Positions 1-64,000 of a DNA stretch of 64,000 bases are shown one piece after another. The position numbers and the translations under genes are program-made. Source of the stretch: Streptomyces mirabilis (GTDB lineage: Bacteria > Actinomycetota > Actinomycetes > Streptomycetales > Streptomycetaceae); the NCBI RefSeq assembly GCF_018310535.1, contig NZ_CP074103.1, forward strand, positions 310,001 to 374,000, given 5' to 3'. The notes beneath the pieces were generated by a model. The model ran no database searches. It was not told the origin of the DNA and saw only the letters and a list, made by a program, of their open reading frames with translations. The number at the start of each line of letters is the position of its first letter. Position 1 is the stretch's first letter.

Positions 1-1565
1 CCTCGTCCTTGCAGCCAGGCCAGAGCATCCCGGTCGGCGAGTCCTGGCACGGCTCGCCCGCCGAGGCGACGACGACCGACTACGGCACTGTCCCGTCCGC
101 TCCGTGCGGCACTCTGCGCCAGGCCACCTACAGCTTGGGGCAGCTTGCGGCCATGCTGCTGGTGTATCTGCCGATGTCGGTGGCCGGCGTGAGCATCGTG
201 CTGTCCGTAGTACCGCAGCTGAACGCAGTGCTGAGCCCAGAGTCATCGGCCCTCACGGACCCGATGTTCGTCCTCGCCGCCCTGCTGGCTTCCCTGGTGG
301 CCTTCATCGGTGCCGTGCTGGCAGGTCTGCTCCTGGTGAGCACCCTGCCCCGCCTGCTCAGCCTGGCGATCAAGCCGGACAGAATCTATCCGCTGTACGG
401 CTTCCACTACAGCGTCCAGCGAGCGATCCTGCGGCTGACCAACATCAGATTCTTCACCACGCTGTTCGGGGACAGCTCCGCGATCGTGCACTACCTGCGC
501 TGCCTGGGCTACGACCTCCGCAACGTCCAGCAGACCGGGTCGAACTTCGGCACGATGGTCAAGCACGACACCCCGTACCTGAGCAAGGTCGGCAGCGGAA
601 CGATGGTGGCCGACGGCCTGTCGATCATCAACGCCGAGTTCTCCAGCACGTCCTTCCGGTTGTCCAGGACCTCGATCGGGGCGGACAACTTCCTCGGAAA
701 CAACGTCGCCTACCCCCCGGGCGGCCGCACGGGCGCCAACTGCCTGCTCGCGACCAAGGTGATGGTCCCCATCGACGGGCCCGTACGTGAAGGCGTGGGA
801 CTGCTGGGCTCGCCCAGCTTCGAGATCCCGCGCACCGTCATGCGCGACACCCAATTCGACGACCTGGCCACCGGCGACCAACTGCGACGACGCCTGGCGG
901 CCAAGAACCGGCACAACGCGCTCACCGCGAGCCTTCACCTGCTGATGCGATGGTTCCACTTCGTCGTACTCGCCCTCATCGCCATGGCCGCCGTCGCCCT
1001 CTACGACGCCCGCGGCGCGCTGGTGCTGCCGCTGGCGAGCCTGGTCAGCATGGCGTTCACCATCCTCTTCTTCACCCTGGTCGAACGGGCCGTCGCCGGC
1101 TTCCGCCCTCTGAAGCCCCTGTACTGCTCGATCTACGACCCCGACTTCTGGTCACATGAACGTTTCTGGAAACTGACATCGCACCGCTACATGGAGGCGT
1201 TCAACGGCACCCCGTTCAAGCCCATGGTCTGGCGGTTGCTCGGCGCGAAGGTCGGACGCCGGGTCTTCGACGACGGCTGCTTGCTGATCGAACGCACCCT
1301 GGTGTCCATCGGAGACGACTGCACCCTCAACGTCGCGAGCGTCATCCAGTCGCATTCCCAGGAAGACGGCGCCTTCAAGTCCGACCACGCCACGCTCGGC
1401 CGGGGCGTGACACTCGGCGTCGGAGCGTTCGTCCACTACGGAACGGTCGTGGGCGATCAAGCGCAACTTGACGCCGACACCTTCCTGATGAAGGGCGAAG
1501 AGGTTCCGTCCCGGGCGCGATGGGGCGGCAACCCGGCCGTGGAGACTGGGCTCACCAATGAGTGA
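1..1565 (+). CDS. Pls/PosA-type NRPS, C-terminal membrane and beta-helix part (5' truncated)
   Basis: The reading frame is open to the left edge, so the gene begins outside the window. The visible ~518 residues alternate hydrophobic helices (about residues 40-60 and 85-110, again about 315-360) with two stretches of hexapeptide-like left-handed beta-helix repeats (about 150-290 and 400-510), ending GGNPAVETGLTNE. This TM/hexapeptide architecture is that of the C-terminal condensing part of epsilon-poly-lysine-synthetase-like (Pls/PosA) NRPS proteins, where the tandem domains sit behind membrane helices. The adenylation and carrier domains would lie upstream. Stop at 1563-1565, followed by a strong hairpin. 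Identification is by architecture and remembered family sequence; the peptide product cannot be inferred. Confidence 0.8.
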   Translation, partial: SSLQPGQSIPVGESWHGSPAEATTTDYGTVPSAPCGTLRQATYSLGQLAAMLLVYLPMSVAGVSIVLSVVPQLNAVLSPESSALTDPMFVLAALLASLVAFIGAVLAGLLLVSTLPRLLSLAIKPDRIYPLYGFHYSVQRAILRLTNIRFFTTLFGDSSAIVHYLRCLGYDLRNVQQTGSNFGTMVKHDTPYLSKVGSGTMVADGLSIINAEFSSTSFRLSRTSIGADNFLGNNVAYPPGGRTGANCLLATKVMVPIDGPVREGVGLLGSPSFEIPRTVMRDTQFDDLATGDQLRRRLAAKNRHNALTASLHLLMRWFHFVVLALIAMAAVALYDARGALVLPLASLVSMAFTILFFTLVERAVAGFRPLKPLYCSIYDPDFWSHERFWKLTSHRYMEAFNGTPFKPMVWRLLGAKVGRRVFDDGCLLIERTLVSIGDDCTLNVASVIQSHSQEDGAFKSDHATLGRGVTLGVGAFVHYGTVVGDQAQLDADTFLMKGEEVPSRARWGGNPAVETGLTNE

Positions 1566-2146
1566 GTGCAGCCCGAACGGGTTTGCTTCGGGCCCCGTCA
1601 CTGGGGTGCGCCGCAAGCCCTGAGCCCGAAGTGGGCTTGCTGACTGCGCATTCCAAGGGTGCGTGTGATGTGCGCTCTGAAGGGTGGTCAGCGGCAGATG
1701 GCCGCCTCCCTGACCGGTCCGGTTGTCCGGCTGGGAGGGAGGCGGCCTTTCTCGGCACTCATGTGTCGGCGATGTGCGGCGTCCTCAGTCGGTCAACTCA
1801 CTGACCGCTGCGAAGATCCCCGAGCCGGTGCCACCCGCTCCATTGGGATCGTGAACGCGGGCCGTGTCGGCGCCAGTGGCCTTCGCCGGAATCGTCCGTC
1901 TGCTGTGTGGTTCGGGCACTCGTGTTCTGCCTCTTCTTGCCCGAAACGAACGCCCGCCTTCGCGGCCGGCAGCGGATCGACGGACCTGGACCTCGGTTGC
2001 GTCCAGCCTCAGTTCGACCTCGCCTCTGTGCCCAAGCCGCGGATCACCTTCACCAGCACCGAGCGCGGCATCGGCCCGCTCGACGCCCATCTCATGGACA
2101 TAAGGCGCACCTGCGCCGAGCGCCGGCCGCTCTGGCGCCCACGTAA
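1566..2146. other. Intergenic stretch with one terminator and no convincing gene
   Basis: Apart from the hairpin at 1700-1750 no intact coding region is convincing here. Short open frames occur on both strands, as expected in GC-rich DNA, and none shows a recognisable domain or a good ribosome binding site. The right part probably belongs to the decayed regulator that becomes recognisable at 2147. Confidence 0.5.
1700..1750 (+). terminator. Rho-independent-type terminator after the NRPS gene
   Basis: A perfect 12-bp inverted repeat (GGCCGCCTCCCT at 1700-1711, complement at 1736-1747) encloses a 24-nt loop and is followed by TTT at 1748-1750. Its position 135 bp after the NRPS stop fits transcription termination. 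Confidence 0.8.
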
Positions 2147-2346
2147 TTCGACCTGTTGGTGCGTCTCCCCGAAGAGCCGGGAGCAGCCAGACTGCTCCGG
2201 CAACGCATCCTGGACACCGTCTGGGAGGCGAACTGTTTCGGCCCCACCAGGACCCTGGCCGTCCACATCGCCGCCCTGCGCAGCAAACTCGGCGCCCCTC
2301 GCGGGTCGTGAACATTCGCGGCATCGGCGTCCGCCTCGTCCAGCAG
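2147..2346 (+). pseudogene. Remnant of OmpR/PhoB-type response regulator, winged-helix part
   Basis: From 2147 the frame reads FDLLVRLPEEPG ... ILDTVWEANCFGPT ... LAVHIAALRSKLG, the classic transcriptional-activation-loop and recognition-helix region of an OmpR-family DNA-binding domain. It stops at 2309-2311, and the final wing (NIRGIGVRLV, normally TVRGVGYRL) continues in another frame. An in-frame TAA lies directly before 2147, where the preceding strand would normally run. No receiver domain was found upstream. I infer a decayed two-component regulator. Confidence 0.6.
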
Positions 2347-2368
2347 ATTCCCCCGACGGCGCGGATCG

Positions 2369-2675
2369 GTGACCCGCCGCCTGTCCCGGTTCCCCAGCGC
2401 TGCGGGGCAGGGCCCGCGGTGCTGGGCATGGTCTTCGAGGACAAGATCGAACACGACCCGACGGCAGATCTTCTGGACCACGATGCGCGGGGGTTCCGTC
2501 GGCACCCTGCGCTGTGCCGTCCGCGTCGTGTACCCGCTGACAGCGCTCAGCCCAACTCGCCGACGGTCGCCTCATCGATCCGCCCAACAACAGCCTCGTG
2601 CCACCCGACCTGCGCGAGCGGCTGCGAAAGGGCGCCACGTTTAGGATCGACATCATGTCCGGTGGTCCTTTCGGG
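2369..2675 (+). other. Possible decayed coding remnant downstream of the regulator fragment
   Basis: Pieces that look coding sit in different frames: FEDKIEHDPTADLLDHDAR near 2437-2490, then LADGRLIDPPNNSLVPPDL near 2555-2615. A sensor kinase partner is a natural guess next to an OmpR-type remnant, but no kinase motif is visible, so the identity is open. No intact gene is present. Confidence 0.3.
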
Positions 2676-2819
2676 TGAATAGACGAACTCCCGCACCCCG
2701 TTTTGCCGGCTCGGACCATAGGAATGCTTATTCCAGCCGGTAGGGGGAGGAAGGCGGATGTCTCAGGCAATGCCTGCAGGGATGTCCCAGTTGGATTTCG
2801 TATCAGGGATGGGAATGGA

Positions 2820-3752
2820 ATGGCCAGTTGGCGGCCGCTGCCTGAATCTCTCGAGCCCCTGACCCGAAATCTGGTGGAGCGGCTGCGGTGTTTGAAGGAT
2901 GAGACCGGGATGAGCCTGGCCGAGCTCGCCAGGCGCACGGCGCACAGCAAATCGGCCTGGCACCGCTATCTCAACGGCAGCATGTTCCCGCCGCGTTCTG
3001 CCGTGGAGGCGCTTGCGCGGCTTGTGCAAGCCGATGAGCCCGGGTTGATTGACCTGTGGACACGTGCGCAGTGCGTACGCGCTCAGCCCGAGGGCCCGTC
3101 CCTCCTGCCGTCACCGACTCTGGGCGAACCATCTGCGGTCCAAACTCTGCCGCGGCCCCGTGTCTTTGTCGCAGCTTTGGGCATGTTCGTGCTGTGCGCG
3201 GCGGCCGTGGCGGGGGTGATCACTGGTGAGGTTCCCTTGCGTAACACGAGCCACAGCCCGGGGGAGACGGCAGCCGCGCCCCCGCGGCCGTCGGACGGCT
3301 CCGCCCGCCCCGCCTGCAAAGGCGAAACCTGCGAAGGGCGGTACTCCGCTCCCTCCGGGTGTGACCGTGACGCCCGTACGGAAAGCACTGCCTCGATGCC
3401 TGGGTATTCAGTGCATCTGCGCTTCAGCCCTTCCTGCGGCACCGTCTGGGCAGAAGTGCATTCCCGTGCCGGCGACGTGCGTGGGATTTCCATCAAGGTG
3501 GAGCCGAAGGACGAGTTCTCCGCGCCTCCCAGTGACCGGTTCCCCACCAGCAGCCCCATGCTCGCCACGATGAGTCCGCAGGCCGCCGAGGCGTGCGGCA
3601 TCGTCGCGGAGCATCTCGTCTGCACGAGCCCCGGGGGACGGGAAATCAGCTTCGTCGCGTGCCAGTCGCACACCGACGGGCTGCGGTCGAACGACCATCA
3701 GTGTGAGGTGGCATGCTCCGCCGCTTGGCTGACCTCGGTTGCGAACACCTAG
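2820..3752 (+). CDS. HTH (XRE-like) membrane protein with DUF2690 domain
   Basis: The 310-aa product has an N-terminal helix-turn-helix (MSLAELARRTAHSKSAWHRYL, roughly residues 25-48), a single hydrophobic segment (FVAALGMFVLCAAAVAGVI, roughly 112-134), a low-complexity linker, and a Cys-containing extracytoplasmic region (CKGETCEG ... CDRDA ... RFSPSCGTVWAEV) typical of Streptomyces DUF2690 proteins. The likely role is a membrane-anchored regulator or surface-stress protein; the ligand is unknown. The frame is open to an ATG at 2703, but residues before 2820 do not look conserved, so I prefer the ATG at 2820. Its SD is weak. It stands alone between decayed regions. Confidence 0.75.
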   Translation: MASWRPLPESLEPLTRNLVERLRCLKDETGMSLAELARRTAHSKSAWHRYLNGSMFPPRSAVEALARLVQADEPGLIDLWTRAQCVRAQPEGPSLLPSPTLGEPSAVQTLPRPRVFVAALGMFVLCAAAVAGVITGEVPLRNTSHSPGETAAAPPRPSDGSARPACKGETCEGRYSAPSGCDRDARTESTASMPGYSVHLRFSPSCGTVWAEVHSRAGDVRGISIKVEPKDEFSAPPSDRFPTSSPMLATMSPQAAEACGIVAEHLVCTSPGGREISFVACQSHTDGLRSNDHQCEVACSAAWLTSVANT

Positions 3753-4254
3753 CGCGGCCGGGGCCCCCTACCAGCGCCGAATCGAGTACTGACCCGCTCA
3801 GCTTCCGCGACCTGATGTGGCTGACGTTCCTTGAGGTCGGGCGGGTAGCCCTTTGCACGGAGCCAGGTATAGAGAGCGAGGGCGACGATATCGCCGTGGG
3901 CGACGTCGTTGATCGGCGTTGTAGCGGCGGACGCGTCGCTGGAGCTGGTCGGGGACGGCGTAGTTCATCTCTCCGCGCTTGGTGTGCCGGTTGTTGATGA
4001 CGCACAGGGCGTCCGGATGTTGCGTACGCAGCGTCGGTCTCCCTGGTCTCGGCTTCCAGGGTGCCGGCAATGGCGCGCAGACGGCGGGCGAGGTGGGTTT
4101 GATCAGGCACGCCGCTCTGGTCGGCAGGCCGGGCACGAAGGTTACGAACGAGCAACGGTTCCCGGCTATCACTGAGACACTCGCCCGCTCAGGCCGTAGG
4201 CGATCAAGATGGTGCCCCACCTAGATGTTGGTGAGACAGGAGGGGATCTGAGAC
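3753..4254. other. Gene-poor stretch with minus-strand coding debris
   Basis: No intact gene. On the minus strand, short coding-like pieces occur in two frames: INNRHTKRGEMNYAVPDQL near 3955-4010, and in another frame DIVALALYTWLRAKGYPPDL near 3840-3900. They look like one frameshifted protein of unknown family. The stretch ends at the truncated trpA, suggesting a recombination scar. Confidence 0.4.
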
Positions 4255-4758
4255 ATGCGAGCTGTTCATAACGCGACCCGTTTCGCCCAGCGACTCGCTG
4301 CCGCTGGCGGGACCGGCGTGATCATCCCCGACCTGCCCGTCGAAGAGGCCACCGACTGGTTGAGCGCCGCCCACGAACACCACTTGGACGCCGTGTTCGT
4401 CGTCGCCCCGAACGCCACCGATCAACGCCTGGCCCGCGTGTGCGCCGCCGCCAGCGGCATGGTCTACGCCCCTGCGACGGCCGGCGTCACCGGAGGCCAA
4501 GGCCCACTTCACCCCGGCCTGCGCACCTTCGTCGGCCGCCTGCGCACCCTCACCAACCTCCCCGTCGGCGTCGGCATCGGCGTCTCCACCCCGGAGCAGG
4601 CGGCCTGCGTCGGCTCCTACGCCGACGCGGTCATTGTCGGATCCGCATTCATCCGCGCCATCGAGGCCACCCCTGGGCCGGCTGGCGCCCACCAGGCCGC
4701 CGTCCTCGCCCAGCGCCTCGCCGACGGGCTGCGCCGAGCCGTGCCTACCGCGGCCTGA
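4255..4758 (+). pseudogene. trpA: Truncated tryptophan synthase alpha chain
   Basis: The 167 residues match the C-terminal ~60 percent of TrpA: GTGVIIPDLPVEEA (strand 4/loop 4 region), then YAPATAGVTGGQG (substrate loop 6 region) and VGVGIGVSTPEQA (phosphate-binding strand), with IVGSAFIRAIE near the end. Normal TrpA is about 265-275 residues. Here the first ~110, including both catalytic acids (Glu49 and Asp60 in enteric numbering), are absent, and no matching upstream frame was found. There is no trpB or other trp gene nearby. It is most likely a dead fragment brought in by recombination; use as a stand-alone partial barrel is less likely. Confidence 0.7.
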
Positions 4759-4956
4759 GCGGACTTCAGCCGGGTTGGGACCTGCCTGTTAAGAGCGCTT
4801 TCCGGGCATCCCTCCACGTACCGGCATGGTTCATCAAGCGTTTCGAAGTGCTCTGGCGGGAAAGTTGTAGCTACCAGGAAGTAGGCCTTTAAGGTTCCGC
4901 CCAGCACATCAACTTGTTGACCCGCTCGTGGACGAGCACACACAGGAGCGGACCGC

Positions 4957-5619
4957 ATGCTCGCAATGCGCCCGGCTACGCCGGAAGACCAACCCCGCCT
5001 CGCCCTGATGATCCAGGCCCGCTCCGACTGGATGAAGGACAAGCAGCTCCCGAGCTGGCGCAGCTGGGGAAAACACGTCCACGAGCTGGCCGGCAACTGC
5101 ACCAGGCACCCGAGCGAGATGTGGGTCCTCACCGAAGACGACCGGATCCTGGGCTGCACTACGGTCCTCCGAACCGCGGCACCCTGGACCTGGACCGCCG
5201 ACGAAGCGGCCGAGACTGCCTACTATCTGAACGGCACCGTCACCGACCCCGCTGTACGGCACCGCAAACTCGGCACACTCATTGCCGATTGGGCCGTCGA
5301 CCACGCAGCCCGTGCAGGCATCAGCCACGTCCGCCGCGACTGCAGCTCTGCAGCCCTCGCCGCGTACTACCAGCAGCAGAACTTTCGACTCATCCGTAGT
5401 GTGGCGACCCTCGGCGGCCACACTACGTACGCTCTAGAGCGGAAGGCCGAGCGAGTACCCTCTCTCGCCGGATGGCTCATCACCAGCGAATCTTCAGCCG
5501 TGATTTCCAGGAGTCTGCGAAATGCCCTATCAGGGGCTGCGCGATCAAATGCTGCCGAGGCCCGGCGGCTCTTCACGAATTCGCTTCGCCGGCCAGCCGA
5601 GGCGCCAGCCATTATCTAG
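4957..5619 (+). CDS. GNAT family N-acetyltransferase
   Basis: The 220-aa protein shows a GNAT fold: RPATPEDQPRLALM at the start, ILGCTTVLR for the central strands, motif A as VTDPAVRHRKLGTLIADWA (acetyl-CoA pyrophosphate loop RxxLGTL), and CSSAALAAYYQQQNFRL for the C-terminal helix/strand. ATG 4957 follows AGGAG at 4944-4948 with an 8-nt spacer. The ~45 residues after YALERK are unlike a GNAT core and may be read-through after an ancestral frameshift. Substrate unknown. It follows the trpA fragment by about 200 bp with no sign of coupling. Confidence 0.75.
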   Translation: MLAMRPATPEDQPRLALMIQARSDWMKDKQLPSWRSWGKHVHELAGNCTRHPSEMWVLTEDDRILGCTTVLRTAAPWTWTADEAAETAYYLNGTVTDPAVRHRKLGTLIADWAVDHAARAGISHVRRDCSSAALAAYYQQQNFRLIRSVATLGGHTTYALERKAERVPSLAGWLITSESSAVISRSLRNALSGAARSNAAEARRLFTNSLRRPAEAPAII

Positions 5620-5774
5620 ACTGCGCGAGTCCTGAAATTTCGCCGCGCATGGGCTCCCGTTAGTCAGTCCTGCCGTGCAGCATGAACGGCCTTTCTCCCT
5701 CAGGACCGTCGGCGCCGGGGGCTGGGGGGCGGCCCGACCAACAAGACGACCCCTATCGCTATCGAACACACCAA

Positions 5775-5810
5775 AGCGGCGGGTCGCCCGACCGGAACGA
5801 GCCCGCCGCT
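5775..5810. terminator. Bidirectional hairpin terminator
   Basis: AGCGGCGGG (5775-5783) pairs with CCCGCCGCT (5802-5810) over an 18-nt loop, between the convergent GNAT and DUF397 genes. No strong T-run, which is normal for Streptomyces terminators. The rest of 5620-5877 contains nothing else I can name. Confidence 0.55.
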
Positions 5811-5877
5811 GTCGCCACAGTTCTGCGTCGACCTTCTCAGCGTCCGATTTGTAGCGTGATCGCCTGGAAGTTGGGGT

Positions 5878-6114
5878 CTACAAGCCGAGCAGGAAGTCGA
5901 ACTCACCGTCCTTCGCCCCCAGCAGCCAGGCCTTGGCCTCGCCGGGGGTGTAGACGTGCGGGAGGCGATCCGGGTTCTTCGAATCGCCCACCAGGACGAA
6001 CCCGTCCTGCGTGCCGACCCTGACGCAGTCGCCCCCGCCACCGCTGTGCGAGGACACCACCCACTCCACGGCCGACAGGTCGAACTCGGAGGGGGCGGGC
6101 TTGCTCTTGCTCAC
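5878..6114 (-). CDS. DUF397 domain protein (Scr2/BldB-like partner)
   Basis: A 78-aa protein with the DUF397 pattern: FDLSAVEWVVSSHSGGGGDCVRV, then GFVLVGDSKNP and HVYTPGEAKAWLLGAKDGEF. Such proteins pair with XRE-DUF5753 regulators in Streptomyces (the Scr1/Scr2 type), where they behave as a toxin/antitoxin-like or regulatory couple. It begins with GTG at 6114 and overlaps the stop of the upstream regulator by one base (TAGTG), so the two are translationally coupled. Family membership is clear; a toxin role is inference. Confidence 0.85.
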   Translation of the reverse strand: MSKSKPAPSEFDLSAVEWVVSSHSGGGGDCVRVGTQDGFVLVGDSKNPDRLPHVYTPGEAKAWLLGAKDGEFDFLLGL

Positions 6115-7019
6115 TACTTCTCCTTGATCATTTCCTCGATGAGGACGCGCGTGTCAGCAGGGCTCAGAGCCCGCTTCCATAGATCGGTGAATACCTCGTC
6201 GTAGTAGGCCACGTCATCGGGTTGGTCGAAGTAGACCGACCTCTTCGCGAGCTCGCACCAGACAACGTCCCTGGACGCCTCGTCGAACCCCATTAGAACG
6301 AACGGCCCAGCAAGGCCTGGGTGGCTCCCGATACTGTCCGGCAGCACGCGGATTTCAATCTTCTCCTCCTGCGACACACGCAGGAGGCGCTCGAGCTGCC
6401 CGTGCCGGACCTCTTCGTCGCCCACCTTGCGACGCAACGCCCCCTGTTCGAGCAATGCCTGGAACTCGCGAAGCGGACTCCCGCCGAAGACCTGCTGTTG
6501 CCGATCCATACGGACGTCGACGAGACCGCGGACATCCGCTGCACTGAGTTCGGGGCGCATGCTCGCGATGGCATGTCGTGCGTAGAGATCAGTTTGGACA
6601 AGACCCGGCGTCAGGTGCGGTTGATAGTTCCGGATCCGCGACGCGCGCCGCTCCAGTTGGAGGTACCCCTCGAACTTCATCGGTCCGAGTAGCGCTGCGT
6701 GGCGTCGCCAAAGCGCCGGCCGACGTCGGCGACCGGCTGGAGTCGTGTCCACGCTCAGCAAGCCGAGCACATACCGTCGCGTCTCGGGTTCGGCCCCGTA
6801 CAGGTCGAGCAGGCCCTCTACGAGGTCGCTCGGCAGTGTCTTCTGCCTGCCGTTCTCGATCTTGCTCAACGTGGAGACGTTGGTCCTGATGCTGCGTTCT
6901 CGCATGAGGAGTTCGACGGTCGCGCCCTGCGTCAGGTCGCGGCGCTCTCTCAACTCCTCCAGCCGACTGCCCACTTCGCTGTGCGTGAGTGACCAGGGGG
7001 CCTCGTTCGCATCCGCCAT
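6114..7019 (-). CDS. XRE HTH regulator with DUF5753 (Scr1-like)
   Basis: The N-terminus carries an XRE HTH (GSRLEELRERRDLTQGATVELL ending in VSTLSKIENGRQKT). The remaining ~200 residues are DUF5753, with typical landmarks YLQLERRASRIRNYQPHLTPG, LVQTDLYARHAI and IRVLPDSIGSHPGLAGPFVL. Such proteins are the DNA-binding partner of DUF397 proteins, and the DUF397 gene follows immediately. The frame extends to TTG 7055; I take ATG 7019 because the HTH spacing then fits family length (301 aa), but the start is uncertain. Likely autoregulated from the AT-rich spacer at 7061-7080. Confidence 0.85.
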   Translation of the reverse strand: MADANEAPWSLTHSEVGSRLEELRERRDLTQGATVELLMRERSIRTNVSTLSKIENGRQKTLPSDLVEGLLDLYGAEPETRRYVLGLLSVDTTPAGRRRRPALWRRHAALLGPMKFEGYLQLERRASRIRNYQPHLTPGLVQTDLYARHAIASMRPELSAADVRGLVDVRMDRQQQVFGGSPLREFQALLEQGALRRKVGDEEVRHGQLERLLRVSQEEKIEIRVLPDSIGSHPGLAGPFVLMGFDEASRDVVWCELAKRSVYFDQPDDVAYYDEVFTDLWKRALSPADTRVLIEEMIKEK

Positions 7020-7060
7020 GGTGGCCAGTGTGGCGGTCGGTCCGGCTTGCGACAACCAAT

Positions 7061-7080
7061 TCTATGAAGAAAATTTCTAG
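7061..7080 (-). promoter_or_regulatory. AT-rich promoter/operator of the XRE-DUF397 pair
   Basis: An unusually AT-rich patch in the spacer between divergent genes. On the minus strand TAGAAT (7066-7061) is a good -10 element, and AGAAAATTTCT (7068-7078) forms a short palindrome just upstream of it that could be the operator. No convincing -35 was seen. Confidence 0.45.
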
Positions 7081-7217
7081 GTTGTGTTGCGCAGGACACA
7101 GATGGAGGAGCATCCTGACCGAGGTCACGATCTGTGTTGTTGGTGTCGCGCCGTGTGGGATGTGTCCGCTCCACCGTGAGAGCCGCGCTCCGTAGCTGTT
7201 CGAGGAGGGCCGTGTTG

Positions 7218-8714
7218 ATGCCCCACCCCAGCTTGTTCCACGTCATGCTCGTGGAGCGCCGGTGGGACCAGTGGAGCGCGTTCTGTCTTCAGTTCGAGCG
7301 CGCAGCCCGTGATCTGGCGGGGGAGCTGGGCAAACCGAGGCTGGCCAGTGTCACGGTGTCGCGGAAGAGTTTCCACCGGTGGGCGAAGGGCGACTGGTAT
7401 GGACGGCCCTGGCCCGACACCGCTCTGATCCTCGAACATCTCTTCAAGGTCCCGGCAGCCGATCTGTTCAGCCCAGCACCGGCTCTCATCCCATCAAGCG
7501 CTTCTGTGCCCGAGGGCGAGGCTCTGCGCGCCTCCGTGTTCGTCGCAGAGCAGTGGCCCACGAGCCGGTTCTTCATGGCGCCCGGTGAAACGGTCGGCGG
7601 GTGGGAACTGGCCGGTCGGCAGACACTGGACGGCACGACAGCGGCTGTCGCCTTCCGCGCCGCCACTGGTGACGGTTGCCTCGCCCACCTCGACGCTGGC
7701 GACGCGGGAGCGTTGTACGAATTCCTCCGACCAGCCCGTCGCGGCTTCCTCATCGGCGTTGACGACCGGGAGTCGCCGCAGCTCTTCGTCGTCGACGCCG
7801 CGATCGCCCGCCGTGACAGAGCGGCATCGGCCGGGCAAGGCGCGTTAGCCCTGCCGAAAGGTCACTTACTGGATGACCTCACGTACGGCTTGGTGTGGTC
7901 CCTCGTGCAGTTGGACGACGGACTCCTGGCCGACGACTTCGCTCTTGAGCAGGAGCAGAAGGTACTGGAGACGTACCTCGATCTCCCGCGATCGGCTCCC
8001 AGTCGCAGGACCGTTCCTGACCTCACGAAGGCAGGTGCCCAATGGCTCGGATCCACCTACTGTGCCCGCCACATCATGCGGCGGCTGGAGGGCCTGACGG
8101 AACCCCCGGCGTTCTGGACCCGTGAGCAGACGGGCGAGCAAGCCGCCGCGTGGCTGTGGCTCAGGCACAAGACTGACTACCTCCAGACCATCTCGGCGCG
8201 CTATGCCGGCTCCGCCCCGCTCTCCCGCGCCTTCTGCATTCCCGAGACCGAGGTGAGCCGCAGCGGCAGGTACGAGCGGATCCTTCTGCTGCTGGCCATC
8301 GCGCTAATGGAACTGCACGGGGTTCGTGTGGATGTGCTGTCCAAGCCTGAGTACTCCCACGTCGACGGCTTCGCCTTGGTCCCGGGGCAGCGAGCCGTGG
8401 TGGCCAACTGGGCGCGGACAGACGAGGAGATCTGGGCTGTCGACACCGTCACACGGCGGCCAGCCCTGCGGGAGTACAGCGAGGCCCTCGGCGAAGCGCG
8501 GGAGCACAGCGTGATGCAGGGCCCCGACCCGGAAGTCCGGCTCCGCTCCATGGCCGGATACCTGGACATCGACTGGGTGTGGCTGGTCGAGCGGTCCCGT
8601 GAGATGCGCGAATGCGGCACGGCGAGCATCGTCCGCCCGCGCAGCCGGCACCTGACCGCGGAATCCCTCGACGAGGTGTTCGCCTTCCTCGCCTCTCTTG
8701 CCCCGGACCGCTGA
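7218..8714 (+). CDS. Streptomyces-type regulator with N-terminal HTH-like domain, TTA-containing
   Basis: The 498-aa product of unknown function begins with an ~85-residue domain (FHVMLVERRWDQWSAFCLQF ... VTVSRKSFHRWAKGDW ... ALILEHLFKVPAADLF) that resembles an XRE-like DNA-binding fold. It is clearly related to the N-terminus of the protein at 10352. The remainder has no family I recognise. ATG 7218 follows GAGGAGG at 7202-7208. Two TTA codons (7845 and 7866) make translation dependent on the bldA tRNA if this is Streptomyces. It diverges from the Scr1-like pair and precedes the asparaginase by about 55 bp. Confidence 0.65.
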   Translation: MPHPSLFHVMLVERRWDQWSAFCLQFERAARDLAGELGKPRLASVTVSRKSFHRWAKGDWYGRPWPDTALILEHLFKVPAADLFSPAPALIPSSASVPEGEALRASVFVAEQWPTSRFFMAPGETVGGWELAGRQTLDGTTAAVAFRAATGDGCLAHLDAGDAGALYEFLRPARRGFLIGVDDRESPQLFVVDAAIARRDRAASAGQGALALPKGHLLDDLTYGLVWSLVQLDDGLLADDFALEQEQKVLETYLDLPRSAPSRRTVPDLTKAGAQWLGSTYCARHIMRRLEGLTEPPAFWTREQTGEQAAAWLWLRHKTDYLQTISARYAGSAPLSRAFCIPETEVSRSGRYERILLLLAIALMELHGVRVDVLSKPEYSHVDGFALVPGQRAVVANWARTDEEIWAVDTVTRRPALREYSEALGEAREHSVMQGPDPEVRLRSMAGYLDIDWVWLVERSREMRECGTASIVRPRSRHLTAESLDEVFAFLASLAPDR

Positions 8715-8769
8715 GAAGTCCGACGCTGCTTCCGCACTCCTTGATCCGCTTCTTCGAAAGGTAGCCCTC

Positions 8770-9774
8770 ATGGACCCCAGCCCTAGGGCCCAGCTCCCCT
8801 CCGCTCTGGTTCTCTCCCTTGGCGGCACTATCGCGATGGCGGCCCCGGGAGCAGGACACGGCGGCGTAGCGCCCCGGTTGACCGCCGAGGACCTCGTCGC
8901 CGCGGTTCCGGAGCTCGCCGAGGAGGCCGAGCTGGAGCTGCGGGACTTCCGAAAGATCCCCGGAGCGTGGCTGGAGATCGACGACATCGCCGCTGTCGCC
9001 GAGCTGCTCAACAAGCAGGCCGCGGAAGGGACGACCGGATTTGTGATCACCCAAGGGACCGACACCCTGGAGGAGGTTGCCTACCTTCTCGACCTGCTGT
9101 ACGAGGGGGCGGCGCCCGTCGTGGTTACCGGCGCCATGCGCCACGCGCAGATGGCCGGGGCCGACGGTCCGGCCAACGTCCTCGCCGCGGTGCGCACCGC
9201 CGTCAGCCCCGAAGCGCGCGAGATGGGTGTCCTCGTCGCCTTCGCCGACGAACTGCACGCCGCCCGCCACGTCCAGAAGATTCACAGCACCAGCCCGTCG
9301 GCCTTCTCCTCGCCCGGGGCTGGCCCGGTCGGATTCCTGATCGAAGGCCGGCCGCGGTTCCAGTTCGCCCTGCCGCGACAGCCGCGCGTCGAGCTGCCCC
9401 TGATCCGCCCCGCCTCCGTCGAGGTGATCGAAGCCACGCTCGGAAGTGAGGGCGCCTTCCTCGACGCAGCGAGCTCCCTGGACGGCCTGGTCGTCGCGGC
9501 CTTCGGCGCTGGCCACGTACCCCGGACGTGGGCTCCGCGGCTGGGCAACTTGGCCTCCCGCTTCCCGGTCGTCCTCACCTCAAGGACGGGGGCGGGGAGC
9601 GTCCTTACCGGCACTTACGACTTCGGCCCGGGCTCCGAGACCGACCTCCTGGGCCGTGGCCTGATCAACGGCGGCCGGCTTGAGCCGCGTAAGGCCCGGC
9701 TGCTTCTGCTGGCGCTGCTGCGCTCCGGCGCCGATCAGACCACGATCCAGGCCGCTTTCGCGGCGCACCGCTGA
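8770..9774 (+). CDS. L-asparaginase (type I/II asparaginase family)
   Basis: The 334-aa enzyme hydrolyses L-asparagine to aspartate and ammonia. LSLGGTIAM near the N-terminus carries the first catalytic Thr. TQGTDTLEEVAYLLDLL carries the TDT motif with the second Thr and Asp. ARHVQKIHSTSPSAFSSP supplies the conserved Lys-loop. Length is typical. I start at ATG 8770, which follows AAAGG; the open frame reaches further left into the end of the previous gene. No signal peptide, so it is cytoplasmic. It is followed after 27 bp by the PPC-domain gene and probably shares its transcript. Confidence 0.9.
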   Translation: MDPSPRAQLPSALVLSLGGTIAMAAPGAGHGGVAPRLTAEDLVAAVPELAEEAELELRDFRKIPGAWLEIDDIAAVAELLNKQAAEGTTGFVITQGTDTLEEVAYLLDLLYEGAAPVVVTGAMRHAQMAGADGPANVLAAVRTAVSPEAREMGVLVAFADELHAARHVQKIHSTSPSAFSSPGAGPVGFLIEGRPRFQFALPRQPRVELPLIRPASVEVIEATLGSEGAFLDAASSLDGLVVAAFGAGHVPRTWAPRLGNLASRFPVVLTSRTGAGSVLTGTYDFGPGSETDLLGRGLINGGRLEPRKARLLLLALLRSGADQTTIQAAFAAHR

Positions 9775-9801
9775 CCCACCGAGACCCACGATCGGATCAT
9801 C

Positions 9802-10266
9802 ATGCGCGCCACCGAGATCACCGTCGGCCGGACGTTCGCCGTCGTCTTCGAGCACGGTGAGGACTTCTACGAGTCCCTGGACCGCTTCTGTCGCGAGGCC
9901 GGCGTCCGGGCGGGCCACCTCACCTTCATCGGCGGCTTCAGTCATGCCCGGCTGGTGGGGACCTGCGAGCCCTTGGAGCACCCAGAGCGCCCGCTGTGGA
10001 AAGAGGTCGAAGTCGAGACCCTGGAGGTCCTTGGGAGCGGGACGCTCGCCTGGGACCCCGACCAGGAGCGAGTCGCCCCACACATCCACATCTCGGCAGG
10101 GCTCAAGGCGGACTCCGCCGACGGACGCACCAGCCATCTGCAAGGCGGGACAGTGCAGTTCCTTGCCGAGGTCGTCATCGAAGAGTGGACTGCCCCGGAG
10201 GTAACCCGCCCACGTGACCCCGGCCTGTACGACGTGCCCCTGCTCACGTTCGGCCGGACGGACTGA
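9802..10266 (+). CDS. PPC (DUF296) domain protein
   Basis: The 154-aa protein is a single PPC/DUF296 domain, found in plant AT-hook proteins and as stand-alone bacterial proteins that form trimers. Landmarks are RTFAVVFEHGEDFYESLDRF, GHLTFIGGFSHARLVG, and HIHISAGLK followed by GGTVQFLAEVVIEEW. DNA binding is suggested for some family members but is not visible here. It lies 27 bp after the asparaginase and 85 bp before the next HTH-like gene. Confidence 0.85.
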   Translation: MRATEITVGRTFAVVFEHGEDFYESLDRFCREAGVRAGHLTFIGGFSHARLVGTCEPLEHPERPLWKEVEVETLEVLGSGTLAWDPDQERVAPHIHISAGLKADSADGRTSHLQGGTVQFLAEVVIEEWTAPEVTRPRDPGLYDVPLLTFGRTD

Positions 10267-10351
10267 CGCCCTGGCCGACGCGGCCAGTACGCCAGGACCT
10301 GGCCAGCGGAGCACATGCATTCATCCGGAGCCCACCTGAAGGGGACGGCAG

Positions 10352-11701
10352 GTGCACACCACCACACGATTCGCCCTCCTGGTGCAAGAACGGCACTGGG
10401 ACTCGTACGAGGTCTTCTGCATCCGCTTCGCCAAAGCGGCGGCGCGAGCGGCCGAGAAGGAGAACAACCCGCGGCTCGCACGCACCGACATTGCCCGCAG
10501 TACCTACGCCCGCTGGATGGGGCGCAAGGGTGCGATCTCAAGCACCCCCCGCCGTGATGCCGCCCTCGTCCTTCAGCACATGTTCAACATGTCGCCCGAG
10601 CGGCTCTTCGAACCCATCGACGCCAGCTCCTGGAGCTCAGGGCACCGCAGCACCGCCCCTGTCGCGCCCGCGGATCCCCCCGGATTCGACGACCCTCTGA
10701 CCATCGTGAGCCAGACTCACAGGCTGACCAGCTCCAACGCCGACGACCCCGTCCTCGGCATGGTGAGGGGAACGATCGCCAGCATCGTGGCCCGGTACGA
10801 AACGCTCGGGCCCCAGCATCTGGCAGGGGAAGCCAGGATCATCCGCGAGACGCTGCACGGCATCCTCGCCGGCCACCAACCGCCCCGTACGAGGACGGAA
10901 CTCTTCCGGCTTGCATCACAGGCCTCGGGACTTCTCGGATACATGGCCGTCAACGCCGGCGCCCGCTACGAGGTGGTCGACGCCTACTGCTCGGAAGCGG
11001 AGACCTTGGCCCGGGAGGTCGGCGAGGTGGCCATGGAGATGTGGGCGAACGGCACCCGCTCGCTCGGCCTCTACTACCAGAAGCGTTATGCGGACGCTGA
11101 CGACGCCGCTTCCGCGGGTATCGCCCTCGCCCCGGGCCACCCCCAGGCCATCAGACTGCTGGTCAACGGCCGTGCCCGGGCGCTCGCGCGCATCGGCGAT
11201 CGCGCAGGAGCTGAAGCAGCCATCGGGCACGCCCTCGAACTCTCAGACCGCCAGACGTCACTCCCCGACGGCCTCACCTCGTGCATCAGCTTCGAGCCCT
11301 ACTCCATGGCGCGCTCCCTCGCCAACGCCATCACCACACGGCTGTCCCTCGGGGACACCGCGGAGGTCCTGGCCCACGCCGACCAGATCGAAGAGCTGAT
11401 CGAGCATTCACAGTCAGAGTGGAGCCGTGCCCTGGTCGGACTGGATGTGGCATCCGCGCTGCTGAAGCAGGGCTCGCCCGAGATCGAGCACGCCATGGCG
11501 CGGGGCCGCCGCGCCCTGAGATCAGGCACCGGTCGGCCAATCAAATCCGTCTGGGAGAGGGCGGTCGAGCTCTACCAGAACGCCGAGCGGTGGCACGACG
11601 AAGCTGAGGTAGGGGACTATGCCGAGGAACTGCGGACTTGGCAGTCACAACCGCAGGTCGGTCTGATCGCCGTCGGCTGGGCGTCGCAGATCGCACCCTG
11701 A
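10352..11701 (+). CDS. HTH-like domain protein with TPR-like helical C-terminus
   Basis: The 449-aa protein opens with the same kind of domain as the protein at 7218 (FALLVQERHWDSYEVFCIRF ... IARSTYARWMGRKGA ... ALVLQHMFNMSPERLFEP). The rest is an alpha-helical repeat region rich in Ala pairs (AEARII-, AGAEAAIGHALELSDR-type segments) resembling TPRs of Streptomyces regulators. GTG 10352 is preceded by a GAAGGGGA-like SD. It is co-directional with, and 16 bp upstream of, the RNA ligase-like gene. The N-terminal similarity to a neighbour suggests a local family expansion. The ligand and target are unknown. Confidence 0.6.
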   Translation: MHTTTRFALLVQERHWDSYEVFCIRFAKAAARAAEKENNPRLARTDIARSTYARWMGRKGAISSTPRRDAALVLQHMFNMSPERLFEPIDASSWSSGHRSTAPVAPADPPGFDDPLTIVSQTHRLTSSNADDPVLGMVRGTIASIVARYETLGPQHLAGEARIIRETLHGILAGHQPPRTRTELFRLASQASGLLGYMAVNAGARYEVVDAYCSEAETLAREVGEVAMEMWANGTRSLGLYYQKRYADADDAASAGIALAPGHPQAIRLLVNGRARALARIGDRAGAEAAIGHALELSDRQTSLPDGLTSCISFEPYSMARSLANAITTRLSLGDTAEVLAHADQIEELIEHSQSEWSRALVGLDVASALLKQGSPEIEHAMARGRRALRSGTGRPIKSVWERAVELYQNAERWHDEAEVGDYAEELRTWQSQPQVGLIAVGWASQIAP

Positions 11702-11717
11702 CCCTCCGAGGAGCTAC

Positions 11718-12455
11718 GTGTCGCCCGAGCTGGACACCGATCCCAGCGCCTTTCCCAGCGCGCCGCCTGCCAGCCTCGACGATCCCGAAGTGATCGTCGA
11801 GCACGACTGGCGGGCGTTCCAGCGGGTCGAGCGCATGGCCGATCACTGGGACCGGCCCGGGTGGTCGGATCGGCAGCGCAAGTACTACTGGATGCACACG
11901 TTCCCGGACCCCGGCCAGTTGCTGCAGCGGACGGAACACTGCCAACGGGCTCTGCAGCACCTGGGCATGGATCCTGTCCCCGCCGACGGTCTGCACGTGA
12001 CCCTGCTGCGCGTGGGCGCAGTCGACCAGGTATCGACCGCGCAGGTGGAGCACCTGCTCGACTTGACGCAGGAGCTGCCCGTCAGCGCTTTCCACGGCCT
12101 CGCTCACCCTCTGGCCGGCTCACGGGGCGCCGTCCGTTTCAGCCTCACGCCCTGGAAACCGCTGGTCCGCCTCCACGCCGCCCTTCACGCTGTGGGAAAG
12201 CAGGCCGGCGTCCCCGGCGGCGCTCCGACGACGGCGTTCCGCCCGCATCTGGGTATCGCCTACAGCAACCAGGAGCGATCCGCGCCCGCGGTCATCGACG
12301 CCGTCGAACCTCTGCGGTCTCTCCCGCCGGTGCCGCTGCACTTCACGACCGTGGATCTCGTGGAACTGCGGCGCCAGGACAGAACCTACCGCTGGAGGAC
12401 CATCCGCTCGGTTCCCCTGCCCTCCTCCGCAACCTCGCGGACTACGCTCGCCTAG
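11718..12455 (+). CDS. 2'-5' RNA ligase / LigT-like phosphoesterase family protein
   Basis: The 245-aa protein has the two H-box positions of the 2H phosphoesterase fold: HVTLLRV (canonical HxT) and FRPHLGIAYS, where the second box reads HLG rather than HxT/S. Members cleave or join 2',5'-phosphodiester or cyclic phosphate bonds in RNA or small nucleotides. GTG 11718 follows AGGAG. The altered second box means the activity should not be assumed. Probably the last gene of the 10352 unit, convergent with the aldo/keto reductase. Confidence 0.75.
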   Translation: MSPELDTDPSAFPSAPPASLDDPEVIVEHDWRAFQRVERMADHWDRPGWSDRQRKYYWMHTFPDPGQLLQRTEHCQRALQHLGMDPVPADGLHVTLLRVGAVDQVSTAQVEHLLDLTQELPVSAFHGLAHPLAGSRGAVRFSLTPWKPLVRLHAALHAVGKQAGVPGGAPTTAFRPHLGIAYSNQERSAPAVIDAVEPLRSLPPVPLHFTTVDLVELRRQDRTYRWRTIRSVPLPSSATSRTTLA

Positions 12456-12501
12456 AAGGTGATCGCACAATGGACGGCAACGGCCCGGCAGCGCTGGCCC
12501 A

Positions 12502-13506
12502 TCACAGTCCGGTGCCGGCCGCCAGCCTCTCCTTCGGCTTCGGGTGCATCTGCGCGCGGACTCGGGCGTACGCGTCGTCGAGCAGCCGCAGCTCGACGGC
12601 CGTGAGGACGGGTCCGGAAAGAGACCCGAAGCTCTCTTCGAGCTGAGCCTCACTGGTGAAGCCGACGACCGTGGCACAGTGGCCGGCGCGCTGAACGCCA
12701 GACAGCAACGCGAGCCGGGTCAGCGTTCCCGGAGTGTCACCGAATCTGGCGTACAGCGACTCAAGCCCACAGGGTGCCTTCTCGGCGCCGGCCGGAGCGA
12801 GAGCGTTCCGGAGACCCAGGGCCTTCGGCGCCGCGAGGATCACGCCGACCCCGTGGCGTGCCGTGAAGGCGAAGAGGTCTTCGCCTTCCAGCGTGATGGT
12901 CGGCGTCAGGGCGTTGCATCGAGTCCAGATGACGTTCGGTCTGATGAGCCGGAAGAGGTGGAGGAATCGCTCGGCGCAGGCGGCGCGTTCGGCGGGAGTC
13001 GCTTCGGCGGGCGTGTATGGCCCCCGCATTCCGATGGCCTTGATGGCGCCGACTTCCCGCAGGGTGTGCATCTGATCGATTGCGGTGCCCAGGTAGCGGT
13101 CTTGAGGGCCGAAGTCCCACGAGTCCAGGGTGTAGAGGTCCAGCTCCTCGGCGTAGAGGTTCTCCAGTGTCTGCTGCAGCTGGTGGTGGATGTGCCGGTC
13201 GGCGTAGGCGTGCGGCGCGGAGCCTCGGATCTTCCCGACCTTGCTGCTGATCAGGAAAGTCTGATCCGGATACTCCCTCAGCAGGCGCCCCAGCATTCGT
13301 TCGGCCCGCCCGGCTCCGTAGGAGTCCGCTGCGTCGAAGAGGTTGGCGCCGAGCTCCACGGCGCGGCGCAGGCCGTCGAGGAAGGGACCATCGTCCTCGC
13401 CGCGGGTGGGGCTCCCCGCCAGTCCGACGGCGCCGAGGTTGACGCCCAGGGGATGAGCTAAGAGGCCCTGTCCCAGATGACGACTCATGGTGTCCAAGTC
13501 GGTCAT
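12502..13506 (-). CDS. Aldo/keto reductase
   Basis: A 334-aa NADPH-dependent oxidoreductase of the AKR barrel family. GANLFDAADSYGAGRAERMLG carries the catalytic Asp and Tyr. LISSKVGK carries the active-site Lys. The C-terminal ALLSGVQRAGHCATVVGFTS is the cofactor-binding part. ATG 13506 overlaps the stop of the upstream ATPase gene by one base (TGATG), so the two are co-translated. Substrate unknown. The pairing of an AKR with an anti-sigma-type ATPase is unusual but clear from the overlap. Confidence 0.85.
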   Translation of the reverse strand: MTDLDTMSRHLGQGLLAHPLGVNLGAVGLAGSPTRGEDDGPFLDGLRRAVELGANLFDAADSYGAGRAERMLGRLLREYPDQTFLISSKVGKIRGSAPHAYADRHIHHQLQQTLENLYAEELDLYTLDSWDFGPQDRYLGTAIDQMHTLREVGAIKAIGMRGPYTPAEATPAERAACAERFLHLFRLIRPNVIWTRCNALTPTITLEGEDLFAFTARHGVGVILAAPKALGLRNALAPAGAEKAPCGLESLYARFGDTPGTLTRLALLSGVQRAGHCATVVGFTSEAQLEESFGSLSGPVLTAVELRLLDDAYARVRAQMHPKPKERLAAGTGL

Positions 13507-13958
13507 CAGCGAGATCCTTCCCGCGTCAGCACAGCGATGACGATCTTTCCGTTCGCGGTTTCCTCGACCGACCAGGTGTTGGCGAGGTTCTGGACGATGA
13601 ACAATCCGCGTCCGCATGTGGCCGCGGTGTCCGGCTCCACGGACGAGTTGCGCGGGTGTGAGGGGAGGACGCCGGTGTCATGACCCAGGTCGACGACGCC
13701 CAGCGCCGTGCCAAGTTCGTAGACCTCGATCCTTATGAGGACCGCGCCGCGGCCGTGCTTGACGGCGTTGGCAATGAGTTCACTTGCGACCAGCTTGGCG
13801 TCATCGAGCTGTCCCTCGTCGACATCGTCCAGGAAGCTGGTGAGCGCAACGCGTGCGGTGCGTTGCGGGGCCGGAAGTCCTGCAAGCTCGACATCGCAGT
13901 GGTCTAGCAGATTTCCGAGGCTCTGGTCATGGACCAGCTCGGCGGTAGTCGGAGGCAA
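13506..13958 (-). CDS. SpoIIAB/RsbW-like ATP-binding regulatory protein
   Basis: A 150-aa HATPase domain with N-box SELIANAVKHGRGAVLIRIEV, G1-type VVDLGHDTG and G2-type CGRGLFIVQNLANTWSV. Streptomyces encodes many such orphan anti-sigma/serine-kinase-like proteins beside XRE/DUF397 genes. The frame is open to 14171, but I place the start at TTG 13958, which has GAGGAG six bases upstream (13970-13965). The upstream extension lies in the inverted promoter repeat and looks noncoding. Overlap with the AKR couples their expression. Confidence 0.8.
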   Translation of the reverse strand: MPPTTAELVHDQSLGNLLDHCDVELAGLPAPQRTARVALTSFLDDVDEGQLDDAKLVASELIANAVKHGRGAVLIRIEVYELGTALGVVDLGHDTGVLPSHPRNSSVEPDTAATCGRGLFIVQNLANTWSVEETANGKIVIAVLTREGSR

Positions 13959-14011
13959 CCTCGTCTCCTCGTGATCGAGACGCCCTGCGGCGCGGCCGGA
14001 ATCGACCCACC

Positions 14012-14220
14012 TCCACCGTGACGGAACACGGCAGGCATCGGTACGCCAAACCGCGGCCACTTCTGTGTCACTTCGCCCGCCGCCCGTCGCTGCGCCGCAC
14101 CCATGACGATGGATAAAGCAGACCAAAACACCCTCGGTTTGTGCTCGTGCCGCGGGTGAAGTGGCCCACAAGTGGCCGCGGTTTGGCGTACCGCTGTCCC
14201 GCCGGTTCCGTCACCGTGGA
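14012..14220. repeat. Imperfect 69-bp inverted repeat forming a divergent promoter region
   Basis: Arm 1 (14012-14080) and arm 2 (14152-14220) are gapless inverted copies with a perfect 23-bp core (14040-14062 against 14170-14192), separated by 71 bp. Each arm, read outward, carries two AAGTGRC-type half-sites 11 bp apart followed by CGCGGTTTGGCGTACCG. The element sits between the minus-strand ATPase and the plus-strand gene at 14440, so each gene gets an equivalent upstream arm. It is not a terminator because the 71-bp loop is long and the position is upstream of both genes. The regulator is unknown. Confidence 0.8.
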
Positions 14221-14439
14221 GTGACGCCAGCGACCGCGGTCCCGGAGCCACCGGATCACGGGCCGCTGTCTGGGCGGTCAGCTCCTTCCCGGGCCGTCCA
14301 GATCGGTTCCGCGCACGCCTGACAGTCGTGGGACCTGTCCCTGTTCTGGTGCCGCGCCGGCCTCCCCCGCTACGGCACGGCACCAGAACCCCCTCTCACG
14401 ATTCACCCGAGCGGTCTTCTCGTCTGGAGAGCAGTTCAC

Positions 14440-14886
14440 ATGAACTTACGGAGTCACCACCTGTGGCATGTCGCGATCGGTGAACCGCCGCCGGGTGCGC
14501 TCCCGCGAGCCCACGACACTGTGCGTGTGGGAATGGCTCTGGGGCTGCCCGCAATCGACGCCCTCGTGGCCGACGGCACGGGGGTTGGCCCGCTGAAGTA
14601 CTGCCTCGGCCACCAAAGCCTTCTGGTGCCGGTGGAGGCCGGCACATTCCACCGGTGGGGGGCCGCCCACTCCGACTGCGTGCCCGGTACCAGGACCGGG
14701 CGGTGGGTCTGCGACGGGTACGGCGGCCGCGGCTGTACGGGCCTGTGGGTGACCCGGCCGGAGCCGGTAGCTGTGTCCACCACCCCGGCGGCTGCGCTGC
14801 ACGAGGCGCTCAGCCGTACCAGGGACCGCATGCGGGCGCCGCGCGGAACGCCCGTCCCGCAGCGCCGGGAAGTCTGCCGTGCCTAG
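14440..14886 (+). CDS. Hypothetical Streptomyces protein with early TTA codon
   Basis: The 148-aa protein has no family I can name. Landmarks are LLVPVEAGTFHRWGAAHSDC and WVCDGYGGRGCTGLWV, with five Cys. Its third codon is TTA (14446), so expression should require bldA. It is the first gene after the mirrored promoter arm and overlaps the next small gene by eight bases. The WxLPP/LLVPVE style resembles the protein at 18925, but I see no convincing alignment. Confidence 0.6.
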   Translation: MNLRSHHLWHVAIGEPPPGALPRAHDTVRVGMALGLPAIDALVADGTGVGPLKYCLGHQSLLVPVEAGTFHRWGAAHSDCVPGTRTGRWVCDGYGGRGCTGLWVTRPEPVAVSTTPAAALHEALSRTRDRMRAPRGTPVPQRREVCRA

Positions 14887-15004
14887 TCCTTGGCGGCCAC
14901 GCCGACGGGCCTGGTGCCCCAACTACCAATGCCTGCGCGCGCTCACCTTCGCCCTCGTGCTGGTCACGATCGCCTACGCCGGATCCACGCCGAGGCTGCG
15001 GTGA
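14879..15004 (+). CDS. 41-aa single-pass membrane microprotein
   Basis: GTG 14879 opens a 41-codon frame that overlaps the end of the previous gene by eight bases and has GGGA upstream (14867-14870). The product is Arg/Trp-rich (VPSPWRPRRRAWCPNYQC) followed by one hydrophobic segment (LTFALVLVTIAYAG). Its stop (15002-15004) overlaps the next GTG. The back-to-back overlaps on both sides are the main evidence that it is real. Confidence 0.5.
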   Translation: MPSPWRPRRRAWCPNYQCLRALTFALVLVTIAYAGSTPRLR

Positions 15005-15141
15005 CCAGCACCGGACTGATCATCATCAGTCTGATCGTCGGAGCCATGGCCGTCCTCGTCGTCCGAGGACAGAGAACGAGCCGGCAGCCCCGGCCGGGGC
15101 CTACCGACACCCGGTCATCTGTGCCACGCGACCAGTCCTGA
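15001..15141 (+). CDS. 46-aa single-pass membrane microprotein
   Basis: GTG 15001 overlaps the stop of the 41-aa frame (GTGA). The product is a near-perfect membrane helix (GLIIISLIVGAMAVLVV) followed by a basic, Pro-rich tail. With the preceding microprotein it forms a coupled membrane pair of unknown role ahead of a small HTH gene. Confidence 0.55.
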   Translation: MTSTGLIIISLIVGAMAVLVVRGQRTSRQPRPGPTDTRSSVPRDQS

Positions 15142-15171
15142 ACCGCTCGGCCACACCACGCAAGGACGATC

Positions 15172-15471
15172 ATGTTTGACCTCCTCTCACCGCCCACCGA
15201 AGTGCCCCAGGCACCTGCCGGGATCGTGTTGGGCGTGTACCTGCGCGGTCTGCGTGAGGCGAAGGGCACCACGCTGCAGGACGCGGCCCGCGTAGCGGGG
15301 GCGTCGGTCTCGGCTGTCAGCCGGTGGGAGCGCGCCGAGTACCCCATCCCACTCGGCGCATTGAGGACGCTGCTGCGCCACTTCGGCGTGACGGGGAAGC
15401 ACGCCGACTACCTGGCGGTCCCCTCCCGCAACGGTCGCCTTGGCGCTTGGCCCACGGGGAGGTTGTCGTGA
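15172..15471 (+). CDS. Short XRE-family HTH protein
   Basis: A 99-aa protein with an XRE HTH (LGVYLRGLREAKGTTLQDAA ... VSAVSRWERAEYPIPLGALR), as in the N-terminus of DUF5753 regulators but without the DUF5753 domain. ATG 15172 follows AAGGA. The stop overlaps the next GTG (GTGA at 15468), so the downstream protein may be its partner, perhaps replacing the missing effector domain. It could alternatively be the N-terminal piece of a split regulator. Confidence 0.75.
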   Translation: MFDLLSPPTEVPQAPAGIVLGVYLRGLREAKGTTLQDAARVAGASVSAVSRWERAEYPIPLGALRTLLRHFGVTGKHADYLAVPSRNGRLGAWPTGRLS

Positions 15472-15998
15472 TCACTCTCGTCCCGCCGATTCTCGGCGCC
15501 CTGTTCGGTGGCGACGTTCGCGCAGCCAGCTCGACCGGCCGACGGCCTGCGTCTCGGCTGTTTCGCCTCGGGCGGCCCCTACGTAGCGGCGGCGCCATCG
15601 TTGTACCCCTGATCGACCAGGTGCTGGGAGATCCCTCCCAACCTCTTCCCCGTTGCCAGGGCGAGGTCGACCAGATAGTGGCCGTATTCCGTGAGCATCT
15701 GCCGGCGCTGGCAGCGGGCGGGCCGCGTCGGCTCGCGCTCCTCGCCAGCGCCGCCCCGACCGACTACATGGGCTCGCGGGTGCACCTGATCCTGCTGGCC
15801 GAAACCGCACAACACCTCATAGCGCAGTCCGCAGTCGACCACCCCACGAGCGGGGCGCGCGCCGCCGCACGGCAGTACACCCCCGTGAACGCCGTACGCC
15901 AGCGCCCGCCCTCGGGCTCCGAGTCCTATCCCGAAGGCACCCGGTGCCACCCCGTCACCGCAGCCTCCGGAAGACCGGAGCGAGGCGCAGGGCCGTAG
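15468..15998 (+). CDS. Hypothetical protein coupled to the short HTH gene
   Basis: A 176-aa protein with no recognised family. It starts at GTG 15468 with GGGGAGG at 15456-15462 and overlaps the HTH gene by four bases. The middle is helical (VDQIVAVFREHLPALAAGG, then LILLAETAQHLIAQSA) and the C-terminus low-complexity. Because it takes the position of the effector half of an XRE-DUF5753 protein, a regulatory partner role is a reasonable guess. Confidence 0.5.
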   Translation: MITLVPPILGALFGGDVRAASSTGRRPASRLFRLGRPLRSGGAIVVPLIDQVLGDPSQPLPRCQGEVDQIVAVFREHLPALAAGGPRRLALLASAAPTDYMGSRVHLILLAETAQHLIAQSAVDHPTSGARAAARQYTPVNAVRQRPPSGSESYPEGTRCHPVTAASGRPERGAGP

Positions 15999-16011
15999 TG
16001 CTGCTGCCTCC

Positions 16012-16046
16012 CGGCTGCCGTGGTGAGTGCTCCCCCACGGCAGCCG
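16012..16046 (+). terminator. Hairpin between 15468 gene and DUF5999 gene
   Basis: CGGCTGCCGTGG (16012-16023) pairs perfectly with 16035-16046 across an 11-nt loop, 13 bp after the stop of the preceding gene. It likely terminates or attenuates transcription entering the DUF5999 gene. Confidence 0.65.
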
Positions 16047-16106
16047 GTCCCTCTGCCGGATAGCCAATCGCTCCTCCCCCAATGCCGATTCTTCCGAGGA
16101 CTCACC

Positions 16107-16298
16107 ATGTGCCAGCACAAGCCCACCTGTCCCTCCGCCGAGGCCGCGGACCGCGAGGCCGCCGTCGTGGTCGCGGCCCACCCGGAACAGGGCTGGAGCC
16201 GGTTGTGCAACGGTGTCCTCCTCTTCGAAGACACCGGCGAGATCCTTCCCAACGGCAAGATCGTCGCTCCGCACCGGTTGACGAGCGCCGCAGCATGA
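16107..16298 (+). CDS. DUF5999 family small protein
   Basis: A 63-aa protein matching DUF5999 closely: MCQHKPTCPSAEAADREAA, VVAAHPEQGWSRLCNGVLLF and EDTGEILPNGKIVAPHR. It is widespread in Streptomyces, with unknown function and a conserved N-terminal Cys pair. ATG 16107 has GAGGA at 16096-16100. The stop overlaps the next start by ATGA. Confidence 0.85.
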   Translation: MCQHKPTCPSAEAADREAAVVVAAHPEQGWSRLCNGVLLFEDTGEILPNGKIVAPHRLTSAAA

Positions 16299-16933
16299 AC
16301 AGGACCCAGCACGAACAAGGGGGTCTTCCGGTGCCGTACATCGCCGCGTGGAGCGGGGAAAATCACCGGACTCCCGCCGTGGTGCGTCACCCGAGCGGGC
16401 GAGGTATCGGCTTCGCGGGCGAGATGCCTTACGACCGCGACGCGGACGGGGTGCTGTGGGTCAGGCAGTCCATCGCCCCCGGATCGGGCCGAGCGCTGTT
16501 CCCGAAGGTCCACGTGCTTCGCCAACGGCGTGCGGTGAGCCGGATGCTGTGCCAAGTCTGCGGCGCCGACACCCTGGAGCAGGATCCGGAGCGGCAGCTC
16601 TTCGTTCTCAAGCAAGTCGGTCAGCCGGTGGCTGAGGGGGAGCTGACCACCGCTGCCCCAGTCTGCCCACCGTGTGCGCTCATCGCGGTCAAGCACTGCC
16701 CGCACCTGCGCGAACACGTGGCCGCCTGGGTCGAACGGCCGCTGGCCTGGGGTGTCGCCGGCATCCTCTACGACCCGCGGACACTGCTCATGGTCCCTGG
16801 TAAGGACGTCGTCAAGGTCTCCTACGAAGACCCCGCACTCCCCTGGCTGCTGGCGAGCCGTCAAGTGCTGTCGCTCCAGGGCTGCACCGCCGTCGATCTG
16901 AACGACCTTCGAGTGAAGGCTGTGGCTCGATGA
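16295..16933 (+). CDS. Hypothetical protein with Cys-rich zinc-ribbon-like core
   Basis: A 212-aa protein starting at ATG 16295 (ATGA overlap with DUF5999). The centre has CQVCGAD and, about 45 residues later, CPPCALIAVKHCPHL, a plausible zinc-binding site. The rest suggests a compact fold common in Streptomyces loci of this kind. I cannot assign a family. Confidence 0.6.
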   Translation: MNRTQHEQGGLPVPYIAAWSGENHRTPAVVRHPSGRGIGFAGEMPYDRDADGVLWVRQSIAPGSGRALFPKVHVLRQRRAVSRMLCQVCGADTLEQDPERQLFVLKQVGQPVAEGELTTAAPVCPPCALIAVKHCPHLREHVAAWVERPLAWGVAGILYDPRTLLMVPGKDVVKVSYEDPALPWLLASRQVLSLQGCTAVDLNDLRVKAVAR

Positions 16934-17019
16934 ACTCAGCGCTGCCGGCCGCGGCCGCTCGAAGCCGGCCCCGCCCTCCGTGCCTTCAGGTTTGTCGTTC
17001 GCGCGGGTCGTGGCGCTGA
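16930..17019 (+). CDS. Possible 29-aa peptide overlapping the preceding stop
   Basis: ATGA at 16930 gives a 29-codon frame (Arg/Pro-rich) ending at TGA 17017-17019. Only the coupling overlap supports it; the composition is what random GC-rich DNA gives. It may be nothing. Confidence 0.2.
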   Translation: MNSALPAAAARSRPRPPCLQVCRSRGSWR

Positions 17020-17104
17020 GCGAGCCCCTCCCGTACCCGCCCCTGTTCCCCACCTTGCCTCGCAAGACCTCGGGAGCACCCGCACCTATCGAGACGGATA
17101 TTCC

Positions 17105-18928
17105 ATGGCTGGGCGTATCGAGGACTACGCACTCATCGGAGACATGCAGACGGCCGCCCTGATCTGCCGGGACGGCAGCATCGACTGGCTCTGCTTGCCG
17201 CGCTTCGACTCCTCCTCTGTTTTCACCCGCCTCCTGGGAACCGGGGATCACGGCTACTGGCAGATCGGCCCCGCCCGCCCCGACGGCGCCCAGGCCCCGA
17301 ATGCGGACCGACGCGGCTACCGCGGCGACGCCCTCATCCTCGAATCCGAGTGGGACACCCCGACCGGCAGCATCCGTGTCACTGACCTCATGCCTCCCCG
17401 TGACGGCCACAGCCCGCAGCTCATCCGGATCGTTGAAGGGATCAGCGGCACGGTTGAAGTCGCATCCGCCTGGTGCCCGCGCTTCGGATACGGAAAGCAC
17501 CGGCCCTGGATCTACGAACATCAGGGCCGCACCGTTGCCATCGACGGGCCGGACGCCCTCTGGCTGGACGCCACGGTGGAGACTGTCCAAAAGGAAGACG
17601 CCCTGGTCAGCCACTTCACCGTCAGCGCCGGCGATACGGTGAATTTTGCCCTCAGCTGGCACTCCTCCCACCACCTCACGACACCGGAAATCCCGGATAC
17701 CTGGGCTGCGTTGGAGGCCACCGAAGAGTTCTGGCGGGAGTGGGTCGCGCGGTGCACCTACGACGGCCCGTACCGTGATGCGGTCGTCCGCTCTTTGATC
17801 ACGCTGAAGGCCATGACGTACGCGCCGACCGGCGCGATCGTCGCCGCCGTGACCACCTCTCTCCCCGAGACGATCGGCGGCGTACGCAACTGGGACTACC
17901 GCTACACCTGGCTCCGCGACGCTTCGATCACCCTGTCCGCCTTGCTGCGTACCGGCTACCGCGAGGAGGCCGAGGCGTGGCGGCAGTGGCTCCGGCGGGC
18001 CGTGGCCGGCAACCCTGACGACATTCAGATCATGTACTCGATCCTGGGCGAGCGGAATCTGCCCGAGCGGGAGTTGCCCTGGCTGCCCGGGTACGAGGGC
18101 TCCACGCCGGTTCGAGTAGGCAACGACGCTGCCGACCAACTCCAGCTCGATGTTCCCGGCGAGGTCATCGACACGCTGTATCTGGCCCATATGCACGGCA
18201 TCGCCCGGTGCGAGCGCACCGCGACCCTGCACCTCGGGCTCGTCGACTACCTCAAGCGGCGCTGGCAGGAGCCGGATGACGGCATCTGGGAAGTGCGCGG
18301 CGGACGACGCCACTTCGTGCACTCCAAGATCATGGCCTGGGTCGCGGTCGACCGCACGGTGCGCCTGGTGGAGGCTGGCGTCCTCGACGCTGACCTGGCC
18401 GAGCTGGCCGAGCTCCGCGACGCCATCCACGCCGAGGTGTGCCAGAAGGGCTACGACTCCGAGCGGAACACGTTCACCCAGTCCTATGGATCCACCGAAT
18501 TGGACGCGGCCCTGCTGCTGCTCCCGCGCACCGGGTTCCTCCCGCCGGACGACCCGCGGGTTATCGGCACGGTCGCCGCGGTACGCGGCGAGCTCTCGAC
18601 GGACGATGGCCTGGTCCACCGCTATCCGACCGACGGCAACCAAGTGGGAGTCGACGGCCTTGCGGGTGACGAGGGGAGCTTCCTGCTCTGCTCCTTCTGG
18701 ATGGTCGACGCCCTCGCGCTCACCGGCCAGCTGGAGGAAGCGCGGGCCCTGTTCGAGCAGCTGCTCGCGCTGTGCAATGACGTCGGCCTGCTCGCCGAGG
18801 AGTACGACGTGGCGTCCGGCCGCCAGCTGGGGAATTTCCCCCAGGCCTTCTCGATGATCGGCCTGATCGAGAGTGCCGTCCTGATGAGCGAGCTGGAGCG
18901 GACGGCTAGGCCGGTGATCGCCGCATGA
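17105..18928 (+). CDS. Glycoside hydrolase family 15 (glucoamylase/trehalase-like)
   Basis: A 607-aa cytoplasmic GH15 enzyme. The N-terminal domain starts RIEDYALIGDMQTAALICRD with SIDWLCLPRFDS. The (alpha/alpha)6 barrel has NWDYRYTWLRDAS near residue 262 with the catalytic acid region, then HFVHSKIMAWVAVDR and GDEGSFLLCSFW near 522 carrying the second catalytic Glu. Actinobacterial members hydrolyse trehalose or short alpha-glucans. No signal peptide. ATG 17105 lies about 170 bp after the previous gene; the stop overlaps the next gene by ATGA. Confidence 0.9.
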   Translation: MAGRIEDYALIGDMQTAALICRDGSIDWLCLPRFDSSSVFTRLLGTGDHGYWQIGPARPDGAQAPNADRRGYRGDALILESEWDTPTGSIRVTDLMPPRDGHSPQLIRIVEGISGTVEVASAWCPRFGYGKHRPWIYEHQGRTVAIDGPDALWLDATVETVQKEDALVSHFTVSAGDTVNFALSWHSSHHLTTPEIPDTWAALEATEEFWREWVARCTYDGPYRDAVVRSLITLKAMTYAPTGAIVAAVTTSLPETIGGVRNWDYRYTWLRDASITLSALLRTGYREEAEAWRQWLRRAVAGNPDDIQIMYSILGERNLPERELPWLPGYEGSTPVRVGNDAADQLQLDVPGEVIDTLYLAHMHGIARCERTATLHLGLVDYLKRRWQEPDDGIWEVRGGRRHFVHSKIMAWVAVDRTVRLVEAGVLDADLAELAELRDAIHAEVCQKGYDSERNTFTQSYGSTELDAALLLLPRTGFLPPDDPRVIGTVAAVRGELSTDDGLVHRYPTDGNQVGVDGLAGDEGSFLLCSFWMVDALALTGQLEEARALFEQLLALCNDVGLLAEEYDVASGRQLGNFPQAFSMIGLIESAVLMSELERTARPVIAA

Positions 18929-19419
18929 ACACGGTGCCCGCGATCGCGGACCTCTTCCCGGACACGATCACCGCCGACGCTCCGGTCGCTGTCGAGATCG
19001 GCCGCGACTGTGACACCGCGGCGATGCCCGAGCTGGCGGCACGCCGGATTCTCTCCCTGCTGGGTCACATCAACCCGCACCCGGTGGGCGCCTCGATGGC
19101 CCGCGGGAACGAGTGGGTACTGATCCTGCCGCCCCATTCCGGCCGCGGAATGTGCTGGCCCTGGCCGGTAGACCACCGCGACAGCGGAGTTCTGGCCGTG
19201 CCCCCGCTGAGCTCCGGCCCGGCCGAGGATCTCCACTGGGCCCGACTCGGCAACAACGAGGGCCGCGTCTACTCCGCGCCCCTGCCGCTGTATGCGTCCC
19301 TACCGCTGCTCACAGCACTTCGACCACAACCCGAAGCACGCCGCCTCAGCCTTGCCCCCGCTCGTTCACAGTCGACCCCCACTTCGCGCGAGGACCTCAC
19401 ATGCTCGATTCGCTGGTGA
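18925..19419 (+). CDS. Hypothetical protein preceding the conservon
   Basis: A 164-aa protein coupled to the GH15 gene by ATGA at 18925. It contains INPHPVGASMARGNEWVLIL and SGRGMCWPWPVDHRDSGVLA and has no known family. Its last 19 bases overlap the start of cvnA, whose SD lies inside it, so it probably feeds ribosomes into the conservon. Confidence 0.55.
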   Translation: MNTVPAIADLFPDTITADAPVAVEIGRDCDTAAMPELAARRILSLLGHINPHPVGASMARGNEWVLILPPHSGRGMCWPWPVDHRDSGVLAVPPLSSGPAEDLHWARLGNNEGRVYSAPLPLYASLPLLTALRPQPEARRLSLAPARSQSTPTSREDLTCSIRW

Positions 19420-20735
19420 CCGCGACCGCACTGCTCGGTGGCGGATTCGCCACCACATCGATGGGCCTCATAGTGCAGGCCCGCAGAAAGCGGGCCCTGG
19501 CCGCCCGGGTCACACCCCTGGAAGCCCAGCGGGATTCCGCGCTCGCATACGCCGCCGCGATGGAGGCGGAATCGAAGCATTTCGCTGAGGTGCGGATGCC
19601 CGCGTTGGTGGACGCCCTCGCCCGCGGACACCGTGGCGTGCCGGTGCCCGGACTCAGCCAGGAGCGTCTCGCCGGCAGTCCCATCGACCACGGCCATCAG
19701 ACCGTGATGGGGCTGCTCCAGGAGGCCCTCACGGTCACCCGCGATCAGATCGGGCTCTCCGCGCGGTCCTCAGTGCGGGACATCATCGACGAGGCGCAGA
19801 CGCACCTGCACCGCTGCCAGATGAACGTCGTCGAAGAGATGGACCGCTACCCCCAGGGCACGACGTATCACCAGAGCCTGATGGGCTTCGACCACCTGGT
19901 CACCCAGGCCCTGCACACGCTCCAGCGCACGCGCATCCTGGCCGGTTCGTGGCCCGGTCTGCAGCGTGCGGACTGCACCTTCGGCGAGGTCGTCGAATCC
20001 GCGCGGGGCCGGATCAACGCCTATCTGCGGGTGAGTTACACCTACGAGCCCGGCAGCGGCGAGACCTGGCTCGAAGGCCGTGTCGTCGAGCCGGTCACGG
20101 TGGCGCTCACCGAGCTGCTGTCCAACGCCACCGCGTACTCCGACGGCAAGGTCTTCGTCGAGGTGCAGGCGTTCCAGACGGGGTTCTGCATCGTCGTCGA
20201 CGACGGCGGCCTGAACATGAACGCCTATCAGCGTGAGGAGGCCGCCCGGAAGTTGTCGCGGCACACCGTGCTGGACGTGACGGCTCTGGAGGACACGCGC
20301 CAGCTCGGGTTCGCCGTCATCGGCCGCCTCGCCGGCGAGTACGGCTTCGCCGCCGATGTCACCAGTACGTCCCCGTACGGCGGCGTGCGGGCCGTCCTTC
20401 GCATCCCGCGGGAACTCTTCGGACACGGTCCGACCGCAGAGGAGACCCAGGCGGAGCGCCGAGCAGCGGCCACTCGGGCCACAGGCCACGCCTCGGCCTC
20501 ACCGACCGAGGCTCCCCCGGAAGGGGGCCAGGCCGACCGACAGGGTGAGCCGTCGGACGGCAGTGTCCTGCCGCAGCGGCGCAGGCGCTCGCCCCGTCCC
20601 ACAGCCCCCGTAGCCACCGGCGCGCCAGCGCCTGCCGAGGACCCGGAGGCGTTCACGCAGGGCTTTGCCCACCTGGCGGAGACCATCCGCGACCACGAGT
20701 CCAGCCCCACCGAAGGAGAGCAGTTCCGTGCCTGA
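19401..20735 (+). CDS. cvnA: Conservon sensor-like ATP-binding protein CvnA
   Basis: The 444-aa protein has one N-terminal membrane helix (LVTATALLGGGFATTSMGLIV), a helical cytoplasmic region and a histidine-kinase-type ATPase domain (N-box ALTELLSNATAYSD, DDGGLNM, LGFAVIGRLA) without an obvious phospho-His box. A disordered Pro/Arg/Glu-rich tail follows. It is the first gene of a six-gene conservon; in S. coelicolor such sets form a membrane complex resembling a eukaryotic G-protein-coupled system. ATG 19401 follows GAGGA. Confidence 0.85.
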   Translation: MLDSLVTATALLGGGFATTSMGLIVQARRKRALAARVTPLEAQRDSALAYAAAMEAESKHFAEVRMPALVDALARGHRGVPVPGLSQERLAGSPIDHGHQTVMGLLQEALTVTRDQIGLSARSSVRDIIDEAQTHLHRCQMNVVEEMDRYPQGTTYHQSLMGFDHLVTQALHTLQRTRILAGSWPGLQRADCTFGEVVESARGRINAYLRVSYTYEPGSGETWLEGRVVEPVTVALTELLSNATAYSDGKVFVEVQAFQTGFCIVVDDGGLNMNAYQREEAARKLSRHTVLDVTALEDTRQLGFAVIGRLAGEYGFAADVTSTSPYGGVRAVLRIPRELFGHGPTAEETQAERRAAATRATGHASASPTEAPPEGGQADRQGEPSDGSVLPQRRRRSPRPTAPVATGAPAPAEDPEAFTQGFAHLAETIRDHESSPTEGEQFRA

Positions 20736-21165
20736 CCAGCAGCCCACCGCCGACACCCACGACATGTCCTGGGTCCTCAACCGTCTCGCGGAGGAGAAGG
20801 GCGTTCTGCACGCCGTCCTCTTCAGCTCCGACGGCATGGTGCTGGCCCACTCGGACGGCGTCCACCGCGATGTGGCCGACCGAGCTGGGGCCAGTTCCTC
20901 GAGCATCTTCTCTCTCGGCCGCTCCATCGCCGAGCTCGCCGAAGCGAACGAGGACGAGGACACCCCCCGCAAGGTCATCATCGACCTGCCGAACCGCTGC
21001 ATCCTCGTCTTCGGAGCCGGGCACAACACCGCGCTGGCTGTATCCGTCACCGCGGAGATGACCGCGCCCGAAGTGGCCGTCGCCTCCGGGGCGACGATCA
21101 AGGCCATCAAGGGCCTGGCTCCCGCGCTGTCCGCCCGGGAGCGGACAGCGTACGGAACGTCGTGA
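20728..21165 (+). CDS. cvnB: Conservon roadblock/LC7 protein CvnB
   Basis: A 145-aa roadblock/LC7-fold protein (LNRLAEEKGVLHAVLFSSDG, then SSIFSLGRSIAEL and NRCILVFGAGHNTALAVSV). It likely acts with CvnC and CvnD as a GTPase-activating-like subunit. GTG 20728 follows AAGGAG at 20713-20718 and overlaps the end of cvnA by eight bases. Confidence 0.9.
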   Translation: MPDQQPTADTHDMSWVLNRLAEEKGVLHAVLFSSDGMVLAHSDGVHRDVADRAGASSSSIFSLGRSIAELAEANEDEDTPRKVIIDLPNRCILVFGAGHNTALAVSVTAEMTAPEVAVASGATIKAIKGLAPALSARERTAYGTS

Positions 21166-21518
21166 CCCCCCGCGGCCGGCGGCGCGCCGGGATGGTGCGG
21201 CCCTACACCCCGACCGGGGGAAGGGCCGCGCCCACCCGCCGCACCCTGGACCTGGCCACTCTGCTGATCGCCGACCCGGACAAGCCGCTGCACGGCCTGG
21301 ACGCACACTCCCGCCGGCTGATGCAGCACTGCCTGCCCGGAGTGCTGTCGCTGGCCGAGGTCAGCGCCGACCTGCAACTCCCGGCCGCTGTGACGAAGGT
21401 GCTGGTCTCCTCCCTCGTCGACAGCAGCCACCTCGTCAGCCGTGACCCCGTACCCGCCGCTCAGCAGCACGACAGACAGCTGCTGGAGAGGATCCGCAAT
21501 GCGCTCATCGACCTCTGA
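21162..21518 (+). CDS. cvnC: Conservon DUF742 protein CvnC
   Basis: A 118-aa DUF742 protein: MVRPYTPTGGRAAPTRRTLD at the start, then LPGVLSLAEVSADLQLPAAV with winged-helix character. Coupled to cvnB by GTGA at 21162 and overlapping cvnD by 20 bases. Confidence 0.9.
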   Translation: MTPRGRRRAGMVRPYTPTGGRAAPTRRTLDLATLLIADPDKPLHGLDAHSRRLMQHCLPGVLSLAEVSADLQLPAAVTKVLVSSLVDSSHLVSRDPVPAAQQHDRQLLERIRNALIDL

Positions 21519-22098
21519 GGGCAACTACCTGGCGCCCGGTGTCAGCCACTCGGTGAAGATCGTCGTGCTGGGCCCATTCGCCGTCGGCAAGACCACGTTC
21601 GTCGGTGCGGTCTCCGAGATCAGGCCCACGTCAACCGAGGAACGGATGACGAAAGCCGGCGAGATCGTCGACACGCTGCGCGGGTTGTCGGACAAGAACA
21701 CCACCACGGTCGCGCTCGACTTCGGCCGCCTGACCCTGACCGACGACATCGTGCTCTACATGTTCGGCGGCCCCGGTCAGCCGCGGTTCGACTACATGAT
21801 CGACGAGCTGATGCAGGGCGCCCTCGGTGGCGTCGTCCTGGTCGACACGGCGCGCATCACCGAGTCCTGGGACGCCATGGGGCGCATGGAAGAAGCCGAT
21901 CTGCCCTACGTGGTCGCGGTCAATACCTTCGCGGCCTCCCCCCACTACAGCGAAGCCGAACTGCGCAAGGCCCTGGACCTCCACCCGTCCACGCCCCTCG
22001 TCGAGTGCGACGTACGGGAAAAGAGCTCGGCGAAGGCTCCGCTGATAGCACTCGTCTCCCACCTGCTGTCCCGTCCCAGCCTGGAGCCCGCCTCATGA
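21499..22098 (+). CDS. cvnD: Conservon small GTP-binding protein CvnD
   Basis: A 199-aa Ras-like GTP/ATP-binding protein: Walker A GPFAVGKTTFVG near residue 25, switch region TTVALDFGRLTL, LYMFGGPGQPRFDYM (G3-like) and a variant NKxD region VAVNTF. ATG 21499 lies within the cvnC end. It overlaps cvnE by ATGA. Confidence 0.9.
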   Translation: MRSSTSEGNYLAPGVSHSVKIVVLGPFAVGKTTFVGAVSEIRPTSTEERMTKAGEIVDTLRGLSDKNTTTVALDFGRLTLTDDIVLYMFGGPGQPRFDYMIDELMQGALGGVVLVDTARITESWDAMGRMEEADLPYVVAVNTFAASPHYSEAELRKALDLHPSTPLVECDVREKSSAKAPLIALVSHLLSRPSLEPAS

Positions 22099-23345
22099 CA
22101 TCGCCGCCCCCGCTCTCCGCGAGCGGCTGCCCCATGCTGCACGGGGCCGCTTTCGCCGCCCAGCCTCAAGCCACCTACGACCAACTGCGCAGCCAGGGAC
22201 CCGTCGGCTGGGCCGAGATCGCCCCCACCGTCCACGCCCTGGTCGTCACACAGCACCGCGCCGCCGTCACCCTCCTGAATGACACGCGCACGTACTCCAA
22301 GGACTCCCGCCGCTGGGCAGCCCTGGCCAACGGCGAAGTTCCGGGCGACAGCCCCGTGCTGGGCATGATGGCCTGGCGTCCCTCGGTCCTCTACACCGAC
22401 GACCAGGAGCACGCCCGCCTGCGCTGGGCGATGGACGACTGCATCGCCCGCATCAGCCCCCACTGGCTCAGGGAGATCACTCAACGCAGCGCCCTGACGC
22501 TGATCGCCCGGATCATCGGGGACGGCCAGGCCGACATCATGAGCGACTTCGCCGACATCCTCCCCATGCTGGTGTTCGCCGAACTCCTGGGATGCCCGCC
22601 CGAGAAGTCCACCCGCATGGTGCGCGCGTGCCAGGACCTCATCAGCGCCGGCCCCGAAGCGGCCCAGGGCGCAGCCGACTTCGCAGGACTCCTGTACGAG
22701 CTCATCCAGATTCGCCGCGCCCAGCCCGGCCAGGACCTCACCTCCTGGATGATCAACCACGCCGCCGCCCTGACGGACGAGGAAGCACTCAACCAGCTGT
22801 TCTGCGCCGTCGGCGCCGGCATCATCCCCGCCGCCGCGTGCACCGCCTGGACCCTTCACCTGCTCCTGCGCGACGACGACTACGCCGGCAACCTCGCCGC
22901 CGGAACTCTCACCGTGCGCCGCGCCCTGGAGAAGGCACTGTGGCAGCGCCCGCCGATGGCGAACTTCTCCGTCCACTTCGCCCGCCACGACACCTACCTC
23001 CACGGGGCGTACGTGCAGGCAGGGACCCCTGTTCTCATCTCCCACGCGGCAGCGAACACCGACCCGGCGCTCCCCGACGACCTCGGGTACGACAACCGCA
23101 GCCACCTCGCCTGGTCGGCGGGCCCGCACCGCTGCCCCGCGATCTCCCAGGCGACCACGATCGTCCAGACCGGTGTCGAGACCGTTCTGGACCAGCTCTG
23201 GGACATGGAGCTGATCTCCACCGACCCGGAACCCCTCCTGCGGCACGGCCCTTTCCACCAGTGCCCGCAGACGATGCCCGTCAGGTTCCGGCCCAAGTCG
23301 CAAGACCGTCTTCCCACCGCCGCTCTCGCAGGAGGTTCCTCGTGA
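22095..23345 (+). CDS. cvnE: Conservon cytochrome P450 CvnE (CYP157-like)
   Basis: The 416-aa P450 differs from the canonical fold at two key sites. The K-helix ExxR is replaced by EKALW (near residue 279), as known for the CYP157 family (EQSLW type). The heme loop reads LAWSAGPHRCPA with Cys near 347 instead of FGxGxHxCxG. The I-helix LFCAVGAGIIPAAA also lacks the acid/Thr pair. Starts by ATGA overlap with cvnD and ends in GTGA overlap with cvnF. It probably needs its CYP154 neighbour or has a non-monooxygenase role. Confidence 0.85.
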   Translation: MTSPPPLSASGCPMLHGAAFAAQPQATYDQLRSQGPVGWAEIAPTVHALVVTQHRAAVTLLNDTRTYSKDSRRWAALANGEVPGDSPVLGMMAWRPSVLYTDDQEHARLRWAMDDCIARISPHWLREITQRSALTLIARIIGDGQADIMSDFADILPMLVFAELLGCPPEKSTRMVRACQDLISAGPEAAQGAADFAGLLYELIQIRRAQPGQDLTSWMINHAAALTDEEALNQLFCAVGAGIIPAAACTAWTLHLLLRDDDYAGNLAAGTLTVRRALEKALWQRPPMANFSVHFARHDTYLHGAYVQAGTPVLISHAAANTDPALPDDLGYDNRSHLAWSAGPHRCPAISQATTIVQTGVETVLDQLWDMELISTDPEPLLRHGPFHQCPQTMPVRFRPKSQDRLPTAALAGGSS

Positions 23346-24577
23346 CCAGCACCCCCGCCCGGACCGCGACCGTGACACTCGACAGCAGCGGCGGCCGCCG
23401 CCTGTTCGCCCAGGCCGACGAGCTTCGGGCGGCCGGCCCGGCCGTCCGGGTCCGCATGCCGGAAGATGTCCCCGCCTGGTCGGTCACCCGCGGAGACGTC
23501 GCCAAGCGGCTCCTCACCCATCCCCATGTCTCCAAGGACGCCCGCAAGTCCTGGCCCTCCCACACCCCGGGTTCCATACCGTGGCTCTACGCCTGGGTCG
23601 ACGTCGTCTCGATGTTCACCTCCGACGGCGACGACCACAAACGCCTGCGCCAACTGGTCAGCCGCGCCTTCACCCCCGGGCGGGTCGAAGCGATGCGCCC
23701 GGTCCTCCAGGCCATCGTCACCGACCTCCTCGACACCCTGGCCCACCAGGACCAGACCGCGCCCGTCGATCTGCGCACCCACTTCTCCTACCGGGTGCCC
23801 ACACGCCTGATCTGCGACCTCTTCGGAGTTCCCGCCGATCAGCGCCCCGAGATGCTCCGCGTCATCGACTCCGTCCTCGCCACCGACGTCACTGCGGAGC
23901 AGGCCGAAGCGACCAAGCACGACCTCTACCAGGCCATGCAGACACTCATCGACGTCAAACGGGCCACCCCCGGCGAGGACATGACCAGCCTGCTGCTGGC
24001 CGCCCATGAGGAAGACGGTGACCGGCTCAGCCACATCGAGCTGATCTCGACCCTGATCCTGATGATCGGGGCGGGCAGCGAGACCGCCGTCGCCCTCATC
24101 AACGCCGCCGTACGCGAGCTCCTCAACCACCCGGACCAGCTGGCGACCGTTCTGGCCGACCCCCGGCGCTGGCGCGACGTCATCGAGGAAGCCCTCCGCC
24201 TCCACCCGCCGATCATGCACCTGCCCCTGCGCTACGCCACCAAGGACATCGACCTCGGCGAGGGCGTCATCATCGAGGAAGGCGACGCCATCCTGATCGG
24301 CTTCGGCGCCCACGGCCGCGACCCGGGCGTCCACGACGATCCCGAGGCCTTCCGCATCGACCGGGACGACAAGGACCACATGGCCTTCGGCCACGGCATC
24401 CACTACTGCCTGGGTGCCCCGCTGGCCAAGCTCGAAGCCGAGGTAGCGCTCCCGGCCCTGTTCGAGCGGTTCCCCCAGATCGCCCTGGCCTGCAAGGTCG
24501 AGGACCTCGAGCCGCAGCGCTCCTTCATCGGCACCGACGTCACCGCGCTGCCCGTCGTGCTGCACGCCTCGGCGTAG
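23342..24577 (+). CDS. cvnF: Conservon cytochrome P450 CvnF (CYP154-like)
   Basis: The 411-aa P450 has intact signatures: I-helix LMIGAGSETAVALI, K-helix EEALRLHPP (ExxR) and heme loop MAFGHGIHYCLGAPLAKLEA. CYP154/CYP157 pairs are found in several Streptomyces conservons. GTG 23342 overlaps the stop of cvnE. The substrate cannot be inferred. Confidence 0.9.
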   Translation: MTSTPARTATVTLDSSGGRRLFAQADELRAAGPAVRVRMPEDVPAWSVTRGDVAKRLLTHPHVSKDARKSWPSHTPGSIPWLYAWVDVVSMFTSDGDDHKRLRQLVSRAFTPGRVEAMRPVLQAIVTDLLDTLAHQDQTAPVDLRTHFSYRVPTRLICDLFGVPADQRPEMLRVIDSVLATDVTAEQAEATKHDLYQAMQTLIDVKRATPGEDMTSLLLAAHEEDGDRLSHIELISTLILMIGAGSETAVALINAAVRELLNHPDQLATVLADPRRWRDVIEEALRLHPPIMHLPLRYATKDIDLGEGVIIEEGDAILIGFGAHGRDPGVHDDPEAFRIDRDDKDHMAFGHGIHYCLGAPLAKLEAEVALPALFERFPQIALACKVEDLEPQRSFIGTDVTALPVVLHASA

Positions 24578-24682
24578 AAGCGGCGCCGCTACCGCGTCGG
24601 CGGAGACAGTGCTTGCCGTCCCCGCCGGCGCACCTCCACCACCCCGCGTTCGTCACACAACATCGCCGACCCAGGACTCCAC

Positions 24683-25174
24683 ATGACCACCGCCCTGCCC
24701 GCCACGACCCTCACTGCTGACCAGCGGCGCGTCGCCGCGCGACTCGTCTACGGCGTGTCCAACAAGGCGATCGCCAGCCAGGTCTGCCTGTCCGTGGATG
24801 GCGTGGCCAGCCACCTCGGTGCGGCCCGCAAGAAGATGGGCTGCCCGGGATCTTCGCGCGCCGTCCTCGTCCACACCCTTCTCGCCGCCCGGGAGGTTCC
24901 CCCACCGGCCGGCAGCGGGACGGTTCCGGCGTTCACCAAGCACGAAGTGACGGTCATACGGGCCATCGCCAAGCACACCCTCAACGCCGACATCGGGAAT
25001 GCCATCGGTGTGCCGGCCGACGACGTGCGCGCCGAAATCGACGCCACCGTGGACAAAGGGAACGCCCGCAACGCAACCCACCTGGTCGGGCTGGCACACA
25101 CGTGGGGCATTCTCGGCACCTCGGACACTCAGCCCGAGACCGAAGCAACGGCTACGGCGGAGCCCGCCCGATGA
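24683..25174 (+). CDS. Protein with two LuxR/GerE-like HTH segments
   Basis: In the 163-aa protein the first half (LTADQRRVAARLVYGVSNKAI ... SVDGVASHLGAARKKMGC) is a LuxR-type HTH. The second half (FTKHEVTVIRAIAKHTLNADIG ... VPADDVRAEIDATVDKGN) has the same spacing and looks like a diverged repeat. No receiver or sensor domain. It is the first gene after the conservon (105 bp gap) and heads a long coupled run through 27983 and beyond. A DNA-binding regulator of this locus is likely. Confidence 0.7.
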   Translation: MTTALPATTLTADQRRVAARLVYGVSNKAIASQVCLSVDGVASHLGAARKKMGCPGSSRAVLVHTLLAAREVPPPAGSGTVPAFTKHEVTVIRAIAKHTLNADIGNAIGVPADDVRAEIDATVDKGNARNATHLVGLAHTWGILGTSDTQPETEATATAEPAR

Positions 25175-25809
25175 GCGCCCAGGGCAGCTTCCATGACGGC
25201 GACCGGCGACAATCTCCGACGGGCCGTAGGCCCACGGCGCCCGTATACGAGGTGCTGCCGATCAACACCGACGCCGCTCGCGCTGAAGCCGCGGCCCTGG
25301 CCACAGACCGCGCCCACCTGCTCGCTGGACAGGGCATAACCGTCTCCGCCGATCGCGCCAATGCCCTTCTCCGGGAAGCCGGCGCCCTTGGGTTCTACGA
25401 GGGCGGCATCCTCGTCGGCGCTCTTGTCCTGCACAGAGATCCGGATATGCGGCACTGGGGCGCCGACGGCCGCGATCCGGGACTTCTGGTCTCCCTTGAC
25501 CCGGTGACGGCCGGGTCGAGCCAGGTCGGACGGATGATGACCCTGTGGCTTGCCGATTACGCGGCCAACAGCCGGCTGATGTGGATCTGGTGCGATGTTC
25601 CGTGCCAGCCCGGAGCCGCCGATGAGGCAGCCCAGTGGTTACTGAAGTACCTGTGCGACCTCGGGTGGGAGACCCGATCGCCGACCAGTCGGAGTCCGAC
25701 CGGTGAACGCGTCGTCCGTCTGCGGCTGCGCGCCCACGCCAGACCCGCGCTGACAGAGGCGATCTACGATCCGCACGCAGTCGGGCCCCCGGCGGTGAAG
25801 GCGCTATGA
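25171..25809 (+). CDS. GNAT-like hypothetical protein
   Basis: A 212-aa protein coupled by ATGA. It reads as a GNAT-like fold: FYEGGILVGALVLHRDPD (strands), SSQVGRMMTLWLADYAAN (helix with acetyl-CoA loop position) and LKYLCDLGWE near the end. It is related to the protein at 26357, which has RIGWLLTIWARHYAAL and VDECGWN in the same places. A TTA codon occurs at 25639. Substrate unknown; catalysis unproven. Confidence 0.6.
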   Translation: MSAQGSFHDGDRRQSPTGRRPTAPVYEVLPINTDAARAEAAALATDRAHLLAGQGITVSADRANALLREAGALGFYEGGILVGALVLHRDPDMRHWGADGRDPGLLVSLDPVTAGSSQVGRMMTLWLADYAANSRLMWIWCDVPCQPGAADEAAQWLLKYLCDLGWETRSPTSRSPTGERVVRLRLRAHARPALTEAIYDPHAVGPPAVKAL

Positions 25810-26360
25810 CGGCGCTTCACCTCGTCCGCCCAAACCCGCTCCGAGAACCTCCACGCGCTGTCGCTGCTGCGCTCCTGCAGCCCCGATCCCACAAGGACAC
25901 ATTGATGCGCTTGACGTCCTCCCCGTACGAATCCCCGTCCCTCACCTTGCCGCCGTGGGTACCGCCGCCTGGCGGCCTACGTACCTGGGGGTGCGGCGAG
26001 CACTTCGACGCCGTACGGCTCCCGGCAACCCTCGCACCTCCGCTGATCGCCTTACTACAGGCCGCCGGTGGGCACGGGCCGGTGCTCGCCGACCCCTACA
26101 GCGGCAGCTGGCACATCCTCCTCGACCCCGACACCGTCCGCCCCGGGCCGTGGGCCCGTCACGGGATACGCCTTCTGCGGCCCGGCACCCGCCTCACGAT
26201 CCCCGCCGCACAAGTCACCGCCGGCACCGACCTGCACTGGCACACCCCGCCCGGCGCCGGCTACACCCACGCCGAGCTGCTCAACGGCGCGCTCACCGCT
26301 CCGTCCGGCCTCACCAGCACCCCGCGCCGCGCCGCCCCGCGCCCCAGGGCCAGCCGGTGA
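25806..26360 (+). CDS. Hypothetical Streptomyces protein
   Basis: A 184-aa protein with WGCGEHFDAVRLPATLAPPL and PVLADPYSGSWHILLDPDTV, a pattern I associate with small Streptomyces proteins of unknown role. It begins either at ATG 25806 (ATGA overlap) or at ATG 25905, which has its own AAGGA. TTA at 26052. It lies between the two GNAT-like genes. Confidence 0.55.
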   Translation: MTALHLVRPNPLREPPRAVAAALLQPRSHKDTLMRLTSSPYESPSLTLPPWVPPPGGLRTWGCGEHFDAVRLPATLAPPLIALLQAAGGHGPVLADPYSGSWHILLDPDTVRPGPWARHGIRLLRPGTRLTIPAAQVTAGTDLHWHTPPGAGYTHAELLNGALTAPSGLTSTPRRAAPRPRASR

Positions 26361-27037
26361 CCAACAACGCCTCCATAGGTGCACCCGGCACCCTCCTCGG
26401 GCCTGCGCCAAGCCCTCATTCCGCCGGAAGCTCCGTGCACCCCACCACACCTCCGTACCTGATCCGTCACCTGGACGGACGTACCGAATACGAAGTGCTC
26501 AGCGCCCAGGTCATGACTTGGCGCCGAGAGCGCGAGCTGCCCGCGGAGAGCGCCCGGCCGATACTCGATTCCTTGCGCGACGAGCGCGAGATGGCCGTCC
26601 TTGTAGACACCGACGACAACGCCTTCGTCGCCTGCCTCCAACTCGATCGGACCGCTCTGGCCGCGCCGCCGTGGACGGACTCCGACACCGCTCAGCCGAC
26701 ACTGGCGTTGTCCTGCGCCGCTGCCGCCCCAGGCGTCGGCTACAGGATCGGCTGGCTCCTGACGATCTGGGCCCGCCATTACGCCGCCCTGTGTGACTAC
26801 ACCCGGGTGGCGTGCACGGTCCCTCTTCGCCACGACCGCGATTCCGCCGGCGAGCGCCTCATCGGTCATCTGGTGGACGAGTGCGGGTGGAACCGTCACC
26901 GGTCGGCGGGCCCGCCCGACGGACGGGTCGTCCTGCTGACCGCAGATGCGTGCCGCGCGGACAGTCTCGACGCCTTCATCACCACGGAGATCCCCGTACT
27001 GCCCGCAGTGTCCGCGGAGAAGGAGCCCGCTTCATGA
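26357..27037 (+). CDS. GNAT-like hypothetical protein, paralogue of 25171
   Basis: A 226-aa protein starting at GTG 26357 (GTGA overlap). The core, VLVDTDDNAFVACLQLDRTA then GYRIGWLLTIWARHYAAL, parallels the protein at 25171. Both end with a helix and DECGWN/CDLGWE strand. The two genes probably arose by duplication with the intervening gene inserted. Confidence 0.55.
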   Translation: MTNNASIGAPGTLLGPAPSPHSAGSSVHPTTPPYLIRHLDGRTEYEVLSAQVMTWRRERELPAESARPILDSLRDEREMAVLVDTDDNAFVACLQLDRTALAAPPWTDSDTAQPTLALSCAAAAPGVGYRIGWLLTIWARHYAALCDYTRVACTVPLRHDRDSAGERLIGHLVDECGWNRHRSAGPPDGRVVLLTADACRADSLDAFITTEIPVLPAVSAEKEPAS

Positions 27038-27369
27038 GCAAGGTGACCCTGCCGGACAGGCCGAAAGGCGGTCGGGCACTGCGGCGGCACGGCGGGGCCG
27101 TCCACTCCAGAGGGGGCGGTGCCGTGAAGACCCGGTTCTCCCTGAGCGGTGACCTCTGGCTACGGGTGTCGCTGCAGCTGACACGTCTTCTGCTCACGGT
27201 CCGCGTGCCGCCCCCGGGGTTCCGCGACATAGGGCCCTTCGCCAGCTTCAACACCCCCTCATCCCCCACCATGACTCCGCTTGCGCGGGCTCAGTGCCGC
27301 CACGGGCAGACTGGCTCCACAAAGCGCGGCCGTTGGTCGGCAGGACCCTCCAGGCCGGTGACACCGTGA
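27034..27369 (+). CDS. Hypothetical 111-aa protein
   Basis: Starts by ATGA overlap at 27034 and ends in GTGA overlap at 27366, which is the main evidence. Arg/Gly-rich N-terminus, a short amphipathic stretch (LWLRVSLQLTRLLLTVRV), and a basic tail. No family recognised. Confidence 0.45.
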   Translation: MSKVTLPDRPKGGRALRRHGGAVHSRGGGAVKTRFSLSGDLWLRVSLQLTRLLLTVRVPPPGFRDIGPFASFNTPSSPTMTPLARAQCRHGQTGSTKRGRWSAGPSRPVTP

Positions 27370-27983
27370 GCGAGCCGTACGAGTCGAGCCCGAGTCACGC
27401 CGCGTTCGCTGCCGAACTGCTGAGCCGCGTGGAAATCACCAGAGAGCAGTGGCGCACGCCCGGGCCGGAACGCGTCCGCATGGCAGCAGATGCCCTCGCG
27501 GCCACCCAGAAGGCGCAGCAGGACAACGCTGTGGCGCTGCACCGGATCGTGGAGAGTCTCAGGCAGTGGCCGGGACACCGGACGGTGGGCCAGGACGCCT
27601 GCCAGGCGGCCGTGAGAATTGCGGTGCACTGCGACCACGACCCGGCTTTCCAGCAGAGGCTTCTGCGACTGCTCCAAGTGGCCGTAACAGCGGGTGACGC
27701 CACTCGTGCCCAGCTGGCCCACCTGCACGACCGCTGCCTCGTCAACGCCAGACAGCCCCAGCTGTACGCCACCCAGCACTGGTACCGCTCTGATGGGCAG
27801 CTCCAGCCGCACCCGATCGCCGACCTCGCGCAGCTCGACACCCGAAGGGCCGGCGCTGACCTGCCCCCCTACGCCGAGCAGGCCCGGCACCTCCGCGAGC
27901 GCCACGGGCCGCTCGGCTCCTTATCGACCTCCGCTACAGCGGACCCGATCCCCTTCTCCTTGCCCGAGAGGTGCGCGGCATGA
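27366..27983 (+). CDS. DUF6624 domain protein
   Basis: The 205-aa protein matches DUF6624: AFAAELLSRVEITREQW, VESLRQWPGHRTVGQDACQA, HCDHDPAFQQRLLRLLQ and LVNARQPQLYATQHWYRSDG. Function unknown; often a stand-alone Streptomyces protein. TTA at 27921 near the 3' end. Coupled to the first EEP gene by ATGA. Confidence 0.8.
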   Translation: MSEPYESSPSHAAFAAELLSRVEITREQWRTPGPERVRMAADALAATQKAQQDNAVALHRIVESLRQWPGHRTVGQDACQAAVRIAVHCDHDPAFQQRLLRLLQVAVTAGDATRAQLAHLHDRCLVNARQPQLYATQHWYRSDGQLQPHPIADLAQLDTRRAGADLPPYAEQARHLRERHGPLGSLSTSATADPIPFSLPERCAA

Positions 27984-28909
27984 ACGAATCGATCACCGTT
28001 CTGAACTGGAATCTGGAGAAGGGCATCAACCTCGAAGCGGGCGCCCGCTGGGTCCAGGAGCAGCGCCCCGACATCTTCTTCCAACAGGAAGTCCAACCGG
28101 ACCAGCTCGCCCGGGTGTCGGAACTCCTGGACATGGACGGCCATATCGCTGTCCCGCGACCCGGCAGCTCCAACGACAACGCGATCTTCGTCCGCCGCGA
28201 TGGACCGCTGGTGTGCACGGAGGAATACCCGCAGGCATGGGCACCCTGGCACGCGCCGGCGAACCTCGCCGTCCGCCTCCGCGACGCTGACGGCACCCTC
28301 AGCCCCCGGCAGATCAGCGCCGTCAGCATGCACACCTGCTACTGGTCGCCCGAGCACCGCCTGACCGAGTCCCGCTGGTGCACCACTCTCGCCAAACCCG
28401 GCTGGCTGGCCATGATCTTCGGCGACTGGAACAGCTATCGCGTCGGCACGGACATCCGCTGGGACGACTACACCGACCACGCCTTCGTCGCCAACCGCAC
28501 CTACGACTGCGCCGGCCGGCGGCACACAGACGTGCGCCCCGACCGTGAACTGCTGGCGGCCGGCTACGTCGAGATGGCACGCCACGCCGCCGAGCACCTC
28601 GATCAGCCCGAAGCTCTGGCCCCCAGCTCCGGCTACCGCGACCACCCCGGCCGACCGAAAGGCCCCAGGTACTGCATCGACCGCGGATACCTCAGCGCGG
28701 AACTCGCCCCAGCCCTGACCAGCTTCACCGTCTGCGACAGCCCTGAATTGCGCCGGCTGTCCGACCACCTGCCTCTGCGTGCCGAGTTCGACTTCGCGCA
28801 GATGCGCACCATCCTGCACCGGTCTGCAGCGATGTATCAGCCGCACGACAACCGGCACGCCGCGTCGGTCCGCGGCCGCCACCCGGCGGCTGCCGGCGGT
28901 GCGGCATGA
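27980..28909 (+). CDS. Endonuclease/exonuclease/phosphatase (EEP) family protein 1
   Basis: A 309-aa protein of the EEP (DNase I-like) fold. Landmarks are TVLNWNLEKG (Asn), IFFQQEVQ (metal-ligand Glu), MIFGDWNSYRVG (Asp/Asn of GDxN) and RRLSDHLPLRAEF (SDH). The family hydrolyses phosphodiesters in nucleic acids or lipids. No secretion signal. It is the first of four consecutive family members, each coupled or closely spaced. Confidence 0.85.
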   Translation: MNESITVLNWNLEKGINLEAGARWVQEQRPDIFFQQEVQPDQLARVSELLDMDGHIAVPRPGSSNDNAIFVRRDGPLVCTEEYPQAWAPWHAPANLAVRLRDADGTLSPRQISAVSMHTCYWSPEHRLTESRWCTTLAKPGWLAMIFGDWNSYRVGTDIRWDDYTDHAFVANRTYDCAGRRHTDVRPDRELLAAGYVEMARHAAEHLDQPEALAPSSGYRDHPGRPKGPRYCIDRGYLSAELAPALTSFTVCDSPELRRLSDHLPLRAEFDFAQMRTILHRSAAMYQPHDNRHAASVRGRHPAAAGGAA

Positions 28910-29742
28910 CCATCACCGTGCGGCTGGGTACGTACAACCTGCTCAATGGCGGCGGTGAACGCTGGCGCGCCCAGGCGGAGTTCCTGCGGGCGCAGAACCT
29001 GGACGTCCTGTGCCTGCAGGAGGCGAAGAGGTGGGACGAGGGCGGCTACGCCCGCATGCTCGACTTCGCCGAACTTCTTGGAATGCAGGCGCAGTTCGCC
29101 CCGTCGAATAGCCACAACTGCCACCTGGTCACGCTCTACCGGTGGCCCCGCGTGCGGTGCACGGCGTTCCACCCCGATGTCGCAGAAGGCACCTTCCACC
29201 ACGTCGTCTCGCGGGCCCACCTCACCGTGGATGGCCGCGAACTCACCGTACTCAACACTCACCTGGCGCCCTTCAGCGGCAGCAGCCGCTCCCGCGAAGC
29301 CGACTGGCTGACCGAGTACGGCGCCGCCGGCCGGCGCGTCGTCCTGGCCGGAGACCTGAACGTCCAAGGTGTCGTCGACGAGGAGCTGGAGGACTGGGGA
29401 GTCATTCCGGCCGAACTGCACTCCCGCCACCGGTCGCAACTGGCCGACGGCAGCTACGGCGGCAGTGACCGCCTGGCGATGGCCAAGCTCGTGCACGCAG
29501 GCTTCATCGATCCTGTCGCGGCGCTCGGCATCCCGGTGCCACGCACGGCCGGCTACTGGAGCGACGCCGAGCGGTGGGACCACCGCTCGGATCACATCCT
29601 CCTCGCGCCGGACCTCGCTCCTGCCCTCACCGGGTGCGAGGTCCCCGATACCGAGGAAGCCCGGGGCCTGAGCGACCACCTGCCGTTCATCGTCACGCTC
29701 GAACTGCCCCAGGCGGATGCAGCTCTCACCCCCGACCGGTGA
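28906..29742 (+). CDS. EEP family protein 2
   Basis: A 278-aa protein coupled by ATGA at 28906. Motifs: LGTYNLLNGGG, VLCLQEAKRW, TVLNTHLAPFSG, VVLAGDLNVQG and ARGLSDHLPFIV. This is the most canonical of the four copies, with the complete QE-THL-GDLN-SDH set. Followed by a 54-bp gap. Confidence 0.85.
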   Translation: MTITVRLGTYNLLNGGGERWRAQAEFLRAQNLDVLCLQEAKRWDEGGYARMLDFAELLGMQAQFAPSNSHNCHLVTLYRWPRVRCTAFHPDVAEGTFHHVVSRAHLTVDGRELTVLNTHLAPFSGSSRSREADWLTEYGAAGRRVVLAGDLNVQGVVDEELEDWGVIPAELHSRHRSQLADGSYGGSDRLAMAKLVHAGFIDPVAALGIPVPRTAGYWSDAERWDHRSDHILLAPDLAPALTGCEVPDTEEARGLSDHLPFIVTLELPQADAALTPDR

Positions 29743-29796
29743 ACCGCGCCGCCGCGCCCGTCCACCGTCGAGACCGTCAGCAAGGAGAACCAACAC

Positions 29797-30690
29797 GTGA
29801 CCGATGAACTGCGCGTCGTCTGTTGGAACATCGAGCACAACGGCCGCGGCCCGAGCGGAGGCGACGACCACCGCGACCTGGCCCGCGACATCCTCGCCGC
29901 CATCGAACCGCACATCGTGCTGCGCCAGGAGCTGACAGGCGCGTGGGACCGGGGGAAGGCCGACCTGTACGCCGAGGCCAACCGGCTCGGCGGCCTCACG
30001 CCGTTTATGGCCGCGCCACGCGAGGGGCGCAGCCGCAACCCCGTCGGCGTGATGGTCGATCCCGCCCTGTTCCTCGTCGACGGCGAGTTCGAGCACGACC
30101 TGGCGTGGAAGCCGATCTGCAATCCCCGTGTCCGCCTCAAGGGGTGTCCGAAGTCACTGGATCTGGCGTCGGCCCACCTGTGCCACTTCGACCCGGACAT
30201 GCGCGCGACCGAGGCGAGGCGGCTCACCACGCTCGCCGACCACGGCCGGAGCGCCCTCGTCGGGATGGACGCCAACAGCTACCCGCACCAGACGGCGCTG
30301 GAGTCCGTGGCGCTCCCGGACTGGGACAAAGTCGCGGACCGCGTCCACTACCAGCACCGCACCATCGAGCGCGACGGCTGCCGCGTCTCGGACACCCGGC
30401 CGGATGAGATCCTCTCCGGCGGCGATCCGGTCTTCACCGATCTCGGCCTGCACGCCGCCACCACCCTCGGCCGGCCCGGCGCGCTCGCGGCGACGGCGAG
30501 TCTGAAGCGCACCGACCAGGGGGCGGCTCAGCGCATCGACCGCATGTACTGCACCCCCGATCTCGCCCCGGCCCTCATCGGCTTCGACGTCCTGGCGACC
30601 GACGAGGTGCGGGAGGTGTCCGACCACGCCCTGCTCGTCGCGCGGTTCGACCTCAACGTCCTCCGCCAGGTCCTCACGCCTGCCCGCTGA
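29797..30690 (+). CDS. EEP family protein 3
   Basis: A 297-aa protein starting at GTG 29797 after AAGGAG (29782-29787). Motifs: RVVCWNIEHNG, IVLRQELTG (RQE in place of LQE), ASAHLCHFDP, ALVGMDANSYP (DAN replaces GDxN) and REVSDHALLVARF. Variation at the GDxN and QE positions suggests a shifted substrate. Confidence 0.8.
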   Translation: MTDELRVVCWNIEHNGRGPSGGDDHRDLARDILAAIEPHIVLRQELTGAWDRGKADLYAEANRLGGLTPFMAAPREGRSRNPVGVMVDPALFLVDGEFEHDLAWKPICNPRVRLKGCPKSLDLASAHLCHFDPDMRATEARRLTTLADHGRSALVGMDANSYPHQTALESVALPDWDKVADRVHYQHRTIERDGCRVSDTRPDEILSGGDPVFTDLGLHAATTLGRPGALAATASLKRTDQGAAQRIDRMYCTPDLAPALIGFDVLATDEVREVSDHALLVARFDLNVLRQVLTPAR

Positions 30691-30716
30691 CACTTCTATC
30701 TCTGGGGGAAATCTCC

Positions 30717-31613
30717 ATGCTCATCAACGCGGCGATCTGCAACTTCGAGAACAACGGCGGCGGCGACCGCGCACTGTGGCAGCGGATGCACGACAAGTTG
30801 GCGTCGCTCGACCTGCATCTGCTCCTGCGGCAGGAGGTGTGGAACGCGCAGGACGACGGCAACGCGCTCGCAGACGCGGCCGAAGCCGTGCTCGGCATGG
30901 CCGGACTGATCGGCCCCGAGTGCTGCACCGCCCTCTACCACGACACCAACCTCTTCACCCCCGTCGGCGAGTTCCCGAAGACCGGCCCCATGTGGGTGCT
31001 CCCGCCGACCGTGCGCAGCCTGCAGCTCGCTGGCACAGCCCCTGGCGCGGTCCCGTTGATCGTGGGCTCGTACCACCTCAACTACGGCTCCACCACCACG
31101 CGCCTGTCGGAGGCCGAGCGGCTGACCCAGTGGAACGACAGATGGGTCAAGGTCGACGGCCGGCGCGTCCACTACCCGGCGCTGCTCGGCGGCGACAACA
31201 ACAGCTACCCCGTGCCCGGCACCCCGGGGGATCCGGCCCTGCCCGTCCTGGAGGAGATCCCCGACAAGCCCCACCGGGCGCACCGCTCCTACATCGGACT
31301 GGACAACGTGCGCCGGATGGACGACCGACCGGACGACACCCTGCGCACCGCCGGCCTCCAGGACGTCGCCCGCCACCTCGCCACCACCGCGGGCAACACC
31401 GCCGCAGTCGCGCCGACGGTCGACGCCTACGAAACGCACGGGCCGGACTCGCGCATCGACCGGATCTACGCCAGCAAGCAGCTCCTGCCTGCCGTGCGCG
31501 AGGTCGAGGTCATCAATATGAAGGGCTTATCCGACCACCACACGGTCGTGGTGCGCCTGGACCGGGACACCCTCACCAACATCCTCAACAACCCGATCAG
31601 CCGCACGGCATGA
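30717..31613 (+). CDS. EEP family protein 4
   Basis: A 298-aa protein with motifs AAICNFENNGGG, LLLRQEVWNA, VGSYHLNYGS, ALLGGDNNSYP and KGLSDHHTVVVRL, plus a TTA codon at 31527 inside the SDH region. It resembles copy 3 most in the RQE and D-N-S-Y pattern. ATG 30717 follows GGGGGAAA. Coupled by ATGA to the DUF6302 gene. Confidence 0.8.
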   Translation: MLINAAICNFENNGGGDRALWQRMHDKLASLDLHLLLRQEVWNAQDDGNALADAAEAVLGMAGLIGPECCTALYHDTNLFTPVGEFPKTGPMWVLPPTVRSLQLAGTAPGAVPLIVGSYHLNYGSTTTRLSEAERLTQWNDRWVKVDGRRVHYPALLGGDNNSYPVPGTPGDPALPVLEEIPDKPHRAHRSYIGLDNVRRMDDRPDDTLRTAGLQDVARHLATTAGNTAAVAPTVDAYETHGPDSRIDRIYASKQLLPAVREVEVINMKGLSDHHTVVVRLDRDTLTNILNNPISRTA

Positions 31614-32212
31614 CCGAAGGCCACGGCGGAAGGCACACGCTCCGCATGCCCCGCTCCCTGGTCGCGCGCATTGCCGCGCCGCTCTGCCGTCCCTCGCCCC
31701 AGGGGTGTGCCGAGGACTACACCTGGTTCCGGCAGCGCCTTGCCGAACCGGACCTCCTCGACTGCGCGGTCGGTGTGAAGGTGGACGGCGACGTGCTCCT
31801 CGCGGTGCCCGTCGGCGGCACCCGCAGGGGTGGCTACCTGTCCGTGGGCACCGTGACCGACGCCGTGCGTGTCTGGGCGGCCCTTCGGGGTCGACCTGGC
31901 TTTCCGCGTATCCGGCTCGGCCTGTCGGTCTACTTCGACACCTGTCACACCGTCGACTGGGGCCCTCGACAGCCCTGGGACGACGCAGAGCGCGGCAAGT
32001 ACTTCGGGTACGCGCCGTCCGCCATCCACGCCTTTCTCCGTCACGTCTCGATATACGACCAGCATCCCGAGCCCGCAACGGGCGAGACGGACCCGATCGG
32101 TGGGCGGACCGGGCAGCAGGATCCGCTGCTGTCGGCGACCCGGGGCACCTGGCCGGCGATCGGCACTCCTTCACCTCTCGTCATCCGCCGTATCTCGAAG
32201 GACCAGCGATGA
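31610..32212 (+). CDS. DUF6302-like protein
   Basis: A 200-aa protein: DYTWFRQRLAEPDLLDCAVGV, LLAVPVGGTRRGGYLSVGT, GRPGFPRIRLGLSVYFDTCH, DWGPRQPWDD and KYFGYAPSAIHAFL are typical of Streptomyces DUF6302 proteins. Function unknown. Starts by ATGA overlap at 31610 and ends at 32212 with ATGA overlap onto a 50-aa gene. Confidence 0.75.
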   Translation: MTEGHGGRHTLRMPRSLVARIAAPLCRPSPQGCAEDYTWFRQRLAEPDLLDCAVGVKVDGDVLLAVPVGGTRRGGYLSVGTVTDAVRVWAALRGRPGFPRIRLGLSVYFDTCHTVDWGPRQPWDDAERGKYFGYAPSAIHAFLRHVSIYDQHPEPATGETDPIGGRTGQQDPLLSATRGTWPAIGTPSPLVIRRISKDQR

Positions 32213-32361
32213 CCGTCAGCCGGACAACGCTGGTCCTGGAGAGCGTCGGCCCACAGGCCCGCCGAAGCCGCAGCAAGCCGAGGCACCCGGGCGCACGGGG
32301 CCCAGCCGTCGACGCTCCGGTTCTCTTCCTGTCCCCACCGGGATGGGCGGCGCGACGATGA
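32209..32361 (+). CDS. 50-aa linking peptide with stop-start overlaps on both sides
   Basis: ATG 32209 (ATGA with the preceding gene, AAGGA at 32198-32202) opens a 50-codon frame whose stop overlaps ATG 32358 of the next gene. Such double coupling is rarely accidental. The product is basic and Pro-rich (SRTTLVLESVGPQARRSRS) with no predicted fold. It may mainly carry ribosomes to the next gene. Confidence 0.5.
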   Translation: MTVSRTTLVLESVGPQARRSRSKPRHPGARGPAVDAPVLFLSPPGWAARR

Positions 32362-33662
32362 GTCCGAGATCGGAGCGCAACGAGGTCTTACTCAAGCACC
32401 TTGAGATGCTGGACTGGTCGATGAGCGGCTTCGCCCGCCGGATCGGCGCACGGTGCGAAGCGATCCGTCTGCCCTATTCGGTGGTCACGAGCACCGTCTC
32501 GCGGTGGTGCAAGGGCGCGACGCCCGGCGACGACCTGGCAGCCGCCGCATGTTACGTGCTGTCGGCAGCGCTGAACCGGGTCGTGACGCCGGAGAGCTTG
32601 GGCTGGCCGTCTGACACCGGCCTGGTCGCGGCACAGTCGTTGGAGTACTTGGACGTCCCCCACGCCGTGCGCATGCTCTCCAAGCTGTGGGCCTTGGATG
32701 CCATGCGCAGGCGCAACGTGGTCAAGAGCGCGTTCTCTCCGAGCGTGTTCGGTCCTGCGTCGCGGGAGGCACTCGTGATGCCGGCGGACGCCGTTATCGG
32801 TGGCCAGGGACGGCACAAGGTCACGGCGGCGGACATCGACCTGCTTGACGAGCAGACCAGGTTGTACGGAAGGCTGGACTCGCAGCACGGCGGGGGCAAG
32901 TTCCGCGGGGTGTTCGCGTCGATGATGGACACGCACGCCACGCCGATGTTGAACGGGAGCTTCTCCGCGCGGACCGGGCGCCGGCTGTACGGCAGCGTGG
33001 TGGACGCGGTACTCGCGATGGCGTCGATGGCCTACGACGACCAGCTCCCCGGCCTGGCCCAGCGATACGACCTTCAGGCGATGCGGCTCGCCCAGGCGAT
33101 CGGCGACCGCGCCCGCATCACCCGGGTCCACATCCACCAAGCCCGACTGGCTGCAACCCAGGGCGGGCGGGCCGACGTCCTCGCGCACGCCCGCAGTGCT
33201 GTCCTGGCGGCCGAGGGGACGCCTCCCCTCGTCAGGGCCTACGCGTGCGTGACCGAAGCGCGAGCATGGGCGCTGAACGAGCAGACAGACCATGTCGTGG
33301 CTGCGGTGAAGCGTGCCCGCGAGTTCTTCGCCCGCGCTCAGAGCAGCACCGGCCCGACCTGGCTGGAGTGGTTCGACCTGCGCGAGTTGGAGGGGCAGGC
33401 GGCATGGGCATTCGCCGTGGCAGGGCTGGCCGAACAGGGGGTACAGGCCCTGAAGGAGGCGTCGGCCCTTCCGTCGGACCGGACACGGGACACGGTTGAA
33501 CTCCTGATCACCGAGGCCGAGCTGGCCCGGCTGCGCGGCGACTCGGCTGAGCACGCGACTGCCTCGAAGCGCGCCTCCCAGGCGTCCCAACACCTGATGA
33601 GCCGGCGGCTCTCCGAACGTCTCGACCACTTGAAGGCAGGCGAGCCGCTACGCGGCTTCTGA
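32358..33662 (+). CDS. HTH regulator with TPR-like helical repeats
   Basis: A 434-aa protein. Residues ~10-60 form an HTH (EMLDWSMSGFARRIGARCEA ... VTSTVSRWCKGATPGD). From ~220 onward it is a TPR-like helical scaffold (MRLAQAIGDRARITRVHIHQ, VLAHARSAVLAAEGTPPLV, WALNEQTDHVVAAVKRAREF). This resembles Streptomyces developmental regulators of the HTH-TPR type. TTA codon at residue 11 (32388) gives early bldA control. It is the last gene of the plus-strand train. Confidence 0.7.
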   Translation: MSPRSERNEVLLKHLEMLDWSMSGFARRIGARCEAIRLPYSVVTSTVSRWCKGATPGDDLAAAACYVLSAALNRVVTPESLGWPSDTGLVAAQSLEYLDVPHAVRMLSKLWALDAMRRRNVVKSAFSPSVFGPASREALVMPADAVIGGQGRHKVTAADIDLLDEQTRLYGRLDSQHGGGKFRGVFASMMDTHATPMLNGSFSARTGRRLYGSVVDAVLAMASMAYDDQLPGLAQRYDLQAMRLAQAIGDRARITRVHIHQARLAATQGGRADVLAHARSAVLAAEGTPPLVRAYACVTEARAWALNEQTDHVVAAVKRAREFFARAQSSTGPTWLEWFDLRELEGQAAWAFAVAGLAEQGVQALKEASALPSDRTRDTVELLITEAELARLRGDSAEHATASKRASQASQHLMSRRLSERLDHLKAGEPLRGF

Positions 33663-33744
33663 CCTGTGCTGTACGCATCCGAGGCCAGAGGCCGCCACGT
33701 CGTGCTCTGACCCGGCTGCGAAACCCGCCTGCCCTGGGCGTCTG

Positions 33745-34848
33745 TCAGCTTGTCGGGAACAGGCTCCGGTAAATCCAGTGGGCCCTGAAGGGACCGCCGT
33801 GGTGCGGGGATTCCAGGGAGCCGTGGTGGCCTTCTCCCTTCGGGGTGTGCAGTGCGGCACTGAGTTGATAGTCCGGATGAACCCCGTCGTCGCTGAGAGC
33901 GGCCGCGAAAGTGAGTTCCAGGACGTCTCCAGGAGCGACGGGCCTGGGGCTGTCGAAGAGCGGCAGGTAGATGGTGGCCCAGTTCGTCTTCATGTGCAGG
34001 GCATCCAGTGGCTCTTCGTCCGGCAGGCACCAGAGATTGAGCCATGTGAGCACGCCGTCCACGCGGCCGGGCCGCGTGATGACCAAGCGCGTTGTCCTGC
34101 GCTGCTCCGTCCGCAGATCGCCGTTGAAGTCGAGCACCTCGACGGGCACGCCTTCGGAGAGCAGCGCCCCGATAGAGGGGTTTTCGACCCTGAGCCGCAC
34201 GTCGAAGGGCGTGCCGTGCCAGTCGAAGATGCTCCGTAGGTACGGAAGGGATGCCTCGGCGAACGCCACCGGCTGCTCGGGAAGCAGATCGGACAGGCAG
34301 GCTGCTGCGGCCAGGGTCTCCGCGCGGTGGGGCACCACGAGTCCCCCGGGCGCCAAGAGGCGGCTCCGGGCATCGGTCAGGACGGCCGCCGCGCCTTCGG
34401 CGCCCGCCAGGGAGCCGATGATCTCCGCGACGCAGACATCGGCTCTGGGCGCGAACTGGAGGTTGGTCGACTGGCCGTGCAGGAGCGTGATCCGGTCCTG
34501 TGGGTCGAAGGCCGACAGGTTTGCCGCCGCCTTGTGGAACGCGTCCTCAATGACCTCGATGGCCACAGCGTGCCGGGCGCCCGCCTGGACTCCTTCGCGC
34601 GCCCAGAGAAGGTCTTGTCCAGTCCCGATGTCCAATATGCGCCTGTTTGGGGCGAGGTGGGACAGTGCCGTGCGAAAGCGCTTGTTGCGTTCGTCGTCGG
34701 TGGTCATGGTCGTGTAGAGGAACGGGTCGTAGATGGGGTACTCCCCCACGCTCGGCCACAGGGCGGGACGTCCTTCCTGCTCGGGTTCGGGGTCCACGCT
34801 CACGCGTACGGGGCGCCCGTGTGTCTCGATTTGGTGGATGTTGTGCAT
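33745..34848 (-). CDS. PRMT-like SAM-dependent methyltransferase
   Basis: A 367-aa class I methyltransferase resembling protein arginine methyltransferases. SAM motif I is NRRILDIGTGQDLLW (residues ~69-82), post-I VAIEVIEDAF with Glu98, and a double-E-like loop VAEIIGSLAGAEGA (Glu142 and Glu151). A C-terminal beta-barrel-like region follows. An N-terminal YPIYDPFLYTTM segment fits the helix that closes over SAM. ATG 34848 follows GAAAGG; the open frame further left lies over the nitroreductase and is not used. The substrate could be arginine or a guanidino compound. It is the last gene of a four-gene minus-strand run. Confidence 0.7.
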   Translation of the reverse strand: MHNIHQIETHGRPVRVSVDPEPEQEGRPALWPSVGEYPIYDPFLYTTMTTDDERNKRFRTALSHLAPNRRILDIGTGQDLLWAREGVQAGARHAVAIEVIEDAFHKAAANLSAFDPQDRITLLHGQSTNLQFAPRADVCVAEIIGSLAGAEGAAAVLTDARSRLLAPGGLVVPHRAETLAAAACLSDLLPEQPVAFAEASLPYLRSIFDWHGTPFDVRLRVENPSIGALLSEGVPVEVLDFNGDLRTEQRRTTRLVITRPGRVDGVLTWLNLWCLPDEEPLDALHMKTNWATIYLPLFDSPRPVAPGDVLELTFAAALSDDGVHPDYQLSAALHTPKGEGHHGSLESPHHGGPFRAHWIYRSLFPTS

Positions 34849-34942
34849 GGTCGGCCTTTCACGGTGGTGCTCAGCAGGGTTCGGTCTGGCGCCCGCAGGA
34901 GCTGTCGGGCCTGGTCTGCGTGTCCGAGTGCTGGCGGGAGGC

Positions 34943-35515
34943 TCAGCCGCTCGCATCGTCGGGCCAGGTGATCTTGACCGTGGTGTCGAGCGGAGGCCGT
35001 TCAGCGGAAGTGCCGGGCGTACAGCGGGTGCCGACGTACAGCCAGCCCAGCAGCTGCTCCCCATCGGCGACGCCGAGGTACTTGCGGACCTGGGGGGCCT
35101 GGATTGCGGACCCGGTGCGCCAGATCGATGCCCAGCCGTGGCTGTGCAGGAGCAGCGACAGCATGGTGACCATGCCGGTGGTGGCGGCCAGCTGCTCCCA
35201 GTCGGGAACCTTCGGATGGTCGGGTACAGGGCAGTGCACGATCGACAGGAGCAGCGGGGCGCGTAGAGGCTTCGCGGCGGCGCGCCGGGCCTGCTCCGGC
35301 GCGGCGGCTTCGCCGAGCACCTCACCGAGTCGGGCCCGCTCGTCGCCGGTCACCGCGATCAGCCGCCATGGGTGGAGTCGCCCGTGGTCGGGTGCGGTGG
35401 CCGCGGCCTGGACGAGGCGCTCCAGGTCGTGGCGGCCGGGCGCGGGCTCGGTCAAGCGGGGGGTACTGCGCCGACTGAGGACGGCTTCCAGAACCGGGTT
35501 CGGAGGCGGGGTCAT
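34943..35515 (-). CDS. Nitroreductase-family flavoprotein
   Basis: A 190-aa FMN-dependent oxidoreductase of the nitroreductase fold: VLSRRSTPRLTEPAPGR, AAATAPDHGRLHPWRLIAVT (FMN-binding), then WRTGSAIQAPQVRKYLGVAD and LLGWLYVGTR. It probably reduces a substrate with NAD(P)H. Coupled to the antiporter by ATGA at 35512-35515 and followed by a 94-bp gap before the methyltransferase. Confidence 0.85.
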   Translation of the reverse strand: MTPPPNPVLEAVLSRRSTPRLTEPAPGRHDLERLVQAAATAPDHGRLHPWRLIAVTGDERARLGEVLGEAAAPEQARRAAAKPLRAPLLLSIVHCPVPDHPKVPDWEQLAATTGMVTMLSLLLHSHGWASIWRTGSAIQAPQVRKYLGVADGEQLLGWLYVGTRCTPGTSAERPPLDTTVKITWPDDASG

Positions 35516-36786
35516 CCCGTGGCCTCTCGGGCGGGGTCACGCTCGGATTCGGCGTGCGGGGCCGACGGGGTCATCCTCGGGTCGTCGCCGGCAACGCGCC
35601 TGAGTATCGGGGCGGTGGCTGCGGTGGTGATGACGGTCATGACCACCAGGAGGGTGAACAGGGGCTCGCTGATGACGCCGATCTGGATGCCGATGCCGAG
35701 CACGACGAGTTCGGTCAGGCCGCGGCAGTTCATGAGCGTGCCGACGGCGGCCGACCAGCGCCAGTCGAAGCCGGTGAGCCGCGCTGCGCCGGCAGCGCCG
35801 CCCCATTTGCCGATGACGGCGATGCCCAGGATCGCCGCTCCCCAGCCCCACTGTCCGGCCGGCAGTGTGGAGAGGTCGGTGTGCAGGCCGGTGTCGACGA
35901 AGAACAGCGGCAGCAAGAGGGGAAGGACGACAGCGCGGATGCGGGCGGCGCTGCGCTCGACGGCCCGGAGGCCCCGGGGCGCGCATGCGCCGAACAGGAA
36001 GGCGCCGAAGGCGGGGTGCACGCCGATCTGGTCGGTGGTGTAGGCGCTGAGGCACAGTCCGGCGAAAAGCAGGACCAGGACGAGGTCGTCGGAAGTGCGG
36101 CCGGCGCGTTCGAGCAGGGCGCGCAGTGCCGGGCGCAGGGCGGTGAGGCCGGCGGCGAAGGCAGCGGTCAGGGCGAGGGTGGTCAGGGCCGACAGGGCGG
36201 TGCCGGAGGTGGACAGGGCGACGACCGCGGTGAGCAGGCACCAGGCGAGAGCGTCGTCGGTGGCGGCGCAGGCCAGGGCGAAGGCACCCAGGGGCGTGGT
36301 CTCCATGCCTCTGTCAGCGAGGATCCGTGCGAGGACCGGGAAGGCCGTGATGCTCACGGCGACGGCGACGAACAGGGTGAACGGCAGCCGGCCGACCCCG
36401 TCGGGGGCGAAGTGCGGGTAGAGCGCCGCGGCCAGGCCGGCGCCGAGGGCCATGGGGAGCAGGACGCCGCTGAGGCTGACGGCGGCGACCGCGCCTCGGC
36501 TGGTGCCCAGGGTACGGAGGTCGAGTTCCAGTCCGATCAGGAAGAGGAACGTTAAAAGGCCCAGGTTGCCCAGGGCGGAGGTGATGGGCAGGACCGAGGG
36601 CGGCAAGAGATGGTGCTGGACGCTGGGGGCGAGCCAGCCGAGCAGCGAGGGTCCGAGCAGGATCCCGGCCAGGACTTCGCCGATGACCGGCGGCTGGCCG
36701 AATAGCCGTACGGCGCTCCCGCCTACCTGGCAGGCGAGGACCACGACCGGGACGGCGAGGAGCACGGGCAGCAGCGAATCGGACAC
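35512..36786 (-). CDS. CPA2-type cation:proton antiporter
   Basis: A 424-aa integral membrane protein with about 12 hydrophobic helices. FGQPPVIGEVLAGILLGPSL, FLIGLELDLRTL and FPVLARILADRG are the KefB/CPA2 signature regions, and ACAATDDALAW carries the paired Asp of the ion path. No TrkA-N tail. GTG 36786. One TTA codon (plus-strand 36553-36555). It may export product or control pH/K+ for the neighbouring enzymes. Confidence 0.85.
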   Translation of the reverse strand: MSDSLLPVLLAVPVVVLACQVGGSAVRLFGQPPVIGEVLAGILLGPSLLGWLAPSVQHHLLPPSVLPITSALGNLGLLTFLFLIGLELDLRTLGTSRGAVAAVSLSGVLLPMALGAGLAAALYPHFAPDGVGRLPFTLFVAVAVSITAFPVLARILADRGMETTPLGAFALACAATDDALAWCLLTAVVALSTSGTALSALTTLALTAAFAAGLTALRPALRALLERAGRTSDDLVLVLLFAGLCLSAYTTDQIGVHPAFGAFLFGACAPRGLRAVERSAARIRAVVLPLLLPLFFVDTGLHTDLSTLPAGQWGWGAAILGIAVIGKWGGAAGAARLTGFDWRWSAAVGTLMNCRGLTELVVLGIGIQIGVISEPLFTLLVVMTVITTAATAPILRRVAGDDPRMTPSAPHAESERDPAREATG

Positions 36787-36860
36787 GGCAGCTCCGGGAG
36801 TCGGGGCGGATGGCCGCGCGGCGGGACGGCAGGCGGGCGCCGGGCGGGGGATGGAGTGGA

Positions 36861-37727
36861 TCAGGCGCGGGTCAGCGGCAGAGTGGTGCAGCGAAGCGAG
36901 CCGGGGATGCGGGTGACCTCGGAGTAGTCGACGGCCAGGACCTCGAGTCCGCGGCCAGCGAGCTGCGCGGCGATGCGGTCGCTGCCGACGGCGATGATCA
37001 CGGTTCCCGGCGCGAGCGCCAGGACGTTGGCCTGCACAGCACGGGCTTCGTCGTCGTGGACGTCGATGAGGTCGAAGTGCAGCTCGAACCAGCGCAGTTC
37101 GGCGGGCGGGAAGACGGCGCGGTGGATGAGGGCGGTGTCGGGGGCGACGATGGTGAAGTGGTCGTCCAGGTGGACGATGCCGTCGACGGCGAAGCGGACC
37201 GGGCGCACTTCGCGGGCGACGCCGTGGTGGGACAGAGCCTGTTGCAGCGCCGTGACGCCCTTGGGGGATGTCTCCTCACCGAGGCCGACCAGGACGGTGT
37301 CGGTGTGGAGGATAACGTCACCGCCCTCGATGGTGCCCTCGTCGAGATGAACGACGTGCGGGGCCTCGGTCATGAGCGCGGTGAGCGCGTCAGCCTCCGG
37401 GAGGCGGTGAACCGAGTTCAGGCGTGCCATGACCAGGACGTGGTCGATGACGAAGGCGATGTCGCGGGGGTAGTGCTGGACCGGGCAGCCCGGCGCCGCG
37501 TCGAGGAGGGTCACCTCCGTGCCGCGGCTGCGCAGCAGGTCGATCAGGGTGTCCTGCTGGGCGCGGACGGTGGCCGGGTCGTACGGCCTCCAGGAACTGG
37601 TGGTCTTCTGGCGGGCCAGGACGGGATGGACGTCGGGACCGTCGAGGTCGGGGGTGACATCGCCGGCGTAACGCAGAGCGACGTGGCGCAGGGCGCCGTA
37701 CTCGCTGGTGGCGTGCGGGATGAGCAC
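36861..37727 (-). CDS. DDAH/amidinotransferase-superfamily enzyme
   Basis: A 288-aa pentein-fold hydrolase or amidinotransferase. YPRDIAFVIDH (87-97), LDEGTIEGGDVIL with Glu134, IVHLDDHFTIV with His186, and LRCTTLPL with Cys280 give the Cys-His-Glu catalytic set. Dimethylarginine dimethylaminohydrolase converts methylarginines to citrulline. Arginine:glycine amidinotransferases and N-succinylarginine hydrolase are relatives, so the substrate is open. It heads the minus-strand run that ends with the PRMT-like gene, and is separated from the antiporter by 74 bp. Confidence 0.75.
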   Translation of the reverse strand: MLIPHATSEYGALRHVALRYAGDVTPDLDGPDVHPVLARQKTTSSWRPYDPATVRAQQDTLIDLLRSRGTEVTLLDAAPGCPVQHYPRDIAFVIDHVLVMARLNSVHRLPEADALTALMTEAPHVVHLDEGTIEGGDVILHTDTVLVGLGEETSPKGVTALQQALSHHGVAREVRPVRFAVDGIVHLDDHFTIVAPDTALIHRAVFPPAELRWFELHFDLIDVHDDEARAVQANVLALAPGTVIIAVGSDRIAAQLAGRGLEVLAVDYSEVTRIPGSLRCTTLPLTRA

Positions 37728-37808
37728 GATGAGCCCTCCTGGGTCTGGTGCTGGGCGGGTCGAACGGCGAGACGGACGCGGCGCAGACGAGCCCAGGAGG
37801 GGCGGGGT

Positions 37809-37842
37809 CCGGGGGCCGGCAGGTCAGGCTGCCGGCCCCCGG
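37809..37842 (-). terminator. Strong hairpin terminator after the GFA fragment
   Basis: A perfect 14-bp stem (37809-37822 with 37829-37842) with loop GTCAGG lies 14 bp past the end of the minus-strand GFA gene and 82 bp upstream of the DDAH start. It insulates the DDAH operon from upstream transcription. Confidence 0.8.
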
Positions 37843-37856
37843 AGGTCTCGCGGGTG

Positions 37857-38189
37857 TCAGCCGACGGGGCTCTTCTTCTGGGTGTCTGGGACCTGGGGCA
37901 GCCAGCGCACGTTGTTGTCGCGGAAGGACTGGTTGACGGGGACGAGGTCGGCTCCGCTGGTGTTGTCCAGGGCCGTGACGACGATGCCGAGCTCGGGGAC
38001 GTCGCTGTCGATCGCCGCGAGGCGGCTGCCGCAGTCCGGGCAGAATCCGCGCTTGGCCTCGCCCGGGAACGTCTCGAACCAGGTCGGCTCGACCCCGTTG
38101 GTCCAGGTGACACCGTCCGGAGCGAAGCCGGCCCACCACATCATCGGCCCGCCTCCGAGCTTCTGGCAGTGCGGGCAGCTGCACGTTTC
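37857..38189 (-). pseudogene. GFA family (CENP-V/GFA zinc domain) protein, N-terminally truncated
   Basis: Homology runs from ETCSCPHCQKLGGGP (38189-38145) through MMWWAGFAPDG, EAKRGFCPDCGSRLAAID and QSFRDNNVRWLPQVPD. The first zinc knuckle (CxCG at the N-terminus) is missing, and a TGA lies in frame just upstream, so the earliest Met is at 38144, after the second Cys pair. The intact relative at 55357 is 145 aa and clearly similar throughout. GFA proteins bind glutathione-S-hydroxymethyl or similar thiol adducts; this copy is probably dead. Confidence 0.75.
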
Positions 38190-39032
38190 CCTGTCAAGTC
38201 CATGTGTTCACGTCTTGTGCCTCCTCTGTGTGGTCGCGTGCGGTGGCGGCCGTCGAAGGAGTGGGACGGCCACCCAACAGTTCGAACGAGCAGTTCCTGC
38301 CAGGTCGACTGTGCCTCGTTCACCGGCGCGATGTAGGCCGCTTCGATGAAATTGATGAACCTGTGTAGGTTCTCGTCGCCGAGCACGTTCCCGATGCAGA
38401 GCGGCTCTCAGTTCTTCGCTGATATCCCGGTGTTCCACTCACTCAGATTCTCCGAAGTGGCGCGCAATTCTCAAAGTCCTGGGATGTGGCCGTTCGCTAT
38501 CTTCTCGTCAGGTGTCGACGGCCCGAATGACTCGAGGAAGTAGCCCAGCGCGTTTCCGAAGTCGCCCTGGTTGAGCATCCCCTGGACCGTCTTCGGACTA
38601 CCGCACGGTTCTCGCAGAGTTCTCCGTCATCCTGGTCGCGCAGGTCCCACCGCGGACCCCGGCCCGGGAGTTGGCGCCCTGATGACGGGCGAGGACGGGA
38701 TGCTGGCCGGGACCATCGAGCGTGCGGGTGAAGCTCGGGGTGGGCCGCGGCGCGTTCGGCGACGAGGTCGGCATCGGTCAGGGGCGGGGAGTGCTCGGCG
38801 CTCGCCCGCATCAACTCCAGCCACACCGCCTCCTCGACCGCCACGTCCGCGAAGGCGCCCGCACCGGCCAGCGCTCCCGCCGGCAGGTCGGCCGCGAGCG
38901 CGCCCCGCCACAGGTCCACAGCAGTCCCCACCCTCGTCTGCTCGGCCGGCCGGAGCGGGCCGACGCCGGTGCCGGTGTGCGGCGCGCGGGCGGCGATCGC
39001 CTCCAGCAGGCCGGAGACCGCAGCCCGCATAT
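38190..39032. other. Patchwork of truncated coding fragments
   Basis: No intact gene. On the minus strand, about 38260-38400 reads LGDENLHRFINFIEAAYIAP. 38505-38620 reads TVQGMLNQGDFGNALGYFLE, ending at a stop near 38480. 38700-39030 reads LLEAIAARAPHTGTGVGPLR and VDLWRGALAADLPAGALAG as a third piece in another frame. These appear to be the remains of two or three different proteins, pointing to repeated recombination at the edge of the metal island. Confidence 0.45.
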
Positions 39033-39244
39033 CGTCCGCTCAGGCCCAGAGCATCGCTCAGCAGTGGCTGCGTGCTCGTGGCAGCACGCTGACTGCTGGT
39101 GACCCGGAGTCCTACCCCGGCTACTACACGCTGCACACCATGCGGGACGGGAAGATCAGCGGCATGCTGTCGGTCAACTCCAGCACCGGCCAGGTCTGTT
39201 ACCACACCTGGCACGGCACCTACATCACCATGAGCCAGCGGTGA
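39033..39244 (+). pseudogene. C-terminal fragment of a small PepSY/YpeB-like secreted protein
   Basis: About 70 residues, AQAQSIAQQWLRARGS then SYPGYYTLHTMRDGKISGML and GQVCYHTWHGTYI, match the C-terminal module of small Streptomyces secreted proteins. The N-terminus is replaced by antisense sequence of the neighbouring minus-strand fragment, marking a junction near 39030. No start or signal peptide is left. Confidence 0.5.
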
Positions 39245-39308
39245 ACCACAGCCGTGGCGGCTGACCACGTGGCATCCTGAGTGCCTCGGTCGGGCCTTGG
39301 ACGGGGCG

Positions 39309-40001
39309 TCACCGCGGTGTTGACCCACGGGCGCGCAGTAGGTCGGTCATGACCTTCATCTCCGACTGCTGGGCGTCGACCATGCCCTGGGCCAGCTTCC
39401 GCTCCTGGGGGACCGTGCACTGCTGGGTGCAGGCGCGGGCCATGTCGATGCCGCCCATGTGGTGGTCGTACATCAGCTGGAGGTAGAGAATCTCTGCCTG
39501 CTTGCCCGTGAGTTTGCCGAGTTGGTCGAGTTGGGTGTTGGTGGCCATGCCCGGCATGAGGGAGCCGTCCTTGATCTGGTGGCCCATGTGACCTTCTTGC
39601 ATCCAGGTCATGTAGCCGTCGGGGGAGGTCACGGGCAGGTTCCACAGGTCGAGCCAGCCGAGCAGCATGCCGCGTTGGTTGGCCTGGGTCTGGGCAATGT
39701 CGTAGGCGAGGCGCCGTACCTCGTCGTTGGTGGTGCGGTCGCGGACGATGTAGGCCATCTCCACGGCCTGTTGGTGGTGGACGGCCATGTCACGGGCGAA
39801 GCCGGCATCGGCGGAGGCGGCGGTGGGCTCGCTGACCGGCTTGGTGTCCTCGCTGCTGGTCGCGGCCAGGAGCCACAGGCCCAGGACGAGGGCGATCAGC
39901 GCCGCCGCGGCGGCCACCAGCCACCGGCCCGGGGTGGGCTTGCGGTCGTGTCCGTCGCCGAGGTCCGTCTCGGCGTGTGTGGGGGTGGTCGTGTGGGTCA
40001 T
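39309..40001 (-). CDS. DUF305 family membrane-anchored protein
   Basis: A 230-aa protein: a membrane anchor (WLVAAAAALIALVLGLWLL), then DUF305 with ADAGFARDMAVHHQQAVEMA and LMYDHHMGGIDMARACTQQC. The His/Met-rich motifs are typical of copper-associated DUF305 proteins. ATG 40001 overlaps the stop of the DUF3105 gene (ATGA). Last gene of the long metal/redox operon. Confidence 0.9.
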   Translation of the reverse strand: MTHTTTPTHAETDLGDGHDRKPTPGRWLVAAAAALIALVLGLWLLAATSSEDTKPVSEPTAASADAGFARDMAVHHQQAVEMAYIVRDRTTNDEVRRLAYDIAQTQANQRGMLLGWLDLWNLPVTSPDGYMTWMQEGHMGHQIKDGSLMPGMATNTQLDQLGKLTGKQAEILYLQLMYDHHMGGIDMARACTQQCTVPQERKLAQGMVDAQQSEMKVMTDLLRARGSTPR

Positions 40002-40654
40002 GATGCGGTCAGTCCGTTGGTGCAGGCGGCGCCCGGTTCGGGGGTCTGCGGGCCCTGGACGTACTTGGTGAGGAACTGATCGACTCGCGGGTCGGAGGCC
40101 GTGTTCACGCTGAGCTGGTGGCCCCAGGCGGTCAGCATGATGGTTCCGGACTCGGTCTTGTCCGGGCTCATCAGCGTGTACGGGGTCTTGGAGACCTTGC
40201 CGGCGAGGGTCTTGATGTCGGCGGCGGTGGCCTTGTCGTTGTAGGTGACCCAGACTGCGCCGTGTTCGAGGGAGTGGACGGCGTTCTCGTTCGGGATGGC
40301 CTTGGTGTAGACGTTGCCGTTGCAGGTCATCCAGACCGGGGCGTGGTTGCCGCCGACGGGCGGGTTCATCGGGTAGTTGACCTTGGTCTGGACGTGGGTG
40401 CGGCCGAGCTTCTTGGCGTCCCAGGTCTTCTCGCCGCTGATCGGCTTCGCCGCGGCGGCGGCCTTCTGGTCCTGCTTCTCGTTGGCGTTGTTGATGGCGT
40501 ACACGCCCCAGCCGACCAGTGCGGCGACTATGGCCGTGCTGAGGGTGATGGTGATGATGCGGTTTCTGCGCTCGCGGGCCTTCTCGGCGCGGCGCATCGC
40601 CTCGATGCGCGCCTTGCGGTCGGCGGCGGTCTGCTTCTTGCTGGTCCTGGCCAT
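39998..40654 (-). CDS. DUF3105 family protein
   Basis: A 218-aa protein with a charged N-terminus, one membrane helix (IITITLSTAIVAALVGWGVY), then the DUF3105 core: YPMNPPVGGNHAPVWMTCNG, AVHSLEHGAVWVTY and IMLTAWGHQL. It often accompanies DUF305 and copper genes in actinobacteria. ATG 40654; the frame extends further but without a plausible start. Confidence 0.9.
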   Translation of the reverse strand: MARTSKKQTAADRKARIEAMRRAEKARERRNRIITITLSTAIVAALVGWGVYAINNANEKQDQKAAAAAKPISGEKTWDAKKLGRTHVQTKVNYPMNPPVGGNHAPVWMTCNGNVYTKAIPNENAVHSLEHGAVWVTYNDKATAADIKTLAGKVSKTPYTLMSPDKTESGTIMLTAWGHQLSVNTASDPRVDQFLTKYVQGPQTPEPGAACTNGLTAS

Positions 40655-40754
40655 GGGGTACGTCCTTGTCCCCGCCGCGCGGTGTCGTCGGGCGGCGGTG
40701 GGTGCAGGGGTGCGTGGGTGGATGTCCGTCGCGCGTATGTGCGCGGCATGCCGG

Positions 40755-41186
40755 TCAGGTCCGTTGCACCTGCAGGACGTGGAGATCGGGGGCGCCTCGG
40801 GTGGGCGGGGGGTCGGCCGACCACGAGGGGGTGTCCGGCCTCGGCGGGCTCGGAATGAGGGGCAGGATCGCTGGCGGCGGTTGGGTGGGCGCGGCGAGCA
40901 CGGCTCGTACGCCGTGGGCGACCGGGTCGCAGCACACGTCACCGGCCGGGCAGTCGGCCTGGTGCGCGATCGCCTTGATGTGGTGTGTCGCGGAGGGGGT
41001 CGTCTGGGCCGCCGTGGCCGACATCGTGGTCATGGGGGCGGCAGCCTGGTCGCTGGCGTTGTGCGCCGTGTAGCCCAGGCACATCACGAGCGCCGCGAGC
41101 AGCACGGCCAGGGCGGGGCAGAGCGCCGCGACCGGCGTGGTCCACCACGCGCCGCGGTGCCTGCGCTGCGTCCGGCTGCTCATCAC
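40755..41186 (-). CDS. DUF6153-like small membrane/secreted protein
   Basis: A 143-aa protein with an N-terminal hydrophobic helix (ALAVLLAALVMCLGYTA), a Met/Thr-rich stretch, CPAGDVCC and the conserved C-terminal APDLHVLQVQRT. The same C-terminal ending occurs in the protein at 48573 (GPDLDRLCVSRT). Starts at GTG 41186 or ATG 41183. Likely a periplasmic-side accessory of the copper operon. Confidence 0.65.
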   Translation of the reverse strand: MMSSRTQRRHRGAWWTTPVAALCPALAVLLAALVMCLGYTAHNASDQAAAPMTTMSATAAQTTPSATHHIKAIAHQADCPAGDVCCDPVAHGVRAVLAAPTQPPPAILPLIPSPPRPDTPSWSADPPPTRGAPDLHVLQVQRT

Positions 41187-41236
41187 GGTGATGCTAAGTG
41201 CTACCTGTGATCATACTTTCGGCCCGGTTCGTGCGG

Positions 41237-43174
41237 TCAGTGCTCATGGCCCTCCTCCTCCGGCTCCGGGTAGACGAAGGTGCGGGTGACCAGGTGGTTG
41301 GGCGCGGTGAGCGTCTCGTGCAGGATCCGGCCGGTCTCGTCGAGGGTGAGATCCAGCTGGGTGTGCTCGGCCGGGTAGGCCAGGGCGAGGCGGCGGTGGC
41401 CGTTCTCGTCGGGCAGCCGGGTGGTGACCGGGGCGGTGCCGCTGCCATACGGCTCGGCGGCCAGGAACGCCTTGCCGCTGATGGGGAGCTGCTTGAGGTC
41501 GCCCAGTCCGCGCGCGGTGTTGCTGGTGACCAGCTCGTGCAGGGTGAAGCGGGGTGCCTTCTTCATCGCGGCGACCGTCTCGCGCAGCAGGGCGGCGTCG
41601 GGGCGGGAGGGCCAGGTGATGGCCAGGCCCGCGCGGCCACCGGCCCATTCCTCGCCCGCGGAGGCGGTCAGGGTGAGGTGGCTGGTGCCCTTGCGCCAGG
41701 TGAGCGGGGTGTAGAAGCAGCCGGTGCCGCAGCCGCGGAGCTTGAGGGCTCGGCGGGTGCCGCGCGGATCGGCGAGGGTGGCGGACAGGCCGTACGGCTG
41801 CTTCGAGGTGTCGCCGGCCTGGGGTGCGGTCAGTTCGACGATGAGCTGGCCGGTGCTGGCGCGGGCGCTGATGCCGATCTCCCCGGCGCGGGTGCCGGCG
41901 GACACGACCCGGCCGGTGGTCGGGGGTGCGAAGGACAGGGGGCGGTTGGTGTCCGCGGGCGCGCGCAGAATGGTGAGGGTGGCGGACAGGGCCAGGACCA
42001 CGGCCAGCACGGATGCTTCGAGGCGCGCCGGGCGGTACGGGAGCCTGCCGGCCGTACGGTGCAGGCGGCGCCGTGCCGTGTAGGCGAGGGCGGCGACCAG
42101 CGCGACCACGCCGGTTTTGACGAGGAGGACCTGACCGTAGGCGGTGGTGAAGACGTCGTCGAGCGGGACCAGCAGCAGGGCGGCGATGACGCCGGTGGTG
42201 ACGACGGCCGCGAACAGCCACGCGGCGAGCCGGGCATACGCGAGCAGCAGCTTGCGGGAGGCAGCGCGCTCGCCCCGCCAGGCCAGCATCGTGCGCAGCA
42301 CCTGGACCAGGGCGCCCGTCCACAGGGCGGCGGCCGCGAGGTGGACGAAGGTCAGCACCGGTCCGGCGACGGCCTGTTCGGCCTGCGGGTGCGCGCGCAG
42401 CGCCTCCGCGACGACCACCGCGGCCAGCGGAACGACAGCCCAGGCCCGCCGCCGGCGTACGGCAACGGCCACGGCCGCCAAGGCGAAGCCGGCCACCTCG
42501 ATCAGCGACAGCACGCCGGGGCGGGTGTCGATCGCGGACCGCAGGGAGCCGTCGCCGATCACCAGCGCGGTCAGGCCGAGGGCGGCCGCGCAGCCGACGA
42601 GGGCGGCGGGCAGGGCCCAGGAACGCGGCCGCCGGGCCGGGGCATCGGGGACGCGGGCGGCGAGTCGGCTGAGCGTGGCCTCGCCGAGAAGCAAGGCCAG
42701 GGCGGTGAACAGCAGCCAGCGCAGGATCGTGGTGGGGACGGGGTCCTTGGCGGCGGTGCTCTGGCCGGAGGTGAGGGCGACAGAGCGCGGGCCGATGGCG
42801 AAGCGGTAGCTGCCGGTCATGATGTCGCCGTCCTGGGCGGTGACCTGCCAGTCGACGGTGTGGACGCCCTCGGCGAGCTTGCCGCGCACGGGGAGAGTGA
42901 GGGTCCGTCCGCCCTGGCTGCGGGTCGGCTTGCCGAGCCCGGCCGCGGGCGTGAGGCGTAGGGCGGAGCTGCCGACGCCGACGGGCTGGTCGAAGACGAG
43001 GACCAGCGAGGTCGGGGAGTCCGGGACCGTGGCGTCCGCGGCCGGGCTGGTGAACAGCAGCGTGGCGTGCGCGGAGGCCGGGCCGGCGGTGCCCAGCAGG
43101 ACGGCCAGGACGAGCGAGGCCACGGCGAGGAGCGCGGCGGCGGGGCGTCGGAGGGCTGGTGCGAGGACGGTCAC
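41237..43174 (-). CDS. CopC-CopD fusion copper-resistance membrane protein (YcnJ-like)
   Basis: A 645-aa protein: signal peptide, then a CopC domain (ASAHATLLFTSPAADATVPD, LVLVFDQPVG), about eight CopD membrane helices, and a C-terminal extracytoplasmic domain with a Cys pair (LRGCGTGCFYTPL). The CopC site normally read DGHPxxG is AQDGDIMTG, so the second His ligand is Asp. GTG 43174 overlaps the preceding gene (GTGA). Likely takes up or relays copper across the membrane. Confidence 0.85.
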   Translation of the reverse strand: MTVLAPALRRPAAALLAVASLVLAVLLGTAGPASAHATLLFTSPAADATVPDSPTSLVLVFDQPVGVGSSALRLTPAAGLGKPTRSQGGRTLTLPVRGKLAEGVHTVDWQVTAQDGDIMTGSYRFAIGPRSVALTSGQSTAAKDPVPTTILRWLLFTALALLLGEATLSRLAARVPDAPARRPRSWALPAALVGCAAALGLTALVIGDGSLRSAIDTRPGVLSLIEVAGFALAAVAVAVRRRRAWAVVPLAAVVVAEALRAHPQAEQAVAGPVLTFVHLAAAALWTGALVQVLRTMLAWRGERAASRKLLLAYARLAAWLFAAVVTTGVIAALLLVPLDDVFTTAYGQVLLVKTGVVALVAALAYTARRRLHRTAGRLPYRPARLEASVLAVVLALSATLTILRAPADTNRPLSFAPPTTGRVVSAGTRAGEIGISARASTGQLIVELTAPQAGDTSKQPYGLSATLADPRGTRRALKLRGCGTGCFYTPLTWRKGTSHLTLTASAGEEWAGGRAGLAITWPSRPDAALLRETVAAMKKAPRFTLHELVTSNTARGLGDLKQLPISGKAFLAAEPYGSGTAPVTTRLPDENGHRRLALAYPAEHTQLDLTLDETGRILHETLTAPNHLVTRTFVYPEPEEEGHEH

Positions 43175-43392
43175 CGGTTAAGGGTCTCCGGTCTGTCAGT
43201 CGGGTCGGGCGGCGGGGTGGTCTCGCCACGCAGGCGCCGGAGCTCCTCGCGGGCGGCGCGCAGCTCCTCCTGCAGCCCGGGATCGGGCGCGCTGTGGCAG
43301 GAGCGGTTGCGGACCATCGGGCGGACGCAGCACCACCAGGTCAGGGCGACGGCGAGGACGGTGGCCGCGAGGGGGAGCCAGATGCCGGTCAT
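43171..43392 (-). CDS. 73-aa single-pass membrane protein
   Basis: N-terminal helix ([20 protein letters not shown]) followed by a short coiled-coil-like tail ([18 protein letters not shown]). ATG 43392 overlaps the next upstream gene (ATGA) and the stop overlaps CopC-CopD. Function unknown, but its conservation of structure with its neighbour at 43389 suggests a pair. Confidence 0.7.
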
Positions 43393-43601
43393 GACGGGTG
43401 GTCCTGGCGCGGGTCGTCCTGCGGGGCGCGGTCGGCGCGCAGGGCATCAATCTCCTTGCGCAAGCGCAGCAGTTCCTGGCTGTCGGCGTCCGTGCCGGGC
43501 TGGGTCTGGGCGCCGTGCTTGGGGCGCATCATGAACCACATCATCAGGCCCATGCCGACGGGGCACGCGAGGGCCGGAAGTATGTACAGCAGCTGGTCCA
43601 T
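43389..43601 (-). CDS. 70-aa single-pass membrane protein
   Basis: N-terminal hydrophobic, Met-rich helix ([20 protein letters not shown]) then a coiled-coil-like tail ([20 protein letters not shown]), the same layout as the 73-aa protein. ATG 43601 follows AAGGAG. The Met-rich helix would fit copper handling; this is inference. Confidence 0.7.
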
Positions 43602-43614
43602 GGCGGACGCTCCT

Positions 43615-43866
43615 TCAGAAATGGGAGAGGCGGGACAGTTCGCGGCGCAGGGCACGCTCGGAGAGGCGCCCGTACGCGATGAGCCGGTCGTCGTGGAGGA
43701 GGCCGGGGGCGAACAGCAGCCGGTGGCGGCCAGCCAGTTCGCGGCCCTCGTCGGTGTCCAGCGACACCTCGGTGACCTCGACATCCGCATCGGCCTCGGC
43801 CAAGAGCTGCTTCGCGCGGTCGCACCACGCACAGTCCGCTTGGGTGAGGAGCGTGAGCGCGATCAC
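43615..43866 (-). CDS. Glutaredoxin-like thiol protein
   Basis: An 83-aa thioredoxin-fold protein: [20 protein letters not shown] carries CAWC, then [20 protein letters not shown] and the cis-Pro-like [21 protein letters not shown] 43866 overlaps the redoxin gene (GTGA). Likely passes electrons with its neighbours to metal-stressed thiols. Confidence 0.8.
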
Positions 43867-44543
43867 GACTTCACCCCGCCCTTGAGGTCGGCGAGGAGCT
43901 TGTCGACGGCGACGTACATCGTGTAATCGGGGGCGCCGCCGTAGTCGGCGCGCCAGCGGATCGTGCCGTCCGGCCCGACCAGCAGGAAGCTGTGGCCGTC
44001 GCGCGAGGTGCCCATCATCCCGTACTGGTTGGCCCCGTACTCCTTGGAGACCTTCAGGCCCGGGTCGGACAGCACCGGCGTGGCGAGGCTCATGTCGCGG
44101 GTCTTGCGGGTGATCAGGTCGGCGGGGTCGGTGGTGATGGATACGACCTGGTCGATGCCGGCGGCCTTGACCTCGGCGGCGGACTTCTCCAGGGCCGCCA
44201 TCTGGTCCCAGCAGGGCTGGCAGGTCAGGCCCTCCTGGAAGTACAGCAGCACGTTCTTGCCTCGGAAATCGCTCAGGCTGACCTGCTTGCCGGTGGACGC
44301 GGCGAGCGTGAACGCGGGGGCGGTCTTGCCGATGCCGGGGCTGCCGACGTCGTACGACGTCGCGCTGCTGGAGGTGTTCTTGGCCGGAGAGGTGGAGAAG
44401 ACCACGTACAGCACGACCAGCGCAATCGCGGCAACCGCCGAACGGATGATCCATGTCAGGCGGCGTCGCCTGGCTTGCTGCGTGGCGGCAATCACGGCGT
44501 CGGGCCGCCGCAGCGGTGGCCTCTTCTTGCTGGTGGTGCTCAT
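43863..44543 (-). CDS. Membrane-anchored redoxin (AhpC/TSA-TlpA-like)
   Basis: A 226-aa protein: N-terminal basic region, one membrane helix (SAVAAIALVVLYVVF), then a redoxin domain with GKTAPAFTLAASTGKQVSLS, YFQEGLTCQPCWDQMAALE (CxxC) and LLVGPDGTIRWRADYG. ATG 44543 overlaps the CcdA gene. It probably receives electrons from CcdA on the outer face of the membrane. Confidence 0.85.
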   Translation of the reverse strand: MSTTSKKRPPLRRPDAVIAATQQARRRRLTWIIRSAVAAIALVVLYVVFSTSPAKNTSSSATSYDVGSPGIGKTAPAFTLAASTGKQVSLSDFRGKNVLLYFQEGLTCQPCWDQMAALEKSAAEVKAAGIDQVVSITTDPADLITRKTRDMSLATPVLSDPGLKVSKEYGANQYGMMGTSRDGHSFLLVGPDGTIRWRADYGGAPDYTMYVAVDKLLADLKGGVKS

Positions 44544-45508
44544 GCGGGGCGGTCCTCTCCGGCGGAGGTGGGGACGGTCATGGCGGGCGGCTGCGGTGCG
44601 TCACAGCAGTCGGCGGGGGAAGCCCCCGCCGCGGCGCCGGGGAAACGCCGGGCGGGAGCGGTCAGGTGGGCGCGCGCCTGCCGGAGCAGGAAGGCGGCGA
44701 GCGCGACGAGGATGAGCGCCAGGGCCCAGCCGGGCAGCCAGCCCAGGGCCTTGGTGACCACGGACGCGGCGTGCTGCAGATCAGCGGCGACCCGCACGCG
44801 CCAGCCGCCCGAGGCCATGTCGGGGCCGCGCACGGCCTGGACGAGGGTGAGCGCGCCCATCGCGATGAGCAGGATGCCGGAGGCGGCGCTGCCCAGCGGC
44901 ATCCGCCGCCGCAGCCGGCCGAGGCGCAGGGTGACCTGCCGGCCCTGGAGCAGGCGGCCGGCACTCCAGTCGCGGCGGTCCCAGACCAGGGCGAGCAGGC
45001 ACAGCGGGGCGACCATCCCGGCCACGTACGTCAGTGACACGGCGAGCGCGGCGGGGAAGGAGGCGGCGGCACCGGAGAGAACCGCTACCCCGGCGAGGAC
45101 CGGCGCGCAGCAGGAGCTGGCCGCGCCGGAGAACACGCCGAGCCCGTAGACCGAGCCGAAGCCGTGCCCGGACGGGGCCCGGCCCGCGATCATCGGCAGC
45201 TGCGGCTTCCACCCGGCCAGCAGGGCGATCCCGCCGACCGCCATCGCCGAACCGCCGATCGAGAACACCAGCAGGTGGTGACCGGAGATCAGCGAGACGA
45301 GGGCCGTGGCGCCGAGCCCGATCGGCACGATCACCGTAGCCACCCCGGCGGCGAACACCAGCGTCGCGGCCAGGATCCCGGTGCGGCGGCGGAACCCGGT
45401 CGCCAGGTACGCGGGCAGCATCACCGACACACAGCAGGGCGCGAGCAGTGCCACCACTCCGCCGAGGAACGACGCCAGCAGCGTGGTGCCGAACAGCAGC
45501 TCTCCCAT
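44540..45508 (-). CDS. CcdA-family transmembrane electron carrier
   Basis: A 322-aa membrane protein. The first helix pair has ALLAPCCVSVMLPAYLATGF and the second half FSGAASSCCAPVLAGVAVL, the positions of the redox Cys in CcdA/DsbD, both written as CC in this copy. C-terminal extension with AADCCDAPQPP. ATG 45508 follows GAGAGG. First gene of the long operon, with the CCTAA-TTAGG site 35 bp upstream. Confidence 0.85.
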   Translation of the reverse strand: MGELLFGTTLLASFLGGVVALLAPCCVSVMLPAYLATGFRRRTGILAATLVFAAGVATVIVPIGLGATALVSLISGHHLLVFSIGGSAMAVGGIALLAGWKPQLPMIAGRAPSGHGFGSVYGLGVFSGAASSCCAPVLAGVAVLSGAAASFPAALAVSLTYVAGMVAPLCLLALVWDRRDWSAGRLLQGRQVTLRLGRLRRRMPLGSAASGILLIAMGALTLVQAVRGPDMASGGWRVRVAADLQHAASVVTKALGWLPGWALALILVALAAFLLRQARAHLTAPARRFPGAAAGASPADCCDAPQPPAMTVPTSAGEDRPA

Positions 45509-45542
45509 GCGGACGACGCCTCTCCTCACCGAAACCTGAACT

Positions 45543-45557
45543 CCTAAGGAGATTAGG
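45543..45557 (-). promoter_or_regulatory. Predicted BlaI operator (site a) over the CcdA operon promoter
   Basis: CCTAA-GGAGA-TTAGG, a perfect inverted repeat with 5-bp spacer. On the minus strand TAATCT (45555-45550) inside it fits a -10 element, so a bound repressor would block transcription of the ccdA-redoxin-copper operon. Two related sites occur at 46986 and 47681. Confidence 0.75.
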
Positions 45558-45600
45558 TCAACGGCTGTGGTGGTGTCCAGACAGAGGCTTGCGGTGCTGG

Positions 45601-46578
45601 TCAGCGCATGGTGGTGACCTGGGCGGCGGGCGTGCCGTCCGGGCAGTAGTTCAGCTGCGTCGCGGCCGCCGCAGGGCCGCCGACGACCAGCAGCGGCACG
45701 GCGAGCGCCACGGCAGCCGTCAGCGAACCCGCCGCGACGCGGAGGCGGCTCAGCGGGTGATGCGGCTCGATGAGGCGGCGTACCCGGCGGGCGGCGGTGG
45801 AGCCGCCCGCCGCGAGGGCCACGGCCGGAGTGTGTCCGCCGGCGACCGCGAGCAGCGCGGCGGCGGTGGTCAGCCGTCCGGAGCGGCCGGCGGCCACATC
45901 GTCGGCGCGCATCTCCACCAGCCGGGCGATCTCCGCCTCAGCGATACGGAACAGGGGGATCCGGGGGAAGGCGCGGGCGAGCGTCTGCGCCCAGGTCAGC
46001 ACGGCGTCGTGCCGCTCGGCCTGGTGGGCGTGCTCGTGGGCGAGGACGGCCGTGAGCTGGTCGTCGTCCAGGGTGTGCAGGGCGCCGGTGGTGATGACGG
46101 TGCGGCGGTGGCGGCCGGGCAGGCAGTAGGCGGCGGGCTCGTCGTGGTCGAGGATGACCACCCCGCGTACGGGGTCGGCGCGGCCGACCATGTCGAGAAC
46201 GTCGCGGTGTTCCCGGCGTTCACGGCGGATGCGCAGGAGGGCCGAGCCCGCGCACCAGGCCACCCTGCCCAGCACGGCCAGGGCCAGGGCGGCTCCGGCC
46301 GCCCCGGCGGCGGCTCCGCCCGGTGAGGCGTATTGCGCGGTCAGCGCCATCACGCACGCCTGCAGCACCGCGGCGAGGTCGGCGCTGACGCGCACGGTGG
46401 GTACGGTCAGGGCGAGCCCGGCCAGGACGGCGGCGGTGAGCGCCGAGGCACCCAGCACCTGCCAGACCACGATGCCCAGCCGGGGTGCCCGCTCGGCCCA
46501 GCCCGCCCCGCGCAGCAGTCGGGGTGCCAGGGTGCACAGCAGGACGGCGTACGCGAAGAGGACGGCGGCGACGATCAC
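45601..46578 (-). CDS. M56 family metallopeptidase (BlaR1-like, no sensor domain)
   Basis: A 325-aa membrane protein with several helices and an M56 active site LTAVLAHEHAHQAERHDAVL (HExxH), followed by RLVEMRADDVAAGRSG with the third ligand region. No penicillin-binding sensor domain. GTG 46578 overlaps the end of blaI (GTGA). M56 proteases next to BlaI inactivate the repressor upon signal; here the context suggests metal or thiol stress rather than beta-lactam. Confidence 0.9.
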   Translation of the reverse strand: MIVAAVLFAYAVLLCTLAPRLLRGAGWAERAPRLGIVVWQVLGASALTAAVLAGLALTVPTVRVSADLAAVLQACVMALTAQYASPGGAAAGAAGAALALAVLGRVAWCAGSALLRIRRERREHRDVLDMVGRADPVRGVVILDHDEPAAYCLPGRHRRTVITTGALHTLDDDQLTAVLAHEHAHQAERHDAVLTWAQTLARAFPRIPLFRIAEAEIARLVEMRADDVAAGRSGRLTTAAALLAVAGGHTPAVALAAGGSTAARRVRRLIEPHHPLSRLRVAAGSLTAAVALAVPLLVVGGPAAAATQLNYCPDGTPAAQVTTMR

Positions 46579-46946
46579 TCCGACACCTCCCTGGCCACGG
46601 CCTGGCCGAGCAGCCGGTGCAGCTCCTCGGCCTCGCCCGGCTGCATCTGCTGCACGAACCGGGCCAGCGTCGCGGTGCGGTTCCCCGCCACGGACAGGGC
46701 CTCGTCCAGCAGCCCGGCGACGTACTCCTCGCGGCTTCTGGTGGCCCCGTACCGGTAGGCCCGGCCGTCCTTCTCCTTCGACAGCCAGCCCTTGCGGAAC
46801 AGGATCTCGGTGACCGTGTGCACCGTGTTGTAGGCGGGCTCCGGGTCCCGGCCGAGGCGGTCGAGGACCTCGCGGACACGCAGCGGCCTGCCCGCATCCC
46901 ACACCGCATCCATGATCGCGGCCTCCAGCTCACCGAACTGCGCCAT
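46575..46946 (-). CDS. BlaI/MecI/CopY family transcriptional repressor
   Basis: A 123-aa winged-helix repressor: LEAAIMDAVWDAGRPLRVRE, YNTVHTVTEILFRKGWLSKE (recognition helix and wing) and YRYGATRSREEYVAGLLDEA with the C-terminal dimerisation helix. ATG 46946 follows GGAGGA. One predicted operator lies 40 bp upstream. No Cys-rich CopY tail, so metal sensing would come through the M56 partner. Confidence 0.9.
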   Translation of the reverse strand: MAQFGELEAAIMDAVWDAGRPLRVREVLDRLGRDPEPAYNTVHTVTEILFRKGWLSKEKDGRAYRYGATRSREEYVAGLLDEALSVAGNRTATLARFVQQMQPGEAEELHRLLGQAVAREVSE

Positions 46947-46985
46947 ACGTCCTCCTCCCGGACCGAACCCCTGCCCTGTCGACAT

Positions 46986-47000
46986 CCTAAGCGGCCTAGG
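46986..47000 (-). promoter_or_regulatory. Predicted BlaI operator (site b) at blaI promoter
   Basis: CCTAA-GCGGC-CTAGG, one mismatch from the inverted repeat of sites a and c. On the minus strand TAGGAT (46989-46984) is a good -10 just inside it, giving autoregulation of blaI-M56. It overlaps the stop codon of the upstream methyltransferase. Confidence 0.7.
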
Positions 47001-47637
47001 TGGACGGCCGGGCGGTCCCGATGATCGACGGGGAACCGGGATTGGCCCGCCCGTTGATCCGGAAGACGAAGCGGCGGACCTCCTTGACGGTGAAGCCGGC
47101 TGCCTGGATGGCCCGTTCGGTGTCGCGGGTGACGTTGCAGCCGCCACCCAGGGTGCGCCACAGCGGGTTGACGATCCGCTGCAGCCGGAAGAAGCGCGGG
47201 TTGTCGGAGCGCACATGCTCGTAGAAGCGCAGCTCCCCGCCCGGCTTGAGAACGCGCCGAGCCTCGGCGAGTGCGGCCGGCACGTCCGTGATGGTGCACA
47301 GCACCAGCGAGAACACCGCCACGTCGAAGCTGTCGTCGTCCGCCGGCAGCTCCTCGGCGCGGCCCGCTCGCACCTCCACCGGTACGGCGGCGTTCGCGGC
47401 GGCCTGCTCGGCGACCGCGCGCAGCCTCGCCTCCGGCTCGACCGCAACGACCTGCTCCACCTCCGCCGGGTAGTGGACGAAGTTCGAGCCCAGGCCCGCG
47501 CCGATCTCGATCACCCGCCCGTGGATACCGGCCAGCATCTCCTGGCGGTGTTCGACGGAGCCGTGGGCCTCGGCGAAGGCGTTGATGCGGGGGTAGATCC
47601 GGGCGAACAGCGGGTGCGACACGGCGGCTTTGGCCAT
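46996..47637 (-). CDS. Class I SAM-dependent methyltransferase
   Basis: A 213-aa UbiE/COQ5-type methyltransferase: VIEIGAGLGSNFVHYP (motif I), VVAVEPEARLRAVAEQAA, DDSFDVAVFSLVLCTITD and EARRVLKPGGELRFYEHVRS. Start ATG 47637 after GAGGAGG. It faces the second ccdA gene across operator c. The target is unknown; a lipoquinone or metal-related small molecule are possibilities. Confidence 0.85.
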   Translation of the reverse strand: MAKAAVSHPLFARIYPRINAFAEAHGSVEHRQEMLAGIHGRVIEIGAGLGSNFVHYPAEVEQVVAVEPEARLRAVAEQAAANAAVPVEVRAGRAEELPADDDSFDVAVFSLVLCTITDVPAALAEARRVLKPGGELRFYEHVRSDNPRFFRLQRIVNPLWRTLGGGCNVTRDTERAIQAAGFTVKEVRRFVFRINGRANPGSPSIIGTARPST

Positions 47638-47680
47638 GACGTCCTCCTCGGTCGCGGCGAAGGGAGGCCCCTCCACTTCA

Positions 47681-47695
47681 CCTAACCAGGTTAGG
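47681..47695. promoter_or_regulatory. Predicted BlaI operator (site c) between divergent genes
   Basis: CCTAA-CCAGG-TTAGG, a perfect inverted repeat. It overlaps a minus-strand -10 (TAACCT, 47693-47688) for the methyltransferase and lies just before a plus-strand -10 (TATTGT, 47698-47703) for the second ccdA, so one dimer could control both. Confidence 0.75.
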
Positions 47696-47761
47696 AGTAT
47701 TGTCGCGGGGGCGCCCAGCGCGGCGCCACCGATCCTTCGTGCCCCGTTCTGGAGGCTGTCC

Positions 47762-48523
47762 TTGAGTGCCGCCATACCCGACCTCGTCGCCGACGGGCCG
47801 CTGCTGCTGGCCGCGCCGCTGGCCCTGCTGGCCGGCGCGGTGTCGTTCTTCTCCCCCTGCTGCCTGCCGCTGGTGCCCGGCTACCTCTCGTACGCCACGG
47901 GCATGTCGGCGGCTGACGTCCAGGCGGGCCGGGAGAGCCGGGGCCGCATGGTCGCCGGGACGGCGCTGTTCATCCTCGGCTTCTCCGTCCTCTTCGCCAG
48001 CTACGGGGCCGCGCTCGGCTATGCCGGCAACACGCTCCTGGAACACCAGGACCTCATCACCCGGATCCTCGGCACCCTGACGATCCTGCTCGGCCTGCTC
48101 TTCCTCGGCGCCTTCGAGCGCATCCCGCTCGCCGGACGCACCTTCCGCGTCAGCTACCACCCGCGGGCCGGCCTCGCCGGGGCCCCGCTGCTCGGGGTGA
48201 TGTTCGGGCTGGGCTGGACCCCGTGCATCGGCCCCACCCTCGCCGCCGTGATGAGCCTGTCCTTCACCACCGGCAGCGCCGGACGCGGCGCGCTGCTCGC
48301 CTTCGTCTACAGCGTCGGCCTGGGCCTGCCCTTCCTCATCGCCGCCCTCGGCTTCCGCCGCGCGCTGCACGCATTCGGGTTCGCCCGCCGCAACGCCCGC
48401 ACGGTGATGCGGTTCGGTGGCGCGATGCTGGTGATCGTCGGAATTCTGCAGGTCAGCGGCCTGTGGGCCTACTTCACCGGGCTGCTGCGGTACTGGGTCG
48501 CGGGCTACCAGCCAGCGTTCTGA
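47762..48523 (+). CDS. ccdA: CcdA-family cytochrome c biogenesis protein
   Basis: A 253-aa protein with six hydrophobic helices and canonical redox motifs: AVSFFSPCCLPLVPGYLSYA and MFGLGWTPCIGPTLAAVMSL. TTG 47762 with GGAGG at 47751-47755. It brings reducing power across the membrane for apocytochrome or thiol proteins. First of the plus-strand group with predicted BlaI control. Confidence 0.9.
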   Translation: MSAAIPDLVADGPLLLAAPLALLAGAVSFFSPCCLPLVPGYLSYATGMSAADVQAGRESRGRMVAGTALFILGFSVLFASYGAALGYAGNTLLEHQDLITRILGTLTILLGLLFLGAFERIPLAGRTFRVSYHPRAGLAGAPLLGVMFGLGWTPCIGPTLAAVMSLSFTTGSAGRGALLAFVYSVGLGLPFLIAALGFRRALHAFGFARRNARTVMRFGGAMLVIVGILQVSGLWAYFTGLLRYWVAGYQPAF

Positions 48524-48572
48524 TCGCGGAATGCCCAGGCTGGGGCGTCGGCGCGGGCTAGCATCCCGTGCC

Positions 48573-48992
48573 ATGGCCAGGATGCGCGTTCAACCGCTTT
48601 TGGCCCGGCGATGGGCCGGGCTGCTGGCCGTTCTTGCTCTGGCCCTGTGCACCACGGCCCTCGCGCAGCCCGCCATGGCCGTCCCCACGGACACCAGGTC
48701 CATGGACGCGATGCCCATGACGTCGACGATGCCGCAGAACGCGACGGATCAAGCAGACGCCGGAGAGAGGGCCGAGCCCTCGTGCCCCATGGACGACATG
48801 GTCATGGACTGCCAGCCGTCCGCCCAGCACCGTCCGGCGCGTCCGGCGAGCGTCCCGTTGCCGCTTGCCGCGCGCACTCCCTCGACGGCCGCGGACGAGG
48901 TGGCCGGACGGGTCGGCGTGGAGCGGGCGCCGCCGTCCCCCGCCTCTCGTGAGGGCCCCGATCTCGACAGGCTGTGCGTGAGCCGGACCTGA
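48573..48992 (+). CDS. DUF6153-like secreted protein
   Basis: A 139-aa protein with signal peptide (LLAVLALALCTTALAQPAMA), a Met/Asp-rich middle (MDAMPMTSTMPQN, CPMDDMVMDC) suited to metal binding, and the C-terminal ending GPDLDRLCVSRT shared with the protein at 40755. Follows ccdA by about 50 bp. Confidence 0.6.
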   Translation: MARMRVQPLLARRWAGLLAVLALALCTTALAQPAMAVPTDTRSMDAMPMTSTMPQNATDQADAGERAEPSCPMDDMVMDCQPSAQHRPARPASVPLPLAARTPSTAADEVAGRVGVERAPPSPASREGPDLDRLCVSRT

Positions 48993-49101
48993 TCGCACCC
49001 CGTCCGCCGGTCGCCGACCGGCGGAACCGGATGCCCGATCAGCCCGGCACGCCGTCATGCGCGCGTGCCCTCCTCCCGATTCCCGACGGAGAACCTCACG
49101 C

Positions 49102-50193
49102 ATGGCCTCGACGCTCGCCCTCTTCCTCACCAGCGCCGGCACCGGTCTGCTGGCCGGAGGCGCCTCCTGCGCCGCCGTACAAGGCGGTCTGCTCGCCGGC
49201 GCAGTCGGCCGCCGCACCGCCCCGCACACCCCTCGACGCGCACGCGGCGCGACCACCCGGCAGCAGGCCACCGAACCCCTGGCCCCGGTCGGCGCCTTCC
49301 TCGCCGGAAAGCTCCTCTCCCACACCCTCCTCGGCACTCTGCTCGGCGTCTTCGGCGCCGCACTGCAGCCCAGCCCCCGCACCCGGGCGGTCCTGCTCAT
49401 CGCTGCCGCGCTCGTGATGCTGCTGTTCGCCCTGGACCTGATGGGGGTCAAGGCGGTGGCCCGGCTGGTGCCCCGGCCGCCCGCCGCCTTCGGGCAACTG
49501 GTGCGGCGCAAGTCCAAGTCCGGTGCCAAGCTCGCCCCCGCCCTGCTCGGCTTCGCCACCGTCCTCATCCCCTGCGGGGTGACGCTCTCCGTCGAGCTGG
49601 TCGCCATCACCTCCGGCTCGGCGGTAGCCGGGGCCGCGGTGATGGCCGGGTTCGTCCTCGGTACGGCCCCGCTGTTCGCTGTCCTCGGCTACGTCTTCCG
49701 CCAGGCCGGGCAGGCGTTCTCCGGGCGGCTCGGCATCGTCACCGGCCTGGTGGTGCTCGCCGTCGCGCTCTGGACGGCGGTCTCCGGACTCCAGGCCGGC
49801 GGCTGGTACACGACGGTGGACACCACCACTCCCGCCGCCGCGGCGGAACCGCAGCCGGGCAGGTCCGCCAAGCCCAACATGCCTGCCCTGCAAGGACCGG
49901 TCACCATCGACGCCGCCGGGAAGCAGACCATCGTCCTGACCGTCACCGACTTCTACGAACCCACCGGCTTCACCGCCCGGGCCGGGGCGCCCACCACCCT
50001 GATCCTGCGCGGTAAGGACTCCGGCGGCTGCGCCCGCGCCTTCACCATCCCCGAGCTCGGCGTCCAGGAGATCGCCAAACGCGACGGCGACACCCGCATC
50101 GACCTGGGCACCCGAAAGCCCGGCAAGCTGCTGTTCTCCTGCGCCATGGGCATGCAGGGCGGCGCGATCGACTTCAAGGAGGGCGCGGCATGA
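49102..50193 (+). CDS. TauE/SafE-like (DsbD_2) transporter fused to a cupredoxin-like domain
   Basis: A 363-aa protein. The N-terminal half is a six-helix SafE/DsbD_2-type transporter (GTGLLAGGASCAAVQGGLLA, FATVLIPCGVTLSVELVA). After a linker, the C-terminal ~90 residues form a cupredoxin-like beta-sandwich with QTIVLTVTDFYEPTGFTARA, CARAFTIPELG and LLFSCAMGMQGGAIDF, the last matching the Cys/Met copper-loop of cupredoxins. ATG 49102. Coupled to the HMA gene by ATGA. Confidence 0.8.
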   Translation: MASTLALFLTSAGTGLLAGGASCAAVQGGLLAGAVGRRTAPHTPRRARGATTRQQATEPLAPVGAFLAGKLLSHTLLGTLLGVFGAALQPSPRTRAVLLIAAALVMLLFALDLMGVKAVARLVPRPPAAFGQLVRRKSKSGAKLAPALLGFATVLIPCGVTLSVELVAITSGSAVAGAAVMAGFVLGTAPLFAVLGYVFRQAGQAFSGRLGIVTGLVVLAVALWTAVSGLQAGGWYTTVDTTTPAAAAEPQPGRSAKPNMPALQGPVTIDAAGKQTIVLTVTDFYEPTGFTARAGAPTTLILRGKDSGGCARAFTIPELGVQEIAKRDGDTRIDLGTRKPGKLLFSCAMGMQGGAIDFKEGAA

Positions 50194-50447
50194 AATGGCT
50201 GCGGGGCATGGCCCGTTCGGAGCAGAGCGGCCCCCATGTCGTCCTCAAGGTCGACGGGATGCACTGCGCGAGCTGCGGTCTGCTCGTCGACGACGAGCTG
50301 GAAGACGTGCCGGGCGTACGGTCCGCTCGTACCGATGTACGCAAGGGCCGCTCCACCGTCCACCTCACCGACGAAGGCTCCACGGACCCGTCGACGCTGA
50401 TCGCGGCGGTCGAGCGTGCGGGCTACCAGGCCACTGTCCTCGTCTGA
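50190..50447 (+). CDS. copZ: HMA-domain metallochaperone (CopZ-like)
   Basis: An 85-aa protein: VVLKVDGMHCASCGLLVDDE carries MxCxxC, with the ferredoxin-like fold continuing through LIAAVERAGYQATVLV. It delivers Cu(I) to P1B ATPases such as the one encoded convergently. ATGA overlap with the transporter. Confidence 0.85.
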   Translation: MKWLRGMARSEQSGPHVVLKVDGMHCASCGLLVDDELEDVPGVRSARTDVRKGRSTVHLTDEGSTDPSTLIAAVERAGYQATVLV

Positions 50448-50470
50448 AGTCCGAAGCGCGAGCACGCCGC

Positions 50471-50504
50471 GAGGGGGTGGCCGCCACATGGCGGCCACCC
50501 CCTC
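50471..50504. terminator. Bidirectional terminator between copZ and copA
   Basis: Perfect 15-bp stem (50471-50485 with 50490-50504) and ACAT loop between convergent genes. Among the strongest hairpins in the window. Confidence 0.85.
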
Positions 50505-50518
50505 GGCTGACCCTCAGT

Positions 50519-52711
50519 TCACCGCAGCGGCTGGAAGCGCCGCAGCCGCAGGCTGTTGGAGACGACGAAGACCGACGAGAATGCCATCGCCCCACCGGCG
50601 ATCATCGGGTTGAGCAGCCCGAGCGCGGCCAGCGGCAACGCGGCCACGTTGTAGGCGAATGCCCAGAACAGATTGGCCTTGATCGTGCGGAGGGTGCGCC
50701 GGGCCAGCCGGATGGCGTCCGCCGCCGCCCGCAGATCCCCACGTACCAGCGTCAGATCGGACGCGGCGATCGCCGCATCGGTGCCGGTGCCCATGGCTAG
50801 GCCCAGGTCGGCCTGGGCGAGGGCGGCCGCGTCGTTGACGCCGTCGCCGACCATCGCCACCACCCGGCCCAGGTGCTGGAGGCGTTCGACCTCGGCGACC
50901 TTGTCCTCGGGATGGACCTCGGCGATCACCTTCTCGATGCCCACCTCGGCCGCGACCGCACGGGCGGCAGCGGTGTTGTCGCCGGTCAGCAGTACCGGTG
51001 TCAGGCCGAGCCGCTTCAGGTCGGCCACCGCCTCGGCGCTGGTCGCCTTGACGGTGTCGGCGACCACCAGCGCACCGCGCATCTTCCCCTCCCAGGCGGC
51101 GAAGACGACCGTACGGCCCTCGCCCTCGGCCTCCTTCCGGGCCCGGACCAGCTCCTCGGGCAGTGCCTGGCCCTGCTCCTCCAGCCAAGCGGCGCGCCCC
51201 GCGCGCACCGTACGGCCCTCGACCTGCCCGGTGACACCCCGGCCCTGGGTGCTGGCGAAGCCGGTCACGTCAGGGAGTGAGCCGAGCTGCTCGCGCGCAG
51301 CGCTCGCGATGGCCGCGGCGATCGGGTGCTCGCTGGCGTGCTCAAGTCCGCCGGCCAGGCGCAGCACATCCTCCTCGTCCTCGCCGTCCGCCGGTACGAC
51401 GTCGACCAGGCGCATGCGGCCCTCGGTGACGGTTCCGGTCTTGTCCAGCACGACGGTGTCGATCCGCCGGGTGGACTCCAGCACCTCCGGCCCGCGGATC
51501 AGCAGCCCGAGCTGCGCCCCGCGCCCGGTACCAACCATCAGCGCGGTGGGCGTCGCCAGCCCCAGCGCACACGGGCAGGCGATGATCACCACGGCGATGG
51601 CGGCCGTGAGGGCGGTCGCCGCCGAGGCCCCGGTCAGCAGCCACACCCCGAACGTGCCCGCCGCCAGCGCGATCACGACCGGCACGAACACCGCCGAGAT
51701 CCGGTCCGCCAGCCGCTGCACCTCCGACTTGCCGGTCTGCGCCCGCTCCACCAGCGCGGCGATCTGCGCCAGCTTGGTGTCCGCGCCGATCCGCGTCGCC
51801 CGTACGACCAGCCGTCCGTGGCTGTTGACGGTTGCGCCGGTGACCTGCGAGCCCGGCTCGACCTCCACCGGCACGCTCTCGCCGGTCAGCAGCGACTCGT
51901 CCACCGCCGAGGCACCGTCGACGACCTCCCCGTCCGTGGCGATCTTCTCCCCGGGACGCACCACGAACAGGTCCCCGGCCGCCAACTCCTCGACAGGGAT
52001 GCGTATTTCGGTGCCGCCGCGCAGCACGGCGACGTCCTTGGCGCCCAGGTCCATCAGCGCCCGGATCGCCTCCCCGGCCCGCCGCTTGGCCCGCGCCTCG
52101 AAGAACCTCCCGGCCAGCAGGAACGTCGTCAGCACGACGGCGACCTCCAGGTACAGGTGCTCCCCGCCGAGGGCCAGGGTGCCCGCGCTCCACAGATACG
52201 CGGCCAGCACACCCAGCGACACCAGAGTGTCCATGGTCGCCGAGCCGTGTCGCAGATTGAGCACCGCTGCCCGGTGGAACGGCCACGCCCCCCAGGCCAC
52301 CACCGGCGTGGCCAGCGCGAGCGCGATCCACCCCCATCCGGCGAAGTGCAGCGCGGAGATCATCGATATGGCCACCACGGGCAGCCCGAGCAGTGCCGAG
52401 CCGATCAGGCGGCGCCTCAGTCCGGCGACGTGTGTCTGCTCGGCATCGCCAGGCCCGGCGTCTTTTGTCTCCGGCGCGCCGCTTCCCGCCGGCTCGGCGC
52501 CGTAGCCGATGGCCTCGACCGCGGAGACCAGCTCCGCCACCTCGACCGCCGGGTCCTCGCGGGTGACGTACGCGGTGGCGGTCGCCAGGTTCACCGTGGC
52601 GCTCACTCCGGGCAGCTTGCCCAGCCTCCGCTCGACCCGGGCGACACACGAGGCGCAGGTCATCCCGGAGATGGCCAGCTCTATGGGGCCGGTATCCGTC
52701 GTAGTGGACAT
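50519..52711 (-). CDS. copA: Heavy-metal P1B-1 ATPase, copper exporter
   Basis: A 730-aa protein: N-terminal HMA ([20 protein letters not shown]), then eight membrane helices with [19 protein letters not shown] (CPC), phosphorylation [14 protein letters not shown], and hinge [19 protein letters not shown]. The TM7/8 motifs [10 protein letters not shown] and [13 protein letters not shown] give the YN...MxxSS signature of Cu(I)-specific P1B-1 ATPases. ATG 52711 after GGAAGG. It is the second gene of the transcript that starts with the cyclodipeptide synthase (20-bp gap). Confidence 0.9.
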
Positions 52712-52731
52712 CGTGGAGGTTCCTTCCCTGT

Positions 52732-53439
52732 TCATACTCGGCCGGCCGGGGTGATAACGGCGAAGCCCTGTCCCGCGGCGGGGCGCCAGCTCAGCTCGCC
52801 GGAGTAGAGGCGGCGCAGCACGTCGGGCGGCTGGTGGTAGCAGAAGAGCGATATCCCGGCGTCGACAATGGAGGGGGTGTCCAGGAACAGCGGCAGCTCG
52901 GCCAGGAGGTACCGCACTGCCCGCTCGACCTGCTCCGCATCTGGCCGCTGCCCGGCGGGCAGCTTCCCGGCCAGCACCCAGCCGGACGCCTCCCGGCATG
53001 CATCCCGGAACTCCACGTCCTCGGTGTACCGCCGCAGCCCGTGTTCGTGGAGCCGCCCGAACGCGGCGTTGCCCTCCAGCTCGGCCCAGCCCAGCACGCG
53101 CGCCCCGCGCTGGGTGACGCCGAGTGAACCCAGCGCCGCAGCGATCTTGTTGCGGGTGTACTGCCCCTGCCGACGCGCCTTCCACGCGGCCTTCTCCGGC
53201 GTGTACCCGAGCGCCTCGAACGTGAAGGCACTGGGCGCGTCCGGTACGAAGAAGTCCACTCGCTCAAAGCGGGCCAGCCCCCACGCCGCCAGGTCCCGGA
53301 TCCGGTCGGTGGAGAAGTAGCTGTTGAACGGGCTGATCCCGAAACAGGCGTGCTCGCCCCGCTCCACGACGGCCGCGCACGCGGCGCTCAGCGGCTCCAC
53401 CGTCATCGCCGGACAGCCGTCCCCTTGGTCCGTGCTCAT
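52732..53439 (-). CDS. tRNA-dependent cyclodipeptide synthase (AlbC family)
   Basis: A 235-aa protein, close in length to AlbC (239). The family joins two aminoacyl-tRNAs into a cyclodipeptide. [13 protein letters not shown] carries the catalytic Ser36 (Ser37 of AlbC) and Asn39 of the NYH subtype. A basic helix ([16 protein letters not shown], 86-101) would bind t[17 protein letters not shown] carries Tyr177 and Glu181, and LFCYHQPP Tyr201/His202. The offset to AlbC is exactly one at each site. ATG 53439 lies six bases after the -10 of a MerR-controlled promoter, so the mRNA is probably leaderless. The product cannot be predicted. Confidence 0.9.
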
Positions 53440-53445
53440 GCCCGG

Positions 53446-53477
53446 ACGTTAAAACCTTGCCCTTAGGGCAAGGTCAA
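53446..53477 (-). promoter_or_regulatory. MerR-type operator/promoter for the cyclodipeptide synthase-copA unit
   Basis: A 21-bp palindrome (53454-53474; arms ACCTTGCCC and GGGCAAGGT around TTA) lies between -35 TTGACC (53477-53472) and -10 TAACGT (53451-53446), giving a 20-bp spacer, as in promoters that need a MerR protein to untwist DNA. The ATG follows the -10 by six bases. The divergent MerR gene starts about 40 bp to the right. Confidence 0.85.
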
Positions 53478-53516
53478 GCCGACACTGGAGACACACCCCA
53501 CGAACGGAGCCCCACC

Positions 53517-53930
53517 ATGCTCACCGTCGGCCGCATCGCCGCCGCCTCCGGGCTCAGCCCCAAGGCCGTACGCCTCTACGAGGCCAACGGCCTCATCGAC
53601 CCGCCCGAGCGCACCGCCGCCGGCTACCGCACCTACACCGACGACGCCGTCCCCGTCCTCGGCTTCATCCGCCAGGCCCAGGCCCTCGGCCTCAGCCTCA
53701 AGGAGATCAAGGACATCCTTGACCTCCAGCGCAGCGGCGAGCAGCCCTGCGGTCTCGTCACCGACCTCCTCGACAAGCACCTCGCCGACATCGACCGCCG
53801 CATCGCCGACCTTGAAGCCCTGCGTGCGACCCTCCAATATGCCCGCGCCCAGGCTGATCAGGCCGCAGGCCGCGGGGACAAGGCCCTGGTCTGCCGGATC
53901 ATCGAGAACGCGACCCCAGCCGGCAGTTGA
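53517..53930 (+). CDS. MerR-family metal-responsive regulator
   Basis: A 137-aa protein: HTH LTVGRIAAASGLSPKAVRLY, wing GYRTYTDDAVPVLGFIRQAQ, dimerisation helix to ~110. Cys78 (GEQPCGLVTDLL) aligns with ZntR Cys79, a position that is Ser in Cu(I)-sensing CueR, and Cys126 is in the C-terminal region. The divergent target encodes a copper-type ATPase, so the metal is uncertain: the residue suggests a divalent metal, the neighbour suggests copper. ATG 53517 with GGAG upstream. Most likely activates the promoter at 53446-53477. Confidence 0.85.
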   Translation: MLTVGRIAAASGLSPKAVRLYEANGLIDPPERTAAGYRTYTDDAVPVLGFIRQAQALGLSLKEIKDILDLQRSGEQPCGLVTDLLDKHLADIDRRIADLEALRATLQYARAQADQAAGRGDKALVCRIIENATPAGS

Positions 53931-53943
53931 CGATCCATGGATA

Positions 53944-53955
53944 CCTGAATTCAGG
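53944..53955 (+). promoter_or_regulatory. CmtR-type operator, first copy
   Basis: CCTGAATTCAGG, a perfect 12-bp palindrome 20 bp before the GTG of the sensor gene. A -10 (TATCGT, 53964-53969) precedes GTG 53976 by six bases, so the transcript is probably leaderless. The same CTGAATTCAG core occurs at the second copy (59332-59341). Confidence 0.75.
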
Positions 53956-53975
53956 AATCTATGTATCGTGGTGGT

Positions 53976-54311
53976 GTGCTGACCATTGCCACCGACATAG
54001 AGGTGCTGGCGCGATTCGGACGCGCCCTCGCCGACCCCATCCGCTGCCGCGTCCTGCTCGCCCTGCGCGAGGCCCCGGCATACCCCGCCGACCTCGCCGA
54101 CAAGCTGCAAATCTCCCGCACCCGGCTGTCGAACCACCTGGCCTGCCTGCGCGACTGCGGCCTGGTCGTCACCGTCCCCGACGGCCGGCGCACCCGCTAC
54201 GAACTGGCCGACGAACGCCTCGGACACGCCCTGGACGACCTCCGCACCGCCATGGTCGCCGTGGCGGCGGACCGCACCTGCGTGGACGCCGACGAGAAGG
54301 GCTGCTGCTGA
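53976..54311 (+). CDS. ArsR-family CmtR-like metal sensor, copy 1
   Basis: A 111-aa winged-helix sensor: VLARFGRALADPIRCRVLL, ISRTRLSNHLACLRDCGLVV (CxxxC on the recognition helix, as Cys57/Cys61 of Mycobacterium CmtR), DGRRTRYELADERLGHALDD, and C-terminal TCVDADEKGCC. CmtR proteins sense Cd(II)/Pb(II). I use GTG 53976 rather than ATG 53961, which matches the length of copy 2 (111 aa). Followed by the cation transporter. Confidence 0.85.
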   Translation: MLTIATDIEVLARFGRALADPIRCRVLLALREAPAYPADLADKLQISRTRLSNHLACLRDCGLVVTVPDGRRTRYELADERLGHALDDLRTAMVAVAADRTCVDADEKGCC

Positions 54312-55003
54312 ATGACCGCGATATCCCTCGCCCCGGCCCGGCCCGCCGCGACGCACTCGCCCGCCGCATACGCCTGCTGGTCGCCGCGACGATCACCTAC
54401 AACGTCGTCGAGGCCGTGGTCGCCCTCACCGCGGGCACCCTCGCCTCCTCCACCGCCCTGATCGGCTTCGGACTCGACTCCGTCATCGAGGTCTCCTCCG
54501 CCGCGGCCGTCGCCCGGCAGTTCTCCGCGCGCGACCACGCCGTCCGGGAAGCCCGGGAAAAGCGAACGTTGCGGATCATCGCCGTCTCCTTCTTCGCCCT
54601 CGCGCTCTACGTCACCGCCGACTCCGTACGCGCGCTGACCGGCACCGGCGAAGCCGACCACTCGGTGCCCGGCATCATCCTCGCCGCCCTCTCCCTGGCG
54701 GTCATGCCGTTCCTGTCCGCCGCCCAGCGCAAGGCCGGCCGCGAACTCGGCTCCGCCTCCGCCGTCGCCGACTCCCAACAGACCCTGCTGTGCACCTATC
54801 TCTCCGCCGTACTCCTGGCCGGCCTGCTGGCCAACCTGCTGTTCGGCTGGACCTGGGCCGACCCGATCGCCGCCCTGGTCATCGCCGCCATCGCTGTCAA
54901 AGAAGGCCGTGACGCCTGGCAGGGCAAGGGCTGCTGCGCGCCCGCCGTCGGTCACACGCCCACCGGAGCCGAACCGGACGTGTGCGGTTGCGCCCCGGGC
55001 TAA
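54312..55003 (+). CDS. Cation transporter copy 1, N-terminal frameshift
   Basis: The body (RRDALARRIRLLVAATITYN ... SVIEVSSAAAVARQFSARDH ... WADPIAALVIAAIAVKEGRD ... GCCAPAVG, CGCAPG) equals the transporter at 58253 throughout its six membrane helices. The ATG at 54312 matches the start of copy 2 (MTAISLAP against MAAISLGP), but one base is missing near 54338, and the remaining frame has no good start. Either a one-base indel, a sequencing error, or a start upstream inside the sensor gene. A working membrane domain would need re-initiation. Confidence 0.7.
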
Positions 55004-55356
55004 CTCGCTACCGAGTCGGATGTCGCCGTGTTGACACACGGCCCGCTCGCCGTCAGCCTGCTGAACTCGCCCTTGCCCTGGGGTGAGTTGTTTAGGCCAC
55101 CGGTGCTGCCATTGGCGTGCCGGAGCGCAGCGTTGTTCGCCGGTTCGGGGCCCGTGTGCGAGATGAGGGCGAGCAGCATCAGCGCCGCGCCAGCGCCAGG
55201 TCCTTGTGGAGGGAGCTCATTACGAGCTGCCGCGCCTGGGGGCTCCGTCCAGAAGGCGCGCATGAGCACCACTCCGTCGTCCTGCAGAGGGTCGGCGTCG
55301 TCGGCTGCCCGGCGCCGGCCGGGACCATGCGGGTGAAACGACCAGCGGACAGGCGG
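55004..55356. other. Intergenic, no gene seen
   Basis: Between the frameshifted transporter and the GFA gene. Open frames on both strands are short and without recognisable domains or good starts. It contains no convincing hairpin. Confidence 0.4.
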
Positions 55357-55794
55357 TCAACCGGCCGCGCTGTGCTTGGTCTCCGGCACCGGGGGCAGCC
55401 AGTGCACGGCGTTGTCGCGGAAGGATGCGTGAATGGGCACAAGGTCAGTGCCGCTCGTGTCGTCAAGGGCGGTGACGTTGATGCCGATCTCCGGGATGCC
55501 GCTGTCGATCGCCGCGACGCGGCTGCCGCAGGTCGGGCAGAAGCCGCGCTTCGCCTCGCCTTCGAAGGTCTCGTACCAGCGCGGCTCGCTCTCACCGGTC
55601 CAGGTGACCGTCTCGAATCCCACCCACCACATCACGGGGGTGCCGCCGAGCTTCTGGCAATGTCCACATTCACAGGTGTGGGGGAAGACTGCGGGGCCCT
55701 GGGCGGTGAAGCGGATGCGACCGCAGAGGCAGCCGCCGGTGCGATCCTCGGCTGGTTCGGTTCGCTGGGCTCCGGCGGCTGGGGTGGCGTTCAT
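55357..55794 (-). CDS. GFA family (CENP-V/GFA zinc domain) protein, intact copy
   Basis: A 145-aa protein with the full zinc set: TGGCLCGRIRFTAQGP, FPHTCECGHCQKLGGTPVMW and GEAKRGFCPTCGSRVAAID. C-terminal HASFRDNAVHWLPPVPETK. Family members bind thiol adducts such as hydroxymethyl-glutathione. It is close in sequence to the truncated gene at 37857 and lies within the metal island, probably contributing to thiol or formaldehyde homeostasis. Confidence 0.85.
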   Translation of the reverse strand: MNATPAAGAQRTEPAEDRTGGCLCGRIRFTAQGPAVFPHTCECGHCQKLGGTPVMWWVGFETVTWTGESEPRWYETFEGEAKRGFCPTCGSRVAAIDSGIPEIGINVTALDDTSGTDLVPIHASFRDNAVHWLPPVPETKHSAAG

Positions 55795-56186
55795 CAGGTG
55801 ATCTCCCAGGTGTGATGGGCAAGTTGGGCAGATCAGTGTGCCATCGCTTCCACGACCGCCAGGACGCTGTTATCGGCTCCGGCCCGGCCGCGTGCGCCGA
55901 TTACGGAGGCGTCACGGGGCGGGCACGAAACCGCGACTTAGGGCCGTCCGAGGGCGCGGACGGCCCATCCGGCGTCGTGCCAGGGGCACAGCGCCTGTCC
56001 GAACCTTCGGGGTGGTGTGCCGAACCCGACGAAGCGCCACTCGCCACTGCGGTGACCGACCTCGTCCCTCCCGATCTTGGCTGCTGTGCTACTAAAAGCG
56101 CGTGGGTTCGCAGATTCCCGGACACGGTGACGCCGGAACCGGATCGTGTGCGCCGCTCTGGCGTCGACGAGCGTGCGGGTTCGGGC
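55795..56186. other. Intergenic before the second MerR gene
   Basis: A 138-residue open frame exists (55812-56228), but its composition is unconvincing and no family is visible. I treat it as noncoding. The right end holds the MerR operator. Confidence 0.4.
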
Positions 56187-56218
56187 TTGACCTTCGACCT
56201 GGGTCGAAGGTCTGCCGT
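56187..56218 (+). promoter_or_regulatory. MerR-type operator/promoter of the second merR
   Basis: -35 TTGACC (56187-56192), then a perfect 22-bp palindrome (56190-56211; 10-bp arms ACCTTCGACC), then a weak -10 TGCCGT (56213-56218) with a 20-bp spacer. GTG 56225 follows six bases later. The layout equals that of the cyclodipeptide synthase promoter, so the gene is likely autoregulated and leaderless. Confidence 0.75.
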
Positions 56219-56224
56219 CGAGGT

Positions 56225-56992
56225 GTGAGCACGATGCGGATCTCCCAGCTCGCCGAGCGCTCCGGCGTGCCGGCGACCACCCTGCGTTTCTACGAGGGCG
56301 CCGGGCTGCTGCCCGCCGATCGGACCCCGGCCGGCTACCGGGTGTACGGCGAGGACGCGGTCGAGCGGCTGGTGTTCATCGGCGCGGCCAAGCATCCGGG
56401 GCTGCCGCTGGAGGAGATCGGCGAGCTGCTCGGGGTGTGGGAGGCCGGCGCCTGCCGGGACGTGAAGGCCGACCTGCGGCCGCGGATCGCCGCCCGCCTG
56501 GCCGAGGCCGAATCTCGCGCGGCCGAGCTGGCCGCGTTCATGCACACTGCGCTGGAGCACCTGGACGCTCTGCCCGATCGCGCGAGCCCCTGTGATCCCG
56601 AGTGCGACTTCCTCGCCCCGTCGGCCACGGCCGCTCCGGGGACGCGGCCGGTGGACGTGATGCTCGCGCCCAGCCGCCAGGCCGCAGAGGCGGAGGGATG
56701 GCGCACGGCGCTGGTGGCCTGCTCCCTGACCGGCGACGGGCTGCACGAGCGGACCGTGCAGTGGCGCGAGGCGGTCGACGGCGCGGTGCGGACCGCGGTA
56801 CCCGAGGGTCTGCGGCTGACGCTGCCGGTCGAGCGGACGGCGCGGGTGGCGGAGTTGGCGGCGGCCGAGCAGCAGTGCTGCCCGTTCTTCGACTTTCAGC
56901 TCCATCTCGACGGACCGCGCCTGCACCTGGAAGTCCGCGCGCCGGCCGACGGGGTCGGCCTGCTCACCGATCTGTTCGGGTCGGACGCCTGA
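56225..56992 (+). CDS. MerR-family regulator with extra C-terminal CC domain
   Basis: A 255-aa protein. [23 protein letters not shown], wing [20 protein letters not shown], dimer helix, Cys ([17 protein letters not shown]), then an additional ~110-residue domain ending [15 protein letters not shown]. That C-terminal CC motif is found in mercury/thiol-related accessory proteins. Most MerR proteins are ~140 aa. Start at GTG 56225 (leaderless) or ATG 56234. No divergent target gene is adjacent; the target may be itself and the downstream YnfA gene. Confidence 0.75.
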
Positions 56993-57041
56993 CCGCGTAT
57001 CCCGTTCCTGCCCGTTACCCCTGCTCCGGAGAGTTCGCCCC

Positions 57042-57374
57042 GTGCTCGTCGCCCGCTCCATCGCTCTGTTCGCCGTCGCCGCCCTGTTCGAGATCGGGGG
57101 CGCTTGGCTGGTCTGGCAGGGCATCCGCGAGCACAAGGGCTGGATCTGGATCGGCGCCGGCGTCATCGCGCTCGGCGTATATGGGGTGGTGGCCACCCTC
57201 CAGAGCGACGAAAACTTCGGGCGCATCCTCGCCGCGTACGGGGTTTTCGTGGCCGGGTCGATCGCGTGGGGCATGGTGGCCGACGGCTACCAGCCCGACC
57301 GCTTCGACGTCATCGGCGCCCTGGTCTGCCTCGCCGGGATGGCGGTCATCATGTACGCCCCGCGCGGCCACTGA
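57042..57374 (+). CDS. YnfA/UPF0060 family small membrane protein
   Basis: A 110-aa, four-helix protein: [40 protein letters not shown] and [20 protein letters not shown]. This is the EmrE-like UPF0060 family, proposed small multidrug or metal exporters. GTG 57042. It follows the second merR by 49 bp and may be its target. Confidence 0.85.
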
Positions 57375-57390
57375 CCTGCTGCGGAGCGGC

Positions 57391-58173
57391 TCAGGTCAGG
57401 GTCTGGGCGGCGTACAGCGCGCCGAGGGTCGCCGCGAGGGCGCCGAGCAGGAGCCGTAGCGCGGTCTCGGGAAGGTGGGGTTGGAAGCGGGCGCCGAGGT
57501 AGCCGCCGATCAGCCCGCCCAGCCCGCAGGCCAAGCCCAGCCACCAGTCGGGCGCGACGGGCCCGGGGCTCGCCAGGGCCAGCACGGCGTACGCGGCAGC
57601 CCCGGCGACGGAGGTGGTGAAGGTTGCGGCGAGGGTGGCCGGTGCGATGCGGGCCATGGGCATGCCGCGCGCGGCGAGCATCGGCCCGAGCAGGGAACCG
57701 CCCCCGATCCCGTAGATCCCGCCGACCACCCCGACCGTCAGGGCGAGGGCGGCGAGCGTGGGCGCCGACGGTTCGGCCGCGTCCGGCCGCCGCCGGGCGG
57801 GGCGCAGGGTGCGCAGGCACAGCCACGTGCCGAGCGGCAGCAGGAAGGCGGCAACCAGGATGCGGAAGACGTTGGGGCCGGGCAGGGCGAAGACGCGGAT
57901 GGCGGCTCCGGCGATGACGCCGGGCAGCGTCCAGGCGACGAGGCGCCGGGCCAGTCCGCCGCGCAGAGCGCCGTCGCGGCGGTAGCGCCACAGCGCGCCT
58001 GGCCCGGCCACCACATTGAACAGCAGGTTCGTCGGTGTGACCGCCGGGCTCGGCACGCCGAGGACGCTGAGCTGAACCGGCAGGAGGAAGACCGCCCCGG
58101 ACACGCCGACCGGAGCGGTCACCGTCGAGATGAGCAGGCCGGCCGCGAACCCGGCCCAGATCGTCCACTCCAC
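57391..58173 (-). CDS. TauE/SafE family anion/sulfite exporter
   Basis: A 260-aa protein with about eight helices and the family signature: VTAPVGVSGAVFLLPVQLSV, TPTNLLFNVVAGPGALWRYR and VGVVGGIYGIGGGSLLGPML with the paired Gly-rich loops. Convergent with the YnfA gene (16-bp gap). Cargo unknown; it may export a sulfur-containing compound of the thiol system. Confidence 0.85.
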   Translation of the reverse strand: MEWTIWAGFAAGLLISTVTAPVGVSGAVFLLPVQLSVLGVPSPAVTPTNLLFNVVAGPGALWRYRRDGALRGGLARRLVAWTLPGVIAGAAIRVFALPGPNVFRILVAAFLLPLGTWLCLRTLRPARRRPDAAEPSAPTLAALALTVGVVGGIYGIGGGSLLGPMLAARGMPMARIAPATLAATFTTSVAGAAAYAVLALASPGPVAPDWWLGLACGLGGLIGGYLGARFQPHLPETALRLLLGALAATLGALYAAQTLT

Positions 58174-58252
58174 CGTTGCCCCCGCCGCTCCGTGATCGCT
58201 CGGTCAGTATCGACGGGGCGGGTGGCGGGATCGTGATCCGGCAACGAGATGT

Positions 58253-58972
58253 TCACGAGCAGCAGGTGCAGCCCGGCTTGCAGCCGCACGCGTCTGCCTC
58301 GGCCGCGGTTGCCCCGACGGGGGCCGGAGTGTGGGCGGGGGGTGCGCAGCAGCCCTTGCCCTGCCACGCGTCGCGGCCTTCCTTCACCGCGATGACGGCG
58401 ATGACGAGGGCGGCGATGGGGTCGGCCCAGGACCAGCCGAGGGTGGCGTTGAGGATCAGACCGACCAGCAGGACGGCGGAGAGGTAGGTGCACAGCAGGG
58501 TCTGCTTGGAGTCGGCGACCGCGCTGGCGGAGCCGAGTTCACGGCCGGCCTTGCGCTGGGCGGCGGAGAGGAACGGCATGATCGCCAGAGACAGGGCGGC
58601 TATGACGATGCCGGGGATGGAGCGGTCCGCCTCGCCGGTGCCGACCAGGGCCCGTACGGCGTCGATGGCGACGTAGGCGGCGAGGGCGAAGAAGGAGACG
58701 GCGATGATCCGCAGGGTGGTCTTCGCCCGGGCCTCGCGGACGGCGTGGTCGCGGGCGGAGAACTGCCAGGCGACTGCCGCGGCGGAGGACACCTCGATGA
58801 CGGAGTCCAGACCGAACCCGATCAGCGCGGTCGAGGAGGCGATCGTCCCGGCGGTGATCGCGACGACCGCCTCGATCACGTTGTAGGTGATGGTCGCGGT
58901 GACCAGCAGCCGTATGCGCTTGGCCAGGGCGTCGCGGCGGGCCGGGGACGGGCCCAGGGATATCGCGGCCAT
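58253..58972 (-). CDS. Cation transporter copy 2 (CDF-like)
   Basis: A 239-aa, six-helix protein: ATITYNVIEAVVAITAGTIA, ALIGFGLDSVIEVSSAAAVA, MPFLSAAQRKAGRELGSASA and WADPIAALVIAVIAVKEGRD, with Cys-rich C-terminal tail (CCAPP, CGCKPGCTCCS) suited to soft metals. Intact, unlike copy 1. Starts 1 bp from the end of the CmtR-like gene. Confidence 0.85.
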   Translation of the reverse strand: MAAISLGPSPARRDALAKRIRLLVTATITYNVIEAVVAITAGTIASSTALIGFGLDSVIEVSSAAAVAWQFSARDHAVREARAKTTLRIIAVSFFALAAYVAIDAVRALVGTGEADRSIPGIVIAALSLAIMPFLSAAQRKAGRELGSASAVADSKQTLLCTYLSAVLLVGLILNATLGWSWADPIAALVIAVIAVKEGRDAWQGKGCCAPPAHTPAPVGATAAEADACGCKPGCTCCS

Positions 58973-58973
58973 C

Positions 58974-59309
58974 TCAGCAGCAGTCCTTCGTAGCCGCGTC
59001 CGGGCAGGTCTTGTCTGACTCGACCGCGACCACCGCAGCGAGCAGGTGGTCCAGGGCGTGGCCGAGGCGTTCGTCGGCGAGTTCGTAGCGGGTACGACGG
59101 CCGTCGGGCACGGTGACGACGAGCCCGCAGTCGCGCAGGCAGGCCAGGTGGTTGGACAGCCGGGTCCGGGAGACGCCGAGGATGTCGGCTAGATCGGAGG
59201 GGTAGGCCGGCGCCTCGCGCAGCGCGAGGAGGATCCGGCAGCGGATCGGGTCGGCGAGCGCGCGGCCGAACCGCGCCAGCACCTCGATGTCGGGAGCAAG
59301 AGTCAGCAC
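58974..59309 (-). CDS. ArsR-family CmtR-like metal sensor, copy 2
   Basis: 111 aa, collinear with copy 1 (VSRTRLSNHLACLRDCGLVV; C-terminal TCPDAATKDCC). The CxxxC and C-terminal Cys indicate Cd(II)/Pb(II)-type sensing. GTG 59309 lies seven bases after -10 TATTCT, so it is likely leaderless. Operator CTGAATTCAG at 59332-59341. Confidence 0.85.
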   Translation of the reverse strand: MLTLAPDIEVLARFGRALADPIRCRILLALREAPAYPSDLADILGVSRTRLSNHLACLRDCGLVVTVPDGRRTRYELADERLGHALDHLLAAVVAVESDKTCPDAATKDCC

Positions 59310-59331
59310 AGTCAGGAGAATACACAGAACT

Positions 59332-59341
59332 CTGAATTCAG
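59332..59341 (-). promoter_or_regulatory. CmtR-type operator, second copy
   Basis: CTGAATTCAG palindrome, about 23 bp before the GTG of the copy-2 sensor, same core as at 53944. It supports co-regulation of both sensor/transporter pairs by one or both sensors. Confidence 0.7.
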
Positions 59342-59402
59342 AAACCCATGAACTCACGGTTCGCCTGGTCCGCACGGCGAATGCCCGCGCGATCCTGGAG
59401 GA

Positions 59403-59717
59403 GTGAACATCGAACTCCTGGTCGTACCGGACTGTCCCCACGAGAAGCCCGCCGCCGAACAGCTGCGTCACACGCTGGATGATCTCGGCCTGCACGGGGT
59501 CGCGTTCGCCACCCGCGTGATCAGCGATCAAGCGCAGGCTGAGGAGGTCGGCTTCGCCGGCTCCCCGACCCTCCTCATCGAGGGCCGCGACCCGTTCGCC
59601 GAGCCCTCGCATCCCGTCGGGCTGACGTGCCGGATGTACCGGACCGCGAAGGGGCTGGCTGGCCTGCCGGACCCCGGCCGGCTGCGGCAGGCGCTGGCTG
59701 CCGCGAGCACGGACTAG
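59403..59717 (+). CDS. Thioredoxin-fold protein of MerB-accessory type
   Basis: A 104-aa protein: MNIELLVVPDCPHEKPAAEQ with a Cys in the CxxC-like position, then AEEVGFAGSPTLLIEGRDPF with cis-Pro and GLTCRMYRTAKGLAGLP. It resembles small thioredoxin-like proteins adjacent to alkylmercury lyase genes. GTG 59403. Divergent from the CmtR-like gene. Confidence 0.7.
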   Translation: MNIELLVVPDCPHEKPAAEQLRHTLDDLGLHGVAFATRVISDQAQAEEVGFAGSPTLLIEGRDPFAEPSHPVGLTCRMYRTAKGLAGLPDPGRLRQALAAASTD

Positions 59718-59848
59718 CCGGACCGCTGACCCGCTTCTCGTCCCTGTTGCAGGCGCCCGCGGGGCCGCGTGGGGCTTGCCCGGCGAAGCGGGGCGGGTTC
59801 TGCCGGGGACGGGGTGTAGCGAGACCCGGGGCGGCGACCGGGTGGAGG

Positions 59849-60205
59849 TCAGTCGTGGGGCGGCAGCGCGCCGAGCTGGTGATCGGCGACGCTGAGGGCT
59901 TCCTCGACCAGGTTGCGCAGGTGGCCGTGGCGCAGGGCGTAGATCACTCGGCGGCCGTCCTTGCGGGTGGCGACCAGTCCGGCCAGGCGGAGCCGGGCCA
60001 GGTGTTGGCTGACCGATGGGCGGGCCGCGCCGCACGCTTCGGCCAGCGTGGTCACATCCGCCTCGCCTTCGCCGAGCCGGCGCAGCAGGGTCAGGCGGGT
60101 GCGGTCGGCGAGTAGCCCGAGCACTTCCACCGCCACGTCGAGTCGTTCGCCGTCGTCTGGCTCTTGCGAACGATGAGTACCTGACAAGTGCATGCGTGCA
60201 TTCAT
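59849..60205 (-). CDS. ArsR/SmtB-family metal sensor (NmtR/CzrA-like)
   Basis: A 118-aa winged-helix protein: VLGLLADRTRLTLLRRLGEG, ARPSVSQHLARLRLAGLVAT, DGRRVIYALRHGHLRNLVEE and ALSVADHQLGALPPHD, a His-bearing alpha5 helix as in Zn/Ni/Co sensors. ATG 60205 lies six bases after CATTAT, so it may be leaderless; GTG 60211 and ATG 60193 are alternatives. Divergent from the CDF exporter at 60283, which it probably controls. Confidence 0.85.
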   Translation of the reverse strand: MNARMHLSGTHRSQEPDDGERLDVAVEVLGLLADRTRLTLLRRLGEGEADVTTLAEACGAARPSVSQHLARLRLAGLVATRKDGRRVIYALRHGHLRNLVEEALSVADHQLGALPPHD

Positions 60206-60210
60206 GCGCA
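60193..60210. promoter_or_regulatory. Predicted ArsR operator over the sensor start
   Basis: TGCGTGCATTCATGCGCA, an imperfect palindrome overlapping the start codons of the sensor gene, in the spacer to the CDF gene. SmtB-type operators are similar ATG/CAT-repeat palindromes. Confidence 0.55.
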
Positions 60211-60282
60211 CATAATGCGAGACTGGATCGCGGGTGTCCAGCCAGCCCGCCCCTTGCCCCCGACCCGGAAGGCTCTGAGCCC

Positions 60283-61392
60283 GTGAGCGACCACGACCCC
60301 ACCCACGAGCCGCACGCCTCCGCCGAGCACCACCACGATCACGACGGGCATGGCCACGGTCACGAACACGGCGGCCACGGGCATGACCACGGGCATGGGG
60401 TTTCCCGCTGGTCGAGACTGCGGCACCAGGTCGGCCACGCCTTCGCTCCGCATTCTCACGAGGCGGCGGACAAGGTCGACTCGGCGATGGAGTCGTCGGC
60501 GGAGGGCATGCGCACGCTGTGGATCTCGCTGGGCGTTCTCGGTGTCACCACCGTGCTCCAGACTTTGGTGTTCGCCCTGTCCGGGTCGGTCGCGCTGTTG
60601 GGTGACACGATCCATAACGGCGCCGACGCGCTGACCGCGGTGCCGCTGGGCATCGCCTTCGTCATCGGGCGGCGGGCGGCGACCCGCCGCTTCACCTACG
60701 GTTTCGGGCGGGCCGAGGATCTGGCGGGCATCGCGATCCTGCTCACCATCACCGCGTCCTCCGCGCTGGCGGCGTACACCGCCGTCGACCGGCTGCTGAA
60801 CCCGCAGGAGATCACCCACCTGCCGTGGGTCGCTGCCGCCGCGGTCGTCGGCTTCATCGGCAACGAGTGGGTAGCCCGCTACCGCATCCGTACCGGGCGC
60901 AAGATCGGCTCGGCTGCCCTGGTCGCCGACGGGCTGCACGCCCGCACCGACGGCTTCACCTCCCTCGCTGTCCTGCTCGGCGCCGGCGGGGTCGCCCTCG
61001 GCTGGCAGCTGGCGGACCCAATCGTCGGCCTCCTGATCACCATCGCGATCCTCATGGTGCTCAAGGACGCGGCGAAGGAGGTCTTCCGCCGTCTGATGGA
61101 CGCGGTCGACCCCGCCCTCGTCGACAGCGCCGAGACCGCCCTGCGGTCGGTGCCCGGGGTGAGCCGGGTCGGCGAGGTGCGGATGCGGTGGATCGGCCAC
61201 CAGCTGCGGGCCGAGGCCACCATCACCGTCGACGGCTCCCTCAGCCTGCGCTCCGCCCATCAGGTCGCGGTGGAGGCCGAGCACGCGCTGCTGCACGCCG
61301 TCCCCCGGCTGACCGCCGCGCTGATCCATGCCGACCCCACCCGCGCCGGCGATCAGGACCCGCACGCCGCCCTCGCCCACCACCACTCCTGA
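60283..61392 (+). CDS. CDF-family divalent cation exporter with His-rich ends
   Basis: A 369-aa protein: N-terminal His-rich segment (HHDHDGHGHGHEHGGHGHDH), six helices with LLGDTIHNGADALTAVPLG (HxxxD) and LVADGLHARTDGFTSLAVLL (HxxxD), and a cytoplasmic domain (VPGVSRVGEVRMRWIGHQLR). CDF proteins exchange Zn/Co/Cd for protons. GTG 60283 after GGAAGG. Divergent from the ArsR sensor that most likely regulates it. Confidence 0.9.
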   Translation: MSDHDPTHEPHASAEHHHDHDGHGHGHEHGGHGHDHGHGVSRWSRLRHQVGHAFAPHSHEAADKVDSAMESSAEGMRTLWISLGVLGVTTVLQTLVFALSGSVALLGDTIHNGADALTAVPLGIAFVIGRRAATRRFTYGFGRAEDLAGIAILLTITASSALAAYTAVDRLLNPQEITHLPWVAAAAVVGFIGNEWVARYRIRTGRKIGSAALVADGLHARTDGFTSLAVLLGAGGVALGWQLADPIVGLLITIAILMVLKDAAKEVFRRLMDAVDPALVDSAETALRSVPGVSRVGEVRMRWIGHQLRAEATITVDGSLSLRSAHQVAVEAEHALLHAVPRLTAALIHADPTRAGDQDPHAALAHHHS

Positions 61393-61527
61393 CCAGCAGC
61401 GACCGGAAGCGCCGGAGCGCGTTGGCGGGAACGACAACGGTCATCACTGCAGCCTTTGGATCTTCGCGCGATCTGCGCTTCACTTCCGGACGCGAGCCCG
61501 CTTCGGGCCCCGGGGAGGACCACCGTC

Positions 61528-62529
61528 ATGAGCACCACCCACGATCAGGACCACGGCAGCGGGCACGGCGGCCACGCCCACGGGGTGGCCGCGGACGCGG
61601 ACCGCCGGTGGCTGACCCTCGCCCTGGTGATGATCGCCGTCTTCATGTGCGCCGAGGTCGTCGTCGGTGTGGTGGCCAACTCGCTGGCGTTGATCTCGGA
61701 CGCCGCGCACATGCTCACCGATGTCGCCTCGATCGTGCTGGCCCTGGTCGCGATGCGGCTGGCCGCCCGCCCGGCCAAGGGCTCCTACACCTACGGCCTC
61801 AAGCGTGTGGAGATCCTGTCCGCGCAGGCCAACGGGCTGACCTTGCTGCTGTTGTCGGTGTGGCTGGCCTACGAGGCGATCCACCGGCTGATCTCCCCGC
61901 CGCAGGTCACCGGCGGCCTCGTCCTGGCCACGGCCCTGGTCGGGGTGGCGGTCAATCTGGTGGCGACGTGGGCGATTTCCAAGGCCAACCGGACCTCGCT
62001 GAACGTCCAGGGCGCCTACCAGCACATCCTGACCGACCTGTTCGGGTTCGTCGCCACCGCGATCGCCGGCGCCGTGGTGCTGTTCACCGGCTTCGCCCGC
62101 GCGGACGCGATCGCCTCCCTGCTGGTGGTCGCCCTGATGCTCAAGGCCGGCTACGGCCTGGTCCGCGACTCGGGCCGCATCTTCCTGGAGGCAGCCCCCA
62201 CCGGCACCGACCCCGACGCCCTGGGCGACCTCCTGGCCGCCCAGAACGGGGTGGTCGAGCTCCACGATCTGCACATCTGGACGATCACCTCCGGCCAGAG
62301 CGCCCTGTCCGCCCACGTCCTGGTGGAACCGGGCGAGGACTGCCACGCGGTACGCCGGGACCTGGAACAACTCCTGGCCACCGGCCCCGGCATCACCCAC
62401 ACCACGCTGCAGGTCGACCACGCCCCCGAGCAGCTGCTCACCCTGCACTCCGCCGAACCGGACGCGGACGGGGCGCACTGCGACGACGCCCACGGCCCCG
62501 GCCACCGCCCCGGCCCCCACGAGCACTGA
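61528..62529 (+). CDS. CDF-family (CzcD-like) divalent cation exporter
   Basis: A 333-aa protein with HGSGHGGHAHG at the N-terminus, six helices with ALISDAAHMLTDVASIVLAL (HxxxD) and AYQHILTDLFGFVATAIAG (HxxxD), then the cytoplasmic domain LHDLHIWTITSGQSALSAHV and a His/Asp-rich end. It belongs to the CzcD branch and is more distant from the upstream CDF. ATG 61528 after GGGGAGGA, about 135 bp from the previous stop. Confidence 0.9.
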   Translation: MSTTHDQDHGSGHGGHAHGVAADADRRWLTLALVMIAVFMCAEVVVGVVANSLALISDAAHMLTDVASIVLALVAMRLAARPAKGSYTYGLKRVEILSAQANGLTLLLLSVWLAYEAIHRLISPPQVTGGLVLATALVGVAVNLVATWAISKANRTSLNVQGAYQHILTDLFGFVATAIAGAVVLFTGFARADAIASLLVVALMLKAGYGLVRDSGRIFLEAAPTGTDPDALGDLLAAQNGVVELHDLHIWTITSGQSALSAHVLVEPGEDCHAVRRDLEQLLATGPGITHTTLQVDHAPEQLLTLHSAEPDADGAHCDDAHGPGHRPGPHEH

Positions 62530-62538
62530 TCCGAAGGC

Positions 62539-62578
62539 CGCTCGCCCCGGAGGCCGCGGTCCGGCTCCGGGGCGAGCG
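62539..62578. terminator. Bidirectional terminator after the CDF gene
   Basis: Perfect 14-bp stem (62539-62552 with 62565-62578) around a 12-nt loop between the convergent CDF and MFS genes. Confidence 0.8.
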
Positions 62579-62585
62579 GACTGTG

Positions 62586-63845
62586 TCAGGCGGGAAGCGG
62601 CTGGGGAACCGGCGCCGCGAGTCGGCCGGTGCGGGACAGCGCACGGACGGCTGCCGCGCACAGCGCGCCGGTGGCGGCCAGCCCCGCCCAGACGAGCCAT
62701 CCGGCGTGGTGGCGGTGGGCGAAGTCCCACAACGCGCCGGTGGCGAGGTTCCCCAGGGTGATACCGAGGCCGGAGACGGTGTTGTAGAGGCCGTAGTGGG
62801 TGGCGACCAGCCGCCCCCCGGCCAGGGAGATGACGGTGTCCATCTCGAAGGGGTAGACCACCGCGCTGCCGGCCGCCAGCAGCACCACCGCCACCACGAG
62901 CGCCCCCAGCACCACCATCTTCCCCGCCTGTGAGGGCACGAGCGCCAGGGGCGCGAAGGCCAGCCCCATCGCGGCCAGGCCCCGCACCAGGGCCTGATCA
63001 GGGCTCCAGCGGCGGTTCGCCCAGCCGGTCAGGCGCAGTTGCCCCATCACGGCCACCGCCGCGGAGACCACGAACAGGGCACTGGTGGCCTTGGTGCCGT
63101 TGCTGCCGAGCGCGTCGTCGGCGGCCAAGGGCAGCGCGAGGTAGACCTGGAAGGTCAGGACGTAGGAGCCGATCATCGCCAGCGAGAACAGCAGGAACGG
63201 CCGGTTGGCCACGACCGTGCGCCACTGGGCCAGCACCCCGCCCTCCTCTCGCCCGGCAGCGCCGTTCTGCCGGGCGGACGCGGGCAGGGCCCGCCATTGC
63301 AAGATGGTCAGCGCGGCAAAGATCGCGGCGGCCACGGTGCACACCGCGCGGAAGTCGGCGGCCAGCAGGGCGAGTCCGACCAGCGGGCCGAGGAGCATGC
63401 CGGCCTGGTAGTAGACGTTGAAGGTGGCGAACGCGTCGACCCGGCGTTCGCCGGCTTCGGCGGCGAGGTAGGCGCGGACCGCGGGGTTGAACAGGGCGCC
63501 GGCGAAGCCGGTTGCCGCCGAGGCGATGATCAGCGCGGGGACGTTGTCGACCCAGCCCAGCAGGGCGAATCCGGCGGTACGCAGCAGGCATCCGGCGATG
63601 ATGGGGGCTTTGTAGCCGTAGCGGTCGGCGATGGTGCCGCCGATGAGGAACATGCCCTGCTGGGAGAGGTTGCGTACGCCCAGGACCAGACCGACCGTCC
63701 AGGCGGCGAGGCCGAGGTCGCCGGTGAGGTGGGCGGCGAGGTAGGGCATGAGCATGTAGAAGGCGAGGTTGATGGCGAACTGGTTGGCCATCAGCAGCCG
63801 TACGACCGGGGGGAAGGAGGCGGTGGCGGCCCACAGGGTCTTCAT
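62586..63845 (-). CDS. MFS transporter
   Basis: A 419-aa, 12-helix major facilitator: MANQFAINLAFYMLMPYLAA, motif A-like GGTIADRYGYKAPIIAGC, and ATGFAGALFNPAVRAYLAAE, with the second half GQLRLTGWANRRWSPDQALV. It resembles MFS exporters of the multidrug type. ATG 63845 overlaps the upstream gene (ATGA). Cargo unknown. Confidence 0.85.
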   Translation of the reverse strand: MKTLWAATASFPPVVRLLMANQFAINLAFYMLMPYLAAHLTGDLGLAAWTVGLVLGVRNLSQQGMFLIGGTIADRYGYKAPIIAGCLLRTAGFALLGWVDNVPALIIASAATGFAGALFNPAVRAYLAAEAGERRVDAFATFNVYYQAGMLLGPLVGLALLAADFRAVCTVAAAIFAALTILQWRALPASARQNGAAGREEGGVLAQWRTVVANRPFLLFSLAMIGSYVLTFQVYLALPLAADDALGSNGTKATSALFVVSAAVAVMGQLRLTGWANRRWSPDQALVRGLAAMGLAFAPLALVPSQAGKMVVLGALVVAVVLLAAGSAVVYPFEMDTVISLAGGRLVATHYGLYNTVSGLGITLGNLATGALWDFAHRHHAGWLVWAGLAATGALCAAAVRALSRTGRLAAPVPQPLPA

Positions 63846-64000
63846 CGGGCGGCCTCCGCCAGGGTGCAGGCGGCAGCGTCCGGGCCGAGCGCGGCGGTGC
63901 CGGCGAGGGGGTCGGTGACGGTGGTGCACCGCGTCCAGCGGGTGACGGTGCGCTCGCCAGGGAAGCTGATCTCCTCGGGGGCGTCTGGGGGCTGGTGGCC
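63842..64000 (-). CDS. C-terminal end of an unidentified gene (cut by window edge)
   Basis: The last 52 codons of a minus-strand gene that continues beyond 64000, ending in TGA at 63844-63842 with ATGA overlap onto the MFS gene. The visible sequence (EEISFPGERTVTRWTRCTTV, ALGPDAAACTLAEAAR) is insufficient to name a family, but it shares a transcript with the MFS transporter. Confidence 0.6.
   Translation of the reverse strand, partial: GHQPPDAPEEISFPGERTVTRWTRCTTVTDPLAGTAALGPDAAACTLAEAAR

Follow-up and report, generated by a model that had tools for sequence, protein, structure and literature searches.

A cyclodipeptide synthase gene between a MerR-type promoter and a copper-pump gene in Streptomyces

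Described systems and the present locus

Cyclodipeptide synthases (CDPSs) take aminoacyl-tRNA as their substrate, and the catalytic residues of the NYH type are given, in AlbC numbering, as S37, N40, Y178, E182, Y202 and H203 (PMC13062777, available text). Among the described systems, the Rv2275-type cyclodityrosine synthase, associated with a CYP121-like P450 on the mycocyclosin route, has both the family and the NYH residues in common with the synthase studied here. Among solved structures, Rv2275 (2x9q) is the one closest in sequence to our enzyme, with 36% identity, but its pocket differs, and the Streptomyces relatives with an Rv2275-type pocket adjoin a P450, not copA. A second point of reference is the cCC/cCX group (Gondry 2018, PMC5816076), whose cysteine row in the available table text, VGYPSIFF, resembles relatives of our enzyme such as P0181, while carrying S at position 119 where our enzyme has W.

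On the copper side, the CueR-copA export unit shares with our locus a CueR-like MerR, a MerR-type promoter and a Cu+-ATPase, and our locus differs from it in having a CDPS between promoter and pump; the plain form without a CDPS is seen at a related locus, L096. Chalkophores embody the same idea, a bacterial small molecule for copper handling, provided that the CDPS product serves this end; in the descriptions available, those known are either diisonitrile lipopeptides or, as with chalkophomycin, made by an NRPS/PKS, whereas the export operon studied here contains just one enzyme, which depends on tRNA. Additionally, a Burkholderia operon joins a CDPS, proposed to be a siderophore maker, to an oxygenase and siderophore pumps (Skinnider 2018, PMC5767969, available text), and these partners set it apart from our locus. 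The word "copper" does not occur in the main text of PMC5816076, and neither "copper" nor "metal" occurs in that of PMC5767969. Across titles and abstract openings, with few subscription papers among them, no description was found that links a CDPS to copper, heavy metal, MerR or CopA, and the titles and abstract openings on cysteine cyclodipeptides held no report of a CDPS-copper linkage. This agrees with a preliminary description of the DNA, which knew of no CDPS under MerR control in a copper-export unit. The enzyme family is known and its physiological setting is new, and the CDPS-copA unit, placed under a metal-type promoter, is real, conserved and apparently undescribed.

The synthase, its metal island and its promoter

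The window, by which we mean the whole analysed stretch of 64,000 nucleotides from Streptomyces mirabilis, is G000:C2:310001-374000, part of the 517,982-base second contig of a two-contig, 9.6-Mb genome. This contig is probably a large plasmid; linear plasmids of 390 and 320 kb carry the nearest two relatives that have names. The CDPS gene (52732..53439, minus strand) encodes an NYH-type synthase of 235 amino acids that scores 243.9 bits against PF16715 (cut-off 27) and 280.8 bits against TIGR04539 (cut-off 45), placing it in the CDPS family. S36, N39, Y177, E181, Y201 and H202 are all present and are invariant across 52 aligned sequences, the window's included, so that, as far as an alignment can tell, the window is confirmed to encode an intact CDPS. 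The AlbC-like synthase with a full catalytic set claimed in the preliminary description is thereby upheld, and its check for a broken active site, made by alignment, found none.

Directly flanking the CDPS are copA and merR. The absence of a usual tailoring enzyme beside the synthase, noted earlier, holds: with two CDPS-linked P450s as probes, the sole P450 match in the window lies 28 kb off. An ordinary P450- or oxidase-tailored cluster is rejected in view of the flanking genes, and the same two probes gave no P450 match in the loci of the clade to which the enzyme belongs. No tRNA gene was found within the 64-kb window. The copA gene (50519..52711, minus strand) begins with its ATG at 52711, 20 bp after the CDPS stop, exactly the spacing first reported. 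Its product, a Cu(I)-type P1B ATPase of 730 amino acids, carries CPC, YN and MxxSS, the marks of Cu+ pumps, and scores 560 bits against the copper subfamily TIGR01511 (cut-off 397), which together assign it to the copper P1B-1 ATPases.

Further metal genes surround this pair. Convergent with copA lies a copZ-like HMA domain gene (50190..50447, plus strand; PF00403), whose product reaches 56 bits against NF047957, below the cut-off of 85, and next to it a gene for a DsbD-like membrane protein with a cupredoxin domain (49057..50193, plus strand; PF13386, PF13473). A BlaI/CopY-type repressor gene (46575..46946, minus strand; CopY_TcrY 29.9 bits, under the cut-off of 122) is followed by that of an M56 peptidase relative (45640-46572, minus strand), 54% identical to the M56 protein of locus L022. 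The island also holds relatives of CopC, DUF305 and DUF3105, as well as CcdA. Beyond merR, a neighbouring metal unit starts with an arsR gene for a CmtR-like metalloregulator (53976..54311, plus strand; NF047906 at 138 bits, under the cut-off of 150, and NF033788 above its cut-off), which is also present in L020 and L021, and continues with a cation diffusion facilitator (CDF) gene (54311..55003, plus strand; PF01545 1e-12). Two such ArsR(CmtR-like)-CDF pairs, at 53976-55003 and 58253-59309, are 82-84% identical and stand about 3 kb apart in opposite orientation.

A second CDPS from this clade (65% identity; L074 7187-10406, G000:C2:150686-153905) is encoded elsewhere on the replicon, as the third gene of a PALP-MFS exporter-CDPS operon about 9 kb from another copA. 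Its CDPS overlaps the end of the exporter gene, and the exporter overlaps the PALP gene, which is of the cysteine synthase/SbnA kind. A further MFS/PALP pair, 81% and 79% identical to the corresponding genes of L073, spans the right end of the window (62589-64000, with L146 90-2524), and no CDPS match occurs in the 2.5 kb beyond that end.

The merR gene (53517..53930, plus strand; PF09278, PF13411) is divergent from the CDPS and encodes a CueR-like heavy-metal regulator. Its nearest solved structures and models are CueR, with scores below every listed cut-off; against the CueR equivalog TIGR02044 it reaches 96.1, below the cut-off of 147.4, and so falls outside that family. CueR is marked by a Ser in the dimer helix and by a pair of Cys in the loop. 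The window MerR lacks this combination: one of its two Cys, which are invariant in all 21 type-A rows (four of them repeat loci), aligns with the CueR Ser, and only one of the two loop Cys is present. By these features it is not a canonical CueR, and with the sub-threshold score and the missing loop Cys it possibly senses zinc, cadmium or mercury.

Promoters activated by MerR-family proteins have a dyad between -35 and -10 and a long spacer. This layout is found on the minus strand before the CDPS (53446..53477), where TTGACC (53477-53472) and TAACGT (53451-53446) stand 20 bp apart with the 19-bp dyad CCTTGCCCTTAGGGCAAGG (53455-53473) between them; the CDPS ATG (53439) follows 6 nt past the -10. 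The MerR-type promoter facing merR that had been proposed to drive the CDPS was thus located. In all 15 distinct loci of the type-A layout, merR<- ->CDPS->copA (the window, L020, L021, L058-L064, L070-L072, L075 and L077), TTGACCTTGCCCNNNGGGCAAGG sits directly before the CDPS ATG, with no mismatch in 13 and one in 2. The 9.6-Mb genome holds a single perfect copy of the operator, for which reason a wide MerR regulon is rejected; the next best sites have one mismatch. By eye, the ORFs near two chromosomal one-mismatch sites include no evident metal gene among their translations, and the one-mismatch site at L141 adjoins another MerR-type regulator.

In this arrangement the CDPS would head a metal-induced operon, in which the CueR-like MerR would activate the single promoter, RNA would start at or beside the CDPS ATG (a presumably leaderless transcript), and synthase and copper pump would be produced together. 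A promoter shared with the pump, and no tailoring gene adjoining the CDPS, would also suit a brake: as CDPSs consume aminoacyl-tRNA (PMC13062777, available text), the enzyme might drain charged tRNA under metal stress, slowing translation or trimming the thiol amino acid pool, and the dipeptide would be waste. We consider this very improbable, since at L074 the overlaps of the CDPS with the exporter gene, and of the exporter with the amino-acid synthase gene, suggest that the product matters.

Recurrence, controls and natural variants

The preliminary description proposed searching for recurrence of the synthase-copA-merR triple. The triple does recur, at 15 distinct type-A loci on plasmids and chromosome-sized contigs, with 5 variants in addition. 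Matches occur in 22 of 72,556 plasmid records; two named plasmids, at 95% identity, show an identical arsR-merR-CDPS-copA order, and one, at 54.5%, carries CDPS-CopY/BlaI-M56-CopC within a copper and mercury island. A scan of genome contigs, pattern-based and biased to near relatives, returned 16 loci, namely 10 of type A, 5 of type B and L073, and in 15 of these 16 the CDPS has copA and a MerR no more than about 1 kb away. Type B reads CDPS-> <-merR copA->, with a merR different from that of type A; judged by eye, it keeps the -10 and start region before the CDPS while the dyad is degenerate, and the copZ-copA promoter that belongs to the type-B MerR shows a dyad of another sequence. At L073 (60%), a partial MerR match is accompanied by an exporter and a PALP gene.

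An even census of 392 Streptomyces genomes gives a fairer count. A CDPS match at E 1e-20 occurs in 124 of them, and among the matches listed, 19 clade members at 47% identity or more occur in 16 genomes, the next match standing at 39%. Their contexts, among the matches listed, are A (5), C (3, CopY/BlaI-M56), D (10) and E (1, PALP-MFS-CDPS with a cysteine-synthase/SbnA-like gene and an exporter), where D places LysR, an NCS1 permease, rhodanese, thioredoxin, an S8 protease and thioredoxin reductase around the CDPS. By the same census, 11 of the 19 CDPSs listed have no directly adjoining metal genes, which counts against a metal-ligand reading. Among 394 evenly sampled genomes from the class, at E 1e-45, only G620 and G483 match besides the window's genome; G620, of another genus, has two CDPS copies, both by BlaI-M56, and G483 has no marker beside its CDPS. 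Likewise, none of the markers adjoins the CDPS at L125 (another genus, 51%) or on the Legionella plasmid of L023 (39%).

In four more distant loci (class C), the CDPS precedes a CopY/BlaI-M56 pair, and only at L022 does CopC lie in the same gene run; BlaI/CopY-type names do not prove copper. These four loci share a 13-bp element, GCGTGATCCG[CG]AC, about 150-220 bp upstream of the CDPS (L022 7797, L078 7859, L079 7770, L082 7742), which among the fetched loci is found before CDPS genes only.

Other CDPSs served as controls (L003-L011, L013-L019 and L044-L057; 30 records, some places represented twice, with L012 excluded as a clade member). No CopA or MerR match was found in these 30 records, and a P450 match was obtained in 26 of them, against none in the clade loci with the same two probes; L015 and L018 match no probe. 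Seven control loci extended to about 16 kb agree with the small ones, except for a weak MerR match 1.2 kb from the CDPS of L135. The tree had 60 rows, of which 58 differed, and gave support of 100/95 to the clade, which comprises 41 rows; type B is nested inside type A. Seven context labels require 6 changes on this tree, the lowest number it allows, whereas shuffling gives a mean of 29.1; 11 ungrouped rows were left out of this count. The identical rows are L062/L076, which stem from one genome present twice, and L065/L066. At the level of sequence, the intact enzyme, the operon layout, the conserved operator and the recurrence in metal islands are demonstrated, which supports the preliminary interpretation in part.

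Natural variants separate the two genes. With two candidates scored per genome, a full-length copA of at least 74% identity occurs in 7 of 392 genomes, 4 of them with the CDPS, 1 with it internally deleted and 2 without it. At L094 (3717-3893, genome G177) the middle of the CDPS is lost in frame, leaving 58 codons, with promoter and copA intact. In L096 and L097 (larger stretches L128 and L129) the CDPS is absent and copA intact, and in L096 the same operator, with one base changed, stands straight before copA. Conversely, G293 (L077 6711-8741) has an intact CDPS beside a fragmentary copA that lies in three frames with its middle part lost. The ordinary copA genes of the genus (63-69%) have no CDPS match in 23 loci (L098-L120). 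Since it is deleted or absent in related merR-copA units whose copA is intact, the CDPS is an optional module, and export does not need it.

The deletion and the two absences, together with the presence of the CDPS on large linear plasmids, fit a passenger, inserted by chance ahead of copA and behind a merR promoter, that has spread along with the mobile copper island around it. However, dN/dS is 0.18-0.37 for the CDPS in 14 comparisons with the window (0.13-0.34 for copA), which by this measure indicates purifying selection; the catalytic residues are invariant and the pocket residues nearly so; several metal contexts with different regulators recur; and the CDPS is intact next to the broken copA of G293. 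A passenger is therefore very improbable.

Pocket motifs and the candidate product

The proposed alignment with AlbC and Rv2275 left the active site intact, but the pocket, P1 CGFPWLFF and P2 AWVGQPD, proved unlike the VGVTMLFN of Rv2275. The mapping of AlbC positions is sound because the published cYY motif is reproduced for Rv2275-like rows. That motif (P1 VG[VI]TMLFN, P2 LxFxQLP; available text) does not fit the window CDPS, and the name cyclodityrosine synthase, given by JGI to some relatives, is rejected as the pocket differs. P1 is mostly CGFP[WSGMA]LFF in the clade and exactly CGFPWLFF in 82 of the 120 homologues listed; position 119 in these 120 is W in 93, S in 10, G in 10, M in 4 and A in 3.

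Rows of Table 2 of PMC5816076, available as text without numbers, were matched to enzymes via their amino acids. The cysteine row VGYPSIFF fits the cCG/cCC enzyme CDPS 102. P0181 (VGYPSLFF) agrees with this row in 7 of 8 positions, which speaks for a cysteine reading, and the window P1 agrees with it, the one cysteine row used, in 4 of 8. The window P1 agrees in 6 of 8 positions with LGLPWLFF, the row fitting cPM, and in 5 of 8 with CGHPWLLY, which speaks against cysteine; its P2 equals no row in the available text of this table. CDPS 102 itself was sought through Legionella-type relatives, among which motif relatives were found and no protein identifiable as CDPS 102. According to the available text of PMC5816076, the cCC group had 60 members in 2017, the cPX group has 9 whose characterised members are not phylogenetically grouped, a cPX prediction is called uncertain except for close relatives of characterised enzymes, and a large CDPS set remains unpredictable. 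Since the printed cYY, cW and cF motifs misfit and the characterised ones among the 9 cPX members are ungrouped, the clade may correspond to the published cCC group, an elimination that is not decisive; cLL was assessed from two Firmicutes rows only (L026, L027).

The similarity to the cPM-fitting row and, at 5 of 8, to the cPP row (available table text), the W at position 119 in most listed homologues, and an MFS exporter gene, found next to the CDPS at L074 and 2 kb away from it at L073, would suit a hydrophobic or prolyl product, cyclo(Pro-X). Such a compound, without metal affinity, would serve as a signal or act against neighbours, with the metal promoter as its timer. This is rather unlikely, because position 119 varies within the clade, the recurrent neighbours are metal or thiol genes, and the characterised cPX enzymes are phylogenetically scattered (PMC5816076, available text) while this clade is one branch.

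The neighbour genes point toward sulfur chemistry. In class D the thiol-redox neighbours are rhodanese, thioredoxin and thioredoxin reductase; class E has a PALP enzyme of the cysteine-synthase/SbnA kind, and the MFS/PALP pair at the right end of the window points the same way. The best NCBIfam model for the class E PALP is SbnA, under all cut-offs, which counts against cysteine, though its best PDB match is a cysteine synthase. Clade motifs and neighbours together suggest cysteine in the product, with the qualification that the window P1 also resembles prolyl enzymes. The likeliest product would contain cysteine, as cyclo(Cys-Cys) or cyclo(Cys-X). Under metal stress, the CDPS would join two aminoacyl-tRNAs into a cyclic dipeptide, which would serve as a small ligand for soft metals or as a thiol redox buffer, holding copper, or a different soft metal, during its export by CopA. 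We place about even confidence in a metal-induced CDPS-copA operon that makes a probably cysteine-containing dipeptide of this kind, for which we infer induction, product and metal binding; a metal-ligand role is the best, though unproven, reading of the product. More tentatively, Actinobacteria may possess a dedicated metal-induced CDPS branch that uses charged tRNA directly to make a cysteine-containing ring dithiol, a ligand through which soft metal would be fed to copper export. If true, this dithiol would match metallothionein, glutathione or methanobactin in function while deriving from tRNA.

CDPSs are usually treated as genes of antibiotic-type pathways, and a copper and thiol-redox clade would give them a physiological job and extend bacterial metal homeostasis by a small molecule whose synthesis depends on tRNA. 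Recurrence in other Streptomyces hints at an undescribed small-molecule side of copper defence. The metal promoter would supply a precise induction signal for finding the metabolite, and the natural merR-copA units without a CDPS are ready comparison strains.

Two further CDPS settings deserve mention. The class D loci (L080, L081, L083-L090) form a conserved Streptomyces set of LysR, CDPS, NCS1 permease, rhodanese, thioredoxin, subtilisin and thioredoxin reductase, of which we know no description; all seven genes occur in 9 of 10 loci, L090 being without a reductase match, the reductase scores above the TIGR01292 cut-off, and the thioredoxin has, by eye, a signal-peptide-like start. On the Legionella lytica plasmid (L023 5980-8734), a CDPS with the pocket LGFPMLFF overlaps a response-regulator gene and has at least 66 related proteins, few of them named.
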